A stretch of DNA of 64,000 nt from Pseudomonas sp. CCI4.2 (GTDB lineage: Bacteria; Pseudomonadota; Gammaproteobacteria; Pseudomonadales; Pseudomonadaceae): positions 3,396,501-3,460,500 of the forward strand of contig NZ_CP133781.1 of NCBI RefSeq assembly GCF_034350045.1, given 5' to 3'. Each line of letters starts with the position of its first letter. The first letter of the stretch is position 1. The notes below the pieces were generated by a model. The model was not told the origin of the DNA. It did no database searches and saw only the letters and a list, made by a program, of their open reading frames with translations. A program made the position numbers and the translations under genes. Shown piece after piece: positions 1-64,000 of the stretch.

Positions 1-203
1 CCCTCAAGACTTGGGCCTTGCGGTTCCCGCGCGGCGAACTGTCGGCCGGCCTCAACGGCGGCCTGCGACACCGCTTCGCCAATGACGGCAGCGGCTTTTT
101 CTTGTCCGTAATCACGCAGCAGAATCTGGTAAATGGGCTTGATTATTTCGGCTTCGATCCGCCGTCTGGCGAGAATCCCCAGTTCGCCGTCGTGAATACT
201 CAT
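1..203 (-). CDS. L-2-amino-thiazoline-4-carboxylate hydrolase family protein (partial, C-terminus outside window)
   Basis: Only the first 67 or so codons are present; the gene runs off the left edge. It starts at an ATG at 203 and reads MSIHDGELGILARRR and onward, with an ARRRIEAEIIKPIYQ-type helix. I associate this with the ATC hydrolase family, which opens the thiazoline ring in bacterial cysteine production from ATC and is often found beside amidohydrolase genes. It is divergent from the LysR regulator at 356, with a 152-bp shared control region, so the regulator probably controls it. The assignment rests on the N-terminal stretch alone, so the exact substrate is uncertain. Confidence 0.6.
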   Translation of the reverse strand, partial: MSIHDGELGILARRRIEAEIIKPIYQILLRDYGQEKAAAVIGEAVSQAAVEAGRQFAAREPQGPSLE

Positions 204-355
204 GTGCTGGCCCTCGGTCGATTAACGCTGATGATGCACAGTAAGTATTTATTCTGTTTTTATCAAATATCAGAACGGTCTATAGGGTAGATATCAATGT
301 TCATTGAGTAACATAAGGCTGTTAATGAGATTGAACTAAGGTTTAAACTCAATAC

Positions 356-1261
356 ATGAAAAATACAGAACAGTTGGATAACGATCCACCATTGCGTGCG
401 GTGCGTACGTTTGAAGCCTTCGCCCGTCATGGCGGTGTGAACAGTGCTGCCCGAGAACTGGATGTTTCGCCGTCTGCGGTGAGCCATCAACTGCGGCTGC
501 TGGAGACATTTCTCCGACAGCCGTTGACTGCCCGGCAAGGACGCAATCTGATTCTGACGGACGAGGGACGTGAGTATTACCGGGCGATTCGGTCGGCGTT
601 TGCGGTACTGCGCAGCGCCACTGACCATGTGCGGGAAAAGTCGGTCATGCGCCAGGTCACCATCAGCCTGATCCCGTTGTTTGGCATCAATCTGTTCATT
701 CCGCGTCTGGCGGAATTTCTGCAGGAGAATCCGGGATTGGACATCAACGTGACCTACGCCAATCACCGAAGTTATCCCAGTGACGCGGCGGACATCTCGA
801 TTCGGTTTGGCACTGGGCATTGGCCGGGTTATCACAGCGAGCTGTTGATCTCCGGCGCGGTGGGCGCCTATTGCAGTCGGGATTTCGCCGAATGGCATAG
901 CCCGATTGCGACACCCGAGGCATTGAGTGAATTGCCGTTATTGCACGACGAAGAGCGCGGCACCTGGGCGCAGTGGTTCGCCGCTGCGGAGGTCAAACAC
1001 CCGGCGGCGTTGAATGGGTTGCTGTTTGAAGATGGGCAACTGGCACTGACCGCGACGTTGACCGGGCTGGGTTGCTCGCTGTTGCGCGAGCCGTTGGTGG
1101 CGCCGCATGTGGCCAGCGGGGAACTGGTCAAACTGTTTGACCTGACCGTGGATGATGGCCGCGCTTACTACCTCTGCCGTCGCGCCGACAGTGAACTGTC
1201 TCGGGAGGGGCTGAATCTGTATAGCTGGGTCAAACGCAGCCATCAATATCTCGGTGGATGA
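356..1261 (+). CDS. LysR family transcriptional regulator (GcvA-like)
   Basis: This is a 301-residue protein of normal LysR length. Residues about 13-72 form the winged helix-turn-helix, with the typical AVRTFEAFARHGGVNSAA opening and the VSPSAVSHQLRLLE recognition helix. The rest is the periplasmic-binding-like effector domain, which follows the GcvA/AmpR pattern (a VTISLIPLFG beta strand and a DISIRFG segment). It is transcribed away from the truncated hydrolase gene at 1-203, the usual arrangement for a LysR protein and its target. The gap is AT-rich, but no T-N11-A box could be fixed with confidence. The effector is unknown. Confidence 0.9.
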   Translation: MKNTEQLDNDPPLRAVRTFEAFARHGGVNSAARELDVSPSAVSHQLRLLETFLRQPLTARQGRNLILTDEGREYYRAIRSAFAVLRSATDHVREKSVMRQVTISLIPLFGINLFIPRLAEFLQENPGLDINVTYANHRSYPSDAADISIRFGTGHWPGYHSELLISGAVGAYCSRDFAEWHSPIATPEALSELPLLHDEERGTWAQWFAAAEVKHPAALNGLLFEDGQLALTATLTGLGCSLLREPLVAPHVASGELVKLFDLTVDDGRAYYLCRRADSELSREGLNLYSWVKRSHQYLGG

Positions 1262-1339
1262 CTTCTCTGTGCCTGACACACCGCATCAAGCTTAGATCGC
1301 CAACAAGTTGGCTCTACAGCGTTGGCGCTACCTTCGGCC

Positions 1340-1448
1340 TTAGTCTTTGCGCAATATCGGCGCGCCGAACGGTGCTTCGTCCGTGCGGCGGCCAAGCCGA
1401 TCCCGCTGTTGCCTCCAGTGATCAATGCCGTTTTGTTGTTTAGGTCAT
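1340..1448 (-). pseudogene. Remnant of a short-chain dehydrogenase/reductase gene
   Basis: On the minus strand a short frame reads NNKTALITGGNSGIGLAAA, the NAD(P)-binding TGGxSGIG motif of an SDR N-terminus. Homology then stops abruptly. The ATG just upstream (1448-1446) is out of frame with this motif, as if one base had been lost. After about 20 codons only unrelated sequence follows, including a REP half-site at 1297-1319 (GCCAACAAGTTGGCTCTACA core). Nearly the whole 240-250-residue enzyme is missing. No function is expected. Confidence 0.6.
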
Positions 1449-1576
1449 GGTGATCGCCTTTTGAGAGTGGGCGCTTCGAATCAAGGGTCGATGGTGCAGT
1501 GGCTTCCGAGCGTGCGGCCAAGCGTGAGGCGTTTCAGGCGGGGAAATAAATTGATTAGATGCCGCCTGACACACCG

Positions 1577-1646
1577 CTTTCGTTGGCAAGCCTCCCACAG
1601 GATTGGCCTTTGACGGCGATTTGGGAGCAGGCTTGCCTGCGAAGGG
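1577..1646. repeat. REP inverted pair (REPIN)
   Basis: Two REP units face each other: TTCGTTGGCAAGCCTCCCAC on the left, and GGGAGCAGGCTTGCCTGCGA on the right, about 30 bases apart. It lies between the SDR remnant and the 3' end of the porin gene. It belongs to the 'GTGGGAGCAGGCTTGC' family that recurs at 5996, 9470, 14530, 28218, 39140 and 48150. Confidence 0.8.
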
Positions 1647-1655
1647 TCTTTGAAA

Positions 1656-2456
1656 TCAGAACATCACTTTAACCAGCAAACTTGCGGTGTTCTGGTTGGT
1701 GTCAAAATCCTTGCTGTTTTCGATCCCGTATTTGTTGCTCCAGTAGTCGTACTCGATACCGACGTAGAGCTGCTTCTCACCGAGGCTCATGGCCTTGCCC
1801 AAGTCATATTTGATCTGCGGGTTGAAGTGCAAGTTGGCGTGGTAAGTACCACGAGCGTTTTTGTCGTTGTCCACTACCCAATCCATGAAACCATCGATCA
1901 GGATGTCCGACCCGCGTACCGGAATCGTGTAGGACCAAACTGGGGTGATTTGCCATACGTTATTCCCTGGACGTGTGCCGTCAGGATGGCGCTGGAAGAA
2001 GTTCAGCTGGAAGTAGTCAAACCCCGGAATTGCCAGGTCGAACCCCGGACCAATCAGGTAGGACTCGACATTGCCTTCGCCAAACTCATAGGTCATCGCC
2101 AGCAGCACGTCTTTGATCGGACCCAACTCGAATTTTTGTCCAAAAATCTTGCCCAGTGACAAGCGCGGGGTGAACTCGCCATACATCCCGAAATGACCGA
2201 CTTGGCTGTCCGGTTTGCCGTTGTAAAACGTGTTGTCGACAAACAGAAAGTTATCGCCGTACTTCCAGCCGTCAGCATGTTCGAAGGTGAAGGTCTGTTG
2301 TGTTTGCGGGTTGACGGCGTAGTTCTGGCCCCACAGATACGTCAGGCTGTTGCTTTGCCATTGCACAAGGTCGCCGGCCAACGTTTGGCCAGCGGCGAAC
2401 AGGCTGCCGGCGGCGATTAAACTGCTGGCGACCAGGCGAGAAAAAATACGGGTCAT
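1656..2456 (-). CDS. Outer membrane nucleoside/nucleobase channel, OmpK/Tsx family
   Basis: The protein has 266 residues. The first 26-28 are a signal peptide ending in the TLAG region, and it ends in aromatic phenylalanine (KVMF) as integral outer-membrane barrels do. The body has the alternating-strand character of the 12-stranded Tsx/OmpK family (WGQNYAVNP, FEFGEGN-like strands, YDYWSNKYG). It sits downstream of the purine permease and the urate-degradation genes on the same strand, so a role in outer-membrane passage of purines or nucleosides is a reasonable inference. The substrate itself is not shown. Confidence 0.85.
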   Translation of the reverse strand: MTRIFSRLVASSLIAAGSLFAAGQTLAGDLVQWQSNSLTYLWGQNYAVNPQTQQTFTFEHADGWKYGDNFLFVDNTFYNGKPDSQVGHFGMYGEFTPRLSLGKIFGQKFELGPIKDVLLAMTYEFGEGNVESYLIGPGFDLAIPGFDYFQLNFFQRHPDGTRPGNNVWQITPVWSYTIPVRGSDILIDGFMDWVVDNDKNARGTYHANLHFNPQIKYDLGKAMSLGEKQLYVGIEYDYWSNKYGIENSKDFDTNQNTASLLVKVMF

Positions 2457-2612
2457 GCGGGTTGCTCCCAGGGGTTGAGTGGCTTGGTTTTTATTAAGTA
2501 GCGCTCTGTAGCGGCGCCTTTTTTTTGCGGTGTTTCAGGGGTAGGTTTTGACGTGGCTGCGCCGTGACCGATGGACATGCGCTGTCTATCGGCCAGGATT
2601 TAAAGTGGGGAA

Positions 2613-3974
2613 TCAGTGCGGGTGGGCGGCCTTGTTCATGGCCTCGCGTTCAGCCCCGCCGAGTACGTTGAACAGCAGGTTCAACAACACTGCGCTGAGG
2701 GTGGCGAGGGCGATGCCACTGTGGGTAATCGGCCCCATCCATAACGGCAAGTGCGCGAAAAACTCCGGCCGCACCACGGGGATCAAGCCCATGCCGATGC
2801 TGACGGCGACCAGTAATTGGTTGCGTCGGTCACCGATGTCGGCTTCCTGAAGGATTTTGATCCCCGTCGCGGCCACCATGCCGAACATGGCGATGGCCGC
2901 GCCGCCGAGCACCGCAGGCGGGATCGAAGCCACCAGAAACGCGGCTTTGGGTAGCAAACTCAAGCTGATCAGGAACCCGCCGGCGACCACCGTCACATAA
3001 CGGCAGCGCACGCCAGTCATCTGAACCAGACCAATGTTTTGGGCGAACGACGAGTGGGTGAACGTGTTGAGAAAACCGGCGAGAAACGACGCCGCGGCGT
3101 CGCACATCAACCCGCGTCGGAGCATGCCGGGGGTGACTTCGCGGTCTGTGATTTTGCCCAGTGCGAGAAACATCCCGGTGGATTCGACGAAGATAATCAC
3201 CACCACCAAGCACATGGACAGGATCGGCGCGAGGTGAAATTCCGGCATGCCGAAATGCAGCGGCGTGACCACTCTGACCCAAGGCGCCTGAGCCAGGCCC
3301 GTGAGGTCAACCATGCCGATCAGTCCCGACAGAACGTAACCCATGCCCATGCCGATCAGCACCGAAATGTTGACCCAAAAGCCGCGCATGAAGCGGTTGA
3401 TCAACAGGATGGTCGCCAGCACCAATGCAGCGACGGCGAGGTAGATCGGCTCACCGAAACTGACAGCCTTACTGCCACCGCCACCGCCAGCCCAGTTCAC
3501 CGCGACCGGGAACAGCGACAGGCCGATGGAAGTGATTACGGTGCCGGTCACCAATGGCGGAAAGAAGCGCACGATTTTCGACATGAACGGAGCGATCAGC
3601 ATCCCGAAAAAACCGGCGGTAATGGTCGCGCCGAAAATCCCCGTGAGGCCAACGCCGGGCATGCCGGCCATTGCCACCATGCTGCCGACGGCGGCGAAAC
3701 TGGCGCCCATCATGATCGGCATGCGAATCCCCAACGGCCCGATGCCCAGCGACTGCACCACCGTGGCGATACCGGCAACCAATAGGTCGGCGTTGATCAA
3801 AAAGGCAATTTCTTCGCGGGACAGACCGGCCGCCTGGCCGATGATCAACGGCACCGCAACAGCGCCGCCGTACATCAATAAGACGTGTTGCAAGCCCACC
3901 AGAATCATTTGCAGCAGGGGCAAAGGCTGTCGTGGCGGCGCGGTTGGAATCCGCGCGTGAGTTGACTCGGACAT
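2613..3974 (-). CDS. NCS2 family urate/xanthine permease
   Basis: This is a nucleobase:cation symporter-2 of 453 residues with 12-14 hydrophobic segments. The NCS2 signature region QNIGLVQMTGV follows the amphipathic segment near residue 310. It is closest in style to the bacterial UacT/XanQ-like urate and xanthine transporters. An in-frame start lies 12 bases upstream; I prefer the ATG at 3974 (MSESTHARIP), which begins where homologs usually do. A REP pair separates it from puuD, whose product oxidises urate, so inner-membrane urate uptake is the likely job. Confidence 0.88.
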   Translation of the reverse strand: MSESTHARIPTAPPRQPLPLLQMILVGLQHVLLMYGGAVAVPLIIGQAAGLSREEIAFLINADLLVAGIATVVQSLGIGPLGIRMPIMMGASFAAVGSMVAMAGMPGVGLTGIFGATITAGFFGMLIAPFMSKIVRFFPPLVTGTVITSIGLSLFPVAVNWAGGGGGSKAVSFGEPIYLAVAALVLATILLINRFMRGFWVNISVLIGMGMGYVLSGLIGMVDLTGLAQAPWVRVVTPLHFGMPEFHLAPILSMCLVVVIIFVESTGMFLALGKITDREVTPGMLRRGLMCDAAASFLAGFLNTFTHSSFAQNIGLVQMTGVRCRYVTVVAGGFLISLSLLPKAAFLVASIPPAVLGGAAIAMFGMVAATGIKILQEADIGDRRNQLLVAVSIGMGLIPVVRPEFFAHLPLWMGPITHSGIALATLSAVLLNLLFNVLGGAEREAMNKAAHPH

Positions 3975-4025
3975 GCAACACCTCACATTTTGTTTTTATT
4001 GTGGTTGGAGCAGTGACGCTGACCT

Positions 4026-4107
4026 CTGTAGAAGCCAACGTGTTGGCGAAGCGGTGTATCAAGTAAAAACCGCATCAAGCCCATCGCCAACACGTTGGCT
4101 CCTACAG
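4026..4107. repeat. REP inverted pair, 'GCCAACGTGTTGGC' family
   Basis: CTGTAGAAGCCAACGTGTTG on the left is mirrored by CAACACGTTGGCTCCTACAG on the right, with about 45 bases between. It fills most of the gap between puuD and the permease gene. The same family recurs at 12139, 24017, 37194 and 39074. Confidence 0.85.
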
Positions 4108-4111
4108 TTTT

Positions 4112-5401
4112 TTAGTTTGTCCTTGCTCCCTGATCGATCCACGCGCCGAGCAGATCGCGTTCTTTTTGGGTCATTTGCGTGATGTTGCCCAGCGGCATGA
4201 CTTGCGAAATAACCGCCTGAGCTTGAATGCGCGGGGCCATTTGCTGGATTTGTTGTGCGGTGTCGAACATCACCCCGGCCGGTGCCGCGCTGAACAACGG
4301 GCTGGTGGGGTTGGCAGAGTGGCACACGGCACAGCGCTCTTTGATCACGCTGTGAACAGCGTTGAAATCGGGTCCAACTGCTTGGGTCGCGACGGGCGCT
4401 GCGGCGACGGCTGCAGCAGGATCGGCTCTATGGCCCCCCAACGCGGTTTCTGGCAGAGGTTGGTATTCGATTTTTGCCGGACCCGCTACGTCAGGTGCTT
4501 TCGATATCGGCGTCGGCCCCGTGACATAGGCCATGCAGATCATGCCCAGCGCCGCTACCGGCAAGGTCCAGGCAAATTTATGGCTGTTGTGACGGGTGTT
4601 GAAATAGTGACGCACCAACACCGCCATCACCGCGATACCGGCCAGGATCAACCAGTTGTACTGGCTGCCGTAGGTGCTCGGAAAGTGGTTGCTGATCATG
4701 ATGAACAGCACCGGCAAGGTGAAATAGTTGTTGTGTCGAGAGCGCAGCAAACCTTTGGCTGGCAGGGCTGGATCTGGCGTGCGGTTCTCGGCGATGGCCG
4801 CGACCAATGCTCTTTGCACGGGCATGATCACCCGGAACACGTTACCGACCATGATCGTGCCGATGATGGCGCCAACGTGCAGGTATGCGCCGCGTCCGCT
4901 GAATATTTTGCTGAAGCCGAACGCAGCGGCAATCAGCAGCACGAACAGCACCAGGCCGAGCAGGGCAGGGCGTTTGCCCAAGGCCGAATCGCACAGCGCT
5001 TCATAAATGAACCAGCCCGCGATCAGCGAGCCAATGCCGATCGCCACACCTTCAACGCCGGACAGGCCGCTGCCGGGCGCCAGCAAATACAGGGTCGGGT
5101 TAGCGTAAAACACCACACAGAGCAGCGCCACACCAGACATCCAGGTGAAATACGCTTCCCATTTGAACCAGTGCAGGTTGTCCGGCATGGTCGGGGGCGC
5201 GAGTTTGTATTTTTCCAAGTGGTAGATGCCGCCACCGTGAATCGCCCACAAGTCGCCTGCCAGCCCGTCACGCGGGTTAACCCGGTTCAGGTTGTTTTCC
5301 AGCCAGACAAAATAAAACGAGGCGCCGATCCAGGCCACGCCGGTAATCATATGAATCCAGCGCACGCTCAGATTCAGCCATTCCATCAAATGTGCTTCCA
5401 C
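4112..5401 (-). CDS. puuD: Urate hydroxylase PuuD (membrane protein with C-terminal cytochrome c domain)
   Basis: Its 429 residues oxidise urate to 5-hydroxyisourate. The N-terminal 320 residues hold about eight membrane segments (MEWLNLSVRWIHMITGVAWI and onward) of the urate-oxidase membrane domain. The C-terminal 80 residues are a cytochrome c domain with CAVCH at 357-361 and a candidate axial Met near 402 (VMPLGN), so electrons should pass to the respiratory chain rather than directly to oxygen. The start is a GTG at 5401 preceded by AGAGGTAG. It lies between allA and the urate permease on the same strand. Confidence 0.95.
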   Translation of the reverse strand: MEAHLMEWLNLSVRWIHMITGVAWIGASFYFVWLENNLNRVNPRDGLAGDLWAIHGGGIYHLEKYKLAPPTMPDNLHWFKWEAYFTWMSGVALLCVVFYANPTLYLLAPGSGLSGVEGVAIGIGSLIAGWFIYEALCDSALGKRPALLGLVLFVLLIAAAFGFSKIFSGRGAYLHVGAIIGTIMVGNVFRVIMPVQRALVAAIAENRTPDPALPAKGLLRSRHNNYFTLPVLFIMISNHFPSTYGSQYNWLILAGIAVMAVLVRHYFNTRHNSHKFAWTLPVAALGMICMAYVTGPTPISKAPDVAGPAKIEYQPLPETALGGHRADPAAAVAAAPVATQAVGPDFNAVHSVIKERCAVCHSANPTSPLFSAAPAGVMFDTAQQIQQMAPRIQAQAVISQVMPLGNITQMTQKERDLLGAWIDQGARTN

Positions 5402-5453
5402 GGTATCTACCTCTGAATCTTGCCGGCCACCACTACGGGTGTTCAGGCCTTTC

Positions 5454-5954
5454 TTATTGGTGGGCGAGGATCAATTTCTGACCCTCCTCGAAAAAATGTT
5501 CGTCGCAGTTATTACCGGTACCACTGCGATCAACCACCAGGAAGTCATCCCGCTTTTCGATCGTCAGCACCGGATGGTGCCAAACGCCGCGATGGTAATT
5601 AACGCCCTGCCTGCCATTACTGACGAAGGCGCGGACTAACTCTGATTCAGGTGCATCGCCAACCGGCGCGACCACGATCAGAAAGGGGTTGCCGAGCAGC
5701 GGTATGAACGCTTGGCTGCCCAACGGATGCCGCTCCAACATACACACGGTCAACGGCATCGGCAGCGCCTCGGCGCGGAAGATACTGATGATCGCTTTAT
5801 CCTCCGGCATGGCGGTTTGGACTTCTGCCAGCCGATGAAAACGCATAGTCGAACCGTTATTGATCATGAAGTGATCGCTGCCATCGGTTTCGATGACATC
5901 GCCGAATGGGGCGAAGGCTTCTTTGGTCAGGGGCTCGATCACTAAAGTGCGCAT
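5454..5954 (-). CDS. allA: Ureidoglycolate lyase
   Basis: The protein has 166 residues, the usual size. It splits ureidoglycolate into glyoxylate and urea, the last step of the pathway encoded here. The cupin-like AllA fold is recognisable from MRTLVIEPLTKEAFAPFGDV at the start, the INNGSTMRFH segment, and the conserved YHRGVWHHPV metal/substrate region near residue 122-131. It lies directly downstream of allantoicase on the same strand, separated by a perfect REP palindrome. Confidence 0.95.
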   Translation of the reverse strand: MRTLVIEPLTKEAFAPFGDVIETDGSDHFMINNGSTMRFHRLAEVQTAMPEDKAIISIFRAEALPMPLTVCMLERHPLGSQAFIPLLGNPFLIVVAPVGDAPESELVRAFVSNGRQGVNYHRGVWHHPVLTIEKRDDFLVVDRSGTGNNCDEHFFEEGQKLILAHQ

Positions 5955-5995
5955 GGTGGTTTTATCTCTGAATACGTTGTTGTCTGTTCAATTTA

Positions 5996-6058
5996 TTCGC
6001 AGGCAAGCCTGCTCCCACAGTGTATGCATTCCCCTGTGGGAGCAGGCTTGCCTGCGAA
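5996..6058. repeat. REPIN with 25-bp perfect inverted arms
   Basis: Positions 5996-6020 and 6034-6058 are exact reverse complements over 25 bases (core GCAGGCAAGCCTGCTCCCAC), with a 13-base loop. It sits in the 114-bp gap between allA and alc, so a transcript through the operon would form a strong hairpin here. Confidence 0.92.
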
Positions 6059-6068
6059 GGGTACGACG

Positions 6069-7064
6069 CTATTTCGCCACTTTACCCAACACCCGCAACC
6101 GACTCACACCGCCATCCGGGAACACATTCAAGCGGATGTGGGTGATTGGGCCCAAGGCCTTGATCTGTTCGGCAAAGCTGTGTTCGGCGTGCATTTCCAG
6201 TTTCTGTGCCGGCAGCAGTTCGCGCCAGAACAAACTTTGGGTTTCGATCTGGCTGTCGGTGCCGCCTTTGACGAATGCGCCCTGAATCGAGCAGGTGTCC
6301 GGGTAATTACCCTTGAAGTGCAGGGTGTCGACGACGACGTGTTCGACGACGCCGGCATGACCCAAGGCGATGATCACCCAATCGTTGCCGGGTGTACGAC
6401 GCCGGGCGGTTTCCCAACCGTCGCCCATGTTTACGCCACGGCCGGGGTTGAGAATGTTGCTCATGCGCCCGAAATGTTCATCGGAACAGGCCAAGGCGCG
6501 ACCGCCATTCAATGCCGCCGCGAGGTCTATCTGTTCGCTGTCGCCGACAGTCGACCAATCCCGGAACGGCACGCCATACACCCGCAAACGCGCTACACCG
6601 CCGTCCGGGTAAATATTGAAACGCAAATGGCTGTACGCCTGATCATTGCTGATGGCGTGGTAGTGATGGCTGTCGCCTTTGAGCTCGACAGCCGGCAGCA
6701 CTTCAGTCCATTGGGTGTTTTCGTCCGGATCGCCGGAGGTCAGGAAGCACGCTTCCAGAGATGCCGAGGGCGGATAGTTACCGGTGAAGAATGAGGTGTC
6801 GATGTCCACGCCTTTGATCGAGCCGGGCACACCCAAGCGAATGATCGCGGTGTCGTAACCTTCAAAGCGCTTGCGGCGTGACTCCCAGCCGTCCATCCAT
6901 TTGCCGTTGTCATCGAACACGCCTTCTTTCCACACCGCAGGGGTGGGCTGGAACAAGCGGTTGGCGTCGGCGAACCAGTCATCGGTCACCGAGACAATGG
7001 TGGTGCCCAGACGGGCATCGGCCAGGTTGACGAACTTCTCGAACGGTGCGGCGTAAGCTTTCAT
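6069..7064 (-). CDS. alc: Allantoicase
   Basis: The 331-residue enzyme hydrolyses allantoate to ureidoglycolate and urea. Two homologous beta-sandwich halves are visible: residues about 15-165 and 185-330 share the pattern GWE(S/T)xRRR, then a DTxxFxGNYP motif, then HxRxNxFPDGGVxRLRV. This duplication is characteristic of allantoicases. It lies between uraD and allA in the degradation operon. Confidence 0.95.
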
Positions 7065-7108
7065 TGATCTTGTCTGCCTTTTTTAGCATTGGCGTGGGAT
7101 AGGCGCGG

Positions 7109-7624
7109 TCAGAGGGCTTGCAAGCGGAACATCGCGATCTTGTTGATCTCGGCCAAGGCGCAGGCGAACTCAGTCTCGACCGAGTGATGAATGCGCGTTT
7201 CGAAGGCGGCGAGGATCTGATGCCGGTCACTGCCTTTCACCGCCATGATGAAGGGGAACGCGAACGAGGCTTTGTAGGCGTCGTTCAACTCGGTGAAGCG
7301 CTGGAACTCTTCGGCCGAGCATTGGTGGATACCGGCGCCTGCTTGCTCATGGGTGCTGGCTTCGGTCAATTGGCCCTGCACGGCGGCTTTGCCGGCAAGG
7401 TCCGGGTGAGCGTTGATCAGCGCCAGTTGCCGGGCATGATCGGCGCTCAGGAGGATGTCGCTCATGCGGGCATGCAGGGTTTCGATCTGATCCAGATCGG
7501 CGTCGTGGCCCAGGTCGTAGGCCATTTCCGCAACCCACGCTGAATGCTCGTAAACGTCAGCGAAGGCTGCGACGAATTCATCGCGGCTCAGGGTCGACGG
7601 TGTCAGGGTTTGGAAGCGGCTCAT
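7109..7624 (-). CDS. uraD: OHCU decarboxylase
   Basis: This 171-residue protein decarboxylates 2-oxo-4-hydroxy-4-carboxy-5-ureidoimidazoline to S-allantoin. The catalytic-site motif HPDLAGKAAV is present, followed by the SxxEQxGAG segment and by FAFPFIMAVKG, which are the conserved blocks of the family. Its ATG overlaps the stop of puuE by four bases, so the two are probably translationally coupled. It works between UraH and PuuE in the pathway. Confidence 0.95.
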   Translation of the reverse strand: MSRFQTLTPSTLSRDEFVAAFADVYEHSAWVAEMAYDLGHDADLDQIETLHARMSDILLSADHARQLALINAHPDLAGKAAVQGQLTEASTHEQAGAGIHQCSAEEFQRFTELNDAYKASFAFPFIMAVKGSDRHQILAAFETRIHHSVETEFACALAEINKIAMFRLQAL

Positions 7625-8568
7625 TTCGCAGCTTCTCCTGTGACAGGTGCTGCCGACTGAAAAGGGTGTTCAGCGTGCCAATGGCGGGCGATGTCCACCC
7701 GGCGACTGAACCAGACCTGCTCGTGGCTTTTGGCGTACTCAAGGAAACGCTTGAGCGCACCCAAACGGGCCGGGCGCCCGATCAGGCGGCAGTGCAAACC
7801 AATCGAGAGCATCTTCGGTGCCTCGGCCCCTTCGGCGTACAGCACGTCGAACGCGTCTTTGAGGTACTGAAAAAACTGCTCGCCGTTGTTAAAGCCCTGG
7901 GCTTGGGTGAAGCGCATGTCGTTGGTGTCGAGGGTGTACGGAATCACCAAGTGCGGCTTGCCAGTGGTGTTGTTTGGTTCCCAGTAAGGCAGGTCATCGT
8001 CGTACGTGTCCGAGTCATACAAGAAGCCGCCTTCCTCCATGACCAACCGACGCGTGTTCGGTCCGGTGCGGCCGGTGTACCAGCCCAACGGACGTTCGCC
8101 GCTGATTTCGGTCAGGATACGGATCGCCTCAAGCATGTGTTCCCGCTCTTGGGCTTCGTCCATGTATTGATAGTCGATCCAGCGGTAGCCGTGGCTGCAA
8201 ATCTCGTGACCCGCCGCAACCATAGCGCGGATCACCTGCGGGTGACGTTGCGCGGCCATGGCCACGGCAAACACAGTCAGCGGAATATCGAATTCCTTGA
8301 ACAGCTTGAGCACGCGCCAGACACCCACGCGGCTGCCATATTCGTAGAGCGATTCCATGCTCATGTTGCGCTCGCCCTGCAACGGCTGAGCCGAGACCAT
8401 TTCCGACAGGAAGGACTCGGATTCTTTATCGCCGTGCAGGATATTGCGCTCGCCGCCTTCTTCGTAATTCAGTACGAACGACAGGGCGATGCGGGCGTTG
8501 TCCGGCCAGTGGGGGTGAGGGGGGTTGTTGCCGTAACCGATAAGGTCGCGTGGATAGTCAGCACTCAC
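7621..8568 (-). CDS. puuE: Allantoinase PuuE (polysaccharide-deacetylase fold)
   Basis: The protein has 315 residues from a GTG at 8568, which reads VSADYPRDLIGYG and is preceded by AAGGAAGAG. An in-frame extension to 8634 lacks a comparable ribosome site. It belongs to the cofactor-independent allantoinases related to polysaccharide deacetylases, not the amidohydrolase type. The NodB-like core shows ALSFVLNYEEGGE near the start and EICSHGYRWIDYQ in the middle. It hydrolyses allantoin to allantoate. It is the first gene of the minus-strand operon puuE-uraD-alc-allA-puuD-permease-porin; the control region upstream is shared with uraH. Confidence 0.94.
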   Translation of the reverse strand: MSADYPRDLIGYGNNPPHPHWPDNARIALSFVLNYEEGGERNILHGDKESESFLSEMVSAQPLQGERNMSMESLYEYGSRVGVWRVLKLFKEFDIPLTVFAVAMAAQRHPQVIRAMVAAGHEICSHGYRWIDYQYMDEAQEREHMLEAIRILTEISGERPLGWYTGRTGPNTRRLVMEEGGFLYDSDTYDDDLPYWEPNNTTGKPHLVIPYTLDTNDMRFTQAQGFNNGEQFFQYLKDAFDVLYAEGAEAPKMLSIGLHCRLIGRPARLGALKRFLEYAKSHEQVWFSRRVDIARHWHAEHPFQSAAPVTGEAAK

Positions 8569-8647
8569 TGCGCTCTTCCTTCTGTACGTGTTATCAGTGG
8601 CAGTGGTTGCCGGGTCAATCCGGGCTGGGGCCACCGCGATGGATCGA

Positions 8648-8657
8648 TTGTATACAA
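8648..8657. promoter_or_regulatory. Perfect palindrome TTGTATACAA in the puuE/uraH control region
   Basis: This is a ten-base perfect palindrome, 80 bases upstream of the puuE GTG. It matches the TGTNNACA core expected of GntR/FCD operators and recurs at 8842, 11210 and 11315, always beside purine genes. The likely binder is the GntR regulator encoded at 11363. This is inference from the repetition. Confidence 0.6.
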
Positions 8658-8841
8658 CTTGATGATCATTTTGTAAGCCTGATTTTTCATCTTTTTCAGA
8701 ATTTTATCTCTCCAAGAAGCTTGCAAGAAACTTGCCTGATCGATCAGCTTCTCGTCTCAAGAGGCTTCAACTGCTTGATTGCGGGCATAAACGGCGACTT
8801 TCTATAAGGCCTGACAGGCTGCGCCGGATACGCGGTTTTTA

Positions 8842-8851
8842 TTGTGTACAA
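8842..8851. promoter_or_regulatory. Near-palindrome TTGTGTACAA upstream of uraH
   Basis: This is a second copy of the TTGTRTACAA motif, 99 bases before the uraH ATG and on the uraH side of the divergent control region. The surrounding 30 bases are AT-rich, as expected for a promoter. Confidence 0.6.
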
Positions 8852-8950
8852 TTTTTATAAAAAATGTCTTAATCTCGCATCGCCGTTCCTTCTGTGCACT
8901 GAAAAGGGGCGGCACCGACTTTTCCACAGACCGCGCAGGGCAGACAAACA

Positions 8951-9304
8951 ATGGGACGACTGACGACGCATGTACTGGACGCCGCACACGGCTGCCCCGG
9001 CAGCTCCATCAAAATTGAACTGTACCGAGTCGACGGAGACCGTCTGGAGCACCTCGCCAGCACCGTGACCAACAGCGATGGCCGCTGCGATGCGCCGCTG
9101 CTCCAAGGTAACGATTACCGCACCGGGGTTTATCAATTGCAGTTCCATGCCGGTAACTATTACCGGGCCCGAGGCACCGAGTTACCCGATCAGGCATTCC
9201 TCGACGTCGTAGTGCTGCGGTTTGGTATCGACGCTGCGCAAGATCATTACCACGTACCGCTGCTGATTTCGCCGTACAGCTATTCGACCTATCGCGGCAG
9301 CTAA
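8951..9304 (+). CDS. uraH: 5-hydroxyisourate hydrolase (transthyretin-like)
   Basis: The protein has 117 residues, the full length of the family. It hydrolyses 5-hydroxyisourate, the PuuD product, to OHCU. The hallmark motifs are present: [14 protein letters not shown] at the N-terminus and the C-terminal tetrapeptide YRGS. No signal peptide is visible, so it should act in the cytoplasm. It is the only step enzyme on the plus strand and is divergent from puuE. A rho-independent terminator follows at 9338. Confidence 0.97.
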
Positions 9305-9337
9305 ACGTCGCTGGCCCAACCTGTCTCATTTCCTCTT

Positions 9338-9364
9338 GCCCGCCCACACTGCGGGCTTTTTTTT
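9338..9364 (+). terminator. Rho-independent terminator of uraH
   Basis: The arms GCCCGC and GCGGGC with a 7-base loop are followed by eight T residues, 34 bases after the uraH stop. Confidence 0.9.
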
Positions 9365-9438
9365 GCCCGGAATTCGGGAATTTCAGGTTATGCCCTGACG
9401 GGGTCCGTCAACGCGTTCTCGCAGCAAACACCGGAGAA

Positions 9439-9641
9439 CTGTAGGAGTTGCCGAGCCGTAGATACTGTGGGAGCAGGCTTGCCAGCGAAGAGGCCGGTAA
9501 TCGCGCCGCTGATGTCGACCTGAAACCTGAGTCGCCCGCATTGACGCTTTCGTTGGCAAGCCAACTTCCCACAGAGATTTTTGGCAGACACGGAAGAGTC
9601 TGCACTGAACATCTGATCGCAGCCTTCGGCCCCTCCTACAG
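9439..9641. repeat. Composite nested REP element, copy 1
   Basis: The outer ends are CTGTAGGAGTTGCCGAG on the left and GCAGCCTTCGGCCCCTCCTA on the right, a facing pair of the 'CTGTAGGAGCTGCCGAAGG' REP family. Inside lies a facing pair of the 'TGTGGGAGCAGGCTTGC' family (9466-9575). The central spacer (CGCTGATGTCGACCTGAAAC) and the ACACGGAA segment of the tail are also found in the copies near 28.2 and 39.2 kb. It occupies the convergent gap between uraH and the purine permease. Confidence 0.8.
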
Positions 9642-9736
9642 ACCCAGGTGATTCTGTGGGACCTATATCGGGAACCGTTGTCTCTGGCCCACTAAACTCC
9701 CCGCCGACACGCGGTCTTGTTCAGCCAGCGTTTTGC

Positions 9737-11083
9737 TTAGAGAAACACAAACTTGGCGACGAAAATCACACACAGCGCGTACAGGCTGACCGAGATTTCC
9801 TTGTGCTTACCGGTGCCGACCTTGAGCACCACGTAGGTGATAAACCCGAGCGCGATACCGTCTGCGACCGAGAACGTCAGTGGCATCATGATCACCGTGA
9901 CGATAGCGGGAATGCTGTCAGTGGCTTCGTCCCAGTTGATATGAGCCATGCCGCCCATCATCAGCATTGCGACGTAGATCAGCGCACCGGCCGTGGCGTA
10001 GGCGGGAATCATCCCGGCCAAGGGTGCGAAAAACATCGCCACGATAAACAGCACGCCAACGGTCACCGCCGTAAGCCCGGTCCGTCCGCCCGCCGCAACA
10101 CCGGCCGCACTTTCGACGTAGCTGGTGACGGGCGGAACACCGACCAAGGCGCCAAACACGCTGGAGGCGCTGTCCGCTTTCAATGCTTTCGACAGGTTTT
10201 CAATTTTGCCGTCAGGCTTTACCAGGCCCGCGCGCTGTGCGACGCCCATCAAGGTGCCGGCGGTGTCGAACATGTGCACAAAGAGAAACGCCAAGACCAC
10301 GCTAATCATGCTGACGTTGAACACGCCCTTGACGTCCATCGCCATCCAGGTCGGCGCCAAGCTCGGTGGGGTGGAGAAAATGCCGTGGTACTGCACCAAT
10401 CCAAGGCCCCAGCCGGCCAGCGTCACCGCAATAATACTGATCAGGATCGCACCGAAGATCCGGTGGTAACTCAGCACGGCAATCATCAGGAAGCAGATCG
10501 CCGCCAATAACGGCCCAGGTTCACGCAACGAGCCAAGCTTGATCAAGGTGCTGGGGCTGGCGACCACGATACCGGCGGTTTTCAAGCCGATGATGCCAAG
10601 AAACAACCCAACCCCGGCGCCCATGGCGAAACGCAAACTGATCGGAATGCTATTGAGCAGCCATTCCCGGATGCGTGAAAGGGTCAGGAACATGAAGATC
10701 AAACCGGAAATAAATACCGCGCCCAGTGCGGTTTGCCAGCTGTAGCCCATGGTGCCGACCACGGTGTAGGTAAAGAAAGCGTTCAAGCCCATGCCCGGCG
10801 CCAGACCTACAGGCCAGTTTGCGTACAGCCCCATCAACAGGCAGCCGAGGGCGGCGGCGATACAGGTGGCCACGAACGCGGCCCCATGATCGATGCCCGC
10901 GTCGGCCATGATGTTCGGGTTGACGAAGATGATGTAAGCCATGGTGATGAAGGTGGTCAGGCCCGCCAGCAGTTCGGTTCTGACGGTCGTGCCGTGCACG
11001 CTTAGCTTGAAAACACGTTCAAGCAAGCCAGTGCGTGGCGGCGTTAGATCCAGCGTCGTTGCTTCGGATTTGCGACTTTCCAC
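9737..11083 (-). CDS. AzgA-type purine permease (adenine/guanine/hypoxanthine)
   Basis: The 448 residues run from a GTG at 11083 (VESRKSEATTLDL), preceded by GAGGAGT; an earlier in-frame ATG at 11125 lacks a ribosome site. About 12 membrane segments follow. The conserved AzgA blocks are TTFITMAYIIFVNPNIMADAG near the start, AANWPVGLAPGMGLNAFF-like sequence, and GVPPVTSYVESAAGVAAGG. It is distinct from the NCS2 urate permease at 2613. It should import guanine, hypoxanthine or adenine for GuaD and XDH. A YTGAC-type palindrome and a TTGTATACAA palindrome lie upstream. Confidence 0.9.
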   Translation of the reverse strand: MESRKSEATTLDLTPPRTGLLERVFKLSVHGTTVRTELLAGLTTFITMAYIIFVNPNIMADAGIDHGAAFVATCIAAALGCLLMGLYANWPVGLAPGMGLNAFFTYTVVGTMGYSWQTALGAVFISGLIFMFLTLSRIREWLLNSIPISLRFAMGAGVGLFLGIIGLKTAGIVVASPSTLIKLGSLREPGPLLAAICFLMIAVLSYHRIFGAILISIIAVTLAGWGLGLVQYHGIFSTPPSLAPTWMAMDVKGVFNVSMISVVLAFLFVHMFDTAGTLMGVAQRAGLVKPDGKIENLSKALKADSASSVFGALVGVPPVTSYVESAAGVAAGGRTGLTAVTVGVLFIVAMFFAPLAGMIPAYATAGALIYVAMLMMGGMAHINWDEATDSIPAIVTVIMMPLTFSVADGIALGFITYVVLKVGTGKHKEISVSLYALCVIFVAKFVFL

Positions 11084-11167
11084 AGCGGGGGTACTCCTCA
11101 AGACTTTTATTGTTTTTTCCCGCACCTGAAGCGGTGCAGTGAGGCGGTGCGTTTGAAATGATGGTTT

Positions 11168-11183
11168 TTGACCATTAAGTCAG
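11168..11183. promoter_or_regulatory. Operator-like repeat TTGACC-ATTA-AGTCAG upstream of the purine permease
   Basis: Six-base half-sites with a 4-base spacer lie 85 bases upstream of the permease GTG. The core TGAC-N-ATTAAGTCAGGAA is almost the same as that at 18582-18600 in front of xdhA, more than 7 kb away. The shared sequence suggests a common regulator of uptake and xanthine oxidation. Confidence 0.55.
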
Positions 11184-11209
11184 GAATTTGCACGAAACCG
11201 ATTATGCTT

Positions 11210-11219
11210 TTGTATACAA
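11210..11219. promoter_or_regulatory. Perfect palindrome TTGTATACAA between permease and gntR
   Basis: This is the same ten-base palindrome as at 8648. It sits in the divergent control region of the purine permease and the GntR regulator at 11363. Confidence 0.6.
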
Positions 11220-11314
11220 GAAAAGCAAATAATGTTTTATCTGTTGTGTGATAAATATTTTGGATTGTGTGCATAACGCCGCCCTTAAAACCGTCGCTAT
11301 TCACAACCCATGCA

Positions 11315-11324
11315 CTGTGTACAA
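11315..11324. promoter_or_regulatory. TGTGTACA operator-like site before gntR
   Basis: CTGTGTACAA, 39 bases before the gntR ATG, is the fourth member of the TTGTRTACAA set. Its position so close to the gene fits autoregulation. Confidence 0.55.
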
Positions 11325-11362
11325 TGTCTCGGTACTTTTCTGTGACTTGCCCTCGAGAGCCC

Positions 11363-12127
11363 ATGAACGAACAGTTGCAGCCCCTCAAAAAACAGCCGCG
11401 TATCCTCAAGACTGGCCGCACCGGAACACAGGACGATATCGTTTACGCGCATATCTTCGAGGCCATCCTGGAGCAGCGTCTGGCGCCCGGTACGAAACTG
11501 AGTGAGGAAGCGCTGGGGGAAATTTTCGGGGTCAGCCGCACGATCATTCGTCGTGCGTTGTCACGTTTGGCCCATGAAGGGGTTGTGCTGCTGCGGCCGA
11601 ACCGTGGCGCAGTGGTGGCCAGCCCGAGTGTTGAAGAAGCACGCCAAGTGTTCTTTGCTCGGCGCATGGTGGAGAAGGCGATTACCGAGTTGGCGGTCGA
11701 GCACGCAACCCCGGAGCAACTCGCCGAGTTGCGGCAGATGGTCAGCGACGAGCGCGACAGTTTTTCCCGCGGGGATCGCGGCGCCGGGATTCGTTTATCG
11801 GGGGAGTTTCACTTGAAATTGGCCGTGGCAGCGAAGAATGCGCCGCTGATCAGCTTCCAGCGCAGCCTGGTGTCGCAGACCTCATTGATCATCGCGCAGT
11901 ACGAAAGCGGCAATCGCTCACACTGCTCTTACGATGAACACAACCAATTGATCGATGCCATAGAAGCGCGCGACGCAGCATTGGCGGTGAACCTGATGAT
12001 GCATCACATGGACCACATCGACAGCAAGCTCAACCTCGACGAAGACAGCGCCTCCGACGACCTGCACGCAGTGTTCTCGCACCTGATGCTGACCAAGAAA
12101 AAACCGGGACGGAATCAGGCGGTTTAA
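11363..12127 (+). CDS. GntR family (FCD subfamily) transcriptional regulator, likely of purine catabolism
   Basis: The 255 residues run from the ATG at 11363 (MNEQLQPLKKQ), preceded by CGAGAG. An in-frame frame extends upstream but overlaps the operator-like site. The winged HTH spans about residues 30-95 (FEAILEQRLAPGTKLSEEAL, then FGVSRTIIRRALSRLAHEG). The rest is an all-helical FCD effector domain with conserved His residues (FHLKLA, CSYDEHNQLIDAI). It lies between the purine permease and guaD. Four TTGTRTACAA palindromes nearby are candidate operators. The ligand is unknown; a purine or ureide intermediate is an inference. Confidence 0.85.
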   Translation: MNEQLQPLKKQPRILKTGRTGTQDDIVYAHIFEAILEQRLAPGTKLSEEALGEIFGVSRTIIRRALSRLAHEGVVLLRPNRGAVVASPSVEEARQVFFARRMVEKAITELAVEHATPEQLAELRQMVSDERDSFSRGDRGAGIRLSGEFHLKLAVAAKNAPLISFQRSLVSQTSLIIAQYESGNRSHCSYDEHNQLIDAIEARDAALAVNLMMHHMDHIDSKLNLDEDSASDDLHAVFSHLMLTKKKPGRNQAV

Positions 12128-12138
12128 GTCAGGAGTTC

Positions 12139-12167
12139 CTGTAGGAGCCAACACGTTGGCTCTACAG
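12139..12167. repeat. Single REP hairpin after gntR
   Basis: CTGTAGGAGCCAAC and GTTGGCTCTACAG form a near-perfect hairpin 11 bases after the gntR stop. There is no T-run, so it looks like a REP unit that could still affect transcript 3' ends. Confidence 0.7.
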
Positions 12168-12278
12168 ATCCGCGCTGTATCAGGAGTTAGCTGAGGAATC
12201 GACCGGTTGAAATCCTGTGCGACCGAATTTATTCGGGAAGACCACGCCGCAGTCCTTCAGAAAAATCCGCGTCGGTGA

Positions 12279-13613
12279 CTAGTCGCGCTTGTGCACTCGC
12301 TGCCCGGCCGAGTAGGTCTCCAGCACGGTTCGGTCATCCCCCAGGGTGGTCAGCACGAACAACTTCTCCTCGATGTCCTTCGCCTGTTTCAAGCGGTAGG
12401 CGAGGAGGGGGGTGGCGTTGTAATCAAGCACCACGAAATCCGCTTCGGTTCCCGGATACAACGTGCCGATCTTGTCTTCAAGACGCAATGCCCGTGCGCC
12501 GCCCAACGTCGCCAGGTACAGCGATTTGAACGGGCTGAGTTTGGCACCTTGGAGCTGCATCACCTTGTACGCCTCGTTCAGCGTGTGCAGCAGTGAAAAG
12601 CTGGTGCCCGCGCCGACGTCGGTGCCCAAACCGATGTTGAGCTTGTGCTTCTCGGCCATTGGCAAATCAAACAAACCGCTGCCGAGAAACAGGTTCGAGG
12701 TTGGGCAGAACGCCACCGCTGAACCGGTTTGCGCCAACCTTGCGCATTCGTCGTCGCACAAGTGCACGCCGTGAGCAAATACTGAGCGTTCGCCGAGCAA
12801 TTTGAAGTGGTCGTACACATCCAGATAATTGCTGCGTTCAGGGAACAACGCTTTCACCCACTCAACTTCTTGCAGGTTCTCGCTGATGTGCGTCTGCATG
12901 TAAACGTCTGGGTATTCGCCGAGCAATTGCCCCGCCAGCGCCAATTGTTCCGGGGTGCTGGTCGGCGCGAAGCGCGGGGTTACGGCATAGTGCAAGCGGC
13001 CTTTGCCGTGCCAGCGCTCAATCAGCGCCTTGCTGTCGACGTAGCTGGATTCAGCGGTGTCGACCAAGTAGTCCGGCGCGTTGCGGTCCATCATCACCTT
13101 GCCCGCGATCATCCGCAGGTTGCGGGCTTGCGCGGCACTGAAAAAAGCCTCCACCGAGGCCTTGTGCACACTGCCGAACACCAGTGCGGTAGTGGTGCCG
13201 TTGCGCAGCAGTTCCTTAATGAAAATCTCTGACACTTCAGCCGAATGCGCCGGGTCGGCAAACTGCTTTTCGCAGGGGAATACGTAGGTGTTCAGCCAGT
13301 CCAGCAACTGCTCGCCATAGGACCCGACCATCCCGGTCTGCGGCAAATGGATGTGGGTATCGATGAACCCGGGGGTGATCAACGCGTCCGGGTATTGCGT
13401 GACCTCGACATCACTGCCGAGCGTGCCAAGTAAATCTGCAGCGTGCCCAAGGGCGACGATGTTGCCGTCCTCGACCACCAGCAAGCCGTCGGGAAAATAC
13501 TCATAAGACGCTTCGATCACCACCTGCGCAGGATCGGCAATGCTGTGCAAAATCGCGGCGCGGTAGGCTTTCTTGGTGGTGCTTGCAAGGGTACTGACAG
13601 AAACGGAAGTCAT
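12279..13613 (-). CDS. guaD: Guanine deaminase
   Basis: This is an amidohydrolase of 444 residues converting guanine to xanthine. The zinc-binding HxH of the superfamily is at residues 87 and 89 (GFIDTHIHLPQTG). Further blocks include QTHISEN, FAHGVHLCDDE and GLGTDVGAGTS with the metal-ligand Asp. I chose the ATG at 13613, preceded by GAGAG; another ATG lies five codons upstream. It is the last gene of xdhA-xdhB-xdhC-guaD on the minus strand and supplies xanthine to XDH. Confidence 0.95.
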   Translation of the reverse strand: MTSVSVSTLASTTKKAYRAAILHSIADPAQVVIEASYEYFPDGLLVVEDGNIVALGHAADLLGTLGSDVEVTQYPDALITPGFIDTHIHLPQTGMVGSYGEQLLDWLNTYVFPCEKQFADPAHSAEVSEIFIKELLRNGTTTALVFGSVHKASVEAFFSAAQARNLRMIAGKVMMDRNAPDYLVDTAESSYVDSKALIERWHGKGRLHYAVTPRFAPTSTPEQLALAGQLLGEYPDVYMQTHISENLQEVEWVKALFPERSNYLDVYDHFKLLGERSVFAHGVHLCDDECARLAQTGSAVAFCPTSNLFLGSGLFDLPMAEKHKLNIGLGTDVGAGTSFSLLHTLNEAYKVMQLQGAKLSPFKSLYLATLGGARALRLEDKIGTLYPGTEADFVVLDYNATPLLAYRLKQAKDIEEKLFVLTTLGDDRTVLETYSAGQRVHKRD

Positions 13614-13628
13614 AACACTCTCATTCAT

Positions 13629-14471
13629 TCATTGTTGTGCTTGGCTGCGGCGGGAGACCGGCAGCAAGTGGGCAATCGGTGCAGCGTCGGCGCTGTGCTG
13701 GCCGAAATTAGCGTTGTACGTGGCGATCACTTCAGCAGCGATGGACACGGCAATTTCAATAGGCAATTTGCCTTTGACTTCGGCCAGGCCCATCGGGCAA
13801 CGAATGCGGTTTAGCAAGGCCGCATCGAAGCCGCGTTCGCGCAATCGATGCTCGAATTTGACCCGTTTGGTCTTCGAGCCGATCAAGCCGAAATAGGTGA
13901 AGTCATTGCGCTTGAGAATCGCCGCTGTCAGTTCCAGATCCAACTGATGGTTGTGGGTCATGACGATGCAATAACTGCCCTTGGGCAACTGGTCGATTTC
14001 ATCCACAGGCTCTTCGTTGACGATGCGTAACACGCCCTCGGGAATCTGCGCAGGGAACTCATTTTCCCGGGAATCAATCCAACGCACCCGGCACGGCAAG
14101 CTCGCCAGCAGCGGCACCAACGCGCGCCCCACATGGCCTGCACCAAACACTGCGATCTGCGCTTGTGGTTGACCCATGGGTTCAAACAACAGCACATTCA
14201 CCCCGCCGCAACATTGGCCCAGACTTGCGCCGAGGCTGAAACGTTCCAGGCGGGTGTTTTGACTGCCGCTGGCGAGCATCTCGCGGGCTATTTCCATCGC
14301 CTTGTATTCCAGGTGTCCACCACCGATGGTCTCGAAGATCCGCTCGGCGCTGACCACCATCTTCGACCCGGCATTACGCGGCGTCGAACCGCGCTCGTCG
14401 ATGATGGTCACCAACACGCATGGCTCGCCCTGTGTTTGCAACTCGGCAAGGGCACTGATCCAGTTGTCCAT
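13629..14471 (-). CDS. xdhC: Xanthine dehydrogenase accessory protein XdhC
   Basis: The 280 residues run from the ATG at 14471 (MDNWISALAEL), preceded by GGAGAG; an upstream in-frame extension lacks this. XdhC inserts the sulfurated molybdenum cofactor into xanthine dehydrogenase. The N-terminal domain carries GSKMVV and the cysteine-bearing GQCCGG motif. The C-terminal Rossmann-like domain has VFGAGHVGRALVPLLASLPC and later GLIGSKTKR. It stands between guaD and xdhB, with a REP pair on its upstream side. Confidence 0.95.
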   Translation of the reverse strand: MDNWISALAELQTQGEPCVLVTIIDERGSTPRNAGSKMVVSAERIFETIGGGHLEYKAMEIAREMLASGSQNTRLERFSLGASLGQCCGGVNVLLFEPMGQPQAQIAVFGAGHVGRALVPLLASLPCRVRWIDSRENEFPAQIPEGVLRIVNEEPVDEIDQLPKGSYCIVMTHNHQLDLELTAAILKRNDFTYFGLIGSKTKRVKFEHRLRERGFDAALLNRIRCPMGLAEVKGKLPIEIAVSIAAEVIATYNANFGQHSADAAPIAHLLPVSRRSQAQQ

Positions 14472-14529
14472 GTATCTCTCCTGATCGTCTTTCAACGCCG
14501 CCACGTCATTTATCTGTAACACCGGCACA

Positions 14530-14640
14530 CTGTGGGAGCAGGCTTGCCTGCGAAGAGGCCGGTGGCTGCGCCGCGGATTTCAGCCCGCAACACTGTCGGT
14601 ATCTGCACCGACCCCTTCGTCGGCAAGCCGACTCCCACAG
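14530..14640. repeat. REP pair inside the xdh operon
   Basis: CTGTGGGAGCAGGCTTGCCT on the left and GTCGGCAAGCCGACTCCCAC on the right face each other across about 70 bases. The pair fills the 184-bp gap between xdhB and xdhC. Confidence 0.82.
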
Positions 14641-14655
14641 GGTATTTCACCTTGG

Positions 14656-17052
14656 TCAAACCCATTCGTGGGCAACATCCGGCGTGCCTTGAGCCTCAAG
14701 ATTCAACTTTCTCATCTGCTCACAGCCCCACAGCACCCGCTCCGGGGTCGCGGGCGCATCAATCTTTGGCTGATGCCGATAATCGGCGACGCTGGCCACG
14801 GCGTCCTTGATGGCGCACCAGGCGGCGATGCCGAGCATGAATGGCGGTTCGCCCACGGCCTTGGAGTGGAACACCGTGTCTTCCGGGTTTTTGCGGTTTT
14901 CCACCAGCTTCACCCGCAGGTCCAGCGGCATGTCGCTGACCGCCGGGACCTTGTAGCTGGCCGGGCCGTTTGTCATCAGTTTGCCCTTGGCGTTCCACAC
15001 CAACTCTTCCATGGTCAACCAGCCCATGCCTTGAATGAAGCCGCCCTCTACCTGACCCATGTCGATGGCCGGGTTCAACGAGGCGCCCACGTCATGGAGG
15101 ATGTCGGTGCGGAGCATTTTGTATTCGCCGGTCAAGGTGTCGATGATCACCTCGCAACAGGCCGCGCCGTAGGCAAAGTAATAGAACGGATGGCCACGGG
15201 CCTGGGTGCGGTCGTAGTAGATTTTCGGCGTTTTGTAATAGCCGGTACTCGACAGCGACACCTGACCGACCCACGCCTGCATCGCCAAGGATTCGAACGA
15301 CAACACAAACTCGCCGACCCGCACATGACCGTTGCGAAACTCCACCTGGTCTTCAGCGACTTTGTACTGTTTCGCGGCAAATTCGACCAAGCGCTGCTTG
15401 AGGATTTCAGCGGCATTTTGCGCCGCCTTGCCGTTCAAGTCCGCACCGCTGGATGCGGCCGTCGGTGAAGTATTCGGCACCTTGTCGGTGTTGGTTGCGG
15501 TGATCTGAATTCGGTCGATGTCCACCTGAAACACTTCGGCCACCACTTGCGCGACCTTGATGTTCAAGCCTTGGCCCATCTCGGTGCCGCCATGGTTCAG
15601 GTGAATGCTGCCGTCGGTGTAGATATGGATCAGCGCACCGGCCTGATTGAGGAAGCTGGCGGTGAAGGAAATACCGAACTTCACCGGGGTCAGCGCCAGG
15701 CCTTTTTTCAACACCGGACTGCTGGCGTTATAGGTGCGAATCGACTGGCGGCGCTCGGCGTACTGGCAGCTTTCTTCTAGCTCGGCGGTCATCTCTTCGA
15801 GCATGTTGTGCTCGACGGTTTGGTAGTAGTGGGTGACGTTACGCTCGGTCTTGCCGTAGTAGTTAACCTTGCGCACCTCCAACGGGTCTTTGCCGAGGTG
15901 ACGGGCGATGTTGTCCATGACTTCTTCGATAGCGACCATGCCTTGTGGCCCGCCGAAACCGCGATACGCGGTGTTCGACGCCGTGTTGGTCTTGCAGCGA
16001 TGACCATTAATGGTGGCGTCGCCCAAGTAATAAGAATTGTCAGCATGGAACATCGCCCGGTCGACGATGGAGTTGGACAAGTCCGGCGAGCAGCCGCAGT
16101 TGCCGGCCAGCTCCAAACGAATCCCGTGCAGGCGTCCGCTGTTATCGAAGCCAACGTCGTACTCGATGTAGAACGGGTGGCGCTTACCGGTCATCAGCAT
16201 GTCTTCGACCCGTGGCAGGCGCATTTTGGTCGGCTGCCCGGTCAACATCGCCACCACCGCACACAGGCATGCCGGGCTGGCGGCCTGGGTTTCCTTGCCG
16301 CCAAACCCGCCGCCCATGCGGCGCATGTCCACGACGACTTTGTTCATGGAAACGCCGAGCACTTCGGCCACCAGCTTTTGCACTTCGGTGGGGTTTTGCG
16401 TCGAGCAGTAAACGATCATGCCGCCGTCTTCAGTGGGCATCACCGACGAGATCTGGGTTTCCAGGTAAAAGTGTTCCTGGCCGCCGATGTGCAAACTGCC
16501 CTGCAAACGGTGTTCGGCGCTGTCCAACGCGGCGACTGAATCGCCGCGTTGGTGGGTGTGGCTGTCGAGGACGAAGTGTTTGTTGCGCAACGCTTCAACC
16601 ACGTCCAGTACCGGCACCAGGTCTTCGTATTCGATGATCGCGGCCATCGCGGCCTTGCGGGCGGTTTCCAGATCTTTGGCGGCGACCGCCATCACCGGCT
16701 GGCCGACAAATTCAACCGTATCAATCGCCAATAGCGGGTCGCCGGGCAGCAGCGGACCAATGTCCTTGAGGCCGGGAATGTCTTCGTGGGTGATCGCTAT
16801 ACGTACGCCCTCGAAGGCGTAGCACGGCGCGGTGTCGATGCTGATGATCCGCGCATGGGCACGGTCAGACATCCGTGCATACACGTGCAGTTGGTTGGGG
16901 AATTCCAGGCGGTCGTCGATGTATACCGCTTCGCCCGACACATGCTTGTCGGCGCTGTCGTGCTTGACGCTGCGGCCGACGCCGGTCTTCAGATCCTGCT
17001 GAAACAGCGCGATCATTTCGGCCTGGGTTTTTTCCGGGGTGTGATTAGACAT
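14656..17052 (-). CDS. xdhB: Xanthine dehydrogenase, molybdopterin-binding subunit
   Basis: This large 798-residue subunit oxidises hypoxanthine and xanthine to urate at its Mo centre. Mo-cofactor motifs are seen in order: GGGFGGKETQ, YRGFGGPQGM, GGTEMGQGLNIK, SSGADLNGKAA and, near the C-terminus, VGEPPFMLGIA, which carries the catalytic glutamate. Its start overlaps the xdhA stop by eight bases, so translation is probably coupled. Length and motifs are intact. Confidence 0.97.
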   Translation of the reverse strand: MSNHTPEKTQAEMIALFQQDLKTGVGRSVKHDSADKHVSGEAVYIDDRLEFPNQLHVYARMSDRAHARIISIDTAPCYAFEGVRIAITHEDIPGLKDIGPLLPGDPLLAIDTVEFVGQPVMAVAAKDLETARKAAMAAIIEYEDLVPVLDVVEALRNKHFVLDSHTHQRGDSVAALDSAEHRLQGSLHIGGQEHFYLETQISSVMPTEDGGMIVYCSTQNPTEVQKLVAEVLGVSMNKVVVDMRRMGGGFGGKETQAASPACLCAVVAMLTGQPTKMRLPRVEDMLMTGKRHPFYIEYDVGFDNSGRLHGIRLELAGNCGCSPDLSNSIVDRAMFHADNSYYLGDATINGHRCKTNTASNTAYRGFGGPQGMVAIEEVMDNIARHLGKDPLEVRKVNYYGKTERNVTHYYQTVEHNMLEEMTAELEESCQYAERRQSIRTYNASSPVLKKGLALTPVKFGISFTASFLNQAGALIHIYTDGSIHLNHGGTEMGQGLNIKVAQVVAEVFQVDIDRIQITATNTDKVPNTSPTAASSGADLNGKAAQNAAEILKQRLVEFAAKQYKVAEDQVEFRNGHVRVGEFVLSFESLAMQAWVGQVSLSSTGYYKTPKIYYDRTQARGHPFYYFAYGAACCEVIIDTLTGEYKMLRTDILHDVGASLNPAIDMGQVEGGFIQGMGWLTMEELVWNAKGKLMTNGPASYKVPAVSDMPLDLRVKLVENRKNPEDTVFHSKAVGEPPFMLGIAAWCAIKDAVASVADYRHQPKIDAPATPERVLWGCEQMRKLNLEAQGTPDVAHEWV

Positions 17053-18502
17053 AAGAAGTCACCCGCGTTTCGATGTGAGGCGATTGCAGTTCGATGAAGT
17101 ATTTACGCAGCAGGTTTTGCGCGCTGAGCAGGCGGTATTCCTTGCTGGCGCGGAAGTCTGAGAGCGGGGTGAAATCGTCCGCCAATGCCGCGCAGGCGCG
17201 TTCCACCGTGGCCGAGGTCCACGGCGCACCGATCAGTGCCTGTTCGCAGGCGGCTGCACGTTTGGGAATCGCCGCCATGCCGCCGAAGGCGACGCGCGCT
17301 TCAACGATAGCGCCGTTTTCCACCTGCAAGCGGAAGGCGGCGCAGACGGCGGAAATATCGTCGTCCAAGCGCTTCGATACTTTGTACGCGCGAAATACCT
17401 GTCGGGCGTTGGCCTTGGGCACGATGATTTTCTCGATGAATTCGCTGTCCTGCCGCGCCGTGACCCGGTAATCGATGAAGTAATCTTCCAGCGCCAGGGT
17501 TCGGCGGGTCTGGCCTTTGCACAAGACCAGTTGGGCGCCAAGGGCGATCAGCAGTGGGGGCGAATCACCAATCGGTGAAGCGTTGCCGATGTTGCCGCCG
17601 AGGGTGCCTTGATTGCGGATTTGCAGCGACGCGAAGCGCTGCAGTAGTTTGCCAAAGTCCGGGTATTCGGCACTGAGCGCGGCGTAACAGTCGGTGAGCG
17701 AGGTCGCGGCGCCGATTTCCAAACGGTCTTCGAAATGCTCTATGCGCTTCATGGCTTCAATGTTGCCGACATAGATCATTACCGGCAGCGTGCGATGGAA
17801 CTGGGTCACTTCCAGCGCCAGATCAGTACCGCCCGCCAGCAAACGCGCTTGCGGGTATGAGTCATAGAGTTCAGCCAGGTCGCTGACGGTCAGCGGCACC
17901 AGGCAACGCTTGTCGCCGCTGTTGAGTTCGCCGGTTTCCTTCGGCGCAATGGCGCGTAGGCGGGCAATGGTTTGAGCCTCGCGCTGGTCGAATTGATCAG
18001 GTTGGCGTTGATCGCCGCAGGCCTGTTCGGCTGCGGCCAGAATCGGGCGATAACCGGTGCAGCGGCACAAATTGCCGGCCAGTGCTTCGTGGGCTTGATG
18101 GCCGTTGGCTTCAGTGCTGTTCTTTTGCAGCGCGAACAGCGACATCACAAATCCTGGCGTACAGAAGCCGCATTGCGAGCCGTGGCAATCGACCATGGCT
18201 TTTTGCACGCTGTGCAGTTGCCCTTGGTGTTTGAGGTCTTCCACGCTGATCAACTGTTTGCCGTGCAACGAGGCGACGAACGTCAGGCATGAGTTGAGGC
18301 TGCGATAACGCAGCTGCTCTTGGCCGTTGTCGTCGAGATTCAATTCGCCGATCACCACGGTGCACGCGCCGCAGTCGCCACTGGCGCAGCCTTCTTTGGT
18401 CCCGGGTTTACCCACATGCTCACGTAAATAATTGAGCACGGTCAGGTTCGGGTCCAGGGCGTGCTCGGTTCGCAGTTCCTGATTAAGTAAGAATTGGATC
18501 AC
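17045..18502 (-). CDS. xdhA: Xanthine dehydrogenase, FeS/FAD-binding subunit
   Basis: The 485 residues start at a GTG at 18502 preceded by AGAGAGG. Residues 1-90 are a plant-type ferredoxin domain ([2Fe-2S] cysteines in GCASGDCGACTVV, C39/C44/C47). Residues about 95-160 form the second [2Fe-2S] domain (CHGSQCGFCTPG and GNLCRCTGYRP). From about 200 the FAD-binding and CO-dehydrogenase-flavoprotein-like domains follow (LLAGGTDLALEV, GGNIGNASPIGDSPP). It passes electrons from the Mo subunit to NAD+. It heads the xdhA-B-C-guaD operon, and two YTGAC-type palindromes lie upstream. Confidence 0.97.
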   Translation of the reverse strand: MIQFLLNQELRTEHALDPNLTVLNYLREHVGKPGTKEGCASGDCGACTVVIGELNLDDNGQEQLRYRSLNSCLTFVASLHGKQLISVEDLKHQGQLHSVQKAMVDCHGSQCGFCTPGFVMSLFALQKNSTEANGHQAHEALAGNLCRCTGYRPILAAAEQACGDQRQPDQFDQREAQTIARLRAIAPKETGELNSGDKRCLVPLTVSDLAELYDSYPQARLLAGGTDLALEVTQFHRTLPVMIYVGNIEAMKRIEHFEDRLEIGAATSLTDCYAALSAEYPDFGKLLQRFASLQIRNQGTLGGNIGNASPIGDSPPLLIALGAQLVLCKGQTRRTLALEDYFIDYRVTARQDSEFIEKIIVPKANARQVFRAYKVSKRLDDDISAVCAAFRLQVENGAIVEARVAFGGMAAIPKRAAACEQALIGAPWTSATVERACAALADDFTPLSDFRASKEYRLLSAQNLLRKYFIELQSPHIETRVTSYV

Positions 18503-18558
18503 GTAGGCCTCTCTGCACTATTTTTATAATCGGTCGCATGGAGCTGAATCTATCAGCT

Positions 18559-18574
18559 CTGACTTTTCGGTCAA
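18559..18574. promoter_or_regulatory. Operator-like repeat CTGACT-TTTC-GGTCAA upstream of xdhA
   Basis: It has a similar half-site layout (YTGACY-N4-RGTCAR) to the site at 18582, starting 23 bases away, about two helical turns. It lies 57 bases upstream of the xdhA GTG, in the region shared with the divergent GntR gene. Confidence 0.5.
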
Positions 18575-18581
18575 TAAATAT

Positions 18582-18597
18582 CTGACTATTAAGTCAG
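18582..18597. promoter_or_regulatory. Operator-like palindrome CTGACT-ATTA-AGTCAG upstream of xdhA
   Basis: Perfect six-base arms with a 4-base spacer. Flanking bases are shared with the site at 11168 upstream of the purine permease (common string ATTAAGTCAGGAA). The divergently encoded GntR protein at 18768 is the most obvious candidate binder. Confidence 0.58.
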
Positions 18598-18767
18598 GAA
18601 AAACGATTTTTTCCCAGCTTGCCGATTAACGGTGTGCCGCGTCAGCCGTAAACAGCTGACCGTTGCTTAAAGAATTGCTTATTTCGTGCCAGATTCAAGT
18701 CTTATGGCCGTGCGCCATGCGATACACTGCGCGGCTCGTAGGATTGAGCTGAAGTTGAAGGAAAATC

Positions 18768-19427
18768 ATGACGTTCAAGGCGCCGGACAGCCTCGCCGAG
18801 CAAATCGCTCGCCACCTTGCAGAGCGAATCATTCGTGGTGAACTCAAGCCAGGGGAGCGCATTCAAGAGCAAAAGGTCACGACCTCACTGAATGTGAGCC
18901 GTGGTTCGGTGCGTGAAGCACTGCTGATTCTTGAGCGCCGCCACTTGATTGTCATCCTGCCGCGCCGGGGTGCTCAGGTGACGGAAATCACCGCGCACAA
19001 CGTTCAAAGCCTCTGTACGCTGATGAGTGAGCTGTACATCCTGCTCGCCCTCGCCGTGGCGGCTCGCTGGGAAACCCAGATTGATCTAGCGCCCTTCGTG
19101 CAGATCCAGCAGCGCCTGAAGCTCAGCCTTGAACGCCAGGACGTAAAACTTTTTGTCGAAGACAGCTTTAACGTCATGCGCGCGGCGTACCCCTTCGCCA
19201 ATAACCCGTACCTGCAAGAGACCGTTGAGAACCTGCAACCGTCCATGAGCCGCAACTATTACCTGGCATTGGATCAGCGTAAGGCCGAAATGGGTGAATC
19301 GCTGAAGCACTTCGGCCAGTTGCTTGACGCGGTGGTTGTGCGTGACGTCGTGCAGATTCGCGAAGTGCTGAGCAGCTACGGCGAGCGCAGCTATAAATTG
19401 GTCCTGTCCGCGCTGGCGGCTGGCTGA
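18768..19427 (+). CDS. GntR family (FCD) transcriptional regulator next to xdhA and smc
   Basis: The protein has 219 residues. The N-terminal winged HTH covers residues 8-75 (LAEQIARHLAERIIRGELKP, LNVSRGSVREALLILERRHL). A helical FCD-like domain follows, with ARWETQIDLAPF and a C-terminal AVVVRDVVQIREVL helix. It is divergent from xdhA and ends only three bases before smc. In PAO1 a GntR gene also sits between xdhA and smc (recalled). Control of xanthine degradation is the simplest reading, yet it probably shares a transcript with smc. The ligand is unknown. Confidence 0.85.
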   Translation: MTFKAPDSLAEQIARHLAERIIRGELKPGERIQEQKVTTSLNVSRGSVREALLILERRHLIVILPRRGAQVTEITAHNVQSLCTLMSELYILLALAVAARWETQIDLAPFVQIQQRLKLSLERQDVKLFVEDSFNVMRAAYPFANNPYLQETVENLQPSMSRNYYLALDQRKAEMGESLKHFGQLLDAVVVRDVVQIREVLSSYGERSYKLVLSALAAG

Positions 19428-19430
19428 CCC

Positions 19431-22400
19431 ATGCGTCTCAAGTGCATCAAACTGGCCGGGTTCAAGTCCTTCGTCGACCCGACCACGGTCAGTTTTCCGA
19501 GCAACATGGCGGCGGTCGTGGGCCCTAATGGCTGCGGTAAATCCAATATCATCGATGCCGTGCGTTGGGTGATGGGCGAGAGCTCGGCGAAAAACCTGCG
19601 CGGCGAGTCGATGACCGACGTCATCTTCAATGGCTCCACCACCCGTAAACCAGTAAGCCAGGCCAGCATCGAACTGGTGTTCGATAACTCGGACGGGACC
19701 TTGGTTGGCGAATACGCCAGCTACGCAGAAATCTCCATTCGCCGCAAAGTCACCCGCGACAGCCAGACCAGCTATTACCTCAACGGTACCAAGTGCCGTC
19801 GGCGGGACATCACGGACATCTTCCTCGGCACCGGCCTTGGTCCGCGCAGTTACTCGATCATCGAGCAGGGGATGATCTCCAAGCTGATCGAGTCCAAGCC
19901 CGAAGACCTGCGCAACTTCATCGAAGAAGCCGCCGGCATTTCCAAGTACAAAGAGCGTCGGCGCGAAACTGAAAACCGCATTCGCCGTACTCACGAGAAC
20001 CTAGCCCGCCTGACCGACCTGCGTGACGAGCTGGAACGCCAGCTTGATCGACTGCACCGTCAGGCCCAGGCCGCTGAGAAATATCAGGAATACAAAGGTG
20101 AGGAGCGTCAGCTCAAGGCGCAACTGTCAGCCCTGCGCTGGCAGGCGTTGAATGAGCAAGTCGGCCAACGCGAAGCCGTCATTGGCACCCAGGAAATCGG
20201 ATTCGAAGCCTTGGTCGCCGAGCAACGTAACGCGGATGCCGGCATCGAACGCTTGCGCGACGGGCACCATGATCTGTCGGAACGCTTCAATGTGGTGCAA
20301 GGACGCTTCTATTCGGTGGGCGGCGACATTGCCCGCATCGAGCAGAGCATCCAGCATGGCCAGCAACGCCTGCGCCAACTGCAAGAAGATTTGCGCGAAT
20401 CCGAGCGCTCGCGCCTGGAGACCGAATCGCATTTGGGCCACGACCGTACGTTGCTTGCGACCCTCGGCGAAGAGCTGGAAATGCTCGCGCCGGAGCAGGA
20501 AATGACCAGCGCTGCCGCTGAAGAGTCCGCCGCCGCGCTGGAAGAGTCCGAAAGCACCATGCACGGCTGGCAGGAAAAGTGGGACGCCTTCAACCTGGAG
20601 TCCGCCGAGCCGCGGCGTCAGGCCGAAGTGCAGCAGTCGCGCATCCAGCAGTTGGACACCAGCATGGAACGCTTGGGCGAACGGCAACGGCGACTGACCG
20701 AAGAGCGTCAATTGCTGGCAGCCGACCCGGAAGACGCAGCGATCTTGCAGCTCAGCGAAGACCTCGCCACCCGGGAAATGACCCTCGAAGAACTGCACGC
20801 CAGCGAAGAGCAACTGGTCGAACGCCTGGAGCACCTTCGCAGCGAACTGCATCGCGCCAACCAAGCGCAACAACAGGCCCAAGGTGAGCTGCAGCGTCTG
20901 AACGGGCGGCTGGCTTCCCTGGAGGCGTTGCAACAGGCGGCCCTCGATCCGGGCACCGGCACGGCTGAATGGCTGCGTGACCAGCACCTTTCTGAGCGGC
21001 CGCGTCTGGCAGAAGGTTTGCGCGTTGAACCCGGTTGGGAGTTGGCCGTAGAAACCGTGCTCGGTGCCGATCTGCAAGCGGTGTTGGTGGACAATTTTGC
21101 CGGCCTGGATTTAGCCGGGTTTGAGCAGGGCGATCTGCGCCTGATCAGCCCTTCTGCTAACGTTGCACGGATTCCCGGTAGCTTGCTGGACAAGGTTGAA
21201 GCCGCAGTTGATTTGTCCGCTTGGCTGGGTAATGTGCAGCCGGTCGAATGCCTTGAAGATGCATTGGCCTTGCGCGCGCAGCTCGGGGCAGGGCAGAGTC
21301 TTATAAGCCGCGACGGCTATTGGGTCGGGCGGCATTTCCTGCGCGTACGCCGGGCGAGTGAAGCGCAAAGCGGTGTGCTGGCCCGTGGTCAGGAATTGAT
21401 TCGGCTGGGCCTTGAGCGCGATGAGCATGAAGCCACCTTGGCCGCCCTCGAAGAACAGCTCCTCACACAGCGCGAACAGCAAGTTCAGCAAGAGGACGCC
21501 CGCGAACAGTTGCGTCGTCGACTCCAGGACGAAACGCGCCAGCAAAGCGAACTCAAGGCTCAACTGTCGGCGAGCAAGGCCAAGGTCGAGCAATTGACCC
21601 TGCGCCGTACCCGCCTTGATGAAGAGCTGACTGAGCTGGGGGAGCAGCGCGCCATCGAACACGAGCAGTTGGGCGAGTCGCGCCTGCATTTGCAGGATGC
21701 GCTGGACAGCATGGCCCTGGACACCGAACAACGCGAACTGCTGCTGGCCCAACGCGACAGCCTGCGCGAGCGCCTTGATCGCGTGCGGCAGGATGCCCGG
21801 CAGCATAAAGATCACGCGCACCAACTGGCGGTGCGTCTGGGCTCGCTTAATGCGCAGCATGATTCGACGCGGCAGGCCCTTGAACGCCTGGAGTTGCAGT
21901 CTGAGCGACTTACCGAGAAGCGCGAACAACTGAACCTCAACTTGGAGGAGGGCGAAGCGCCTTTGGAGGAGCTGCGCCTCAAGCTCGAAGAGCTGCTGGA
22001 AAAACGCATGGCGGTGGACGACGAAATGCGTCTGGCCAAGCTGGCGCTGGAAGACGCGGACCGCGAACTGCGTGACGTCGAAAAACGCCGCAGCCAGGCC
22101 GAACAACAAGCGCAACTGGTGCGCGGGCAACTTGAGCAACAGCGCATGGAATGGCAGTCACTCACCGTGCGCCGCACCACTTTGCAGGACCAGTTGCTGG
22201 AAGACGGCTACGACCTGCACGGCGTGCTTGCGACACTGACCAGCGACACTAATGAAAAGGCCGCTGAAGAAGAGTTGGAACGCATCGCCGGGCGCATTCA
22301 ACGCTTGGGCGCGATCAACCTGGCGGCTATTGACGAGTACCAGCAGCAATCCGAGCGCAAGCGTTATCTGGATGGTCAGAATGCCGACTTGGCGGAAGCA

Positions 22401-22919
22401 CTGGACACGCTGGAAAACGTGATTCGCAAAATCGACAAAGAAACCCGTAACCGATTCAAAGAGACCTTCGATCAGATAAATAGCGGATTACAGGCTCTTT
22501 TCCCAAAAGTTTTCGGTGGCGGCAGCGCTTATTTGGAACTGACTGGCGAAGATCTACTCGATACAGGTGTGACAATCATGGCGCGTCCACCGGGCAAGAA
22601 AAACAGCACCATTCATTTGCTCTCCGGTGGTGAGAAAGCCCTGACCGCCTTGGCACTGGTATTTGCCATCTTCAAACTGAACCCGGCGCCGTTCTGCATG
22701 CTCGACGAAGTTGACGCGCCGCTCGACGACGCTAACGTTGGACGGTACGCCCGCCTCGTGAAGGAAATGTCCGAAACGGTGCAGTTCATCTACATCACCC
22801 ACAATAAAATCGCCATGGAAATGGCCGATCAGTTGATGGGGGTGACCATGCACGAGCCGGGTTGCTCGCGCTTGGTAGCGGTAGACGTGGAGGAAGCAAT
22901 GGCGTTGGTTGAAGGCTAA
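19431..22919 (+). CDS. smc: Chromosome segregation/condensin protein SMC
   Basis: The protein has 1162 residues, the full SMC length. Walker A is at residues 32-39 (GPNGCGKSNIIDAVRWVMGE). Long coiled coils rich in E, Q, R and L flank a hinge at about 500-650 (a non-coiled stretch with ELAVETVLGADLQAVLVD). The C-terminal head carries the ABC signature LSGGEKALTALALVF and Walker B MLDEVDAPLDDANV. It is an ATPase that loops and compacts the chromosome. Its ATG follows the GntR stop by three bases. Confidence 0.98.
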   Translation: MRLKCIKLAGFKSFVDPTTVSFPSNMAAVVGPNGCGKSNIIDAVRWVMGESSAKNLRGESMTDVIFNGSTTRKPVSQASIELVFDNSDGTLVGEYASYAEISIRRKVTRDSQTSYYLNGTKCRRRDITDIFLGTGLGPRSYSIIEQGMISKLIESKPEDLRNFIEEAAGISKYKERRRETENRIRRTHENLARLTDLRDELERQLDRLHRQAQAAEKYQEYKGEERQLKAQLSALRWQALNEQVGQREAVIGTQEIGFEALVAEQRNADAGIERLRDGHHDLSERFNVVQGRFYSVGGDIARIEQSIQHGQQRLRQLQEDLRESERSRLETESHLGHDRTLLATLGEELEMLAPEQEMTSAAAEESAAALEESESTMHGWQEKWDAFNLESAEPRRQAEVQQSRIQQLDTSMERLGERQRRLTEERQLLAADPEDAAILQLSEDLATREMTLEELHASEEQLVERLEHLRSELHRANQAQQQAQGELQRLNGRLASLEALQQAALDPGTGTAEWLRDQHLSERPRLAEGLRVEPGWELAVETVLGADLQAVLVDNFAGLDLAGFEQGDLRLISPSANVARIPGSLLDKVEAAVDLSAWLGNVQPVECLEDALALRAQLGAGQSLISRDGYWVGRHFLRVRRASEAQSGVLARGQELIRLGLERDEHEATLAALEEQLLTQREQQVQQEDAREQLRRRLQDETRQQSELKAQLSASKAKVEQLTLRRTRLDEELTELGEQRAIEHEQLGESRLHLQDALDSMALDTEQRELLLAQRDSLRERLDRVRQDARQHKDHAHQLAVRLGSLNAQHDSTRQALERLELQSERLTEKREQLNLNLEEGEAPLEELRLKLEELLEKRMAVDDEMRLAKLALEDADRELRDVEKRRSQAEQQAQLVRGQLEQQRMEWQSLTVRRTTLQDQLLEDGYDLHGVLATLTSDTNEKAAEEELERIAGRIQRLGAINLAAIDEYQQQSERKRYLDGQNADLAEALDTLENVIRKIDKETRNRFKETFDQINSGLQALFPKVFGGGSAYLELTGEDLLDTGVTIMARPPGKKNSTIHLLSGGEKALTALALVFAIFKLNPAPFCMLDEVDAPLDDANVGRYARLVKEMSETVQFIYITHNKIAMEMADQLMGVTMHEPGCSRLVAVDVEEAMALVEG

Positions 22920-23158
22920 CGATTCAGGCTAAAGCGATCATATGAGTGGCTATTTGATGGCTAGTGTTGAGCTTCATATCCGTTACAGTGGCCAAGTGGA
23001 TGCAACAGACGGTGTAAAGTTATCTTTGGTCGTGCTAGCTTAGTCAACAATTTTCTATTTGCGTGGGTAAAACGCCTGTCAGAACATAGAGTTGGCGCCA
23101 CGTTTTAAAGGGGTTTCGGCCCTCATTTTCAGCATTTTTATTAGAGGCACGGGATTAC

Positions 23159-24001
23159 ATGGAAATCGGTCTGCGCGAGTGGCTGATCGTCATCGGCATT
23201 ATTGTCATTGCCGGTATTCTTTTTGATGGCTGGCGCCGGATGCGCGGCGGCAAAGGGAAACTGAAATTCAGGCTTGACCGAAGTTTCTCCAACGTGGCGG
23301 ATGAAGACGAGGTTTCCTCTGCCGAGGTGCTGGGTCCACCGCGTGTGCTGGATCAGAAAGAACCGAAATTGGACGAGCATGATTTGCCGTCGGTGAGCAT
23401 GGCGCCGCGTGATGCCAAGCGTAAGCGTAAAGACGAACCGCATCAGGGCGACCTGAACCTGGACCTTGACGGGCCAAGCCTGTTCACCGGTCGCGATGAA
23501 GACTTCGCGGACGATAAGCCGGGCCGTCGTTCGGAAGATACGGCGCGCCGTACCGAAGACCTGCCGCCGGTTGAAGAAGTGCTGGTGATCAGCGTGATCT
23601 GTCGTGACGAAAGCGGCTTCAAGGGCCCTGCGCTGTTGCAGAACATCTTGGAAAGCGGGTTGCGCTTCGGTGAGATGGATATTTTCCATCGCCACGAAAG
23701 CATGGCGGGCAACGGTGAAGTGCTGTTCTCCATGGCCAACGCGGTCAAGCCGGGTGTGTTCGATCTCGATGACATCGACCACTTCAGCACCCGTGCGGTG
23801 AGTTTCTTCCTGGGCTTGCCGGGCCCGCGTCACCCGAAACAGGCATTCGACGTCATGGTGGCCGCAGCCCGTAAACTGGCCCACGAACTGAATGGCGAAT
23901 TGAAAGATGACCAGCGCAGTGTCATGACCGCGCAAACCATCGAACACTACCGCCAACGCATCGTCGAGTTCGAACGTCGTGCATTGACGCACCGCCGCTG
24001 A
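23159..24001 (+). CDS. zipA: Cell division protein ZipA
   Basis: The 280-residue inner-membrane protein tethers FtsZ at the division site. Residues 1-25 are the N-terminal anchor ([20 protein letters not shown]). It is followed by a charged linker (about 30-140) and the C-terminal FtsZ-binding domain from about 140 ([20 protein letters not shown], then the [20 protein letters not shown] part). The gene lies 240 bases after smc; nothing convincing is seen in that gap. ligA follows after a REP pair. Confidence 0.96.
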
Positions 24002-24016
24002 TCGGGACGCACGATT

Positions 24017-24094
24017 CCTGTAGGAGCCAACGTGTTGGCGAGGCTTTTGGCGGTTTGGCTGATGCCGCCTCGCCAACACGTTGGCTCCTACAGG
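24017..24094. repeat. REP inverted pair between zipA and ligA
   Basis: CCTGTAGGAGCCAACGTGTT is mirrored exactly by AACACGTTGGCTCCTACAGG, and the inner part (TGGCGAGGC / GCCTCGCCA) also pairs. The arms are close to perfect over 30 bases. Confidence 0.9.
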
Positions 24095-24153
24095 TTGATC
24101 GCAAAGACGCCGAACCAACATTGAGCAGCTTCGGCTGCTCTTTTGCTTTTTGA

Positions 24154-26526
<2,373 letters not shown>

Positions 26527-26527
26527 T

Positions 26528-26544
26528 CGGGCGCAGTGCGCCCG
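26528..26544 (+). terminator. GC-rich hairpin just after ligA
   Basis: CGGGCGC-AGT-GCGCCCG is a perfect 7-bp hairpin one base after the ligA stop. It lacks a clear T-run, so its role as terminator is uncertain. Confidence 0.4.
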
Positions 26545-26609
26545 GTCAAATACACGGAACCCCCACAGCGACACATGATCTAGTGCTGGCACCCCACAAG
26601 GAGATCGTC

Positions 26610-27776
26610 ATGTATCGCTTCTTTGAACAACTCAGCTCACGCATCGCTGCGCCATTCGTGGGCGAGACCAAGCGTAACAGTAAGGTTTGGCAGTGCAATT
26701 GTGGGCAGTCGATCTTCTTTGCCAATACCCAATGCCTGGCCTGCTCGGCCGCTTTGGGCTATCTGCCGGAGCAGGGCAGGTTGGTCACGCTGGAGCCCGG
26801 CCAGCAGCTCAATACCTGGCGCCTGACCGACGAGCCTCAAGCAGCGCTTTACCGACGCTGTGCCAACGTCGATACGCCGGCGGCCTGTAACTGGCTGTTC
26901 CCCGACAGTGAACCGGGCGAATTCTGCATTGCGTGCAGCCTTAACCGGACCATCCCCGATCTCTCGATCCCGGAAAACGCCGAGCGCTGGTGCAAAGTAG
27001 AAACTGCCAAACGGCGCTTGGTCGCGCAGTTGATATCGTTGGGTTTGAAAGTGATTTCGAAATCTCAAGACGAAGACACCGGCTTGGCGTTTGATTTCGT
27101 CGGCGTCGACCTTGAAGGCAAACTGCCCACCACCGGCCATGCCAACGGTCTGATCACCCTTAACATCGAAGAAGCAGACGACGCCCATCGGGAAGCCATG
27201 CGCGTTCAGTTGCACGAACCTTACCGCACGTTGCTCGGACATTTCCGTCACGAAGTTGGCCACTATTATTGGGACCGTCTGATCGCTGACACCCATTGGC
27301 AGGATAATTTCCGCAACCTGTTCGGCGATGACCGCGCCAGTTACGCTGACGCCCTTGAACATCACTACCAGAGCGGCGCCCCGGTAGGCTGGCAACAACA
27401 CTACGTCAGCGCCTACGCGACCATGCACCCTTGGGAAGATTGGGCTGAAACCTGGGCGCATTACCTGCACATGATGGACGCCGTCGACACCGCACTCGGC
27501 TTCGGCATGAGCGCCCGGGACATGGACTTCGATTACCAGCCGTTCACACTCGAAACCCTCTACGACCCCCAACACCCCGGTGGTCAGGCATTCCTGTCAT
27601 TCGTCAACGCCTGGATTGAACTCGCCGGCATGCTCAATGAACTCTCCCGTAGCATGGGGCAACCGGACTTCTATCCGTTCGTCCTGTCACCGGCGGTGAT
27701 TACCAAACTGCATTTCATTCACTTAGTGATTCAAGAGGCCGGTGGCAAGGCGGATGAGGTGCTGCTAGCGCAGTAG
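26610..27776 (+). CDS. Putative zinc-binding metallopeptidase with N-terminal zinc ribbon
   Basis: The 388 residues run from the ATG at 26610, preceded by AAGGAG. The first 110 residues hold paired cysteines (CNCGQSIFFANTQCLAC, later CNWLF and CIACSLNR), a zinc-ribbon-like arrangement. The peptidase motif HEVGH is at 214-218 (HFRHEVGHYYWDRL). A downstream WEDWAETWAHYLH segment is a plausible third-ligand region. This fits the 'putative zinc-binding metallopeptidase' family found in Proteobacteria and actinobacteria. No signal peptide is present, so it is cytoplasmic. The substrate is unknown. Confidence 0.85.
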   Translation: MYRFFEQLSSRIAAPFVGETKRNSKVWQCNCGQSIFFANTQCLACSAALGYLPEQGRLVTLEPGQQLNTWRLTDEPQAALYRRCANVDTPAACNWLFPDSEPGEFCIACSLNRTIPDLSIPENAERWCKVETAKRRLVAQLISLGLKVISKSQDEDTGLAFDFVGVDLEGKLPTTGHANGLITLNIEEADDAHREAMRVQLHEPYRTLLGHFRHEVGHYYWDRLIADTHWQDNFRNLFGDDRASYADALEHHYQSGAPVGWQQHYVSAYATMHPWEDWAETWAHYLHMMDAVDTALGFGMSARDMDFDYQPFTLETLYDPQHPGGQAFLSFVNAWIELAGMLNELSRSMGQPDFYPFVLSPAVITKLHFIHLVIQEAGGKADEVLLAQ

Positions 27777-28144
27777 AGCCTTGAAAAGGACCTGCCGCCA
27801 CGACTTCGACGCCGCGCTGTCGCGCAGCAAACTGGGTGGCACTTTGTGTGGTTTGAGGTTGCAGGTGTCAGGACTGAAGCCTTCCCGAATAAATTCGGTC
27901 CCACGGTTTTTGGTGCTGCACAGATGGCCGCCCGCCCGTAGATCGTCTGTGAATTGAATATCAAATTACGGAGTGAGGTCCTGCGTGGTGGGGCAAGCCC
28001 TTTTGGCGGGACCTTTTGGCGTTTGAAAAAGGTGCCTCGCTGTAAAAGTGAAACCATAATTTGAGCAACCACAAAGGCCGGATATACACACGTAATCCAG
28101 CGCCAACCTATTGTTTTATAAATAATTAAAAAGTAGTTATAACA
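27777..28144. other. Intergenic stretch without a supportable gene
   Basis: These 368 bases separate the metallopeptidase from a composite REP element. Open frames here have no recognisable motif. The segment around 27970-28060 (GGTGGGGCAAGCCCTTTTGG, then GGTGCCTCGCTGTAAAAGTG) resembles short conserved intergenic DNA I associate with Pseudomonas genomes, but I cannot name it. Confidence 0.5.
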
Positions 28145-28383
28145 GCTGCCGAAGGCTGCGAAGCCGGTACGGCTCTGGGATTTCATTGACACGGTTGATA
28201 GCAAGCAGCCGCAGATGCTGTGGGAGTAGGCTTGCCTGCGAAGAGGCCGATAATCGCTCGGCTGATGTCGACCTGATACCTGGGTCGCCTGCATTGACGC
28301 TTTCGTTGGCAAAACAATTCCCACAGAGACTTTGGCGGGCACGGAATAACAGGCACTGACATCTGATCGCAGCCTTCGGCAGC
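28145..28383. repeat. Composite nested REP element with 17-bp terminal inverted repeats, copy 2
   Basis: The left end GCTGCCGAAGGCTGCGA (28145-28161) is the exact reverse complement of the right end (28367-28383). Inside is a facing pair of the other REP family (28218-28326). The left part (CGGCTCTGGGATTTCATTGA) is shared with the copy at 39.1 kb. The central part (CGGCTGATGTCGACCTGATA) is shared with the copies at 9.5 and 39.2 kb. This is the best preserved of the three. Confidence 0.85.
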
Positions 28384-28460
28384 GCCTGCAGAAATCTGTG
28401 CATCGCTAAAATCTGTGGGCCAAATGTCTTCGGGAAAGATCCAACGCAGTCCACCAGACC

Positions 28461-28952
28461 TCACCTGAAAAGCTTCAACGCCAACCGCCGTTCATAGCCA
28501 ATCCGCCCCCGATACGCCTCACCGGTGTCTACCCAGCCGTGGCTCAAATACAAACCTATTGCCGTCGTATTATCTTCATCCACCGACAACATCAGTTGTT
28601 TGATATCAGGCCAAACCCGCCGCGTCGTTTTCGCAAGGGCCTGCAAACACGCCTTGCCCAACCCTTGGCCTTGCCTGCGCCGATCAATCTGCAGCGAATG
28701 CAACGTCGCCGCATCGGCCTGCGCCCAGGCTGGTAAATATATCCCGCGCTTAAGCAGCAAAAACCCCACCGGCAGCCCCTCTGTGAGCAACGCAAACCCA
28801 CGAATGTCCGACGTGGCGTTGACCAGCAGCGAATTCAGCGCCCCGTAGATGTCGCCGGAAAACGACTTCTGCGCGTCCAGCACCTTGATCCGCAGTAGCT
28901 GCTTTCGCTGAATGTCGGTCAGGTCCTCATAGCAGACCAGCTCAATTGGCAT
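28461..28952 (-). CDS. GNAT family N-acetyltransferase
   Basis: The 163 residues run from the ATG at 28952 (MPIELVCYEDLTDIQ); the frame is open further upstream, but homology-like sequence begins here. Acetyl-CoA-binding motif A is visible as LQIDRRRQGQGLGKACLQAL, followed by motif B around MLSVDEDNTTAIGLYLSHGW. The N-terminal half has the usual GNAT strand order. Acceptor substrate unknown. It points toward the composite REP element and stands alone. Confidence 0.85.
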   Translation of the reverse strand: MPIELVCYEDLTDIQRKQLLRIKVLDAQKSFSGDIYGALNSLLVNATSDIRGFALLTEGLPVGFLLLKRGIYLPAWAQADAATLHSLQIDRRRQGQGLGKACLQALAKTTRRVWPDIKQLMLSVDEDNTTAIGLYLSHGWVDTGEAYRGRIGYERRLALKLFR

Positions 28953-29099
28953 CGATCGAATCCTTAAAAGCGTACCGCGTTTACACAAAGGGGGCAGTTT
29001 AACGGGATTCGTCACAAGCAGGCCGACGGCAAGGCATCCCCGTCCAACCCCGTTGTACAAGTGCTTGAGCCCCTTCATATTTTTAATCACAACCAACGG

Positions 29100-29127
29100 T
29101 TGTAACTTATCGCCAGACCGGTACAAT
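29100..29127 (+). promoter_or_regulatory. Sigma-70 type promoter upstream of the 4.5S RNA
   Basis: TTGTAA (29100-29105) and TACAAT (29122-29127) are spaced by 16 bases. Transcription would begin near 29134, shortly before the SRP RNA, and no coding frame intervenes. Confidence 0.55.
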
Positions 29128-29159
29128 GGCGCCGTTCACCGTCAGGTGAGCGTCGTTAT

Positions 29160-29273
29160 GGTGACCCTGCCGGTCCCCCCGCAACGATTACCCGTGAACC
29201 TGGTCAGATCCGGAAGGAAGCAGCCACAGCGGGAACATTGTGTGCCGGGGTGTGGCTGGTGGGGTTGCCTCCA
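29160..29273 (+). ncRNA. ffs: 4.5S signal recognition particle RNA
   Basis: The conserved SRP core is present: GGTCAGATCCGGAAGGAAGC with the GGAA tetraloop and CAGCC after it, then GTGTGCCGGGGTGTGGCTGG. The ends pair as a long hairpin (GTGACCCTGCCGG with CTGGTGGGGTTGCC). Flanking CGTTATGG / CCATAACG extends the stem, perhaps for processing. Together with Ffh it targets membrane proteins to SecYEG. Ends are given to within a few bases, following the roughly 114-nt E. coli RNA. Confidence 0.95.
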
Positions 29274-29450
29274 TAACGCAACTCATTGGTCCTCAATGGG
29301 TTTTTAAAAAAATCTGTAATTCCTCGTCGAACGCCTTCAGACGTCTTTCGTATGCACTGTGGTTTTTCCGAGTGAATTCGGTCGCGCATCTAGATGTCGT
29401 CGTTCTCGCAAGCGTGTATCAGCCGAAGACTGCGATCAGTCCGAAGGACC

Positions 29451-29473
29451 TTCGCCAACACCTTGGCTCCCAC
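29451..29473. repeat. Degenerate REP half-site
   Basis: TTCGCCAACACCTTGGCTCC resembles one arm of the 'GCCAACACGTTGGCTCC' REP family with a mismatch; no partner is seen. Confidence 0.5.
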
Positions 29474-29487
29474 GGATAGCCGCGCCC

Positions 29488-30027
29488 TTATTGATAATCC
29501 CCCTGACTCTTCCAATGCGTCGAATCCGATGGACCACTGGCGTCCAGTTCAGCAAGGCCACGGGCACCGGCTTGTATTTGCTCGCGGCGGGATTTGGCAC
29601 TTAAGTCGCCAAACGTCTGAAGTGCCGAGCTGAGCAAGGTTTCGTGTTCTTCGCCGCGTAGCAGGTGTGAGGCGATATACCATTGCTGATACAACTGCTC
29701 TTCCAACGATAACGGTCCTAATTCACTGGCGTTCATCACGGCCCAAAACGCCAGCGATTCGCTGTCCTTCGGGTCCAGTTCGAACATCGCCTCCAAATCC
29801 ATACCCGCCTGTTTGAACAGGTTTTGCGCCTTGTGCGTCATCCGGTAAAACTCTGTGGGAGCCAGGCCATTGTCATGCTCAGGCGAGGCGTTGTGCAAAA
29901 TCGTTGTTGCTGCCCCCACCAGTGTATGGATCGCTACCGGGTCGGCGCTGGCAAATAGCAAGCGAATGGCAAGGTTCAACTGCCGATGCGCGGCGTCAAG
30001 TCTGGATACGCGGAGGGGATCGATCAT
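29488..30027 (-). CDS. Conserved hypothetical protein of 179 residues
   Basis: The ATG at 30027 (MIDPLRVSRLDAAHRQLN) comes four bases after the stop of the DnaJ-like reading frame. A longer in-frame version would overlap that frame. The protein is helical and soluble, with an AAHRQLNLAIRLLFASADPVAIHTLVGA N-terminal pattern that I recall from small conserved proteins of unknown function in proteobacteria. No catalytic motif is recognised, and there is no signal peptide or membrane segment. Function unknown. Confidence 0.7.
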   Translation of the reverse strand: MIDPLRVSRLDAAHRQLNLAIRLLFASADPVAIHTLVGAATTILHNASPEHDNGLAPTEFYRMTHKAQNLFKQAGMDLEAMFELDPKDSESLAFWAVMNASELGPLSLEEQLYQQWYIASHLLRGEEHETLLSSALQTFGDLSAKSRREQIQAGARGLAELDASGPSDSTHWKSQGDYQ

Positions 30028-30031
30028 GGCG

Positions 30032-30781
30032 TTAGCGACTACTCGTGGTGATGGGGCGGGTGTCGGCGTTTGTTCCAATCAGTTTAGGCCAGACGCGCAG
30101 ATAAGGGGGGCTACCGAAAAAACCATCTGACATGTCGTCGTCCAGCCAATCGCTAAATTCTTCTATTTCCCGTTGCTCTCTAAGCCATGGCTTCAAAATT
30201 TTGGTATCTGAGAGTGTGAGGAGTTGGTTTTTCTTTAGGAGGAGGTCAGTGCGCATTGCCCGAATGGTTTTTTCGCATGTACGTAACGCGTTTTTCGGTT
30301 GTATAGGCGCGAACGGCTCCAGCAGAAATTGCATTCGAAATGACATTTTTAAGTCTTCGGTTTTACGTTCGCGTTCGGCGGTGTCAGTTTCGCGATCTGG
30401 GTGCAGAGCGCTGACCAGCTTGCGATAGATGTCGCGTATGGATTGACTGCCTTTTTCTTGTTCTTCTTGACGAACGGTTTTTGCAGGTTTCTGCCTACCG
30501 TCGTGTTTCGATTCTTGAGCGACCTCGTCTAGCTTCTCTTGGAGTCGTTGAGCCACCTCCTCGATGGAGTCCAGATCGAGATCATCGCCAAGATCGACAC
30601 CGAACGTTTCTTCTATCGACGCTCTTAACAGGTCATTTTCCTGATGTCGGACAGTCTCAAAATCGTCGCCGGCGTGTTTGGTATAGACGCGCATCAGCGC
30701 TTCGTCCTGCTCTTCTTCCATCAACGTACCAGCGAGCTCGCAAATGATTTGCTGCAGCGTATAGCGGTCTTTGTTGCGACG
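30032..30781 (-). pseudogene. Truncated, internally deleted DnaJ-like (J-domain) protein gene
   Basis: An open frame from a TAG at 30782 to the stop at 30032 reads a J-domain-like segment, IRDIYRKLVSALHPDRETD with the HPD motif, then a helical C-terminus (KILKPWLREQREIEEF). The coding similarity begins upstream of any good start (RYTLQQIICELAGTL) with no ATG and ribosome site before it. The helix that should follow HPD (QxxNxAY-like) is missing, as if about 60-70 codons had been deleted in frame. As I recall them, full-length relatives are roughly 400 residues. A residual 230-residue product from 30724 or 30721 is possible but unlikely to act as a co-chaperone. Confidence 0.6.
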
Positions 30782-30865
30782 CTAATCTCAAGAAGTTTAA
30801 TAGTCATGCCACCACCAGAAACCATAAAAACGCTATTTTAAAAAGAAATGGTCAGTTCAGTTTGT

Positions 30866-31771
30866 TTACTTATTGCGATTGAAAAACTTGCGAACGAACG
30901 TCACTGCAACCATCAGCCCCACCAACAAGAACTTTTTCGCCGCCAGCAGCATTATCCCCAGTTTGGCGAACAGCCCAGCCTTAGCGGCTAACCCACCGGC
31001 AACCAGTGCCGCCAAGCCGTATTTGGCCAGTTTGTCTGTGCCTGGTTCGTAGTCGGCGTAGCGGTTGCCGTCGGTGAAGTTGGTGAACGCCAGGACGTGA
31101 GGCATCTCCCGTTGAATGGTTGCAAGATCGCTCATCGAAGCGACGGCATTAAGTTCCAGCACGCCTTGGCGACCGAGCACGCGGATGCTGTAGTTGAGGG
31201 TGTTTTCATCGGCGTTGTCGGCCTTCAGTTCCCGGGCCCAATACATCTTGTGGCTTTGATCGTCGTAGCGCGGCGGCTCGGCCCAGCCGACTAATTGCAG
31301 GCCGGGATAGCCTTGTTTGCGCCGCTCGTTGTTGTTCTCTACATCGTCTTCCTGCATTTGCTTGAGCATTTCGGTGTAGTCGATCTGGGCGGCGTCTTCA
31401 TCGGAGACGTGCCCGTCGTCTTTGTAGCTGACCAACACTCCCCAGCCCCCGCGGGACATCGGGTTGGTGGCGTGTGGCACGATCATGCCCAACGTCTTAT
31501 GGCCGGGCGGATTGCCCCAGCCGTCAACTATCAGGCGTTCGGTGTCTTGCGGCGTGAGGTAATAGAAATCGTCGTTCAGGCTGAGGGTGGCAACGCCGCC
31601 TGGCAGATTAATAGTGCCGTGCTGCGGCTTGAGCGTCGCGAAGAACTGCGCCGGCGTTTGCTGAACCTTTGCGGGGTCATGAGGCGTGGGGGTCGCAGCA
31701 TCGGCAAGGGCGGTGGTGGCACACAGCACGATAGCTGCCAATAAGCAGCGCAGGCATTTCATCGCAAGCAT
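30866..31771 (-). CDS. DUF2167 domain-containing membrane protein
   Basis: The protein has 301 residues with an N-terminal signal sequence (MKCLRCLLAAIVLCATTALA). A soluble domain of DUF2167 type follows (GTINLPGGVATLSLNDDFYY, DTERLIVDGWGNPPG, GWGVLVSYKDDGHVSD). At the C-terminus are hydrophobic stretches (YGLAALVAGGLAAKAGLFAK, MLLAAKKFLLVGLMVAVTFV) and a basic tail, so it is probably anchored in the inner membrane. Start could be 31771 or 31762. Function is unknown. A strong terminator on its upstream side isolates it from the phosphatase gene. Confidence 0.88.
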   Translation of the reverse strand: MLAMKCLRCLLAAIVLCATTALADAATPTPHDPAKVQQTPAQFFATLKPQHGTINLPGGVATLSLNDDFYYLTPQDTERLIVDGWGNPPGHKTLGMIVPHATNPMSRGGWGVLVSYKDDGHVSDEDAAQIDYTEMLKQMQEDDVENNNERRKQGYPGLQLVGWAEPPRYDDQSHKMYWARELKADNADENTLNYSIRVLGRQGVLELNAVASMSDLATIQREMPHVLAFTNFTDGNRYADYEPGTDKLAKYGLAALVAGGLAAKAGLFAKLGIMLLAAKKFLLVGLMVAVTFVRKFFNRNK

Positions 31772-31822
31772 TTAAGGGTAGCCCCGTACATTCTGAACCG
31801 ATTTGGCCGGGGCAGCTTAGCG

Positions 31823-31851
31823 AAAAAACCGCCACGTTGGTGGCGGTTTTT
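31823..31851 (-). terminator. Rho-independent terminator of the acid phosphatase gene
   Basis: AAAAAACCGCCAC-GTT-GGTGGCGGTTTTT is a perfect hairpin with A and T tracts, 18 bases beyond the phosphatase stop. It could work in both directions. Confidence 0.92.
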
Positions 31852-31868
31852 GTGAGCGTTACGATGAC

Positions 31869-33569
31869 TCAGCCAAAGAACTGCAGCGCGTTAGTCAAGT
31901 CGCCCATGGGCTCCTGGCCTCGGGTTGCCATCGCTTCGTCTCGCATCTTTAACCCGTCCAGTTTTTCAAGACCGTGCACTCGGGTGATCAAGCGCAAAAT
32001 CGAAGCGGTGTCATACGTGGTGTGGTCAACCGTTTCCCGGCGGGCGAACGGCGAGACCACCAGCGCCGGAACCCGAGTGCCTGGTCCCCAGCGATCACCC
32101 TTGGGTGGCGCAACGTGGTCCCACCAGCCGCCGTTCTCGTCGACGGTGATGACAATCACCATGTTTTCCCACTGCGGACTGTTACGCAGCACTTTAATGA
32201 CGCGGGTGATGTGGCGATCACCCGCAGCAACGTCGGTGTAACCGGCATGCATGTTCAGGTTGCCCTGAGGTTTATAAAACGTGACGGCGGGCAGCTTGCC
32301 GGCCTGGGCATCAGCGAGGAATTTATTGGTGCTGGACTCATCGCCGAGGCCCCCGTCACGTAGGCGCTTGTTGCGTTCGTCCGGGTTTTCCGGGCCTTGT
32401 TTCTTGAAGTAATTAAACGGCTGATGGTGATACTGGAAACTCGGGATTTTCGGAATGCCCGCCGAGTCTTTGAACTGGTCAATGGTGCTCTGCCACGCGC
32501 CGGCATACCACGCCCAATCGACGTTTTTCTTCGACAGCTTGTCGCCGATGTGGTCGTGGGTTTGCGGCACCAGCACGTTGGCCACGTCGGCTTTGGCATA
32601 TTCCGGGCGGTCCGGGTCGCGAATCCAGGTCGGCCAATACGGCGGCGCCATGGTGTTGACGGCATAGCCATCGGGTGTCAGCAAACTGGGACCAAATTGT
32701 GGCGGACCGGTCATGGCGCTGGCGGGTGATTTCTCCAGTGGTTTGAGTCGTGTGTCCTGGGGGTTATCACTTTGTAGCGTGGCGATCTGCTGTTTGGCCG
32801 GGGAGTTGGCAACGTTTGGGTAGAACGGCACGGCAGCGGAAATCAGGTATTGATGGTTCAGGAACGAGCCACCGAAAGCGCCTTGAAAGAAGTTGTCACA
32901 CAGGACGAATTCAGACGCCACGTCCCACAGCCGTAACGAATATTCGGTCTGCCCGTAGTGGCCCATGGTCAGGCCACCGGAATCGGCCCACGCGACGAAG
33001 CGATCGTTTTTGCCGTCGTTGATCTGCATCTGGTTTTGGTAAAACACATGCCACAGGTCCCGTGTCACCAGGCTCAGTGGCAAGTCTTCGCCATTGGGGC
33101 CTTGGAGCGCATAGGGTTGGTTGAGCAGGTGGTCTTGAAATTGGGTGCCGACGGGGTAGGTCACGCCGTCCACGGTTTGCGGCCCGAGTTGCAATACGCC
33201 GCCCCACACCGGAGGCAACTCTTCCAGCAGTTTGCCGTCTCGGTCACGCTGTTGATACTCGCTGGGGTCGAGGTCCGCCATCGGCTTTTCGACGCCAGGG
33301 AAATTGCCGAACAAGTTATTGAAGCTGCGGTTTTCGGCGTAGATCACGACCACCGTTTTTACGTTGTCGCTGAGTGCCTGGTCTAGCGCGGCGCCGGTTA
33401 ACGGGGGGGCATCCAGCGCGAGGGGTTTCTCGTCGGCGCAGACGTAGGCGCTGAGGGTTGCGCCCACACCAAGCGCCGCGACGCCACCGAGAAAACGCCG
33501 TCTGCTGGCGTCAGGGGGATTGTCGCCAGCAAGTGGTTGCGAGGTTTCTTCTTCTTTTTTGTCGCTCAT
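31869..33569 (-). CDS. Tat-exported acid phosphatase / phospholipase C-type phosphoesterase
   Basis: The protein has 566 residues. The N-terminus is hydrophilic, followed by the twin-arginine motif SRRRFLGG at 22-29 and a hydrophobic stretch, so export of a folded enzyme is expected. The alkaline-phosphatase-like phosphoesterase domain has the nucleophile region YAENRSFNNLFG near residue 75-86, and the C-terminal VITVDENGGWWDHVAPP metal-binding block. This pattern belongs to AcpA-like acid phosphatases and bacterial phospholipases C. Which phosphoester is cut cannot be told from sequence. Confidence 0.9.
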   Translation of the reverse strand: MSDKKEEETSQPLAGDNPPDASRRRFLGGVAALGVGATLSAYVCADEKPLALDAPPLTGAALDQALSDNVKTVVVIYAENRSFNNLFGNFPGVEKPMADLDPSEYQQRDRDGKLLEELPPVWGGVLQLGPQTVDGVTYPVGTQFQDHLLNQPYALQGPNGEDLPLSLVTRDLWHVFYQNQMQINDGKNDRFVAWADSGGLTMGHYGQTEYSLRLWDVASEFVLCDNFFQGAFGGSFLNHQYLISAAVPFYPNVANSPAKQQIATLQSDNPQDTRLKPLEKSPASAMTGPPQFGPSLLTPDGYAVNTMAPPYWPTWIRDPDRPEYAKADVANVLVPQTHDHIGDKLSKKNVDWAWYAGAWQSTIDQFKDSAGIPKIPSFQYHHQPFNYFKKQGPENPDERNKRLRDGGLGDESSTNKFLADAQAGKLPAVTFYKPQGNLNMHAGYTDVAAGDRHITRVIKVLRNSPQWENMVIVITVDENGGWWDHVAPPKGDRWGPGTRVPALVVSPFARRETVDHTTYDTASILRLITRVHGLEKLDGLKMRDEAMATRGQEPMGDLTNALQFFG

Positions 33570-33689
33570 GACAGGTTCCCTGCGTACTTGGCTGAGATCG
33601 TTAATGCTGATTTCGAAGGAGCGTAGCGAGGCAGTGTGACGGTAATACTACAGCGCGCAGTGAAGATTTATAAACGCTCAAGCAAGGCT

Positions 33690-34475
33690 TCAAGGTGACG
33701 GTAACGGCTCCGGCTGTCCAATGACCACAGGCGCTGGAGGGCCGTAACGTTCCAAAATTTGCTCAATCTCGCCGGACATTTTCATTCGCAGCAAAGTTCG
33801 CAGAATCCGTTGCACGGGCACATTAGGGTCGTTGCGCACGACGCAGCCTACCGCTTGTTCCTCAATCATGGAAACCCCGCGCAGCTGTTTGTCGGGCGGC
33901 AGATTGCGATTGAACCAGTCCATCGACCATTGATTGGCCACCGCATAGCGATAGCGTCCGGCGAACAGTTTTTGCAGCACTTGATCCTGGCTGCGAGCGT
34001 CTTCGCGGACCAATTGATGGCTATCAAACAACGTTTGCAGGCTCGGGTAGACGTATCCGAGCACTGTGCCGATGTTTTGATGGGTGAGTTGTTTGAGATC
34101 AACCGGCGTCGGGTTGTCTGCGGTGCTCACCAGCAGGTCGCGCTGAGTTATCAGCGGTAAGCTCCAAATGTAGTCGCCGGACATGTTCGGCACCCAGGAC
34201 TGCGCCGCGTAGCAACGAATATCGACGTCGCCGTGCTCCAACGCACTTTGCACGCGCAGGCGGGCCAACACGTGATATTCGGTGGGCAGGCCCATGTGGT
34301 GGCCAAGGCTCTCCATGATGTCGAACAGAAAACCGCCATGGGGTTTTTCGTCGTCAATCAGCACAAGGGGCATTGACCAGCCATCGGCAATCGAGAAACG
34401 TAGTGGGGGGTCCGCCGCGAAGCTTGAGCAGGACACTAGCAACAAGACACTCAACAACAGCCGGATTCGGTTCAT
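33690..34475 (-). CDS. Periplasmic substrate-binding protein, family 3
   Basis: The 261 residues run from the ATG at 34475 (MNRIRLLLSVLLLVSCSSFA), with a signal peptide of about 21 residues. The SBP family 3 fold is seen in GFLFDIMESLGHHMGLPTEY and in the domain-crossing QNIGTVLGYVYPSLQ. No transporter genes adjoin it, so it may be an orphan binding protein or sensor-like. Ligand unknown; polar amino acids are typical for the family. It is divergent from dnaX. Confidence 0.85.
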   Translation of the reverse strand: MNRIRLLLSVLLLVSCSSFAADPPLRFSIADGWSMPLVLIDDEKPHGGFLFDIMESLGHHMGLPTEYHVLARLRVQSALEHGDVDIRCYAAQSWVPNMSGDYIWSLPLITQRDLLVSTADNPTPVDLKQLTHQNIGTVLGYVYPSLQTLFDSHQLVREDARSQDQVLQKLFAGRYRYAVANQWSMDWFNRNLPPDKQLRGVSMIEEQAVGCVVRNDPNVPVQRILRTLLRMKMSGEIEQILERYGPPAPVVIGQPEPLPSP

Positions 34476-34629
34476 CGGCGTGAGCATTACGGTGCTATTC
34501 AAGTCAGATCCAACTCCTGGAAGCATTCAATTGATGAGCGTAGCTATATTAGCGCCGGACACCGGATGCAATTTTGCCCCTGCTCCGCTAGCATTAGCGG
34601 TCTTCCGCTTTCAGTCGCGACGGTTATCG

Positions 34630-36741
34630 ATGAGTTATCAGGTTCTTGCACGTAAATGGCGTCCGCGCTCGTTCCGCGAAATGGTCGGCCAGACCCATGT
34701 GCTCAAGGCCCTGATCAACGCGTTGGACAGCCAACGGTTGCATCATGCCTACTTATTTACCGGCACGCGCGGTGTGGGTAAAACCACCATCGCACGAATT
34801 ATCGCGAAATGCCTGAATTGTGAAACAGGTATTACGTCGACGCCGTGTGGTACCTGTTCAGTTTGCTGTGAAATTGATGAAGGGCGGTTCGTCGATTTGA
34901 TCGAAATTGACGCTGCAAGCCGGACCAAGGTCGAGGACACCCGCGAGCTGCTGGAAAGCGTCCAATACGCGCCGAGCCGCGGACGCTTCAAGGTCTACCT
35001 GATCGACGAAGTACACATGCTGTCCACCAGTTCGTTCAACGCCCTGTTGAAGACCTTGGAAGAGCCGCCGCCTTACGTCAAATTCATCCTGGCAACCACT
35101 GACCCGCAGAAGCTACCGGCAACCATCCTGTCGCGCTGTTTGCAGTTCGCCCTGAAAAACATGACGCCGGAGCGTGTGGTCGAGCATTTGGCCCATGTAC
35201 TGGGTGTCGAGAATATCCCGTTTGAAACCGACGCGCTCTGGCTGCTAGGCCGCGCAGCCGATGGTTCGATGCGCGATGCCATGAGCCTGACCGATCAAGC
35301 GATAGCGTTCGGCGAAGGCAAGGTCATGGCGGAGGATGTTCGGGCGATGCTCGGCACGCTGGACCACGGGCAAGTCTATGACCTGTTGCAGGCGTTACTC
35401 GACGGCGATGCGCGCGCAATGCTCGAGGCGGTGCGCCATTTGTCCGAGCAAGGGCCTGACTGGAACGGTGTGCTGTCGGAAATTCTCAACGTGCTGCACC
35501 GCATCGCGATTGCCCAGGCCTTGCCCGAAGGGATCGATAACGGTCATGGCGACCGTGACCAGGTATTGGCACTGGCGCAGGCCTTGCCCGCCGAAGACAT
35601 ACAGTTTTACTACCAGATGGGCCTGATTGGTCGTCGCGATTTGCCGCTGGCACCCGACCCGCGTGGTGGCTTCGAAATGGTGCTGTTGCGGATGCTAGCC
35701 TTCCGCCCAGCAGACAGCAGTGATGCACCGAGGCAGCCGCTAAAGACAGTAGGGATCAACCCGGCCACGGTTGATTCCACACAGCCAGTGGCCGGTGCGA
35801 CGCCTGTTGCACCGGTAACCGCCGAACCGGTTGCCGCTCCAGTGGTTGCGCCCGTGCCTGAGCCGGCCGTGGTGCCTTTAACCGTTGCGCCCGCCGCTGT
35901 TGCTGTTCCTGAGGTTGACCTGCCGTGGAACGAGCGTAAGCCAGAGCCGCAGGCTGCTGTCGAGCCAGAACCAGAACCAGAATACGTTGCCGAAGCGGTA
36001 CCTGAGCCCATGCTCGATACCGTCGCTGAGCAACCCGATCTCACGCCAATGCCTGCTGAGGCACCGGCCAGTCCGGTCCCGGATGCGCCCGATGTGGTTG
36101 AGCCTGAGGCTGTGCCCGTCGCCGCCGTGACGCCGGCCATGCTTGAGCAGATTCCAGACGCTTCGTCGTCGGTCTCGGCACCGATGGAGCGTGACGACGA
36201 ACCGCCCGACGATGACTATTTCGACGGTGAGCTTGATATCGATCCGGCGTCTTATAGCTACTTGGATGAATTGGCCCACGACAGCGTGCCTGACGTGGCC
36301 GAACCAGAGCCGTTGCCTGCTTCGATGCCGGCAACGGGCTTGGCGCTGGATTGGTTGAACCTGTTTGCGAAGCTGCCGATTTCAGGCATGACCGGCAGTA
36401 TCGCCGCCAACTGTACATTGATGGCGGTAGACGGCGATCATTGGCTGCTGCACCTGGACCCGGCCCACAGCGCGTTATTCAACACGACCCAGCAACGTCG
36501 GCTCAACGACGCCCTGAATCAATACCACGGGCGCACGCTGACCCTCAGTATCGAGCTGATCAAGCCCGAACAGGAAACCCCGGCGCAGGCAGGTTCGCGC
36601 CGTCGTGCCGAACGCCAGAGCGAAGCAGAAGCGTCGATCCATTCCGATCCGTTCATCCAACAAATGTTGCAACAGTTTGGCGCGGTGATTCGAGAGGATA
36701 CGATTGAACCTGTAGACGCTCCGGTGGCTCAGACCCTTTAA
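34630..36741 (+). CDS. dnaX: DNA polymerase III subunit gamma/tau
   Basis: The 703 residues run from the ATG at 34630 (MSYQVLARKWRPRSF), the standard DnaX opening; a longer in-frame extension overlaps the neighbour. It is the AAA+ clamp-loader ATPase, with Walker A GTRGVGKTTIARI, a four-cysteine zinc module (CLNCETGITSTPCGTCSVCC), Walker B VYLIDEVHML and sensor 1 ATTDPQKLP. From about residue 375 comes a long Pro/Val/Glu/Ala linker, then the tau C-terminal domain. I saw no A6-A7 slippery run like the E. coli frameshift site. ybaB follows. Confidence 0.97.
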   Translation: MSYQVLARKWRPRSFREMVGQTHVLKALINALDSQRLHHAYLFTGTRGVGKTTIARIIAKCLNCETGITSTPCGTCSVCCEIDEGRFVDLIEIDAASRTKVEDTRELLESVQYAPSRGRFKVYLIDEVHMLSTSSFNALLKTLEEPPPYVKFILATTDPQKLPATILSRCLQFALKNMTPERVVEHLAHVLGVENIPFETDALWLLGRAADGSMRDAMSLTDQAIAFGEGKVMAEDVRAMLGTLDHGQVYDLLQALLDGDARAMLEAVRHLSEQGPDWNGVLSEILNVLHRIAIAQALPEGIDNGHGDRDQVLALAQALPAEDIQFYYQMGLIGRRDLPLAPDPRGGFEMVLLRMLAFRPADSSDAPRQPLKTVGINPATVDSTQPVAGATPVAPVTAEPVAAPVVAPVPEPAVVPLTVAPAAVAVPEVDLPWNERKPEPQAAVEPEPEPEYVAEAVPEPMLDTVAEQPDLTPMPAEAPASPVPDAPDVVEPEAVPVAAVTPAMLEQIPDASSSVSAPMERDDEPPDDDYFDGELDIDPASYSYLDELAHDSVPDVAEPEPLPASMPATGLALDWLNLFAKLPISGMTGSIAANCTLMAVDGDHWLLHLDPAHSALFNTTQQRRLNDALNQYHGRTLTLSIELIKPEQETPAQAGSRRRAERQSEAEASIHSDPFIQQMLQQFGAVIREDTIEPVDAPVAQTL

Positions 36742-36806
36742 CTAATGTGCGTGGCGCCCGCAAGGCGTTGCGCAGACCAACTCCACAACGTTCGAGGTGA
36801 ATTCTC

Positions 36807-37133
36807 ATGATGAAAGGTGGCATGGCCGGCCTGATGAAGCAGGCACAGCAGATGCAAGAAAAAATGGCCAAGGCGCAGGAAGAACTCGCCAACGCCGAAG
36901 TCACTGGCCAATCAGGCGCGGGCCTGGTCAGCGTCGTGATGACCGGTCGTCATGACGTCAAACGCATCAGCCTCGACGACAGCCTGATGCAAGAAGACAA
37001 AGAAGTCCTCGAAGACTTGATCGCCGCAGCCGTCAACGACGCCGTGCGCAAAGTCGAGCAAAACAGCCAGGAAAAAATGTCCGGCATGACCGCTGGCATG
37101 CAACTGCCTCCAGGCATGAAGCTGCCGTTCTAG
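36807..37133 (+). CDS. ybaB: YbaB/EbfC nucleoid-associated protein
   Basis: The 108-residue protein has the helical N-terminus [20 protein letters not shown] and the conserved core [13 protein letters not shown], ending with a PPGMKLPF tail. It binds DNA as a dimer. The order dnaX-ybaB-recR is standard, but here an oxidoreductase gene stands between ybaB and recR. A strong terminator and a REP pair follow at once. Confidence 0.96.
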
Positions 37134-37153
37134 GTTGCGTCGGCGGTCACGAG

Positions 37154-37180
37154 AAGCCAGGCCTAGTGCCTGGCTTTTTT
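37154..37180 (+). terminator. Rho-independent terminator after ybaB
   Basis: AGCCAGGC-CTAGT-GCCTGGCT followed by T residues, 20 bases after the ybaB stop. Confidence 0.93.
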
Positions 37181-37193
37181 GTTTATCCACCGT

Positions 37194-37273
37194 CTGTAGG
37201 AGCCAACTTGTTGGCGAGAGGTCCAACTGGGTCCGCCAGATAGACCGCCTTCGCCAACAAGTTGGCTCTACAG
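37194..37273. repeat. REP inverted pair after ybaB
   Basis: CTGTAGGAGCCAACTTGTTG faces CAACAAGTTGGCTCTACAG across about 40 bases. It follows the ybaB terminator directly. Confidence 0.88.
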
Positions 37274-37351
37274 ATCGTTCAAACCGAACCCCGAACCCGC
37301 CACACGGTCTGCTTTCTATGACCCCAATTTATTGCTGAAGGAACCGCTTCG

Positions 37352-38386
37352 ATGCCGCCAGAACTGATCCTCAATCAACGCATTGTTCTCGCCTCGCGCC
37401 CGAAAGGCGCGCCGACGCCAGAAAACTTCCGCCTGGAGCGTGAAGCGTTGCCTGAGTTGGAGGAGGGCCAAGTGCTGCTGCGCACGCTCTATCTTTCTCT
37501 GGACCCCTATATGCGCGGGCGGATGAACGATACGCCGTCGTATGCCGAGCCGGTTCAGGTCAATAACGTCATGACCGGCGGTGCCGTCAGTCGTGTCGAG
37601 CAATCGCGCAACGTCCGCTTTAAAGTGGGTGATCTGGTGGTTGGCATGACTGGCTGGCAGACCCACAGCATCTGCGATGGTACCCAAGTGCTTGCGCTGC
37701 CTAAAGACTTGCCCAGTCCTTCCATGGCAGTGGGTGTGTTGGGCATGCCCGGCATCACGGCGTATATGGGCCTGATGGAGATTGGCAAACCCAAAGCCGG
37801 CGAAACCCTGGTGGTAGCGGCGGCTTCCGGCGCTGTGGGTTCTGTAGTGGGTCAAGTGGCGAAACTGAAGGGTCTGAGAGTAGTGGGCATTGCTGGCGGT
37901 CCCGATAAATGCCGTTACGTGGTTGACGAGTTGGGCTTCGATGCCTGCATCGATCACAAGAGCGAGCATTTTGCCGAACAGCTGGCGGATGAGTGTGGCA
38001 ATGGCATCGACATCTACTTCGAGCTTGTGGGTGGCAAGGTATTCAGCGCCGTGCTGCCGCTGCTTAATGCCCGCGCCCGAATTCCGCTGTGTGGTTTGAT
38101 CGCGCAATACAACGCCCAAGCGCTCCCCGAAGGCACCGATTACTTGCCGCTGCTGATGCGAACCTTACTGACCAAGCGTGCGCGGATTCAGGGGTTTATC
38201 GTGTTCGAAGAATACGGTGATCGGCATGCGGAGTTTCTCGCGGCCATGGTGCCCTTGGTGACAGAGGGCCAAATCAAGTTTCGTGAAGACGTAGTGGAAG
38301 GGCTGGAGCAAGCGCCAGAAGCGTTCATCGGCATGCTGGAAGGTCGTAACTTCGGCAAGCTGGTGGTCCGGGTCGCTGACGCTTGA
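37352..38386 (+). CDS. NADP-dependent oxidoreductase, MDR family (CurA/PTGR-like)
   Basis: The 344-residue, zinc-independent medium-chain reductase starts LILNQRIVLASRPKGAPTPE and has YLSLDPYMRGRM, both typical of the leukotriene B4 12-hydroxydehydrogenase/CurA group. The nucleotide-binding loop is AAASGAVGSVVGQVAKLKG. The likely activity is reduction of activated C=C bonds of enones with NADPH; the physiological substrate is unknown. It lies between ybaB and recR. Confidence 0.92.
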   Translation: MPPELILNQRIVLASRPKGAPTPENFRLEREALPELEEGQVLLRTLYLSLDPYMRGRMNDTPSYAEPVQVNNVMTGGAVSRVEQSRNVRFKVGDLVVGMTGWQTHSICDGTQVLALPKDLPSPSMAVGVLGMPGITAYMGLMEIGKPKAGETLVVAAASGAVGSVVGQVAKLKGLRVVGIAGGPDKCRYVVDELGFDACIDHKSEHFAEQLADECGNGIDIYFELVGGKVFSAVLPLLNARARIPLCGLIAQYNAQALPEGTDYLPLLMRTLLTKRARIQGFIVFEEYGDRHAEFLAAMVPLVTEGQIKFREDVVEGLEQAPEAFIGMLEGRNFGKLVVRVADA

Positions 38387-38448
38387 ATTGACGCTAACCG
38401 GAGGCGCGGGTATAAACCGCGTCTCGTTGTTTTGTCGGACCTTTCTCC

Positions 38449-39051
38449 ATGAGCTTCAGTCCCCTGATTCGCCAATTGATCGATGCCTTGCGCACATTGC
38501 CGGGTGTGGGTCAGAAAACCGCCCAGCGTATGGCCCTGCAATTGCTGGAGCGTGACCGCAGTGGCGGTTCGCGTCTGGCGTTGGCGTTGAGCCAGGCCAT
38601 GGAAGGCGTTGGCCATTGCCGATTGTGTCGCACGCTCACTGAAGATGACTTGTGCCCACAATGCTCCGATGTGCGCCGCGACGACACGATTCTGTGCGTG
38701 GTCGAAGGTCCCATGGACGTTTATGCCGTGGAGCAGACCGGTTACCGTGGCCGCTACTTTGTGCTTAAGGGGCATTTATCGCCCCTTGATGGGCTCGGTC
38801 CTGAGGCTATCGGCATACCGCAGTTGGTAGCGCGCATTGAAGAGCAGGGCTCGTTTACCGAAATCATCCTGGCCACCAACCCCACGGTGGAAGGCGAAGC
38901 CACGGCGCATTACATTGCCCAGTTGCTGAGCAACAAAGGCCTCATCACCTCGCGGATCGCACACGGCGTTCCGCTGGGCGGCGAGTTGGAATTGGTTGAC
39001 GGCGGCACGTTGGCGCATTCGTTTGCCGGACGTAAGCCCATCGCGTTGTAG
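38449..39051 (+). CDS. recR: Recombination mediator RecR
   Basis: The protein has 200 residues. Visible are the N-terminal HhH ([20 protein letters not shown]), the zinc finger with cysteines at [16 protein letters not shown], the Toprim domain ([20 protein letters not shown]) and a Walker B-like C-terminal part ([20 protein letters not shown]). It acts with RecF and RecO in loading RecA at gaps. Confidence 0.98.
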
Positions 39052-39073
39052 CTTAAGAAGGTGCCAAAGTATC

Positions 39074-39312
39074 GTTAGGAGCCAACGTGTTGGCGAAGCC
39101 GGCACGGCTCTGGGGTTTCATTGACATAGTTGATAGCAAACTGTGGGAGTAGGCTTGCCTGGGAAGAGTCCGCCATCGCGCCGCTGATGTCGACCTGAAG
39201 CCTGGGTCGCCTGCATCGACGCTTTCGTTGGCAAGCCACCACAGAAACTTTCGGCAAACACGGAATAGGCGGCACTGAAAAATTCTATCGCAGCCTTCGG
39301 CAGCTCCTACAG
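39074..39312. repeat. Composite nested REP element, copy 3
   Basis: The left end is a REP arm of the GCCAACGTGTTGGC family, the right end the TCGCAGCCTTCGGCAGCTCC REP arm. Within is the other REP family pair (CTGTGGGAGTAGGCTTGCCT ... CTTTCGTTGGCAAGCCACC). The segment GGCTCTGGGGTTTCATTGAC matches copy 2, and CGCCGCTGATGTCGACCTGA matches copies 1 and 2. It occupies the convergent recR/apt gap of 348 bases, which holds no gene. Confidence 0.8.
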
Positions 39313-39399
39313 AAATTTGTGCGTCGCCAACACCCTTCGGGAAGGGGCGCTGCAACCTCAACACAAAGTGTCACTTAGCAGCGCGCAATCCCCACAGGT

Positions 39400-39948
39400 T
39401 TATTTGTCCGACAGCGAAAAGTTGGTCAGGCAAAACGTCGGGATGTTCATGTCTTCCAGGCGCTGTGAGCCTCCCAGTTCGGGCAAGTCGATAATCGCCG
39501 CCGCTTCATAGACATGCGCACCCATGCGTCGAATCAGGTTGGCAGCTGCAATCAAGGTGCCACCGGTAGCGATCAAGTCATCGAACATCACAATCGAGTC
39601 GCCGTCGCACAGGCTGTCTGCGTGTACTTCCAAAAAGGCTTCGCCGTATTCGGTCTGATAACCTTCGGACAGCACGTGTGCGGGCAGTTTGCCTTGCTTG
39701 CGGAACAGTATCAGTGGCTTGTTCAGTTCGTAAGCGACGATGGAGCCAATCAGAAAACCCCGTGCGTCCATCGCACCGATATGGCTGAAGTCGGCTTCGA
39801 TATAACGTTGGACGAAACTGTCTATCACCAGGCGCAGGGCTTTTGGCGATTGAAACAGCGGGGTGATGTCGCGAAAGATGATGCCGGGCTTGGGAAAGTC
39901 CAGCACAGGGCGAATAAGGGATTTGAAGCTGAATTCGTCGAAAATCAT
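39400..39948 (-). CDS. apt: Adenine phosphoribosyltransferase
   Basis: The 182 residues run from the ATG at 39948 ([18 protein letters not shown]), the usual start. The PRPP-binding loop is [19 protein letters not shown] and the upstream blocks are [15 protein letters not shown] and [17 protein letters not shown]. It salvages adenine to AMP. It is on the minus strand just downstream of anr. Confidence 0.97.
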
Positions 39949-40012
39949 CGAGAAGATCCTGGGCAGGGCGTTAGACGCTAGTCTAACGCTCAGCCGCCAT
40001 GAATCCCACGTT

Positions 40013-40747
40013 TCAGCCTTCCAGCGAACCACCGGCCAGTGCGCAAAGCTGGATCGGATCAAGGATTTGGATTTCCTTGCCTTCGGCAGAGATCAACTCA
40101 CTGCCCTGGAAGCGGGTAAACACCCTGGACACGGTCTCTACCGCTAGCCCAAGGAAGTTGCCGATTTCATTGCGCGACATGCTCAAGCGAAATTGATTGG
40201 CGGAGAAACCGCGAGCATGAAAACGCGCCGACAGGTTGACCAACAATGTGGCAATCCGCTCGTCAGCGGTCTTTTTCGACAAGAGCAACATCATTTGCTG
40301 ATCGTCGCGGATTTCCCGGCTCATGATCCGCATTAATTGCCGACGCAACTGTGGCAGTTGCACCGACAGATCATCGAGACGTTCAAAGGGGATTTCGCAC
40401 ACGGAGGTGGTTTCCAGCGCCTGGGCCGAGACCGGATACGCCTCGGTATCCATGCCGGACAAGCCGACCAGTTCGCTTGGCAAGTGGAAGCCGGTAATTT
40501 GCTCTTCGCCGCCGTCGCTCAGGCTGAAGGTTTTTAGCGCGCCGGAGCGTACGGCGTAGACCGAACCAAAGGGATCACCCTGTCGAAACAGAAACTCACC
40601 CTTTCTCAGTGGGCGGCCTCGTTTAACGATTTCATCGAGGGCATTCATGTCTTCCATATTCAATGAAAGTGGTAGGCACAAAGGGGCGAGGCTGCAGTCC
40701 TTGCAGTGGGCCTGACTATGAGCGCGCAGTTTAACTGGCTCTGACAT
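40013..40747 (-). CDS. anr: Anaerobic transcriptional regulator Anr (FNR family)
   Basis: The 244-residue oxygen-sensing activator carries the [4Fe-4S] cysteines of FNR/ANR: C15, C18 and C24 in [11 protein letters not shown] and C117 in SVCEIPFE. A cyclic-nucleotide-binding fold lies between, and the C-terminal HTH spans about 189-210 ([20 protein letters not shown]) with the E-x-x-S-R recognition residues of FNR. It should bind TTGAT-N4-ATCAA sites. Such a site precedes hemN, and related sites lie upstream of the cco genes in this window. Confidence 0.97.
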
Positions 40748-41069
40748 CGCAAAAAATCCTTTTGGGAAACACGCATTAGTTGTGAGGGTAACTCAGCGTG
40801 AGTAATTCTTGCCAGCGCAGATGTAATCTCTTGAGACAGTTAATGCGATTATTCACTTTACTTTGAATTAAGTTTCTAGAACTTCAGTCGATATACCGTA
40901 ATCGCACAGTTCGTCAGGAGCATAGACAAGTACGACGCCCCCGAAGGTGCGTCGAGCCGAGCAGTGGTTGGGTAGGCCAAACGGAGGCAGCAAGGTACTG
41001 CAAACTCTGCGTCCGCTAGGGGGTGACGAAGAGGGAGGGGTGCTGCCTCGTCGTGGGCCGAGGCAGTGA
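40748..41069. other. anr upstream region, gene-free, G-rich toward hemN
   Basis: These 322 bases between hemN and anr hold no supportable ORF. The anr-proximal half is AT-rich and should contain the anr promoter. The hemN-proximal half (40930-41066) is G-rich, with several GGAGG/GAGGG runs, and ends in a hairpin CTGCCTCG...CGAGGCAG (41043-41066) directly beyond the hemN stop. The hairpin lacks a T-run. A small RNA is possible but unsupported. Confidence 0.5.
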
Positions 41070-42452
41070 TTAGATCACTCTGGAGAACAATTGGCGGTTA
41101 TGGGGGTTCAGGTACGCGTCGAACACCATGCACACTGAACGTACCAGCAGCCGTCCTGCAGGCAGAACGGTTATGCCCACCTCATCAATCGCGATGAGTC
41201 CGTCATTGGCCATGGCATCGAGTTGCGGCCAGACGTCCTTGAAATAACCTCTGAAATCAATATTGAACGCATATTCGATGCCCGCAAAATTCAGGCTGAA
41301 ATGGCAGATCAATTGTTGAATGACCGCTCTGCGCACGCGATCGTCGGCGTTGCACAGCAAGCCGCGTTTGGTCGCCAGTTGATCGCTGCCCAATAACGTC
41401 TGGTAGTCGTTCAGATCGCTGCTGTTCTGGCTGTACAAATCGCCGATCTGACTGATAGCCGAAACGCCCAGGCCCACCAAATCACAATGACCGTGGGTGG
41501 TATAGCCCTGGAAGTTACGTTGCAGCGTCGACTCTTCTTGCGCGATGGCCAACTCGTCGTCCGGTAGGGCGAAATGGTCCATCCCAATGTAGCGATAGCC
41601 GGCGCCGGTCAACTGATCGATGGTGCGCTGAAGCATTTCCAGCTTGTGCCCGGCGGAAGGTAAGTCGTCAGCGTTTATCCGGCGTTGCGGCATAAAACGT
41701 TCTGGCAGGTGGGCGTAGTTGAAGACAGACAGGCGGTCCGGTTGCAGCGCGATGATTTCATCGACGGTGCGGGCGAAGGAGTCAGGCGTCTGTTTTGGCA
41801 AGCCGTAAATAAGATCGATGTTTACCGAGCGAAATTGCAACGTGTGCGCGGCATCGACAATGGCTCTGGTTTCTTCCAGGCTTTGCAGACGATTGACTGC
41901 GCGCTGGACGTCCGGGTCGAGGTCTTGGACACCGAGGCTGACCCGGTTGAAACCGAGTTCGCGGAGCAGGCCCATGGTTGACCAATCGGCTTCCCGTGGG
42001 TCGATCTCAATGCCGTAGTCGCCGGAGTCGTCATCGAGCAAGTTGAAGTGCTTGCGCAGATGCGCCATCACTTGACGCAATTCGTCATGGCTGAGAAACG
42101 TCGGCGTGCCGCCACCAAAATGCAGCTGTTCGACGAGCTGTCGAGGGTCAAGGTGACAGGCGATCATCTCGATCTCCTGCTCCAGGTGCTGCAAATACGG
42201 CAGTGCGCGGCCACGGTCTTTAGTGATGACTTTATTGCAGCCGCAGTAATAACAAATGTTCGCGCAAAACGGCACGTGGACATAAAGCGACAGCGGGCGC
42301 AGGGCCTTTCGGCTGTCGCGCAGGGCGTGCAGCAAATCGAAAGCGCTGACCTTTGTCTGAAATTGCACCGCGGTGGGGTAGGACGTATAGCGCGGCCCCG
42401 CCAGGTCGTAGCGGCGAATCAGATCGGAATCCCAATGGATGGCATCGAGCAT
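41070..42452 (-). CDS. hemN: Oxygen-independent coproporphyrinogen III dehydrogenase
   Basis: The 460-residue radical SAM enzyme has the cluster motif CxxxCxxC at C63, C67 and C70 (PFCANICYYCGCN), the GGGTPTFL motif, and the HemN N-terminal RYDLAGPRYTSYPTAVQF that distinguishes it from HemW. It makes protoporphyrinogen IX for haem without oxygen. A perfect ANR box lies 64-77 bases upstream, and anr itself is the next gene on the strand. Confidence 0.97.
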   Translation of the reverse strand: MLDAIHWDSDLIRRYDLAGPRYTSYPTAVQFQTKVSAFDLLHALRDSRKALRPLSLYVHVPFCANICYYCGCNKVITKDRGRALPYLQHLEQEIEMIACHLDPRQLVEQLHFGGGTPTFLSHDELRQVMAHLRKHFNLLDDDSGDYGIEIDPREADWSTMGLLRELGFNRVSLGVQDLDPDVQRAVNRLQSLEETRAIVDAAHTLQFRSVNIDLIYGLPKQTPDSFARTVDEIIALQPDRLSVFNYAHLPERFMPQRRINADDLPSAGHKLEMLQRTIDQLTGAGYRYIGMDHFALPDDELAIAQEESTLQRNFQGYTTHGHCDLVGLGVSAISQIGDLYSQNSSDLNDYQTLLGSDQLATKRGLLCNADDRVRRAVIQQLICHFSLNFAGIEYAFNIDFRGYFKDVWPQLDAMANDGLIAIDEVGITVLPAGRLLVRSVCMVFDAYLNPHNRQLFSRVI

Positions 42453-42487
42453 GCGGACATTTCCCCGAAAAGGCTGGCAGTGTCCGA

Positions 42488-42529
42488 AGTCTAGGGAGGT
42501 GTCGTTTTGTTGGTGTTGATATACATCAA
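42488..42529 (-). promoter_or_regulatory. hemN promoter with a perfect ANR/FNR box
   Basis: TTGATATACATCAA at 42516-42529 matches the FNR/ANR consensus TTGAT-N4-ATCAA in every fixed base. On the minus strand a -10-like TAGACT lies at 42493-42488. This puts the box centre near -41.5 relative to a start around 42481, the class II activator position. Confidence 0.9.
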
Positions 42530-42552
42530 ACAGCAGTGATTTCGTGCCTAGC

Positions 42553-43236
42553 CTAGTGACCCATCAACCAATGCTGATGTGGCCCCGGCAAGGTCCAGAG
42601 GCCAAACAGAATGACTAGCACGCCACCCGCCATGCGCACGCCACGTTTGCGCAAAATGGCCGTGGTGCGCTCAGCGGCCAAGCCCGTGGCGAGCAGCACC
42701 GGCCAGGTCCCGAGGCCAAAAGCAAGCATCAGCAATGCGCTATCAATCGCGTTGCCTTGGCTGGCCGACCACAACAGCGTGCTGTAGACCAACCCGCACG
42801 GCAACCAGCCCCAGAGCGCGCCCAGCAGCAAAGCACGAGGCAGGCTCGACACCGGGAGTAATCGGCTGGCAACCGGCTGTATGTAGCGCCACAGGCCGCG
42901 ACCGAGGCTTTCGATACGGGTCAGGCCGCTCCACCACCCAGCAAGGTACAGGCCCATGGCAATCAGCAGCAGCGCAGCGATCACCCGCATGACCATCGCC
43001 CCGGGGCTGTTGGCGACGGCCCAGCCCGCCAGTCCGATCAGCAAACCGGCGGTGGCGTAGCTGAGGATTCGTCCGACGTTGTACGCCAGCAACAGGCGAA
43101 AGCGACGGCTGCGTTGTTCTTTGGGGATCGCCAGGGTCAGTGCGCCCATTAGACCGCCGCACATGCCCAGGCAATGACCGCCGCCGAGCAATCCAAGGAT
43201 CAGCGCCGACACCAACAGGGGCGCCAGCTCAAGCAT
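42553..43236 (-). CDS. SafE/TauE-type membrane protein of the cbb3 assembly cluster
   Basis: The 227 residues form about six membrane segments. The N-terminal LGGGHCLGMCGGLMGALTLA motif and the LLLGALWGWLPCGLVYSTLL segment each carry cysteines in DsbD-like contexts. In Pseudomonas this protein lies between ccoS and hemN and is annotated as a sulfite exporter/cytochrome biogenesis relative. Metal or thiol handling during oxidase assembly is inference. Its start overlaps the ccoS stop by eight bases. Confidence 0.85.
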   Translation of the reverse strand: MLELAPLLVSALILGLLGGGHCLGMCGGLMGALTLAIPKEQRSRRFRLLLAYNVGRILSYATAGLLIGLAGWAVANSPGAMVMRVIAALLLIAMGLYLAGWWSGLTRIESLGRGLWRYIQPVASRLLPVSSLPRALLLGALWGWLPCGLVYSTLLWSASQGNAIDSALLMLAFGLGTWPVLLATGLAAERTTAILRKRGVRMAGGVLVILFGLWTLPGPHQHWLMGH

Positions 43237-43468
43237 GGGGTGGTTTCTCGTCGTGGTTGTCGGCGTTTTCAGTGTCAGGTGCCGGCTTGTGGGCGTGGGC
43301 TTGTTCCATGGCGGCCAAGTGCTGTGGGTCTTGGTCGTCGAACAAAACGCTGTGGGCCGGGCCGTCGAGGTCGTCGTACTGGCCGCTGTCTACTGCCCAG
43401 AAGAAGATGTATACGGCGACCGCAACGATCAGCAGCGCCGCTGGGATCATTACATAGAGAGCCGGCAT
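43229..43468 (-). CDS. ccoS: cbb3 oxidase maturation protein CcoS
   Basis: The 79-residue protein has a single N-terminal membrane segment (MIPAALLIVAVAVYIFFWAV) and the conserved DSGQYDDLDGPAHSVLFDD block just after it. CcoS is required for haem and copper insertion into CcoN. The His/Asp-rich tail is variable in the family. It follows ccoI by 25 bases. Confidence 0.95.
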   Translation of the reverse strand: MPALYVMIPAALLIVAVAVYIFFWAVDSGQYDDLDGPAHSVLFDDQDPQHLAAMEQAHAHKPAPDTENADNHDEKPPHA

Positions 43469-43493
43469 GATGCCTCCGAAGCCGGCTGCCGAA

Positions 43494-45944
43494 TCATGTC
43501 GGCAGCGGGCGGGTTTTGAAGTGTGTTGCCTGGTCCGGCATCGCTTTTACGCGGGTCAGGCGCAAAGCATTGAGGACCACGGTCAACGAACTGATGGACA
43601 TACCAATCGCTGCCCAGATTGGAGTGATCCAGCCGAGGGCGGCGAAGGGCAACATGAGGCCATTGTATAGAGTGGCCCACATCAAGTTCTCAACGATTAC
43701 CCGACGAGTGCGCCGTGCCAGCGTGAACGCTTGAACCAAGACCTGCAAACGATTGGATAACAGCACCGCATCGGCGCTGGTCTTGGCCAGGTCGGTGGCC
43801 GAGCCCATGGCGACACTGATGTCGGCGGCCGCGAGCACCGGTACATCATTTACGCCGTCACCGAGCATCATCACCTTGCGGCCCTGTTGATGCAGTCCTT
43901 GCAGAATTTTGAGTTTGTCGTCTGGGCGCAGTCCGCCGTGGGCTTCGTCGATGCCCAGTTCGGCGGCAACGCTGGCGACCATGGGCGAACTGTCGCCGGA
44001 CAGTAGCAAGGTTTTCCAGCCCCGTGCCCGGCACGCTTCAAGTAGCGCGGGGGCGTCAGCCCGCAAGCGGTCGTCCAGGACAAACCATGCCAGCGCACCC
44101 TGAGTGTCACCGAGCAACAGCCATTGGCCTGCGTCATTGGGCATCGCTGGAATACTGCAACCGCTGAGTTCACAGACGAATGCGGGCTGACCGATGCGCA
44201 CGCGCTGTTCGCCAACCACACCTTCCAGACCCAATCCCGGTGAGCTGTGGACATCTTCTGCGGCAACCGGCGCCCGACCGAAGGCCCGGGCAATCGGATG
44301 TTCCGAGCGGTTCTCCAACGCTGCCGCCAGCCCCAGGCACAAATCGGCGTCCAAGCTTCCAAGCGGCAGTATCGTGCGCAACGCCAGGCGGCCTTCGGTG
44401 AGGGTCCCGGTTTTGTCGAAAATCACTGTGTCGATTTGATTCAGGCCTTCAAGCACATGCCCACGGGTCAACAAAAGCCCGAGCTTGTGCAATGAGCCGG
44501 TGGCGGCGGTCAGGGCAGTCGGGGTTGCCAATGACAGCGCGCAGGGACAAGTCGCGACCAGCATGGCCAGCACAATCCAGAACGCTCGCGACGGATCAAG
44601 CTCCCACCAAACCAGGCCAATGACGGCCGCTGAGAGCAATGACAACAACAGAAACCACTGGGCGGCGCGGTCGGCGATTTCCGCTAGGTGCGGTTTTTCG
44701 GCTTGGGCACGTTCCAACAAACGGACGATGGCCGAGAGCCGGGTGTCATGCCCCAACGCTAGCACCTGCACCGTCAATGCGCCCTCGACGTTGAGTGTGC
44801 CTGCGGTGACCGAATCGCCCACGCATCGCGGTTGTGGCAGGTATTCGCCGGTCAGCAGCGATTCATCAATGCTGGAAATGCCTTCGAGAATTCGCCCATC
44901 CGCCGGCAATACCGCGCCGGGGTGTACCAGTACACGGTCCTCAAGACGCAGCTCGCTGAGCAAAATGCGCTCGCTTTGCCCGTCGTCACTGAGCCTCAGG
45001 CAAGACGCCGGTAACAAATTAACCAACTGCGCGGTGGCTGCTGCGGTGCGTTCACGTGCGCGCCGCTCAAGGTAGCGCCCGGCCAGCAGGAACAGCGCAA
45101 ACATACCGACGGCGTCAAAGTACAACTCGCCGACCCCGGTGATGGCAGTCCAGATCCCGGCAATGTAGGCACTGCCAATGGCCAGCGACACCGAGACATC
45201 CATGGTCAGATGCCGGGTGCGGAAATCCCTAATGGCGCCGCGAAAGAAAGGGGTGCAGCTATAGAACACGATGGGGGTTGTGAGGAACATCGCGACCCAG
45301 CGCAAGATGGTGTGCATCTGCGGGCTGAGGTCCATGTTGAATTCTGGCCAAGTGGCCATAGTCGCCATCATTGCCTGGAACCACAGCAGGCCAGCAACCC
45401 CAAGTTGGCGCAAAGCGAGGCGGTTTTCACTGGCCAGTTGCTCGGCGGCTCGGTCTGACTGATAGGGGTGCGCGGCGTAACCGATGCTGCGTAATTCACT
45501 GAGCACTTGGCTCAATGCCAGTTGGCCGTCGGTCCAGCGAACATGCAGCCGATGGTTAGATAAATTCAATCGGGCTTCAGTGACGGCCGGCAAACTGAGC
45601 AAGTGGCGCTCAATCAGCCAACCACAGGCAGCGCAACTGATGCCTTCCATGAGCAGGGTAGTTTCGACTTGCTCGCCTTCATGGCGCACGAAGGGCGCTT
45701 GAATATCGGGGCGATCATACAGGGCCAGTTCGTCGATCAATTGCACCGGCAATTCAGACGGGTTGGCCGACGCTTCGCTGCGATGGCTGTAGTAGCTTTC
45801 CAGGCCGCCCGCGACGATGGCCTCGGCCACCGCCTGGCAACCCGGACAGCAAAGTTCGCGGGTTTCCCCGAGTACAACGGCAGTGAAGCGCTTGCCGGTC
45901 GGAACCGGCAACGCGCAGTGATAGCAGGGAGTGGGGGTGGACAT
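43494..45944 (-). CDS. ccoI: Copper-transporting P-type ATPase CcoI (FixI)
   Basis: The 816-residue P1B ATPase has N-terminal cysteine motifs (CYHC at 7-10, CCPGC near 32-36) and an HMA domain with GISCAACGW (C104, C107). Further on are the membrane copper site CPCALS, the phosphorylation site DKTGTL, and the hinge motif GDGVNDVP. It delivers copper for the CcoN haem-copper centre. The gene is in the ccoG-H-I-S cluster and lies three bases after ccoH. Confidence 0.97.
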   Translation of the reverse strand: MSTPTPCYHCALPVPTGKRFTAVVLGETRELCCPGCQAVAEAIVAGGLESYYSHRSEASANPSELPVQLIDELALYDRPDIQAPFVRHEGEQVETTLLMEGISCAACGWLIERHLLSLPAVTEARLNLSNHRLHVRWTDGQLALSQVLSELRSIGYAAHPYQSDRAAEQLASENRLALRQLGVAGLLWFQAMMATMATWPEFNMDLSPQMHTILRWVAMFLTTPIVFYSCTPFFRGAIRDFRTRHLTMDVSVSLAIGSAYIAGIWTAITGVGELYFDAVGMFALFLLAGRYLERRARERTAAATAQLVNLLPASCLRLSDDGQSERILLSELRLEDRVLVHPGAVLPADGRILEGISSIDESLLTGEYLPQPRCVGDSVTAGTLNVEGALTVQVLALGHDTRLSAIVRLLERAQAEKPHLAEIADRAAQWFLLLSLLSAAVIGLVWWELDPSRAFWIVLAMLVATCPCALSLATPTALTAATGSLHKLGLLLTRGHVLEGLNQIDTVIFDKTGTLTEGRLALRTILPLGSLDADLCLGLAAALENRSEHPIARAFGRAPVAAEDVHSSPGLGLEGVVGEQRVRIGQPAFVCELSGCSIPAMPNDAGQWLLLGDTQGALAWFVLDDRLRADAPALLEACRARGWKTLLLSGDSSPMVASVAAELGIDEAHGGLRPDDKLKILQGLHQQGRKVMMLGDGVNDVPVLAAADISVAMGSATDLAKTSADAVLLSNRLQVLVQAFTLARRTRRVIVENLMWATLYNGLMLPFAALGWITPIWAAIGMSISSLTVVLNALRLTRVKAMPDQATHFKTRPLPT

Positions 45945-45947
45945 GGA

Positions 45948-46487
45948 TCAGTTTTTCATGTCTTCCGCGCCTTGCAACGGTTCGTCGCCCAGCGTCAGGT
46001 CTTTGTCGTGGTTGATTTGCTCTTCTTCGAACAGGCGCCAGGTCTGACCTTGCTCTTCACCGAGCACTTCAACAAATCGCCGGCCTTCGATTTTGTCCGC
46101 CAACTGACCGATGTAGCGACCTGGCTCCGAGGCACTGCGGGTCAGGTCAACCTTGCGGTCCTTTTCAGGCTGGGTGGGCGAGATCAGGTTCAATTCCAGT
46201 TTTTCTGGTTGGCTGTTGCCGGTCAGACGCAGTACGGTTTCACCGGTCACCTCGTCAAGGTGTATCGCGGCGTGCATTTTCATGTTCTGAGCCAATATTT
46301 CACGGTCCAGTGAACGGTTGATGCCCTTGCCAGCCTCGTAATAGTTATCGTTGACCAAGTTGTCCGGATTTTTCACGGCGATGGTGACCATCGCCAATGT
46401 GAGCGTCGTGGAAAATGCAAGGATACCGATGATGATCCATGGCCAGATGTGCTTGTACCAAGGGCTAGAAGCAGTTGCTACGGGCAT
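45948..46487 (-). CDS. ccoH: cbb3 oxidase assembly protein CcoH (FixH)
   Basis: The 179 residues have one N-terminal membrane helix (HIWPWIIIGILAFSTTLTLA) and the FixH block NPDNLVNDNYYEAGKGINR. The remainder is a periplasmic domain. It interacts with CcoN during assembly. It lies between ccoG and ccoI. Confidence 0.95.
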   Translation of the reverse strand: MPVATASSPWYKHIWPWIIIGILAFSTTLTLAMVTIAVKNPDNLVNDNYYEAGKGINRSLDREILAQNMKMHAAIHLDEVTGETVLRLTGNSQPEKLELNLISPTQPEKDRKVDLTRSASEPGRYIGQLADKIEGRRFVEVLGEEQGQTWRLFEEEQINHDKDLTLGDEPLQGAEDMKN

Positions 46488-46499
46488 GACAATTGTCTC

Positions 46500-47915
46500 T
46501 TATCGAATTTGTGGGCCAATGAAACGGCTCTTTGCTTGAACCTGGGTGCCACTGTTGTCGGCGTCCTTGAGGGTGAAAACAACCTCGTTGGTGCTCGATG
46601 GCAGTAACTCCGGCGCGCTCGATAACTCGAACGGCATGGTGAAAATCTCACCGGCGGCCACCTTGAACTCGCGGCGACCCTGGACTTTCAAATCAGGCAA
46701 CCCGGATGCGTCGAGCACATAATTATGGTCGATTTGATCCTTGTTCATGACTTTCAGGCTGTAGACGTTTTCGATCCGTCCTTCAGCATTTTCCCGGTAA
46801 AGCACGCGATCCTTGCTGACGTCAAAACCGACCAGTGATCGCATGAAGAACGCGCTGGCCAGCAACCCCATCATGATCAACAGCACCACGGCATAACCGA
46901 TCAGCCGAGGTCGCACTTTATTGGTTTTTTGCCCTGACAAGTTGTGTTCAGTGGTGTAACTGATCAGCCCGCGGGGGTAGTTCATTTTATCCATGATCGT
47001 GTCGCACGCATCAATGCACGCCGCACAACCGATACATTCGAATTGCAGGCCGTCGCGGATGTCGATCCCGGTCGGGCAAACTTGTACGCACATCGTGCAA
47101 TCGATGCAATCGCCCAATCCTTGCGCTTTGTAATCGACGTCCTTTTTCCGCGTGCCGCGCTTTTCACCGCGACGAGGGTCATAGGAAACGATCAGGGTGT
47201 CTTTGTCGAACATAACGCTTTGGAAGCGCGCATACGGGCACATGTAGATGCACACTTGCTCGCGCAGCCACCCAGCGTTGCCGTACGTGGCGAGGGTGAA
47301 AAACCCTACCCAGAAATACGACCAGCCTTCTGCCTGCCCCGTGAAGAACTCAATCGTGAGTTCCCGAATCGGTGCGAAATAACCGACGAAGGTCAGACCG
47401 GTAACGAAGCCAATCAACAACCAGAGGCTGTGCTTACTGGCTTTGCGCAGGAGCTTGTTGGCTGACATCGGTGCTTTATCGAGCTTGATCCGCTGGTTGC
47501 GATCACCCTCGGTAACTTTTTCACACCACATGAAGATCCAGGTCCACACGCTTTGCGGGCAGGTATAACCGCACCAGATGCGGCCGGCGAACACAGTAAT
47601 GAAGAACAGACCAAACGCGCTGACGATCAAAATGCCCGAGAGCAGAATGAAGTCTTGGGGCCAGAAGGTTGCGCCGAAGATGTAGAACTTGCGCTCAGGC
47701 AAGTTCCACCAGACGGCTTGGTGGCCGCCCCAATTCAGCCAGACGGTGCCGAAATACAACAGAAACAAACCAGCGCCGCCGGCCATTCGCAAATTGCGAA
47801 AAAGACCGGTAAAAGCACGCGTGTAGATTGTTCCCCGCGAAGCATAGAGGTCGACAGAGTGGGTGTCGTTTTTAGACGGCGGAGTCACGTTGTGTACTGG
47901 AATCTGATTGCTCAT
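46500..47915 (-). CDS. ccoG: cbb3 oxidase accessory ferredoxin-type protein CcoG (FixG/RdxA)
   Basis: The 471 residues include an N-terminal membrane domain (RMAGGAGLFLLYFGTVWLNW, WCGYTCPQSVWTW, CIYMCPYARFQ). A two-[4Fe-4S] ferredoxin domain follows (CIDCTMCVQVCPTGID and CIGCAACIDACD), and the C-terminus is Ig-like. It is thought to reduce copper during oxidase biogenesis. It is the first gene of the ccoG-H-I-S cluster; an ANR-like box lies about 150 bases upstream. Confidence 0.96.
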   Translation of the reverse strand: MSNQIPVHNVTPPSKNDTHSVDLYASRGTIYTRAFTGLFRNLRMAGGAGLFLLYFGTVWLNWGGHQAVWWNLPERKFYIFGATFWPQDFILLSGILIVSAFGLFFITVFAGRIWCGYTCPQSVWTWIFMWCEKVTEGDRNQRIKLDKAPMSANKLLRKASKHSLWLLIGFVTGLTFVGYFAPIRELTIEFFTGQAEGWSYFWVGFFTLATYGNAGWLREQVCIYMCPYARFQSVMFDKDTLIVSYDPRRGEKRGTRKKDVDYKAQGLGDCIDCTMCVQVCPTGIDIRDGLQFECIGCAACIDACDTIMDKMNYPRGLISYTTEHNLSGQKTNKVRPRLIGYAVVLLIMMGLLASAFFMRSLVGFDVSKDRVLYRENAEGRIENVYSLKVMNKDQIDHNYVLDASGLPDLKVQGRREFKVAAGEIFTMPFELSSAPELLPSSTNEVVFTLKDADNSGTQVQAKSRFIGPQIR

Positions 47916-48067
47916 TAGTGCGTCCCACGGCAGTGGAAAAATGCCTCGGCCAGTGCATGCCGGCCGCGGTCAGAAGTAGTGTCATCAAGGCGCCAATGAT
48001 ACGCCTGTGAACGTGGCCCAAGTGTGCGACCTTTGGTCGCGTTGGGCTAACGCGAATGTTGGTGTAG

Positions 48068-48081
48068 GTGATCTGGGTCAA
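48068..48081 (-). promoter_or_regulatory. Imperfect ANR-like box upstream of ccoG
   Basis: Read on the minus strand: TTGAC-CCAG-ATCAC, two mismatches from TTGAT-N4-ATCAA. It is about 155 bases before the ccoG ATG, and no strong -10 is obvious at the expected spacing, so the call is tentative. Confidence 0.4.
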
Positions 48082-48149
48082 TGAATGGATGAATTATGGT
48101 CGGTTTTGGTAGGAGGGTAGGGCAGTTAGACGGAGGGCAGTGTTGGGTT

Positions 48150-48214
48150 CTTCGCAGGCAAGCCTGCTCCCACGGAATCGAGATCAGTCGACACATCTGT
48201 GGGCTTGCCAACGA
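48150..48214. repeat. REP inverted pair between the cco1 operon and ccoG
   Basis: TTCGCAGGCAAGCCTGCTCC faces TGTGGGCTTGCCAACGAAAA across about 22 bases. It lies in the 352-bp gap downstream of ccoP1. Confidence 0.85.
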
Positions 48215-48217
48215 AAA

Positions 48218-48247
48218 CGGCCCCGCCAATTCTCACTGGCGGGGCCG
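48218..48247 (-). terminator. Rho-independent terminator of the first cbb3 operon
   Basis: CGGCCCCGCCA and TGGCGGGGCCG form an 11-bp stem with an 8-base loop. On the minus strand it is followed by TTTTC. It is 21 bases beyond the ccoP1 stop. Confidence 0.9.
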
Positions 48248-48267
48248 TTGGGTCGTGCGTTCACGCT

Positions 48268-49245
48268 TTACTCGACGGTAGCAGCCTTGTCTCCATGGGA
48301 GAGGCTGTAAACGTAAGCGGCCAGCAGGTGAACTTTGTCGTTGCCTTGTAGCAATTCCTGAGCAGGCATCTGGCCCTGGCGGCCGTAACGGATGGTCTGT
48401 TGCAGTTGTGCGAAGCTCGAACCGTAGATGAACGCGGCCGGGTGCGTCAGGTTAGGAGCGCCCATGGCTGGGGTCCCTTTACCTTCTGGGCCGTGGCATG
48501 CAACACAGTTGGTGGCGAACAATTTCTGGCCAGCCACCGGGTCTGCGTTGGAATCGGCAGGCAGTTTGCGGCCATCCAGTTGTGTGGTGACGAATGCTGA
48601 AACGTCACGCACACCCTGATCGCCAATCACCGGACCCCACGCTGGCATGACCGCGTGACGGCCACCCATGATGGTGGTCTTGATGGTTTGCGGGTCGCCG
48701 CCCCAACGCCAATCTTCGTCAGTCAGGTTAGGGAAACCGTAAGCACCTTTCGCATCGGAACCGTGGCAAACCGAGCAGTTGGAGGCGAACAAGCGGCCAC
48801 CCATCTTCAAGGCTTGCGGGTCTTTGGCGACTTCTTCGATGGGCATCGACGCAAACTTGGCGAAGATCGGACCAAATCGAGCATCCGACTTAGCCATTTC
48901 CTTTTCCCATTCGTGAACGCCTGTCCAGCCGGTTTGCCCGTTGGCAAATTCGGTTTTCTTGTCGTTGTCCAGGTAGCCATAACCTGGCAGCAAGCCTTTC
49001 CAGTTGCCCAAGCCTGGGTACAGCGCCAGATAGCCCAGTGCAAAAATGATGGTGCCGAGAAACAGCATGAACCACCACTTCGGCAGCGGGTTGTCGTATT
49101 CCTCGATGCCGTCGAAGGAATGGCCCACTGTTTCTTCTGTCTGTTCGCTGCGCTGCCCCTTGCGGGTCGACAACAGCAACCAGGTCAGGGCGAAAATGGT
49201 ACCCAAACTGAGGACTGTGACGTACAGGCTCCAGAAAGTAGTCAT
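48268..49245 (-). CDS. ccoP: cbb3 oxidase subunit III CcoP (operon 1)
   Basis: This is a 325-residue membrane-anchored dihaem cytochrome c. N-terminal membrane segments lie near residues 1-25 and 55-75 ([20 protein letters not shown]). Two haem c sites follow, NCSVCH and NCVACH. Compared with the copy at 51990 it carries about 13 extra residues before GWTGV ([15 protein letters not shown] region). Its ATG overlaps the ccoQ stop by four bases. Confidence 0.96.
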
Positions 49246-49433
49246 TCTTTGTTACTCCTGGACGCTTGTTCTTGCTCGACGTGCTTGATGGCTTCGGGAT
49301 CATCCGCGAAGGGCAGCAAGGTTGCCTCGTCAAACTCGGACTTGCGTCGTCCGCTAAATACCCACAGTGCCAGACCGATAAATGCCACCAGCACAACGAC
49401 TGTGCCAAGGCCTCGAATCATCCCGATATCCAT
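49242..49433 (-). CDS. ccoQ: cbb3 oxidase subunit IV CcoQ (operon 1)
   Basis: The 63 residues run from the ATG at 49433 ([20 protein letters not shown]); an in-frame GTG three codons upstream overlaps the ccoO stop. A single membrane helix is followed by the short [20 protein letters not shown] tail typical of CcoQ. It stabilises the complex. The second operon has no equivalent. Confidence 0.92.
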
Positions 49434-49438
49434 CACTA

Positions 49439-50047
49439 TCACCGTTTGCTTTTGATGATGGTGCCAAGGCCCTGAAGGTAAGCGACCAACGCATCCATTT
49501 CAGTTTTGCCTTTGACGGCAGCGCTTGCACCGGCGATGTCTTCGTCAGTGTAAGGAACGCCGAGCGTGCGTAAGACTTCCATTTTTTTCCCGGTGTCTTT
49601 GCCATCGAGCTTGTTTTCTACCAGGAACGGGTAGGCAGGCATTTTCGACTCAGGCACAACGTTGCGAGGGTTGTATAAGTGGGCGCGGTGCCAGTCGTCA
49701 GAGTAACGCCCGCCGACACGGGCCAAATCAGGACCAGTACGCTTGGAACCCCACAGGAACGGGTGATCCCAAACGCTTTCACCGGCGACTGAATAGTGAC
49801 CGTAGCGTTCTGTTTCAGCGCGGAACGGGCGAATCATCTGCGAGTGGCAGCCGACACAACCGTTGGCGATAAAGATGTCGCGGCCTTCGAGTTCCAGTGC
49901 CGGGCGCGGCTTCATGCCCTCGACTGGCTTGTTGGTTACATCCTGGAAGAACAACGGAACAATCTGGGTCAGGCCGCCGATGCTGACGGCAATGACCATG
50001 AAGAAGGCCAGTAGGCCAATGTTCTTCTCGAGAACTTCGTGTCTCAT
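49439..50047 (-). CDS. ccoO: cbb3 oxidase subunit II CcoO (operon 1)
   Basis: The 202-residue monohaem cytochrome c has an N-terminal membrane anchor ([20 protein letters not shown]) and the haem site [15 protein letters not shown]. Its ATG overlaps the ccoN stop by one base. The sequence is close to the copy at 52944 throughout. Confidence 0.97.
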
Positions 50048-51489
50048 CAGTGAGCTCCAACTACAGCGATCTGAGCGGCGGCTTCAGCTTCAACCGGGTC
50101 CGAAGCGCGAACGGTGCGCAGCACGTTGTACGCCATGAACAGCATGCCGCTGGCGAAGAAAGCACCGCCAATGGCGCGGACGATGTAGCCCGGGTGGCTG
50201 GCTTGCAACGCTTCGACGAACGAGTAGGTGAGGGTGCCGTCATCGTTGATCGCACGCCACATCAGGCCCTGAGTAATACCGTTGACCCACATCGAGGCGA
50301 TGTACAGAACGGTGCCGATGGTTGCCAGCCAGAAGTGCGTGTTGATCAGGCCAACACTGTGCATCTGCGGACGACCGAAGACTTTCGGGATCATGTGATA
50401 CAAGGCACCGATCGAGATCATCGCCACCCAGCCAAGCGCGCCGGCGTGTACGTGGCCGATGGTCCAGTCAGTGTAGTGAGACAGCGAGTTGACGGTCTTG
50501 ATGGCCATCATCGGGCCTTCGAAGGTCGACATGCCGTAGAACGCCAGGGAGACCACCAGGAAACGCAGGATCGGGTCGGTGCGCAATTTATGCCACGCCC
50601 CCGAAAGGGTCATCATCCCGTTGATCATGCCGCCCCAGCTTGGCGCCAGGAGAATGATCGACATCGCCATGCCCAACGACTGAGCCCAGTCGGGCAATGC
50701 GGTGTAGTGCAAGTGGTGCGGACCGGCCCAGATATACAGAGTGATCAGCGCCCAGAAGTGCACGATGGACAAGCGATACGAATAGATCGGACGCTCAGCC
50801 TGCTTCGGAACGAAGTAATACATCATTCCCAGGAAGCCCGTGGTGAGGAAGAACCCTACCGCGTTGTGGCCGTACCACCATTGAATCATTGCATCCGTCG
50901 CACCGGCGTACGCCGAATAGGACTTGAAGAATGAAACGGGCAGCGATGCGTGGTTAACGATGTGCAACATCGCCGTCACGAGAATAAACGCGCCGTAGAA
51001 CCAGAGGCCCACGTAAATGTGTTTGGTCTTGCGCTTGACGATGGTGCCAAAAAACACAATCGCATAAGTAACCCAGACAATAGCCAACAAAATAGCGAGA
51101 GGCCATTCCAGTTCGGCGTATTCCTTGGTTGTTGTATAACCCAGCGGCAACGTGATGATTGCGCCAATGATCACTGCTTGCCATCCCCAGAAGTGGAAAG
51201 CAGCCATGCCATCGGAAATTAATCGTGTCTGGCAGGTTCGCTGCACGACGTAATAAGAAGTGGCAAACAATGCACATCCACCAAAGGCGAAAATCACCAG
51301 GTTTGTGTGCAATGGGCGTAAGCGTCCGAAAGTCGTCCACGGCAAACCCAAATTTAAATCGGGCCATACAAGCTGCGAGGCGATAAAGACACCAAGCCCC
51401 ATGCCAAGGATCCCCCAGACCACCGTCATGATGGCGAACTGGCGGACTACCTTATAGTTATAAGCAGTCGGACTGATTGCTGTGCTCAT
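50047..51489 (-). CDS. ccoN: cbb3 oxidase catalytic subunit CcoN (operon 1)
   Basis: The 480 residues form about 12 membrane segments and carry the low-spin haem b and the haem b3-CuB centre. Histidine-bearing blocks include [34 protein letters not shown] and [14 protein letters not shown]. First gene of ccoNOQP. No ANR consensus box was seen in the 200 bases upstream, unlike operon 2. Confidence 0.97.
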
Positions 51490-51922
51490 TCTAAGGTTCC
51501 ACGGTTGGAGTATTTTTTTGAATAAAAAAGCGGTCGCAAGTATGGAGAAAGCAGGTTTTCATTGCAACGCGACCAAAGCCTTGCAACTGCTCTCTGAAGC
51601 TGATTCTGCGGCCGTTACAGCATGGTCAGAAGGCCGTTTGGCATCCTGAAGAAATGCTGAAGTAGACATACAAAGTAACGGTTCCAAGCCGGTGAAATGT
51701 AGTGCGCAGCACGAGAAACTACAGAGCAATACCAAAGTCAACGGCGAAGAGCCGTTGTACCGGGCGTTTTGCGCGCAGTGTCGAACAATCTGCAATGCAC
51801 AGGCGTATCACTTTTTTGGTGACCTACTGTTGGCGGTCCACTGTGCGACGAAGCTTAGTCCTGAATGTCTGGGGTGGGAAGCTGTTCCCATAATGGGTGC
51901 GACACTTGGTCGCGGAAAATAA
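51490..51922. other. Spacer between the two cbb3 operons
   Basis: This region of over 400 bases must hold the ccoN1 promoter (AT-rich run at 51508-51530). Short open frames on both strands (around 51559-51922) show no motif or ribosome site and are not called. No REP element is present, unlike most gaps in the window. Confidence 0.5.
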
Positions 51923-51923
51923 G

Positions 51924-51957
51924 AAAACTGCCGCTCCTGTCCAGGGAGTGGCAGTTT
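51924..51957 (-). terminator. Terminator of the second cbb3 operon
   Basis: AAACTGCC and GGCAGTTT arms, continued by ACTCC/GGAG-type pairing, with a T-rich end on the minus strand, 33 bases beyond the ccoP2 stop. Confidence 0.8.
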
Positions 51958-51989
51958 CTTAGCCTTTAGGTGGTTCTCGTTACAAAAAC

Positions 51990-52940
51990 CTATTTTGCCT
52001 TGGCTGTTTGTTCCCCAGTTTGAGCACTGTCTTGCGACAGGCTGTAAACATAGGCGGCCAACAACTGCACTTTGTCATTACCTAACAGGTCGGTTTGCGC
52101 AGGCATTTGGCCCTGGCGTCCGTAACGGATAGTTTGTTGCAATTGCGCCACGCTGCTGCCGTAGATGAAACCGGCGGGTTGAGTCAAGTCCGGCGCACCC
52201 ATTGCTTGAGTGCCTTTACCGGCAGGGCCGTGGCAAGCAACGCAAGTGGTGTTGAACGTTTGTTGGCCCGCTTCTATGTTGGCGCTGTCGCCTGCCGAAC
52301 GTGGCAAACCGGCAAGACCGTGACGAACATAAGCCGCTACGTTCTTCACGCCTTCGTCACCCAGAATCGGACCCCAGGCTGGCATCATCGCGATGCGGCC
52401 GCCCATGATGGTGGTCTTGATGGTGTCGGGACTGCCGCCCCAGCGCCAGATTTTGTCCGCCAGGTTAGGGAAGCCGTAGGCACCCTTGGCGTCCGAGCCG
52501 TGGCACACCGAACAGTTAGACGCAAACAGACGCCCGCCCATTTTCAATGCCTGTGGATCTTTGGCGACTTCTTCTACCGGCATGGCCGCGAATTTGGCGA
52601 AGATCGGTCCGAACTTGGCGTCAGCCTTGTCCATTTCCTTCTGCCATTCGTTGACCCCGGTCCAGCCATTTTCATAGCCAGGCAAGACGCCCTTCCAGTT
52701 GCCCAGGCCCGGGTAGAGGATCAGGTAACCGATTGCAAACACAATCGTCCCGGCAAACAACATGAACCACCACTGCGGCAGCGGGTTGTCATATTCCTCG
52801 ATGCCGTCGAAGCTGTGCCCCATGGTCTGATCGGTGCTGCCTTTGGTTTCGCCCTTGCGGGTGCCGACCAGCAACCAAGTGAGGGCTATCAGCGTGCCAA
52901 TGGTCAGCACGCAAATGTAGGTGCTCCAAAAAGTTGTCAT
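51990..52940 (-). CDS. ccoP: cbb3 oxidase subunit III CcoP (operon 2)
   Basis: This is a 316-residue dihaem subunit with the same layout as the copy at 48268: N-terminal membrane segments, then NCSVCH and TCVACH haem sites. The linker before GWTGV is shorter. It begins three bases after the ccoO2 stop, leaving no room for ccoQ. Confidence 0.96.
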
Positions 52941-52943
52941 GGC

Positions 52944-53552
52944 TTACCTCTTGCTCTTGATCGAAGTGCCAAGCACTTGCAGGTAGGCTACTAGCGCGTC
53001 CATCTCGGATTTGCCCTTGACGGATTCGACGGCCCCAGCGATGTCGCCATCGGTATATGGCACGCCAAAGTTACGCATGGTCTTGAGCTTGATTTCGGTG
53101 TGGCTGCTGTCGAGCGGCGTCGTTACCAACCATGGGTAGGCGGGCATTTTCGATTCCGGTACGACGTTGCGCGGATTGTACAAATGCGCACGGTGCCAAT
53201 CATCCGAGTAGCGTGCGCCAACCCGTGCCAAATCCGGTCCGGTGCGCTTGGAGCCCCACAAGAACGGGTGATCCCAGACGCTTTCACCGGCTACTGAATA
53301 GTGGCCGTAGCGTTCGGTTTCAGCGCGGAACGGCCGAATCATCTGCGAGTGACAACCCACACAGCCGTTGGCGATATAAATGTCGCGACCTTCAAGTTGC
53401 AGCGCGGTGTAAGGCTTCATACCTTCCACCGGTTTGTTGGTCACATCCTGGAAGAACAGCGGCACAATTTGCGTCAGGCCACCGATGCTCACAGCCAGCA
53501 CCATCAACAGCATTAACAGGCCAACGTTTTTCTCGATTACTTCGTGTTTCAT
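52944..53552 (-). CDS. ccoO: cbb3 oxidase subunit II CcoO (operon 2)
   Basis: The 202 residues have the membrane anchor [20 protein letters not shown] and haem site [15 protein letters not shown]. It differs from operon 1 CcoO mainly near residues 125-160 ([17 protein letters not shown]). It lies ten bases after ccoN2. Confidence 0.97.
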
Positions 53553-53562
53553 GGCGAACTCC

Positions 53563-54987
53563 TCAGGCCATTTGCGCAGCGGCGATGGCTTCGGCAGGCA
53601 CTGAAGCCCGCACGGTGCGCCATGTGTTGTAGGCCATCAGCAGCATGCCGCTGAAGAAAATTGCGCCACCAATCAGCCGCACTACATAACCAGGGTGGCT
53701 AGCGACCAGGGTTTCGACGAAGGAGTAAGTGAGCGTGCCGTCTTCGTTGACTGCGCGCCACATAAGGCCTTGAGCAATACCGTTGACCCACATCGAAGCG
53801 ATGTACAACACGGTGCCGATGGTTGCCAGCCAGAAATGCGCATTGATCAAACCCATGCTGTGCATTTGTGGACGACCGAAGATCTTCGGAATCATGTGGT
53901 ACAGCGCGCCAATCGAGATCATCGCTACCCAGCCAAGAGCGCCGGCGTGTACGTGGCCGATGGTCCAGTCGGTGTAGTGGGAGAGGGCGTTGACGGTCTT
54001 GATGGCCATCATCGGCCCTTCAAAGGTCGACATGCCGTAGAACGCGAGTGAGACGACCAGGAAGCGCAAGATCGGATCGCTGCGCAACTTATGCCAGGCA
54101 CCTGACAACGTCATCATGCCGTTGATCATGCCGCCCCAACTTGGCGCCAGCAGAATCAGCGACATCACCATGCCCAACGACTGTGCCCAATCCGGCAGCG
54201 CGGTGTAGTGCAAGTGGTGAGGACCGGCCCAGATGTACAAGGTGATCAATGCCCAGAAGTGCACGATGGACAAACGATACGAATACACCGGACGTTCGGC
54301 TTGCTTGGGAACGAAGTAATACATCATCCCCAGGAAACCTGCAGTCAGGAAAAACCCTACTGCGTTGTGCCCGTACCACCACTGCACCATGGCGTCTGTC
54401 GCCCCGGAGTAGATCGAGTAGGACTTGGTCAGGCTGATCGGTACTTCGAGGTTGTTGACGATGTGCAACAGAGCCACGGTGAGAATGAACGCACCGAAGA
54501 ACCAGTTACCGACGTAAATGTGCTTGGTGGTACGTTTCTTCAACGTGCCAAAAAACACGACGGCGTAGGCCACCCAGACAATGGTGATCAGGATGTCGAT
54601 CGGCCATTCCAGTTCAGCGTATTCTTTGGAGCTGGTATAACCCAGCGGCAAAGAGATGGCAGCCAGTACGATCACTAGTTGCCAACCCCAGAACGTAAAC
54701 TGCGCCAGTTTCGGCGCAAACAGTTGCGTCTGGCAGGTGCGTTGTACTGAGTAGTAAGAAGCTGCGAACAGCGCACACCCACCAAAGGCAAAAATCACGG
54801 CGTTGGTGTGCAAGGGGCGCAAGCGCCCAAACGTGGTCCACGGTAAGTCGAAGTTAAGTTCGGGCCAAACCAATTGCGCGGCGATAAATACACCGAGCCC
54901 CATTCCGACGATCCCCCACACCACCGTCATAATGGCGAATTGGCGGACCACCCGATAGTTGTAGGCGGTACTGTTCGTTGTAGTCAT
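53563..54987 (-). CDS. ccoN: cbb3 oxidase catalytic subunit CcoN (operon 2)
   Basis: The 474-residue paralogue of the CcoN at 50047 has the same histidine-bearing motifs ([40 protein letters not shown]). The central region is nearly identical to the other copy, while about residues 90-180 and the last 20 diverge. First gene of ccoN-O-P. A near-perfect ANR box at 55113-55126 lies about 130 bases upstream, so this is probably the low-oxygen-induced operon, as recalled for cco2 of P. aeruginosa. Confidence 0.97.
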
Positions 54988-55087
54988 TTAGGTGTGTTCC
55001 TATCTTGCTTTGTTCGCAACAGAGCTCCGGAACAGAGCTCCGGGTCATAGCGCCGAGTTATTCAGATGGATCAAAAGCGAGGCAAGC

Positions 55088-55780
55088 ATGAGCAATGGGC
55101 AAAGGGCCGGTATTGACGAGGATCAATGCGCGCAACTGATGTACGACAATGGTTGGCTATGGACGCCGGCCTTAAAGCAGGTTGAACGCCCAGCGGCGAC
55201 CCTGATTTTGGCTCATGGCGCGGGGGCGCCAATGGACAGCGATTTCATGAATGGCATAGCGCAGCGCCTTGCAGCGCGGGGCGTTAACGTCGTGCGCTTT
55301 GAGTTCGCTTACATGGCTCAACGGCGTATCGATGGCCGTAAGCGCCCGCCCAATCCGCAGGCACAGTTACTCGACTGTTGGCGGCAGGTCTACACGCAGG
55401 TGCGACCACAGGTCACTGGCCGTTTGGCCATTGGCGGCAAGTCCATGGGCGGCAGGATGGCCAGTTTGTTAGCTGACGAATTGAGCGTGGATGGATTGGT
55501 GTGCTTGGGCTATCCGTTTTATGCCACCGCTAAGCCGGAAAAACCCAGGGTGGCGCACTTGGCGGCATTGAAAACGCCAACGTTAATAGTTCAGGGAGAA
55601 CGGGATACGCTGGGAAATCGGCACACGGTGGAGGGGTATACAGTGTCCGATGCCATCAGCCTTTATTGGCTGGCGACCGGTGATCATGATTTGAAGCCGT
55701 TGAAGTCGTCGGGGTTTAGTCACGAGGAGCATCTGAACAGCGCGGCGCAAGCCGTTGAGACGTTCTTAAGCCACCTCTGA
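55088..55780 (+). CDS. Alpha/beta hydrolase family protein (dienelactone hydrolase-like/KANL3-Tex30 type)
   Basis: The 230 residues run from the ATG at 55088, preceded by GCGAGG; a later ATG at 55139 is the alternative. The hydrolase core shows ATLILAHGAGAPMDSDFM (oxyanion region), the nucleophile elbow GGKSMGGRMASLL with Ser119, the acid loop VQGERDTLG and the histidine in TGDHDLKP. Substrate unknown. It is divergent from ccoN2, and the ANR box for that operon lies within its first codons if 55088 is the start. Confidence 0.85.
   Translation: MSNGQRAGIDEDQCAQLMYDNGWLWTPALKQVERPAATLILAHGAGAPMDSDFMNGIAQRLAARGVNVVRFEFAYMAQRRIDGRKRPPNPQAQLLDCWRQVYTQVRPQVTGRLAIGGKSMGGRMASLLADELSVDGLVCLGYPFYATAKPEKPRVAHLAALKTPTLIVQGERDTLGNRHTVEGYTVSDAISLYWLATGDHDLKPLKSSGFSHEEHLNSAAQAVETFLSHL
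55113..55126 (-). promoter_or_regulatory. ANR box upstream of the second cbb3 operon
   Basis: TTGAC-GAGG-ATCAA has one mismatch to TTGAT-N4-ATCAA, a variant commonly active for FNR-type regulators. It lies 126-139 bases upstream of ccoN2, at the 5' end of the divergent hydrolase gene. Confidence 0.7.
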
Positions 55781-55851
55781 ATACCCGGCGCTGACTGCGC
55801 AACAGGTAGACCCTTAACCAAGAGCCCACCTGTTGTTACAGCGCGTTATGC

Positions 55852-58512
55852 TTATTTTTTGATCCCGAAGCAGTTCAACTGAAAGTTATTCGACACCAGA
55901 TCTACGCTGCCACTGTCCAGGTTAAAGGCTCGGGAGTTTCCCAGTGAGCCGCTGGAGACTTGTTCATTCGTCCACCAACCCCAGCCATTGTTCCAACCTA
56001 ATAGTTGGCCTACAGCCGGACTTTCCCCGGCATACACGGCGCGAAGTTGTTTGAAGTCGTTCGCATTCATCGAGTGAACGCCTTGCTGATCGCAAAAAGC
56101 CCGATAGCCGTAGAAGTCCTTGCGTACATCCGGGAACCCTACAAACACTCGCGCGCCCGACGTTGTCAGTTGGTAACTCGCGGTCGCACCCAATGCATCC
56201 GTAGCCGTGATAGCCGTTACACCATTGCCGGCAGCGGTAACCTTGCCATCCTGATCAACGAGCGCCACCCGAGGGTCGCTTGATTGGTATTGATAAGGCG
56301 GCTGACCACCGGTGGCGGCTCGAGTGTAGATCGCACTGATCGGTGGGTTCGCGGGTGGTCGTCCTTCGAACACTACATAGCCCGCCAGCGCGAGCGCATA
56401 GTCGGCGCCGAGGTTCAAAGGTGGCGCCAACGCCTGCACTTGAAACGTCGTCGCTGTTGACTCCACGGGTGCGGCTACACCACGAGTGACGTTATACGTG
56501 ACCCCGGCCGACGTACCGGCACTGCCCACGGCGACCGACTTGGGCACCGTAAACTTGATCGCCCCGGCTTCCCCCGCGTCCTGAGGCGCGGTCGTATGGG
56601 AAGAACCGCCAACCCACTTCACGATAATGCTGTCCTTGCCATCAATGCCGGTGTAGCGAGGGACCGTTACCTGTACGCCGGAATCGGGGACGTTTTCCGG
56701 GATTAAGTTGTTGTCTGAGTCCACACCGGCGACGGTGGGTTTGGGTAGCAATGTCAGGCCCGGAGCACCAACCTTCACGATTAAAACGTCCGAGAAGAGT
56801 GTTTGATTGCCTCGTTCCACCGTGTACGAAACATTCACGTTGCGGTTCAGGTTAGCGTCCACATAGGTTTTTTTGACACGAAAAACGACTTCCTTCCCGG
56901 ACGTGCCGCTGTTGAGCGTAGTACTCGTGCTGTACACCCCGCCCGAGGACGTGCCATCCCAATGCAGAATGACTTTGTCCAACGGCGCCATGCTGGTAAA
57001 CGGCTGAATACGTACTATGGCTTCCAGAACGAGGTCATCCGGATCGAGTACGCCATCGGCACTCAATCCATCGACATTCGCAGGTGGCAGCAGAGCGCTC
57101 CCGTCTGCGCTGACTTGAACATGCAATGACGGTGACTTGAAAAACGCCCGGGCAAAGGTAGTCACCGTGTAATACAGCTCAAGCGTGCCGCCTGCCAATG
57201 CGCTGACTTTTTCGTCAGGGATCAAAAACGCCAGCGGCACCCCAACATCGTCGCTATTGAGATTCTTGACCTCCTCATGAATTACATTGGCGCCGCTGGC
57301 CGTCTTACCCATCCATACCAACGTCACGTCGTTGCCGTCGGCCATGAAGTAATACGCCGGAACCAACGTGATGACGTTGTGTGCGGTTGGGTCAAGCACA
57401 CCGTTGTTCTGCTCGGCCGCAGGCAGCTTCGGTGGCGCCAAGACTTGGGTTTCACCGACGACCGTCAAGGGCAAGCTTTTGGAACGGAGTTCTTCGCCGA
57501 ACTCTTTCGTAACCTTGTACTTAAGCCGCGCGCGACCTTGGGCGATCGGCGTGAATTGCTCGTTGGGAATAAAGAACTCTACAAACCCAACAGACGTACC
57601 CACTGTTTTCGTCGAGACATAGGGTTCCAGCGCCATTCCTTCGGCAGTGTTGCGCTCGAGCGTTAGGGTGATCTCGTCTGCGGGGTTGTTGCCTGGATAA
57701 GACAGCACTAGCGCCTGAACATCGGCACCGGCCAGAAGGGTAAGGTCCAATTCCAGGTTGACCGCTTGTGGAGCGACTGGCGCGGGCAGGGTGGAATTGC
57801 CGGCTTCTACTTCGACGCAGGTGGGGAGAGACCAGCGCGACCAATTGTTTACGACGTCGCGGATTTCATACCGCACTTCCAACATGTCGGAATCGCCAGC
57901 GGCATTAACTACTTCCTCGGAAATAAGCAATACAACAGGTTTACCGATCTCTGCTGTAGATTTCAATTCGTATTTGACGAATTGACCGTTCCACGAAAGG
58001 GTAATTCTGTCGCCGACTTCCATGTGTTGATAAGGAGAAATGTTAGTAATTACGCCCTTAGGCGAGCTAATAATGCCTTGAGGTATGATGATTACTTTGG
58101 TCAGCGCTTCGTTTTCCCAAGGAGTGGCTGGGTTGGTGTCAGTACCGCCTGGAGAATTTAACTTGACCCTGATTGTGGCTGGTAAGGATGTGTTTTTTAA
58201 ACCCCCGATAGGTTCGGTCACTTCGTATAATAGGATTATTTGTTCGGGGTGGATATATCGTTGCCCCAGTTCTAAAACAATATGCGACGGTGTTTCAGGA
58301 ATAAGGTCTCCTTCCTTGATCGTATAATTAAAAACAAGGATGCCATCGCAGTACAGATCGATAATATGGCCCGCCGCCATGTCAGAGTATGGTCCCACCT
58401 TTACGAGCAGGGGTACGCTGGGGTCGAGTGTATCTGCATAGCCAATGCCGCTAGGATCATGAAGATTTACCATGGCCGGCGCGGGAAGTAATGCTTTGAG
58501 TGAGTTAGTCAT
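55852..58512 (-). CDS. Large Ig-like repeat protein with Big_2-like and lectin-like C-terminal domains
   Basis: The protein has 886 residues. About six modules of 110-120 residues start near residues 8, 122, 245, 362, 478 and 588. They share an Asp-rich opening (DGVLDPDDL, NNGVLDPTA), a GD-x-[IV]-x-L-x-W-x-G strand, a [FI]-x-[IV]-P block, and a final Y-x-V strand. Residues about 695-790 resemble a bacterial Ig-like Big_2 domain (DPRVALVDQDGKVTAAGNGV). The last 90 residues (DFYGYRAFCDQQGVH, GWNNGWGWWTNEQ) suggest a lectin-like or DUF1566-like end. There is no signal peptide. A surface or adhesion role is inference only. Confidence 0.75.
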   Translation of the reverse strand: MTNSLKALLPAPAMVNLHDPSGIGYADTLDPSVPLLVKVGPYSDMAAGHIIDLYCDGILVFNYTIKEGDLIPETPSHIVLELGQRYIHPEQIILLYEVTEPIGGLKNTSLPATIRVKLNSPGGTDTNPATPWENEALTKVIIIPQGIISSPKGVITNISPYQHMEVGDRITLSWNGQFVKYELKSTAEIGKPVVLLISEEVVNAAGDSDMLEVRYEIRDVVNNWSRWSLPTCVEVEAGNSTLPAPVAPQAVNLELDLTLLAGADVQALVLSYPGNNPADEITLTLERNTAEGMALEPYVSTKTVGTSVGFVEFFIPNEQFTPIAQGRARLKYKVTKEFGEELRSKSLPLTVVGETQVLAPPKLPAAEQNNGVLDPTAHNVITLVPAYYFMADGNDVTLVWMGKTASGANVIHEEVKNLNSDDVGVPLAFLIPDEKVSALAGGTLELYYTVTTFARAFFKSPSLHVQVSADGSALLPPANVDGLSADGVLDPDDLVLEAIVRIQPFTSMAPLDKVILHWDGTSSGGVYSTSTTLNSGTSGKEVVFRVKKTYVDANLNRNVNVSYTVERGNQTLFSDVLIVKVGAPGLTLLPKPTVAGVDSDNNLIPENVPDSGVQVTVPRYTGIDGKDSIIVKWVGGSSHTTAPQDAGEAGAIKFTVPKSVAVGSAGTSAGVTYNVTRGVAAPVESTATTFQVQALAPPLNLGADYALALAGYVVFEGRPPANPPISAIYTRAATGGQPPYQYQSSDPRVALVDQDGKVTAAGNGVTAITATDALGATASYQLTTSGARVFVGFPDVRKDFYGYRAFCDQQGVHSMNANDFKQLRAVYAGESPAVGQLLGWNNGWGWWTNEQVSSGSLGNSRAFNLDSGSVDLVSNNFQLNCFGIKK

Positions 58513-58576
58513 TTAAATGTCCAAGTTTATTTATTCGTTGGAAGGCGAGTCTTTAAGACCCGCCTGGTCGATTAAA

Positions 58577-60436
58577 TCAGCACCCTATACCAGGAATGGC
58601 CATTCGAATCAAAACCGACGCGGTTCGGGAGTTGACCGGTCCGTTAGGGCCATCCACTTTGTAATAAGCTTCTGCATGCCCGGTACAAATAAGCCGTAAC
58701 TTGCTATCCGAAATGCGGAAGCTATAGCCGTTAACGATTTCATCAGCGTCTAGCGTATGCGTTTCTTCTAGACTTGCGCCCGGTACAGGCGTGCTGCCGT
58801 TGGCGGCGTTATATCCGTGAAACACAAGGGTAACGCGAGGGTAATTCTCAATGTTTTCGTAGGGAGCAATGAAAACAGGCGTGCCGTCAGGACTTAGAAC
58901 TGGACTGATAGCGTTATTGTCATTGGCGCTTGTGTACACTGGTTGAAACAAGCCGGCTTCGCCGCCCGGTAAATCGCCCTCCGATCGAACTTCGACTGAT
59001 TGGGAGAATGACTTAGATATGTTTGGATTGCCGTCATGGCTAACGGTGTAGTACACTTTGATCGCTTCACCAGTGCCCTCTGCAGTTATCACTGAATTGG
59101 GGATGGTTAACGTAATATCCTTGTCTAGATCGATTGTTTCGATTTGAAATGTGACTGGTATTGGTTGTGAACCCCAGTATAAGTGGATTTGGTCGCTGAT
59201 TGTGAAATCGTTCTTCCAGCCAATGATGGCCTTTGCCTCAAGCAAGAAATCTTCTTCATCAATTACGTTGTCGTCGTTATTGGCACTGCTGCTGGTTCCT
59301 CTGATTATCGGTAGATCGAGATTCTCATTTTCTGGGGTTTCTGGGTCAGGATCAACGGGGCCTGGCAGTTCTAAATTAACATTTACCATCAGCTCAGTAG
59401 AACTGCCGATCAAAAAGTTACTGCGCCACACCTCATAACGAAGTGCGACCTCTCCATCCCTAGATAGCGCGATGGTAGAATAACGAACGTTGATATCAAA
59501 GATCGGATTTTGTGTTTCATCTCCGGGCTTCAATTCAGCTTCAGGCAAAGCACTATCACCCCAGTACAGGGTTACTTTGTCACCTGCTTGAGGATCAGGG
59601 TATTGAGGAACGCTCACCGCTACAATGGCGCGCGCATCCGCGTCATCAACCACACCGTCTTCGGCCTGAGGGCAAAGCGGAGCCGGGAAGTCAGTTGGTG
59701 CGGGTGTTAGAAATAGGCTAAACGTTTTTGTCTGAGATTTGATTGAAACGTTGCCTGCGCGGTCGGTCACAATATAGTAGACCGGCTCCGCAACATCACC
59801 AACGCTTTCCAAGAATGCTCGGTCAAAGTCGATCATCACCTCATCCATGGTGACTTCATCTTCTACTACAGTGTGCGTTGGGCCAGGTTTTTCGCCCCAA
59901 AATGTCTGAATGTAATCCCCCCACGCAATGCCGGTATACCCAGGCACTTCGGTGCTTATTACATCGCCCAAACCCGATAATTCGGCCGAGGTCAGCACCC
60001 CGTCATCGACGACAGACGGGAATATCAGCCCGGCTAACAACCCACCGCCTGGAGCGGTTTTGTCGACAATAATGTAAGTTGGGTCGGAGTCGTTAGTTAG
60101 ACCTCCGGCGGCGTTTGTGGCCCGGTAGGCTACCTCAAATCTTCCGTCGTTAACCAAAAGAAATTCTGGAATTTCGAGAAAAATCGAAGCACCTGGTGTT
60201 TCATCGATGGCTATTTCTTTAATCTTTCCTTCAGCTTTGCCATCCCATAATAACTGATACTCATCTCCAGGTAAGGCATCGTCCCAGACGACCAAAGTTG
60301 CAATGATAGAATTCTGCAAGTCTTCAAGCGTCAGTAATCCATCGGCGGGGTCAGCTAACGGCACGATGGGAGCGTTTAACGCCCGTGGATTATTTTTTTT
60401 TCGGGTGATCAATGAGCGTGGATTTGATGTGCACAT
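58577..60436 (-). CDS. Ig-like repeat protein, paralogue of the downstream 886-residue protein
   Basis: The 619 residues form about five modules of the same type as the neighbour at 55852 (from about residues 20, 130, 250, 375 and 490). Each opens with an Asp/Gly-rich loop (ADGLLTLEDL, DDGVLTSAEL, EDGVVDDADA, NDDNVIDEED) and has GD-x-x-x-L-x-W-G. The N-terminus MCTSNPRSLITRKKNNPR is basic and not a signal peptide. It ends in cysteine (IPGIGC). Base composition looks lower in GC than the window average. It is probably co-transcribed with the downstream gene (64-bp gap). Function unknown. Confidence 0.72.
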   Translation of the reverse strand: MCTSNPRSLITRKKNNPRALNAPIVPLADPADGLLTLEDLQNSIIATLVVWDDALPGDEYQLLWDGKAEGKIKEIAIDETPGASIFLEIPEFLLVNDGRFEVAYRATNAAGGLTNDSDPTYIIVDKTAPGGGLLAGLIFPSVVDDGVLTSAELSGLGDVISTEVPGYTGIAWGDYIQTFWGEKPGPTHTVVEDEVTMDEVMIDFDRAFLESVGDVAEPVYYIVTDRAGNVSIKSQTKTFSLFLTPAPTDFPAPLCPQAEDGVVDDADARAIVAVSVPQYPDPQAGDKVTLYWGDSALPEAELKPGDETQNPIFDINVRYSTIALSRDGEVALRYEVWRSNFLIGSSTELMVNVNLELPGPVDPDPETPENENLDLPIIRGTSSSANNDDNVIDEEDFLLEAKAIIGWKNDFTISDQIHLYWGSQPIPVTFQIETIDLDKDITLTIPNSVITAEGTGEAIKVYYTVSHDGNPNISKSFSQSVEVRSEGDLPGGEAGLFQPVYTSANDNNAISPVLSPDGTPVFIAPYENIENYPRVTLVFHGYNAANGSTPVPGASLEETHTLDADEIVNGYSFRISDSKLRLICTGHAEAYYKVDGPNGPVNSRTASVLIRMAIPGIGC

Positions 60437-60965
60437 GATAATTCTCCAAAGTGAAGGTGACGTTAAAATGATTTCAACGTTCGCCGTCTTTTAATGGCAA
60501 TAAGAGGTCGGTCACTTTTCCTTAGGAAAAGCTAATGAAAGGCCATCTATCGCCCAATGCTTAAGGTAGTACTGCTAGATAGATATTGCTCTATCTGCGT
60601 TTGAACTAATCGTAGGTGGGGTTTTTTGTCAATGGGTTGTGATGAATAAATATTTTATTTTTGGGGTCGAGTTTAGGCTGTACGAAATAGACTGCTTGCT
60701 TATAAGAATCGTCCTACTTTGATGTCCGCTCCTGTTCCGCGCTTATTAGGTTTCTAAATGCTCATCCTAAACGGTAGCATCTTTTTGGGCGTCAGCTGCC
60801 ATCAGTTAACTGCTTAACAAATGTCTGTAGGAAAAATATTACGTTTTTAAAGACAATTCCTACGCTTCAAAGAGACCCGCCATAGGGAGCCGAAGTCGGA
60901 GATATTGCAAACTATCCATTCTTGTTGTTAGCGTGGGAGTGCGTATATTGGAACGTAATGGACGT
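60437..60965. other. AT-rich divergent control region with inverted repeats
   Basis: These 529 bases hold no gene and separate the divergent repeat-protein and autotransporter genes. A palindrome CTTTTCC-TTA-GGAAAAG lies at 60515-60531, near the repeat-protein side. A spaced inverted repeat GTAGGAA ... TTCCTAC (about 60827-60862) lies near the autotransporter. Both share TAGGAA/TTCCTA-type half-sites and could be binding sites. Promoters for both genes must lie here. Confidence 0.5.
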
Positions 60966-63185
60966 ATGAATCGTCTTAACTTCGGAGTGGCAGGGATAAC
61001 CCTAGGAATGTCACTGGCTGGAGCGGCGTGGGCGGAAACAAATTATATCGTCGGGGGCATAACGGATATTAACGATTCGACTGACGATAATTATCAAGTT
61101 TCTGGAGGGGGTACTTTAAATATTAATAATGCCGATGTTGGATGGGTCAGGGCAGATAATTCATATGTAAATATCACAGGTGGATCGATTGGTCAGGGCG
61201 GCGCACATGGACTAGAATTAAGGGCAAGTGTGCTTAATGCAAGTGATGCTATTATTTCTAACTCGGCAGGTAACGGGCTTAGCCTAGTGTTCGGTGGAGG
61301 TGGAACCGTAAATGGCCCATCAAAAGCCTATGTAACTGACAGCGAGATATTTGGGGTCGGTAAGGGGGTTTTGGTGGGAAAGTCGGGTTATTTAGAGTTG
61401 CGCAATACTGACGTTACGGGGAGGCAGAACGATGAAGGTCAAGGCGTTGGGATCGATGTTAAGGGCGCTACGATAATCCTGGCACAGGATAGTTATGTTC
61501 TTGGCGACAGTGTGGGGCTTTTGGTCACTTCGGCTGGGCAGCTTCCTGGAGGTGGTGCAGATTCGAATGTAAACGCCATTATCGTCGATGGTTCTGTTGT
61601 ACAGAGCTTATATGGGGCCGCTATTAAAGTTGATGAAATTATTCACTCTGGAAATGTTTCCATTGGCGGTATCGCCAATATAATTATCCAAAACGAATCT
61701 ACCCTTCTGGCCGGTAACGGTAATCTGGTAGAAATCGAACACGCCAGCACCGCCAACTTCACCGTCGACAACAGCACCCTCACCGGCAACCTAGTCGCTG
61801 ATGACACCAGCACTCTCGACGTAGTCCTGAAAAACAACGCCAGCCTGACTGGCGACATCACCAATGGAAACAATCTAGCCGTCAATTCTGGCGCGCAGTG
61901 GCAGATGGTTGGCGATAACTCGGTCAAATCCTTGAGCCTTGGGGGTGGCCAGGTGAGGTTCGGTCTCGACGGGTTTCATACGCTGTCCTTGGGTGAGTTG
62001 TCCGGCAGTGGCGTGTTTGGCATGAAGATCGATCTGGATGCCGGAGTGGGGGATCTGTTAAGCGTGAACGGTCAGGCCAATGGTGATTTCACGTTGAAGG
62101 TCAAAAACACCGGCACCGAGCCAGTGTCTCCCGATTTGCAACCGTTGCAGATCGTTCATACCGAAGGCGGTGATGCGCAGTTCAACCTGCTGGGCGAGAG
62201 GGTGGATTTGGGCGCCTATTCCTACGAACTGGAGAAACAGGGCAATGACTGGTTCATCGTCGGGTCTGGCAAGACCATCAGTCCGTCGACGCAAAGCGCG
62301 TTGGCGCTATTTAACGCGGCGCCGACCATTTTCATGAGCGAGATGACGACGTTGCGCAGTCGCATGGGTGAAGTGCGTGGCAGTGGCGAAGGTGGGGGAT
62401 GGATGCGGGCTTATGGCAGCCGTTTCGAGGCAACCACTGGAGCCGGGGTTGGGTACAAGCAGCAACAACGCGGACTGTCGTTCGGTGCGGACGCCCCGGT
62501 TCCGGTCAGCAATGGTCAATTGTTGCTGGGTGTGCTGGGTGGCTACAGCAAATCTGATTTGGACCTGAACCGTGGGACGTCGGGCACGGTTGATAGCTAC
62601 TACGCGGGTGCTTACGGCACATGGTTGTCGGAGGAGGGTTACTACGTGGATGCGGTGCTCAAGCTGAACAAGTTCCGCAATGAGTCAAAGGTGGCGATGA
62701 GTGATCAGACCAAGGCCCAGGGCGATTACAACAACTTGGCGGTCGGTGGCTCGGTGGAAGTCGGCAAACACATCAAGCTCGGAGATGACTATTTCATCGA
62801 GCCTTTCGCGCAGATGGAGGCCGTGGTGGTGCAGGGTGATCACTACCGCCTTGATAATGGTCTGGAAGCCAAGAACGATCGCACTCAATCGGTTCTGGGT
62901 AAGGTTGGCAGCTCAGTGGGTCGTAACATCGCGCTCAAGGACGGCGGGGTGCTCCAACCGTACCTTCGCGCTGCGGTGGCTCATGAGTTTGCACGCAGTA
63001 ACAAGGTGACGGTCAACGACACGCGTTTCGACAATGACCTATTCGGGTCACGTGCTGAGTTGGGCGTCGGGGTGGCGGTGTCACTGTCGAAAAACCTGCA
63101 AGTACACGCTGACTTCGATTACATGAAAGGCAACAACGTCGAGCAGCCGTGGGGAGCAAATGTTGGCGTACGGCTGGCGTTTTGA
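60966..63185 (+). CDS. Autotransporter (pertactin-like passenger, C-terminal beta-barrel)
   Basis: The 739 residues run from the ATG at 60966 (MNRLNFGVAGITLGMSLAGA, cleavage after AWA); a GTG 11 codons upstream is possible. Residues about 24-430 form a repetitive beta-helix passenger (NINNADVGWVRADNSYVNIT, LELRASVLNASDAIISNSAG) ending in a pertactin-like cap (SLGGGQVRFGLDG). The last 270 residues are an autotransporter barrel (GGWMRAYGSRFEATTGAGVG) ending VGVRLAF. It should secrete and display its passenger. GC content changes near 61735. No protease catalytic motif was seen, so adhesion is more likely than proteolysis. Confidence 0.92.
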   Translation: MNRLNFGVAGITLGMSLAGAAWAETNYIVGGITDINDSTDDNYQVSGGGTLNINNADVGWVRADNSYVNITGGSIGQGGAHGLELRASVLNASDAIISNSAGNGLSLVFGGGGTVNGPSKAYVTDSEIFGVGKGVLVGKSGYLELRNTDVTGRQNDEGQGVGIDVKGATIILAQDSYVLGDSVGLLVTSAGQLPGGGADSNVNAIIVDGSVVQSLYGAAIKVDEIIHSGNVSIGGIANIIIQNESTLLAGNGNLVEIEHASTANFTVDNSTLTGNLVADDTSTLDVVLKNNASLTGDITNGNNLAVNSGAQWQMVGDNSVKSLSLGGGQVRFGLDGFHTLSLGELSGSGVFGMKIDLDAGVGDLLSVNGQANGDFTLKVKNTGTEPVSPDLQPLQIVHTEGGDAQFNLLGERVDLGAYSYELEKQGNDWFIVGSGKTISPSTQSALALFNAAPTIFMSEMTTLRSRMGEVRGSGEGGGWMRAYGSRFEATTGAGVGYKQQQRGLSFGADAPVPVSNGQLLLGVLGGYSKSDLDLNRGTSGTVDSYYAGAYGTWLSEEGYYVDAVLKLNKFRNESKVAMSDQTKAQGDYNNLAVGGSVEVGKHIKLGDDYFIEPFAQMEAVVVQGDHYRLDNGLEAKNDRTQSVLGKVGSSVGRNIALKDGGVLQPYLRAAVAHEFARSNKVTVNDTRFDNDLFGSRAELGVGVAVSLSKNLQVHADFDYMKGNNVEQPWGANVGVRLAF

Positions 63186-63243
63186 TGGAGTCATAAAGGC
63201 AGCTACAAGCTACAGGTTAGAAACTTGAAGCTTGAGTCTAGTC

Positions 63244-63284
63244 AAAAAACCCCCACCGGCCGTTGTGCCGTTGGGGGTTTCTTT
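63244..63284. terminator. Bidirectional terminator between the autotransporter and the small Ig-like gene
   Basis: AAACCCCCA...GGC and GCCG..TGGGGGTTT pair around a CGTTGT-type loop, with A-rich and T-rich flanks. It sits between convergent genes. Confidence 0.9.
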
Positions 63285-63286
63285 AT

Positions 63287-63934
63287 TCAGTCATCCTTTT
63301 TTTTGGGGCGGTTTTTGCGTTGGAAAGAGGTCTTCCTGCTTTTCTGTTTGTCGTTGGTTGAGTAGAAGTCCTGCAGTTTGACGTGCAGGATCGCTGAAGT
63401 GCCGATTCTCACTCCGTCACGGAACACGTCATAACAGACCTGAACCTTGCCCTGTCGGAGGAAAGAGGTCGGGCTGGAAAATAGCCACTGGGTGCCCATT
63501 ATCGATTGCTTGACGTTCAGTTCATCCACGCGTTGAGCGGGATATGTCACGCCACCCCAGAGCAGATTAAATGTATCCCCTGGCCTCAGGTAGCTCGAGC
63601 TAGGTATCAGCACATTGAAACCCTTTTGCGCCTGTGCGAGCGACATTGATTCAGGATCGATGCCGTCCAGCGAGGGTGCTTTCAGGTGATCGGAGATCAG
63701 AGCCGGCATCAGATCTTCGAACGAATACTCAGCAAACGCCGCCTGCGGATAGTTGAGTGATAGCTCTTCCGTGGAGGACGGGGGGTTAGCACTGATGTGA
63801 GCGTCTGACGACAATTGAGTCCCCGCAGGAACTCCAGGTTTGGATTGACTCTCTCGTCGCGCCGGACGGCCTTCGGTGGTTATGGGGTTTTTGCCGTTGG
63901 GGGTCGCAGAGCTTTTTGGGTCGTTGTCATCCAT
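63287..63934 (-). CDS. Small protein with a single Ig-like module and basic tail
   Basis: The protein has 215 residues. Residues 1-75 are polar and likely disordered. Residues about 85-195 match the module of the 55852 and 58577 proteins: LRPGDTFNLLWGG, WLFSSPTSFLRQGKVQVCYD, then GTSAILHVKL. The last 20 residues are strongly basic (KSRKTSFQRKNRPKKKDD). No signal peptide or membrane segment. It is convergent with the autotransporter. Function unknown; a single-module relative of the large repeat proteins, perhaps a fragment or a partner. Confidence 0.65.
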   Translation of the reverse strand: MDDNDPKSSATPNGKNPITTEGRPARRESQSKPGVPAGTQLSSDAHISANPPSSTEELSLNYPQAAFAEYSFEDLMPALISDHLKAPSLDGIDPESMSLAQAQKGFNVLIPSSSYLRPGDTFNLLWGGVTYPAQRVDELNVKQSIMGTQWLFSSPTSFLRQGKVQVCYDVFRDGVRIGTSAILHVKLQDFYSTNDKQKSRKTSFQRKNRPKKKDD

Positions 63935-64000
63935 TGAGGAATCCTTGTCTCAGGTGTTGGAGTTAAAAATAGGTCCGCACCAACTGTATAGGTCACGATG

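Follow-up and report, generated by a model that had tools for sequence, protein, structure and literature searches.

Intimin and invasin, which are inverse autotransporters (T5eSS), present a C-terminal Big_2 domain and a C-type-lectin-like tip on an Ig stalk. Giant T1SS adhesins (SiiE, MpIBP, and LapA type) are leaderless, acidic arrays of Ig-like domains, and pertactin-type autotransporters (T5aSS) have a signal peptide, a passenger, and a barrel. Here we describe an island in Pseudomonas sp. CCI4.2 that shares features with these systems; it lies in a 64,000-nucleotide stretch of DNA (the window; G000:C1:3396501-3460500). One of its proteins, P1, has the same C-terminal end as intimin and invasin, but it lacks a signal peptide and an inverse-autotransporter barrel, and its stalk is built from modules of a different sequence family. 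Thus, P1 is not intimin proper (no barrel, no leader), although its tip is intimin-like. The arrays are leaderless and acidic like the giant T1SS adhesins, two of which (SiiE and MpIBP) are among the predicted structural matches of the module; unlike those adhesins, they gave no RTX match in Pfam, no T1SS genes were found adjacent to them, no T1SS family recurred among 69 neighbors of the loci, and proteins of the P1/P2 type measure about 620 to 3,000 aa. The autotransporter of the island is an ordinary member of the pertactin type and differs from the other autotransporters of the same genomes in that its subfamily is linked to leaderless module proteins. Signal-bearing partner proteins of related loci appear to share a Cys-rich domain with halovibrin HvnA, as judged from a DUF2599 match. 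In contrast to HvnA, this domain is fused to the new module in related loci, and it is absent from the window; we treat the HvnA identity as a lead. By function, the island may be an adhesin system.

Layout of the island

The host genome is a single contig of 5.57 Mb. An ORF check confirmed the three module proteins that the earlier note had placed at 55852, 58577, and 63287 (P1, P2, and P3). The features are given below; module limits are from the module HMM, supplemented for P3 by an orthologue alignment, and those of the last two P1 domains are from comparison with intimin, with Pfam in addition for Big_2.

55852..58512, minus: P1, 886-aa leaderless protein with six modules, Big_2, and an intimin-like C-type-lectin-like tip
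58165..58404, minus: P1 module 1, residues 37-116
57808..58056, minus: P1 module 2, residues 153-235
57460..57726, minus: P1 module 3, residues 263-351
57112..57378, minus: P1 module 4, residues 379-467
56770..57021, minus: P1 module 5, residues 498-581
56437..56679, minus: P1 module 6, residues 612-692
56161..56412, minus: P1 Big_2-type Ig domain, intimin D2-like, residues about 701-784
55855..56160, minus: P1 C-type-lectin-like tip, intimin D3-like, residues about 785-886
58577..60436, minus: P2, 619-aa leaderless protein with five modules
60065..60307, minus: P2 module 1
59720..59953, minus: P2 module 2
59378..59623, minus: P2 module 3
58988..59236, minus: P2 module 4
58610..58885, minus: P2 module 5
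60437..60965, no strand: AT-rich divergent intergenic region between P2 and the autotransporter (~530 bp)
60966..63185, plus: autotransporter, 739 aa from ATG 60966, with a Sec signal peptide, a pertactin-type passenger, and an Autotransporter beta-barrel
63287..63934, minus: P3, 215-aa leaderless protein with a polar N-terminal tail, one module, and a basic C-terminal tail
63377..63622, minus: P3 module, residues 105-186
~64357-65022 (L009 2858-3523): P4, fourth module protein with two modules, next after P3 and beyond the window

P2 lies 64 bp upstream of P1, and the two genes probably form one operon; the divergent region 60437..60965 is presumed to be a control region common to P2 and the autotransporter. 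In a promoter and terminator scan of the island, sites were no more frequent than in shuffled sequences, and no structured RNA was found in the island. The island genes are under purifying selection (dN/dS of 0.10 to 0.22 against the nearest relative). Two tandem cbb3-type cytochrome oxidase operons (window positions 49439-54987) directly adjoin the island, and this cco site seems, judging by gene sizes, to hold the island in several related species (L041-L048).

The module and the P1 tip

Regarding the number of modules, the earlier note had counted about six, five, and one in P1, P2, and P3, and an iterated HMM returned 6, 5, and 1; the same HMM found 2 in P4. An HMM built without the window proteins recovered the modules of P1 and P2 (best E, 1.6e-10 at Z=10,000), and the best value among 1,000 shuffled sequences searched with it was an E of 4. 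The single module of P3 was weakly recovered by the HMM without window proteins (E, 0.37), and P3 orthologues retain the motif, i.e., invariant D, WG, G, R, and GxS columns. The module consensus reads Y....GD...L.W.G ... F.VP ... G...V.Y.V ... S......V.

The module had been called undescribed, and we found no match to it in Pfam, NCBIfam, PHROGs, or PDB sequences. A match to a well-characterized Pfam family with known export was named in the earlier note as speaking against its proposal. No Pfam or NCBIfam family fits the module or its relatives: 34 relatives of modules 4 and 5, scanned singly against Pfam, gave no meaningful family (one chance-level match to DUF6679), the module does not match the known bacterial Ig-like families (Pfam Big_*), and the module profile gave only chance-level matches to PDB sequences (best E, 0.03). 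An AlphaFold2 model of the module is a beta-sandwich (mean pLDDT, 85.8). Foldseek matched this model to Ig/FnIII-type domains, with the ice adhesin MpIBP, SiiE, and the biofilm protein RbmA listed among FnIII receptors, and VIA matched it to macroglobulin domains (Z, 10.4). The predicted fold therefore agrees with the description of the module as Ig-like, in the sense of Ig/FnIII/MG sandwiches; such matches of a model speak to fold and not to function. Compared with their neighbors, the large module proteins have an acidic composition and few Cys residues.

The C terminus of P1 closes with a Big_2 domain and a C-type-lectin-like domain, which the earlier note had overlooked. A profile of 23 relatives matched intimin (1e5u, E of 7e-16; 1f00, E of 3e-15), and the NCBIfam intimin model matched a related protein (E, 2.6e-13). 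When module 6, Big_2, and the tip were modeled together, the best-matching PDB chain was the C-terminal fragment of intimin (1f00; Foldseek E, 2.5e-10); with VIA, the P1 tip model aligned to 1f00 over 262 residues (Z, 12.9; rmsd, 6.3) and to invasin 1cwv with a Z of 9.0. The inverse-autotransporter barrel is absent from P1, in which Big_2 is the sole Pfam match. Homology of the tip to intimin does not in itself establish binding.

The tips are swapped among P1 orthologues while the modules stay. Between P1 and its orthologue in L114, modules 3 to 5 are 78 to 86% identical and the tip is 29% identical, and at least three kinds of tip occupy that position in the alignment of P1 orthologues. At other loci, an RCC1-like end replaces the tip (L010 and L054), and an array in L007 has no tip. 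The tip is also present on signal-bearing proteins (L052 and L079). Giant relatives of 2,200 to 3,000 aa (L049 7226-15226, L050 7172-16024, and L051 5158-11853) have DUF4329-like repeats at the N terminus plus one or two intimin-like tips.

Distribution and linkage to an autotransporter

P1-like matches were present in 225 of 299 Pseudomonas genomes, i.e., about three quarters of the species sampled. Among the carriers with a name are P. syringae, P. viridiflava, P. putida, P. congelans, and P. graminis. Plant-associated species are also represented, and several copies of the family per genome are frequent. A solo 253-aa leaderless protein with two modules, similar to the first modules of P1, is encoded elsewhere in the genome (L008 6064-6825; G000:C1:1192063-1192824), and proteins of 250 to 350 aa akin to it are nearly the sole module genes in several Pseudomonas genomes. 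Copies outside Pseudomonas were found in Pandoraea (L141) and on a Yersinia frederiksenii plasmid (L010 9857-13390), whose array ends in RCC1-like repeats and not in a lectin-like tip; a genome-contig scan with the Yersinia P2 homologue gave no match. Because a class-wide search of 369 genomes (E, 1e-6) detected the module in the genome of this strain alone, we regard its spread outside Pseudomonas as sporadic. A phage origin was rejected: IMG/VR yielded no module arrays, and the single record labeled "phage" is a 5.7-kb fecal scaffold of unverified status (L011; MT838112.1). The array on this scaffold has an intimin-like end, and an origin from the chromosome of a Pseudomonas relative is more likely. 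An anti-phage defense role was also rejected (no PADLOC match). Literature searches of incomplete coverage found no description of this combination, and the cluster is apparently unnamed so far.

The autotransporter stands between P2 and P3 and is thus flanked by module proteins, as first described. It matched the Pfam families Pertactin (E, 2e-26) and Autotransporter (E, 7e-55), and its N terminus, MNRLNFGVAGITLGMSLAGAAWA, was taken as a signal peptide by inspection. The product of 60966-63185 thus has the signal peptide, passenger, and C-terminal barrel of a classical autotransporter, with the ATG at 60966 as its likely start.

The earlier note had made its proposal depend on a conserved association with the autotransporter, and this association was borne out. 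Of the 22 autotransporters of this subfamily in 18 closed Pseudomonas genomes, 20 had a module gene within 10 kb; among 16 less related autotransporter regions from those genomes, the count was 0 (Fisher P value of 7e-9, to be taken as a guide only, given that these genomes are interrelated and were picked for carrying P1-like genes). At 31 named loci, an autotransporter was within reach in 25, and the order P3-autotransporter (opposite strand)-P2-P1 was seen in 21; among 40 other, more divergent 20-kb loci, 21 had an autotransporter. Some of the linkage seen in close species at the cco site reflects vertical inheritance. Independent instances are a further full set elsewhere in the same genome (L007), the Yersinia plasmid (P2-P1-autotransporter), and Pandoraea pneumonica, with two autotransporters and two arrays. 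No fusion protein of module and autotransporter was found.

Export and site of action of the arrays

The claim that P1, P2, and P3 have no signal peptide held: none has a leader, as judged by hydropathy rather than by SignalP, and none has in-frame room for one upstream (0, 18, and about 5 codons, respectively; open frames of 886, 637, and 220 aa). P4 likewise has no leader. Among 139 module ORFs from 45 loci, 7 exceeded the hydropathy threshold, and a single N-terminal signal looked real, that of a lipoprotein fragment (L007 3080). The corresponding lipoprotein gene, which encodes modules and a halovibrin-like domain, is split by an IS5-like transposase (L007 1004-3727), and its fragments were treated separately. 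No P1/P2-type protein had an export signal, and conservation of the leaderless state extends across more than 100 proteins.

Because an autotransporter moves no protein but its own passenger through the outer membrane, the autotransporter alone cannot explain export of cytosolic proteins; it may serve as an anchor or receptor for the arrays. The earlier note had proposed a search for neighbors and secretion genes; no secretion gene family was enriched or recurrent among the 69 neighbors. In another reading, which we consider unlikely, an existing leaderless secretion machine (T6SS foremost, otherwise T1SS) would handle the arrays as its cargo or effectors, and the autotransporter would be a co-regulated adhesin. 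The absence of signal peptides would suit such cargo, as would the variable C-terminal domains (including the RCC1-like one), the DUF4329 repeats at the opposite end of the giants, and the presence of a T6SS sheath gene (VipA) and an LssB-type T1SS ATPase in this genome. However, P1 to P3 carry no marker domains of these systems (Pfam), and the sheath gene is missing in 14 of the 225 genomes with P1-like matches. Most of these 14 hold only the short two-module protein (L008 type), but G192 and G045 have longer arrays without a T6SS, and G192 also has no LssB above the cutoff. Neither the T6SS nor the LssB-type T1SS is therefore universal among carriers. The T3SS was rejected as the exporter in this strain because its secretin fell below the cutoff.

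A targeted search found at least 11 proteins in which a Sec signal or lipobox precedes two or three of these modules and a Cys-rich domain; the Cys-rich domain is also found on signal-bearing neighbors. This domain, alone or fused to modules, occurs at L007 4279-5274, L146-L152, L162, L165, L169, and L174. It had no match in Pfam or NCBIfam; one of its plasmid matches is a DUF2599 protein, an architecture reported for P. aeruginosa HvnA (PA1914) (PMC3510237), and the domain may thus be halovibrin (HvnA)-like. Given that the module and the tip are present on signal-bearing proteins, they work outside the cytoplasm in some proteins, and an extracellular site is likely, though not certain, for P1 to P4 too. 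Under the opposite reading, P1 to P4 would stay in the cytoplasm as scaffolds, sensors, or proteins that protect by binding, and the module would have been recruited twice, inside and outside the cell. The conserved leaderless state is consistent with this, and the leader-bearing relatives form a distinct class with a halovibrin-like domain. Against it are the homology of the tip to the surface tip of intimin and its occurrence on signal-bearing proteins elsewhere, its strong diversification, and the linkage to an outer-membrane protein; we hold a cytoplasmic role to be improbable. Release by lysis of a subpopulation, after which the proteins would rebind the surface of siblings via the autotransporter as shared matrix proteins, would account for the leaderless state, the acidic arrays, the linkage to a single autotransporter subfamily, the missing dedicated exporter, and a predicted module fold resembling RbmA, but no lysis gene was recognized beside the loci, and we rate this scenario as very unlikely.

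We assign a probability of roughly 0.5 to the reading that the island is one copy of a Pseudomonas-centered modular adhesion or contact system with array stalks, an exchangeable tip, a cognate autotransporter, and leaderless exit. The "surface or contact system with modular parts" of the earlier note thereby gains support as an interpretation, mainly from the intimin-like tip and the signal-bearing relatives. In this adhesion or contact system, P1 and P2 would be stalks of tandem Ig/FnIII-like modules, the end of P1 would be an exchangeable recognition tip (here the intimin-type Big_2 and C-type-lectin-like domains), and P3, with one module, and P4, with two, would be accessory subunits. The Sec-exported pertactin-type autotransporter, self-anchored in the outer membrane, would probably be the partner of the arrays at the surface. 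The module proteins would work outside the cytoplasm, with P1 to P4 leaving without an N-terminal leader, possibly by lysis release or possibly by a non-universal machine. We infer a binding function for P1 to P4.

The module is in no curated sequence family despite its wide spread in Pseudomonas, and an intimin-type tip, leaderless arrays, and a fixed autotransporter partner are combined in one family. If the arrays act outside the cell, this would imply a missed export route or a strategy of lysis and rebinding; if they act inside, it would be just as surprising to find an intimin-like tip in the cytosol. It is doubtful that leaderless arrays with swappable intimin-like tips are exported or surface-captured via their cognate pertactin-type autotransporter in a dedicated assembly pathway. 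If true, such a pathway would constitute an adhesin system without an inverse-autotransporter barrel or any N-terminal leader.
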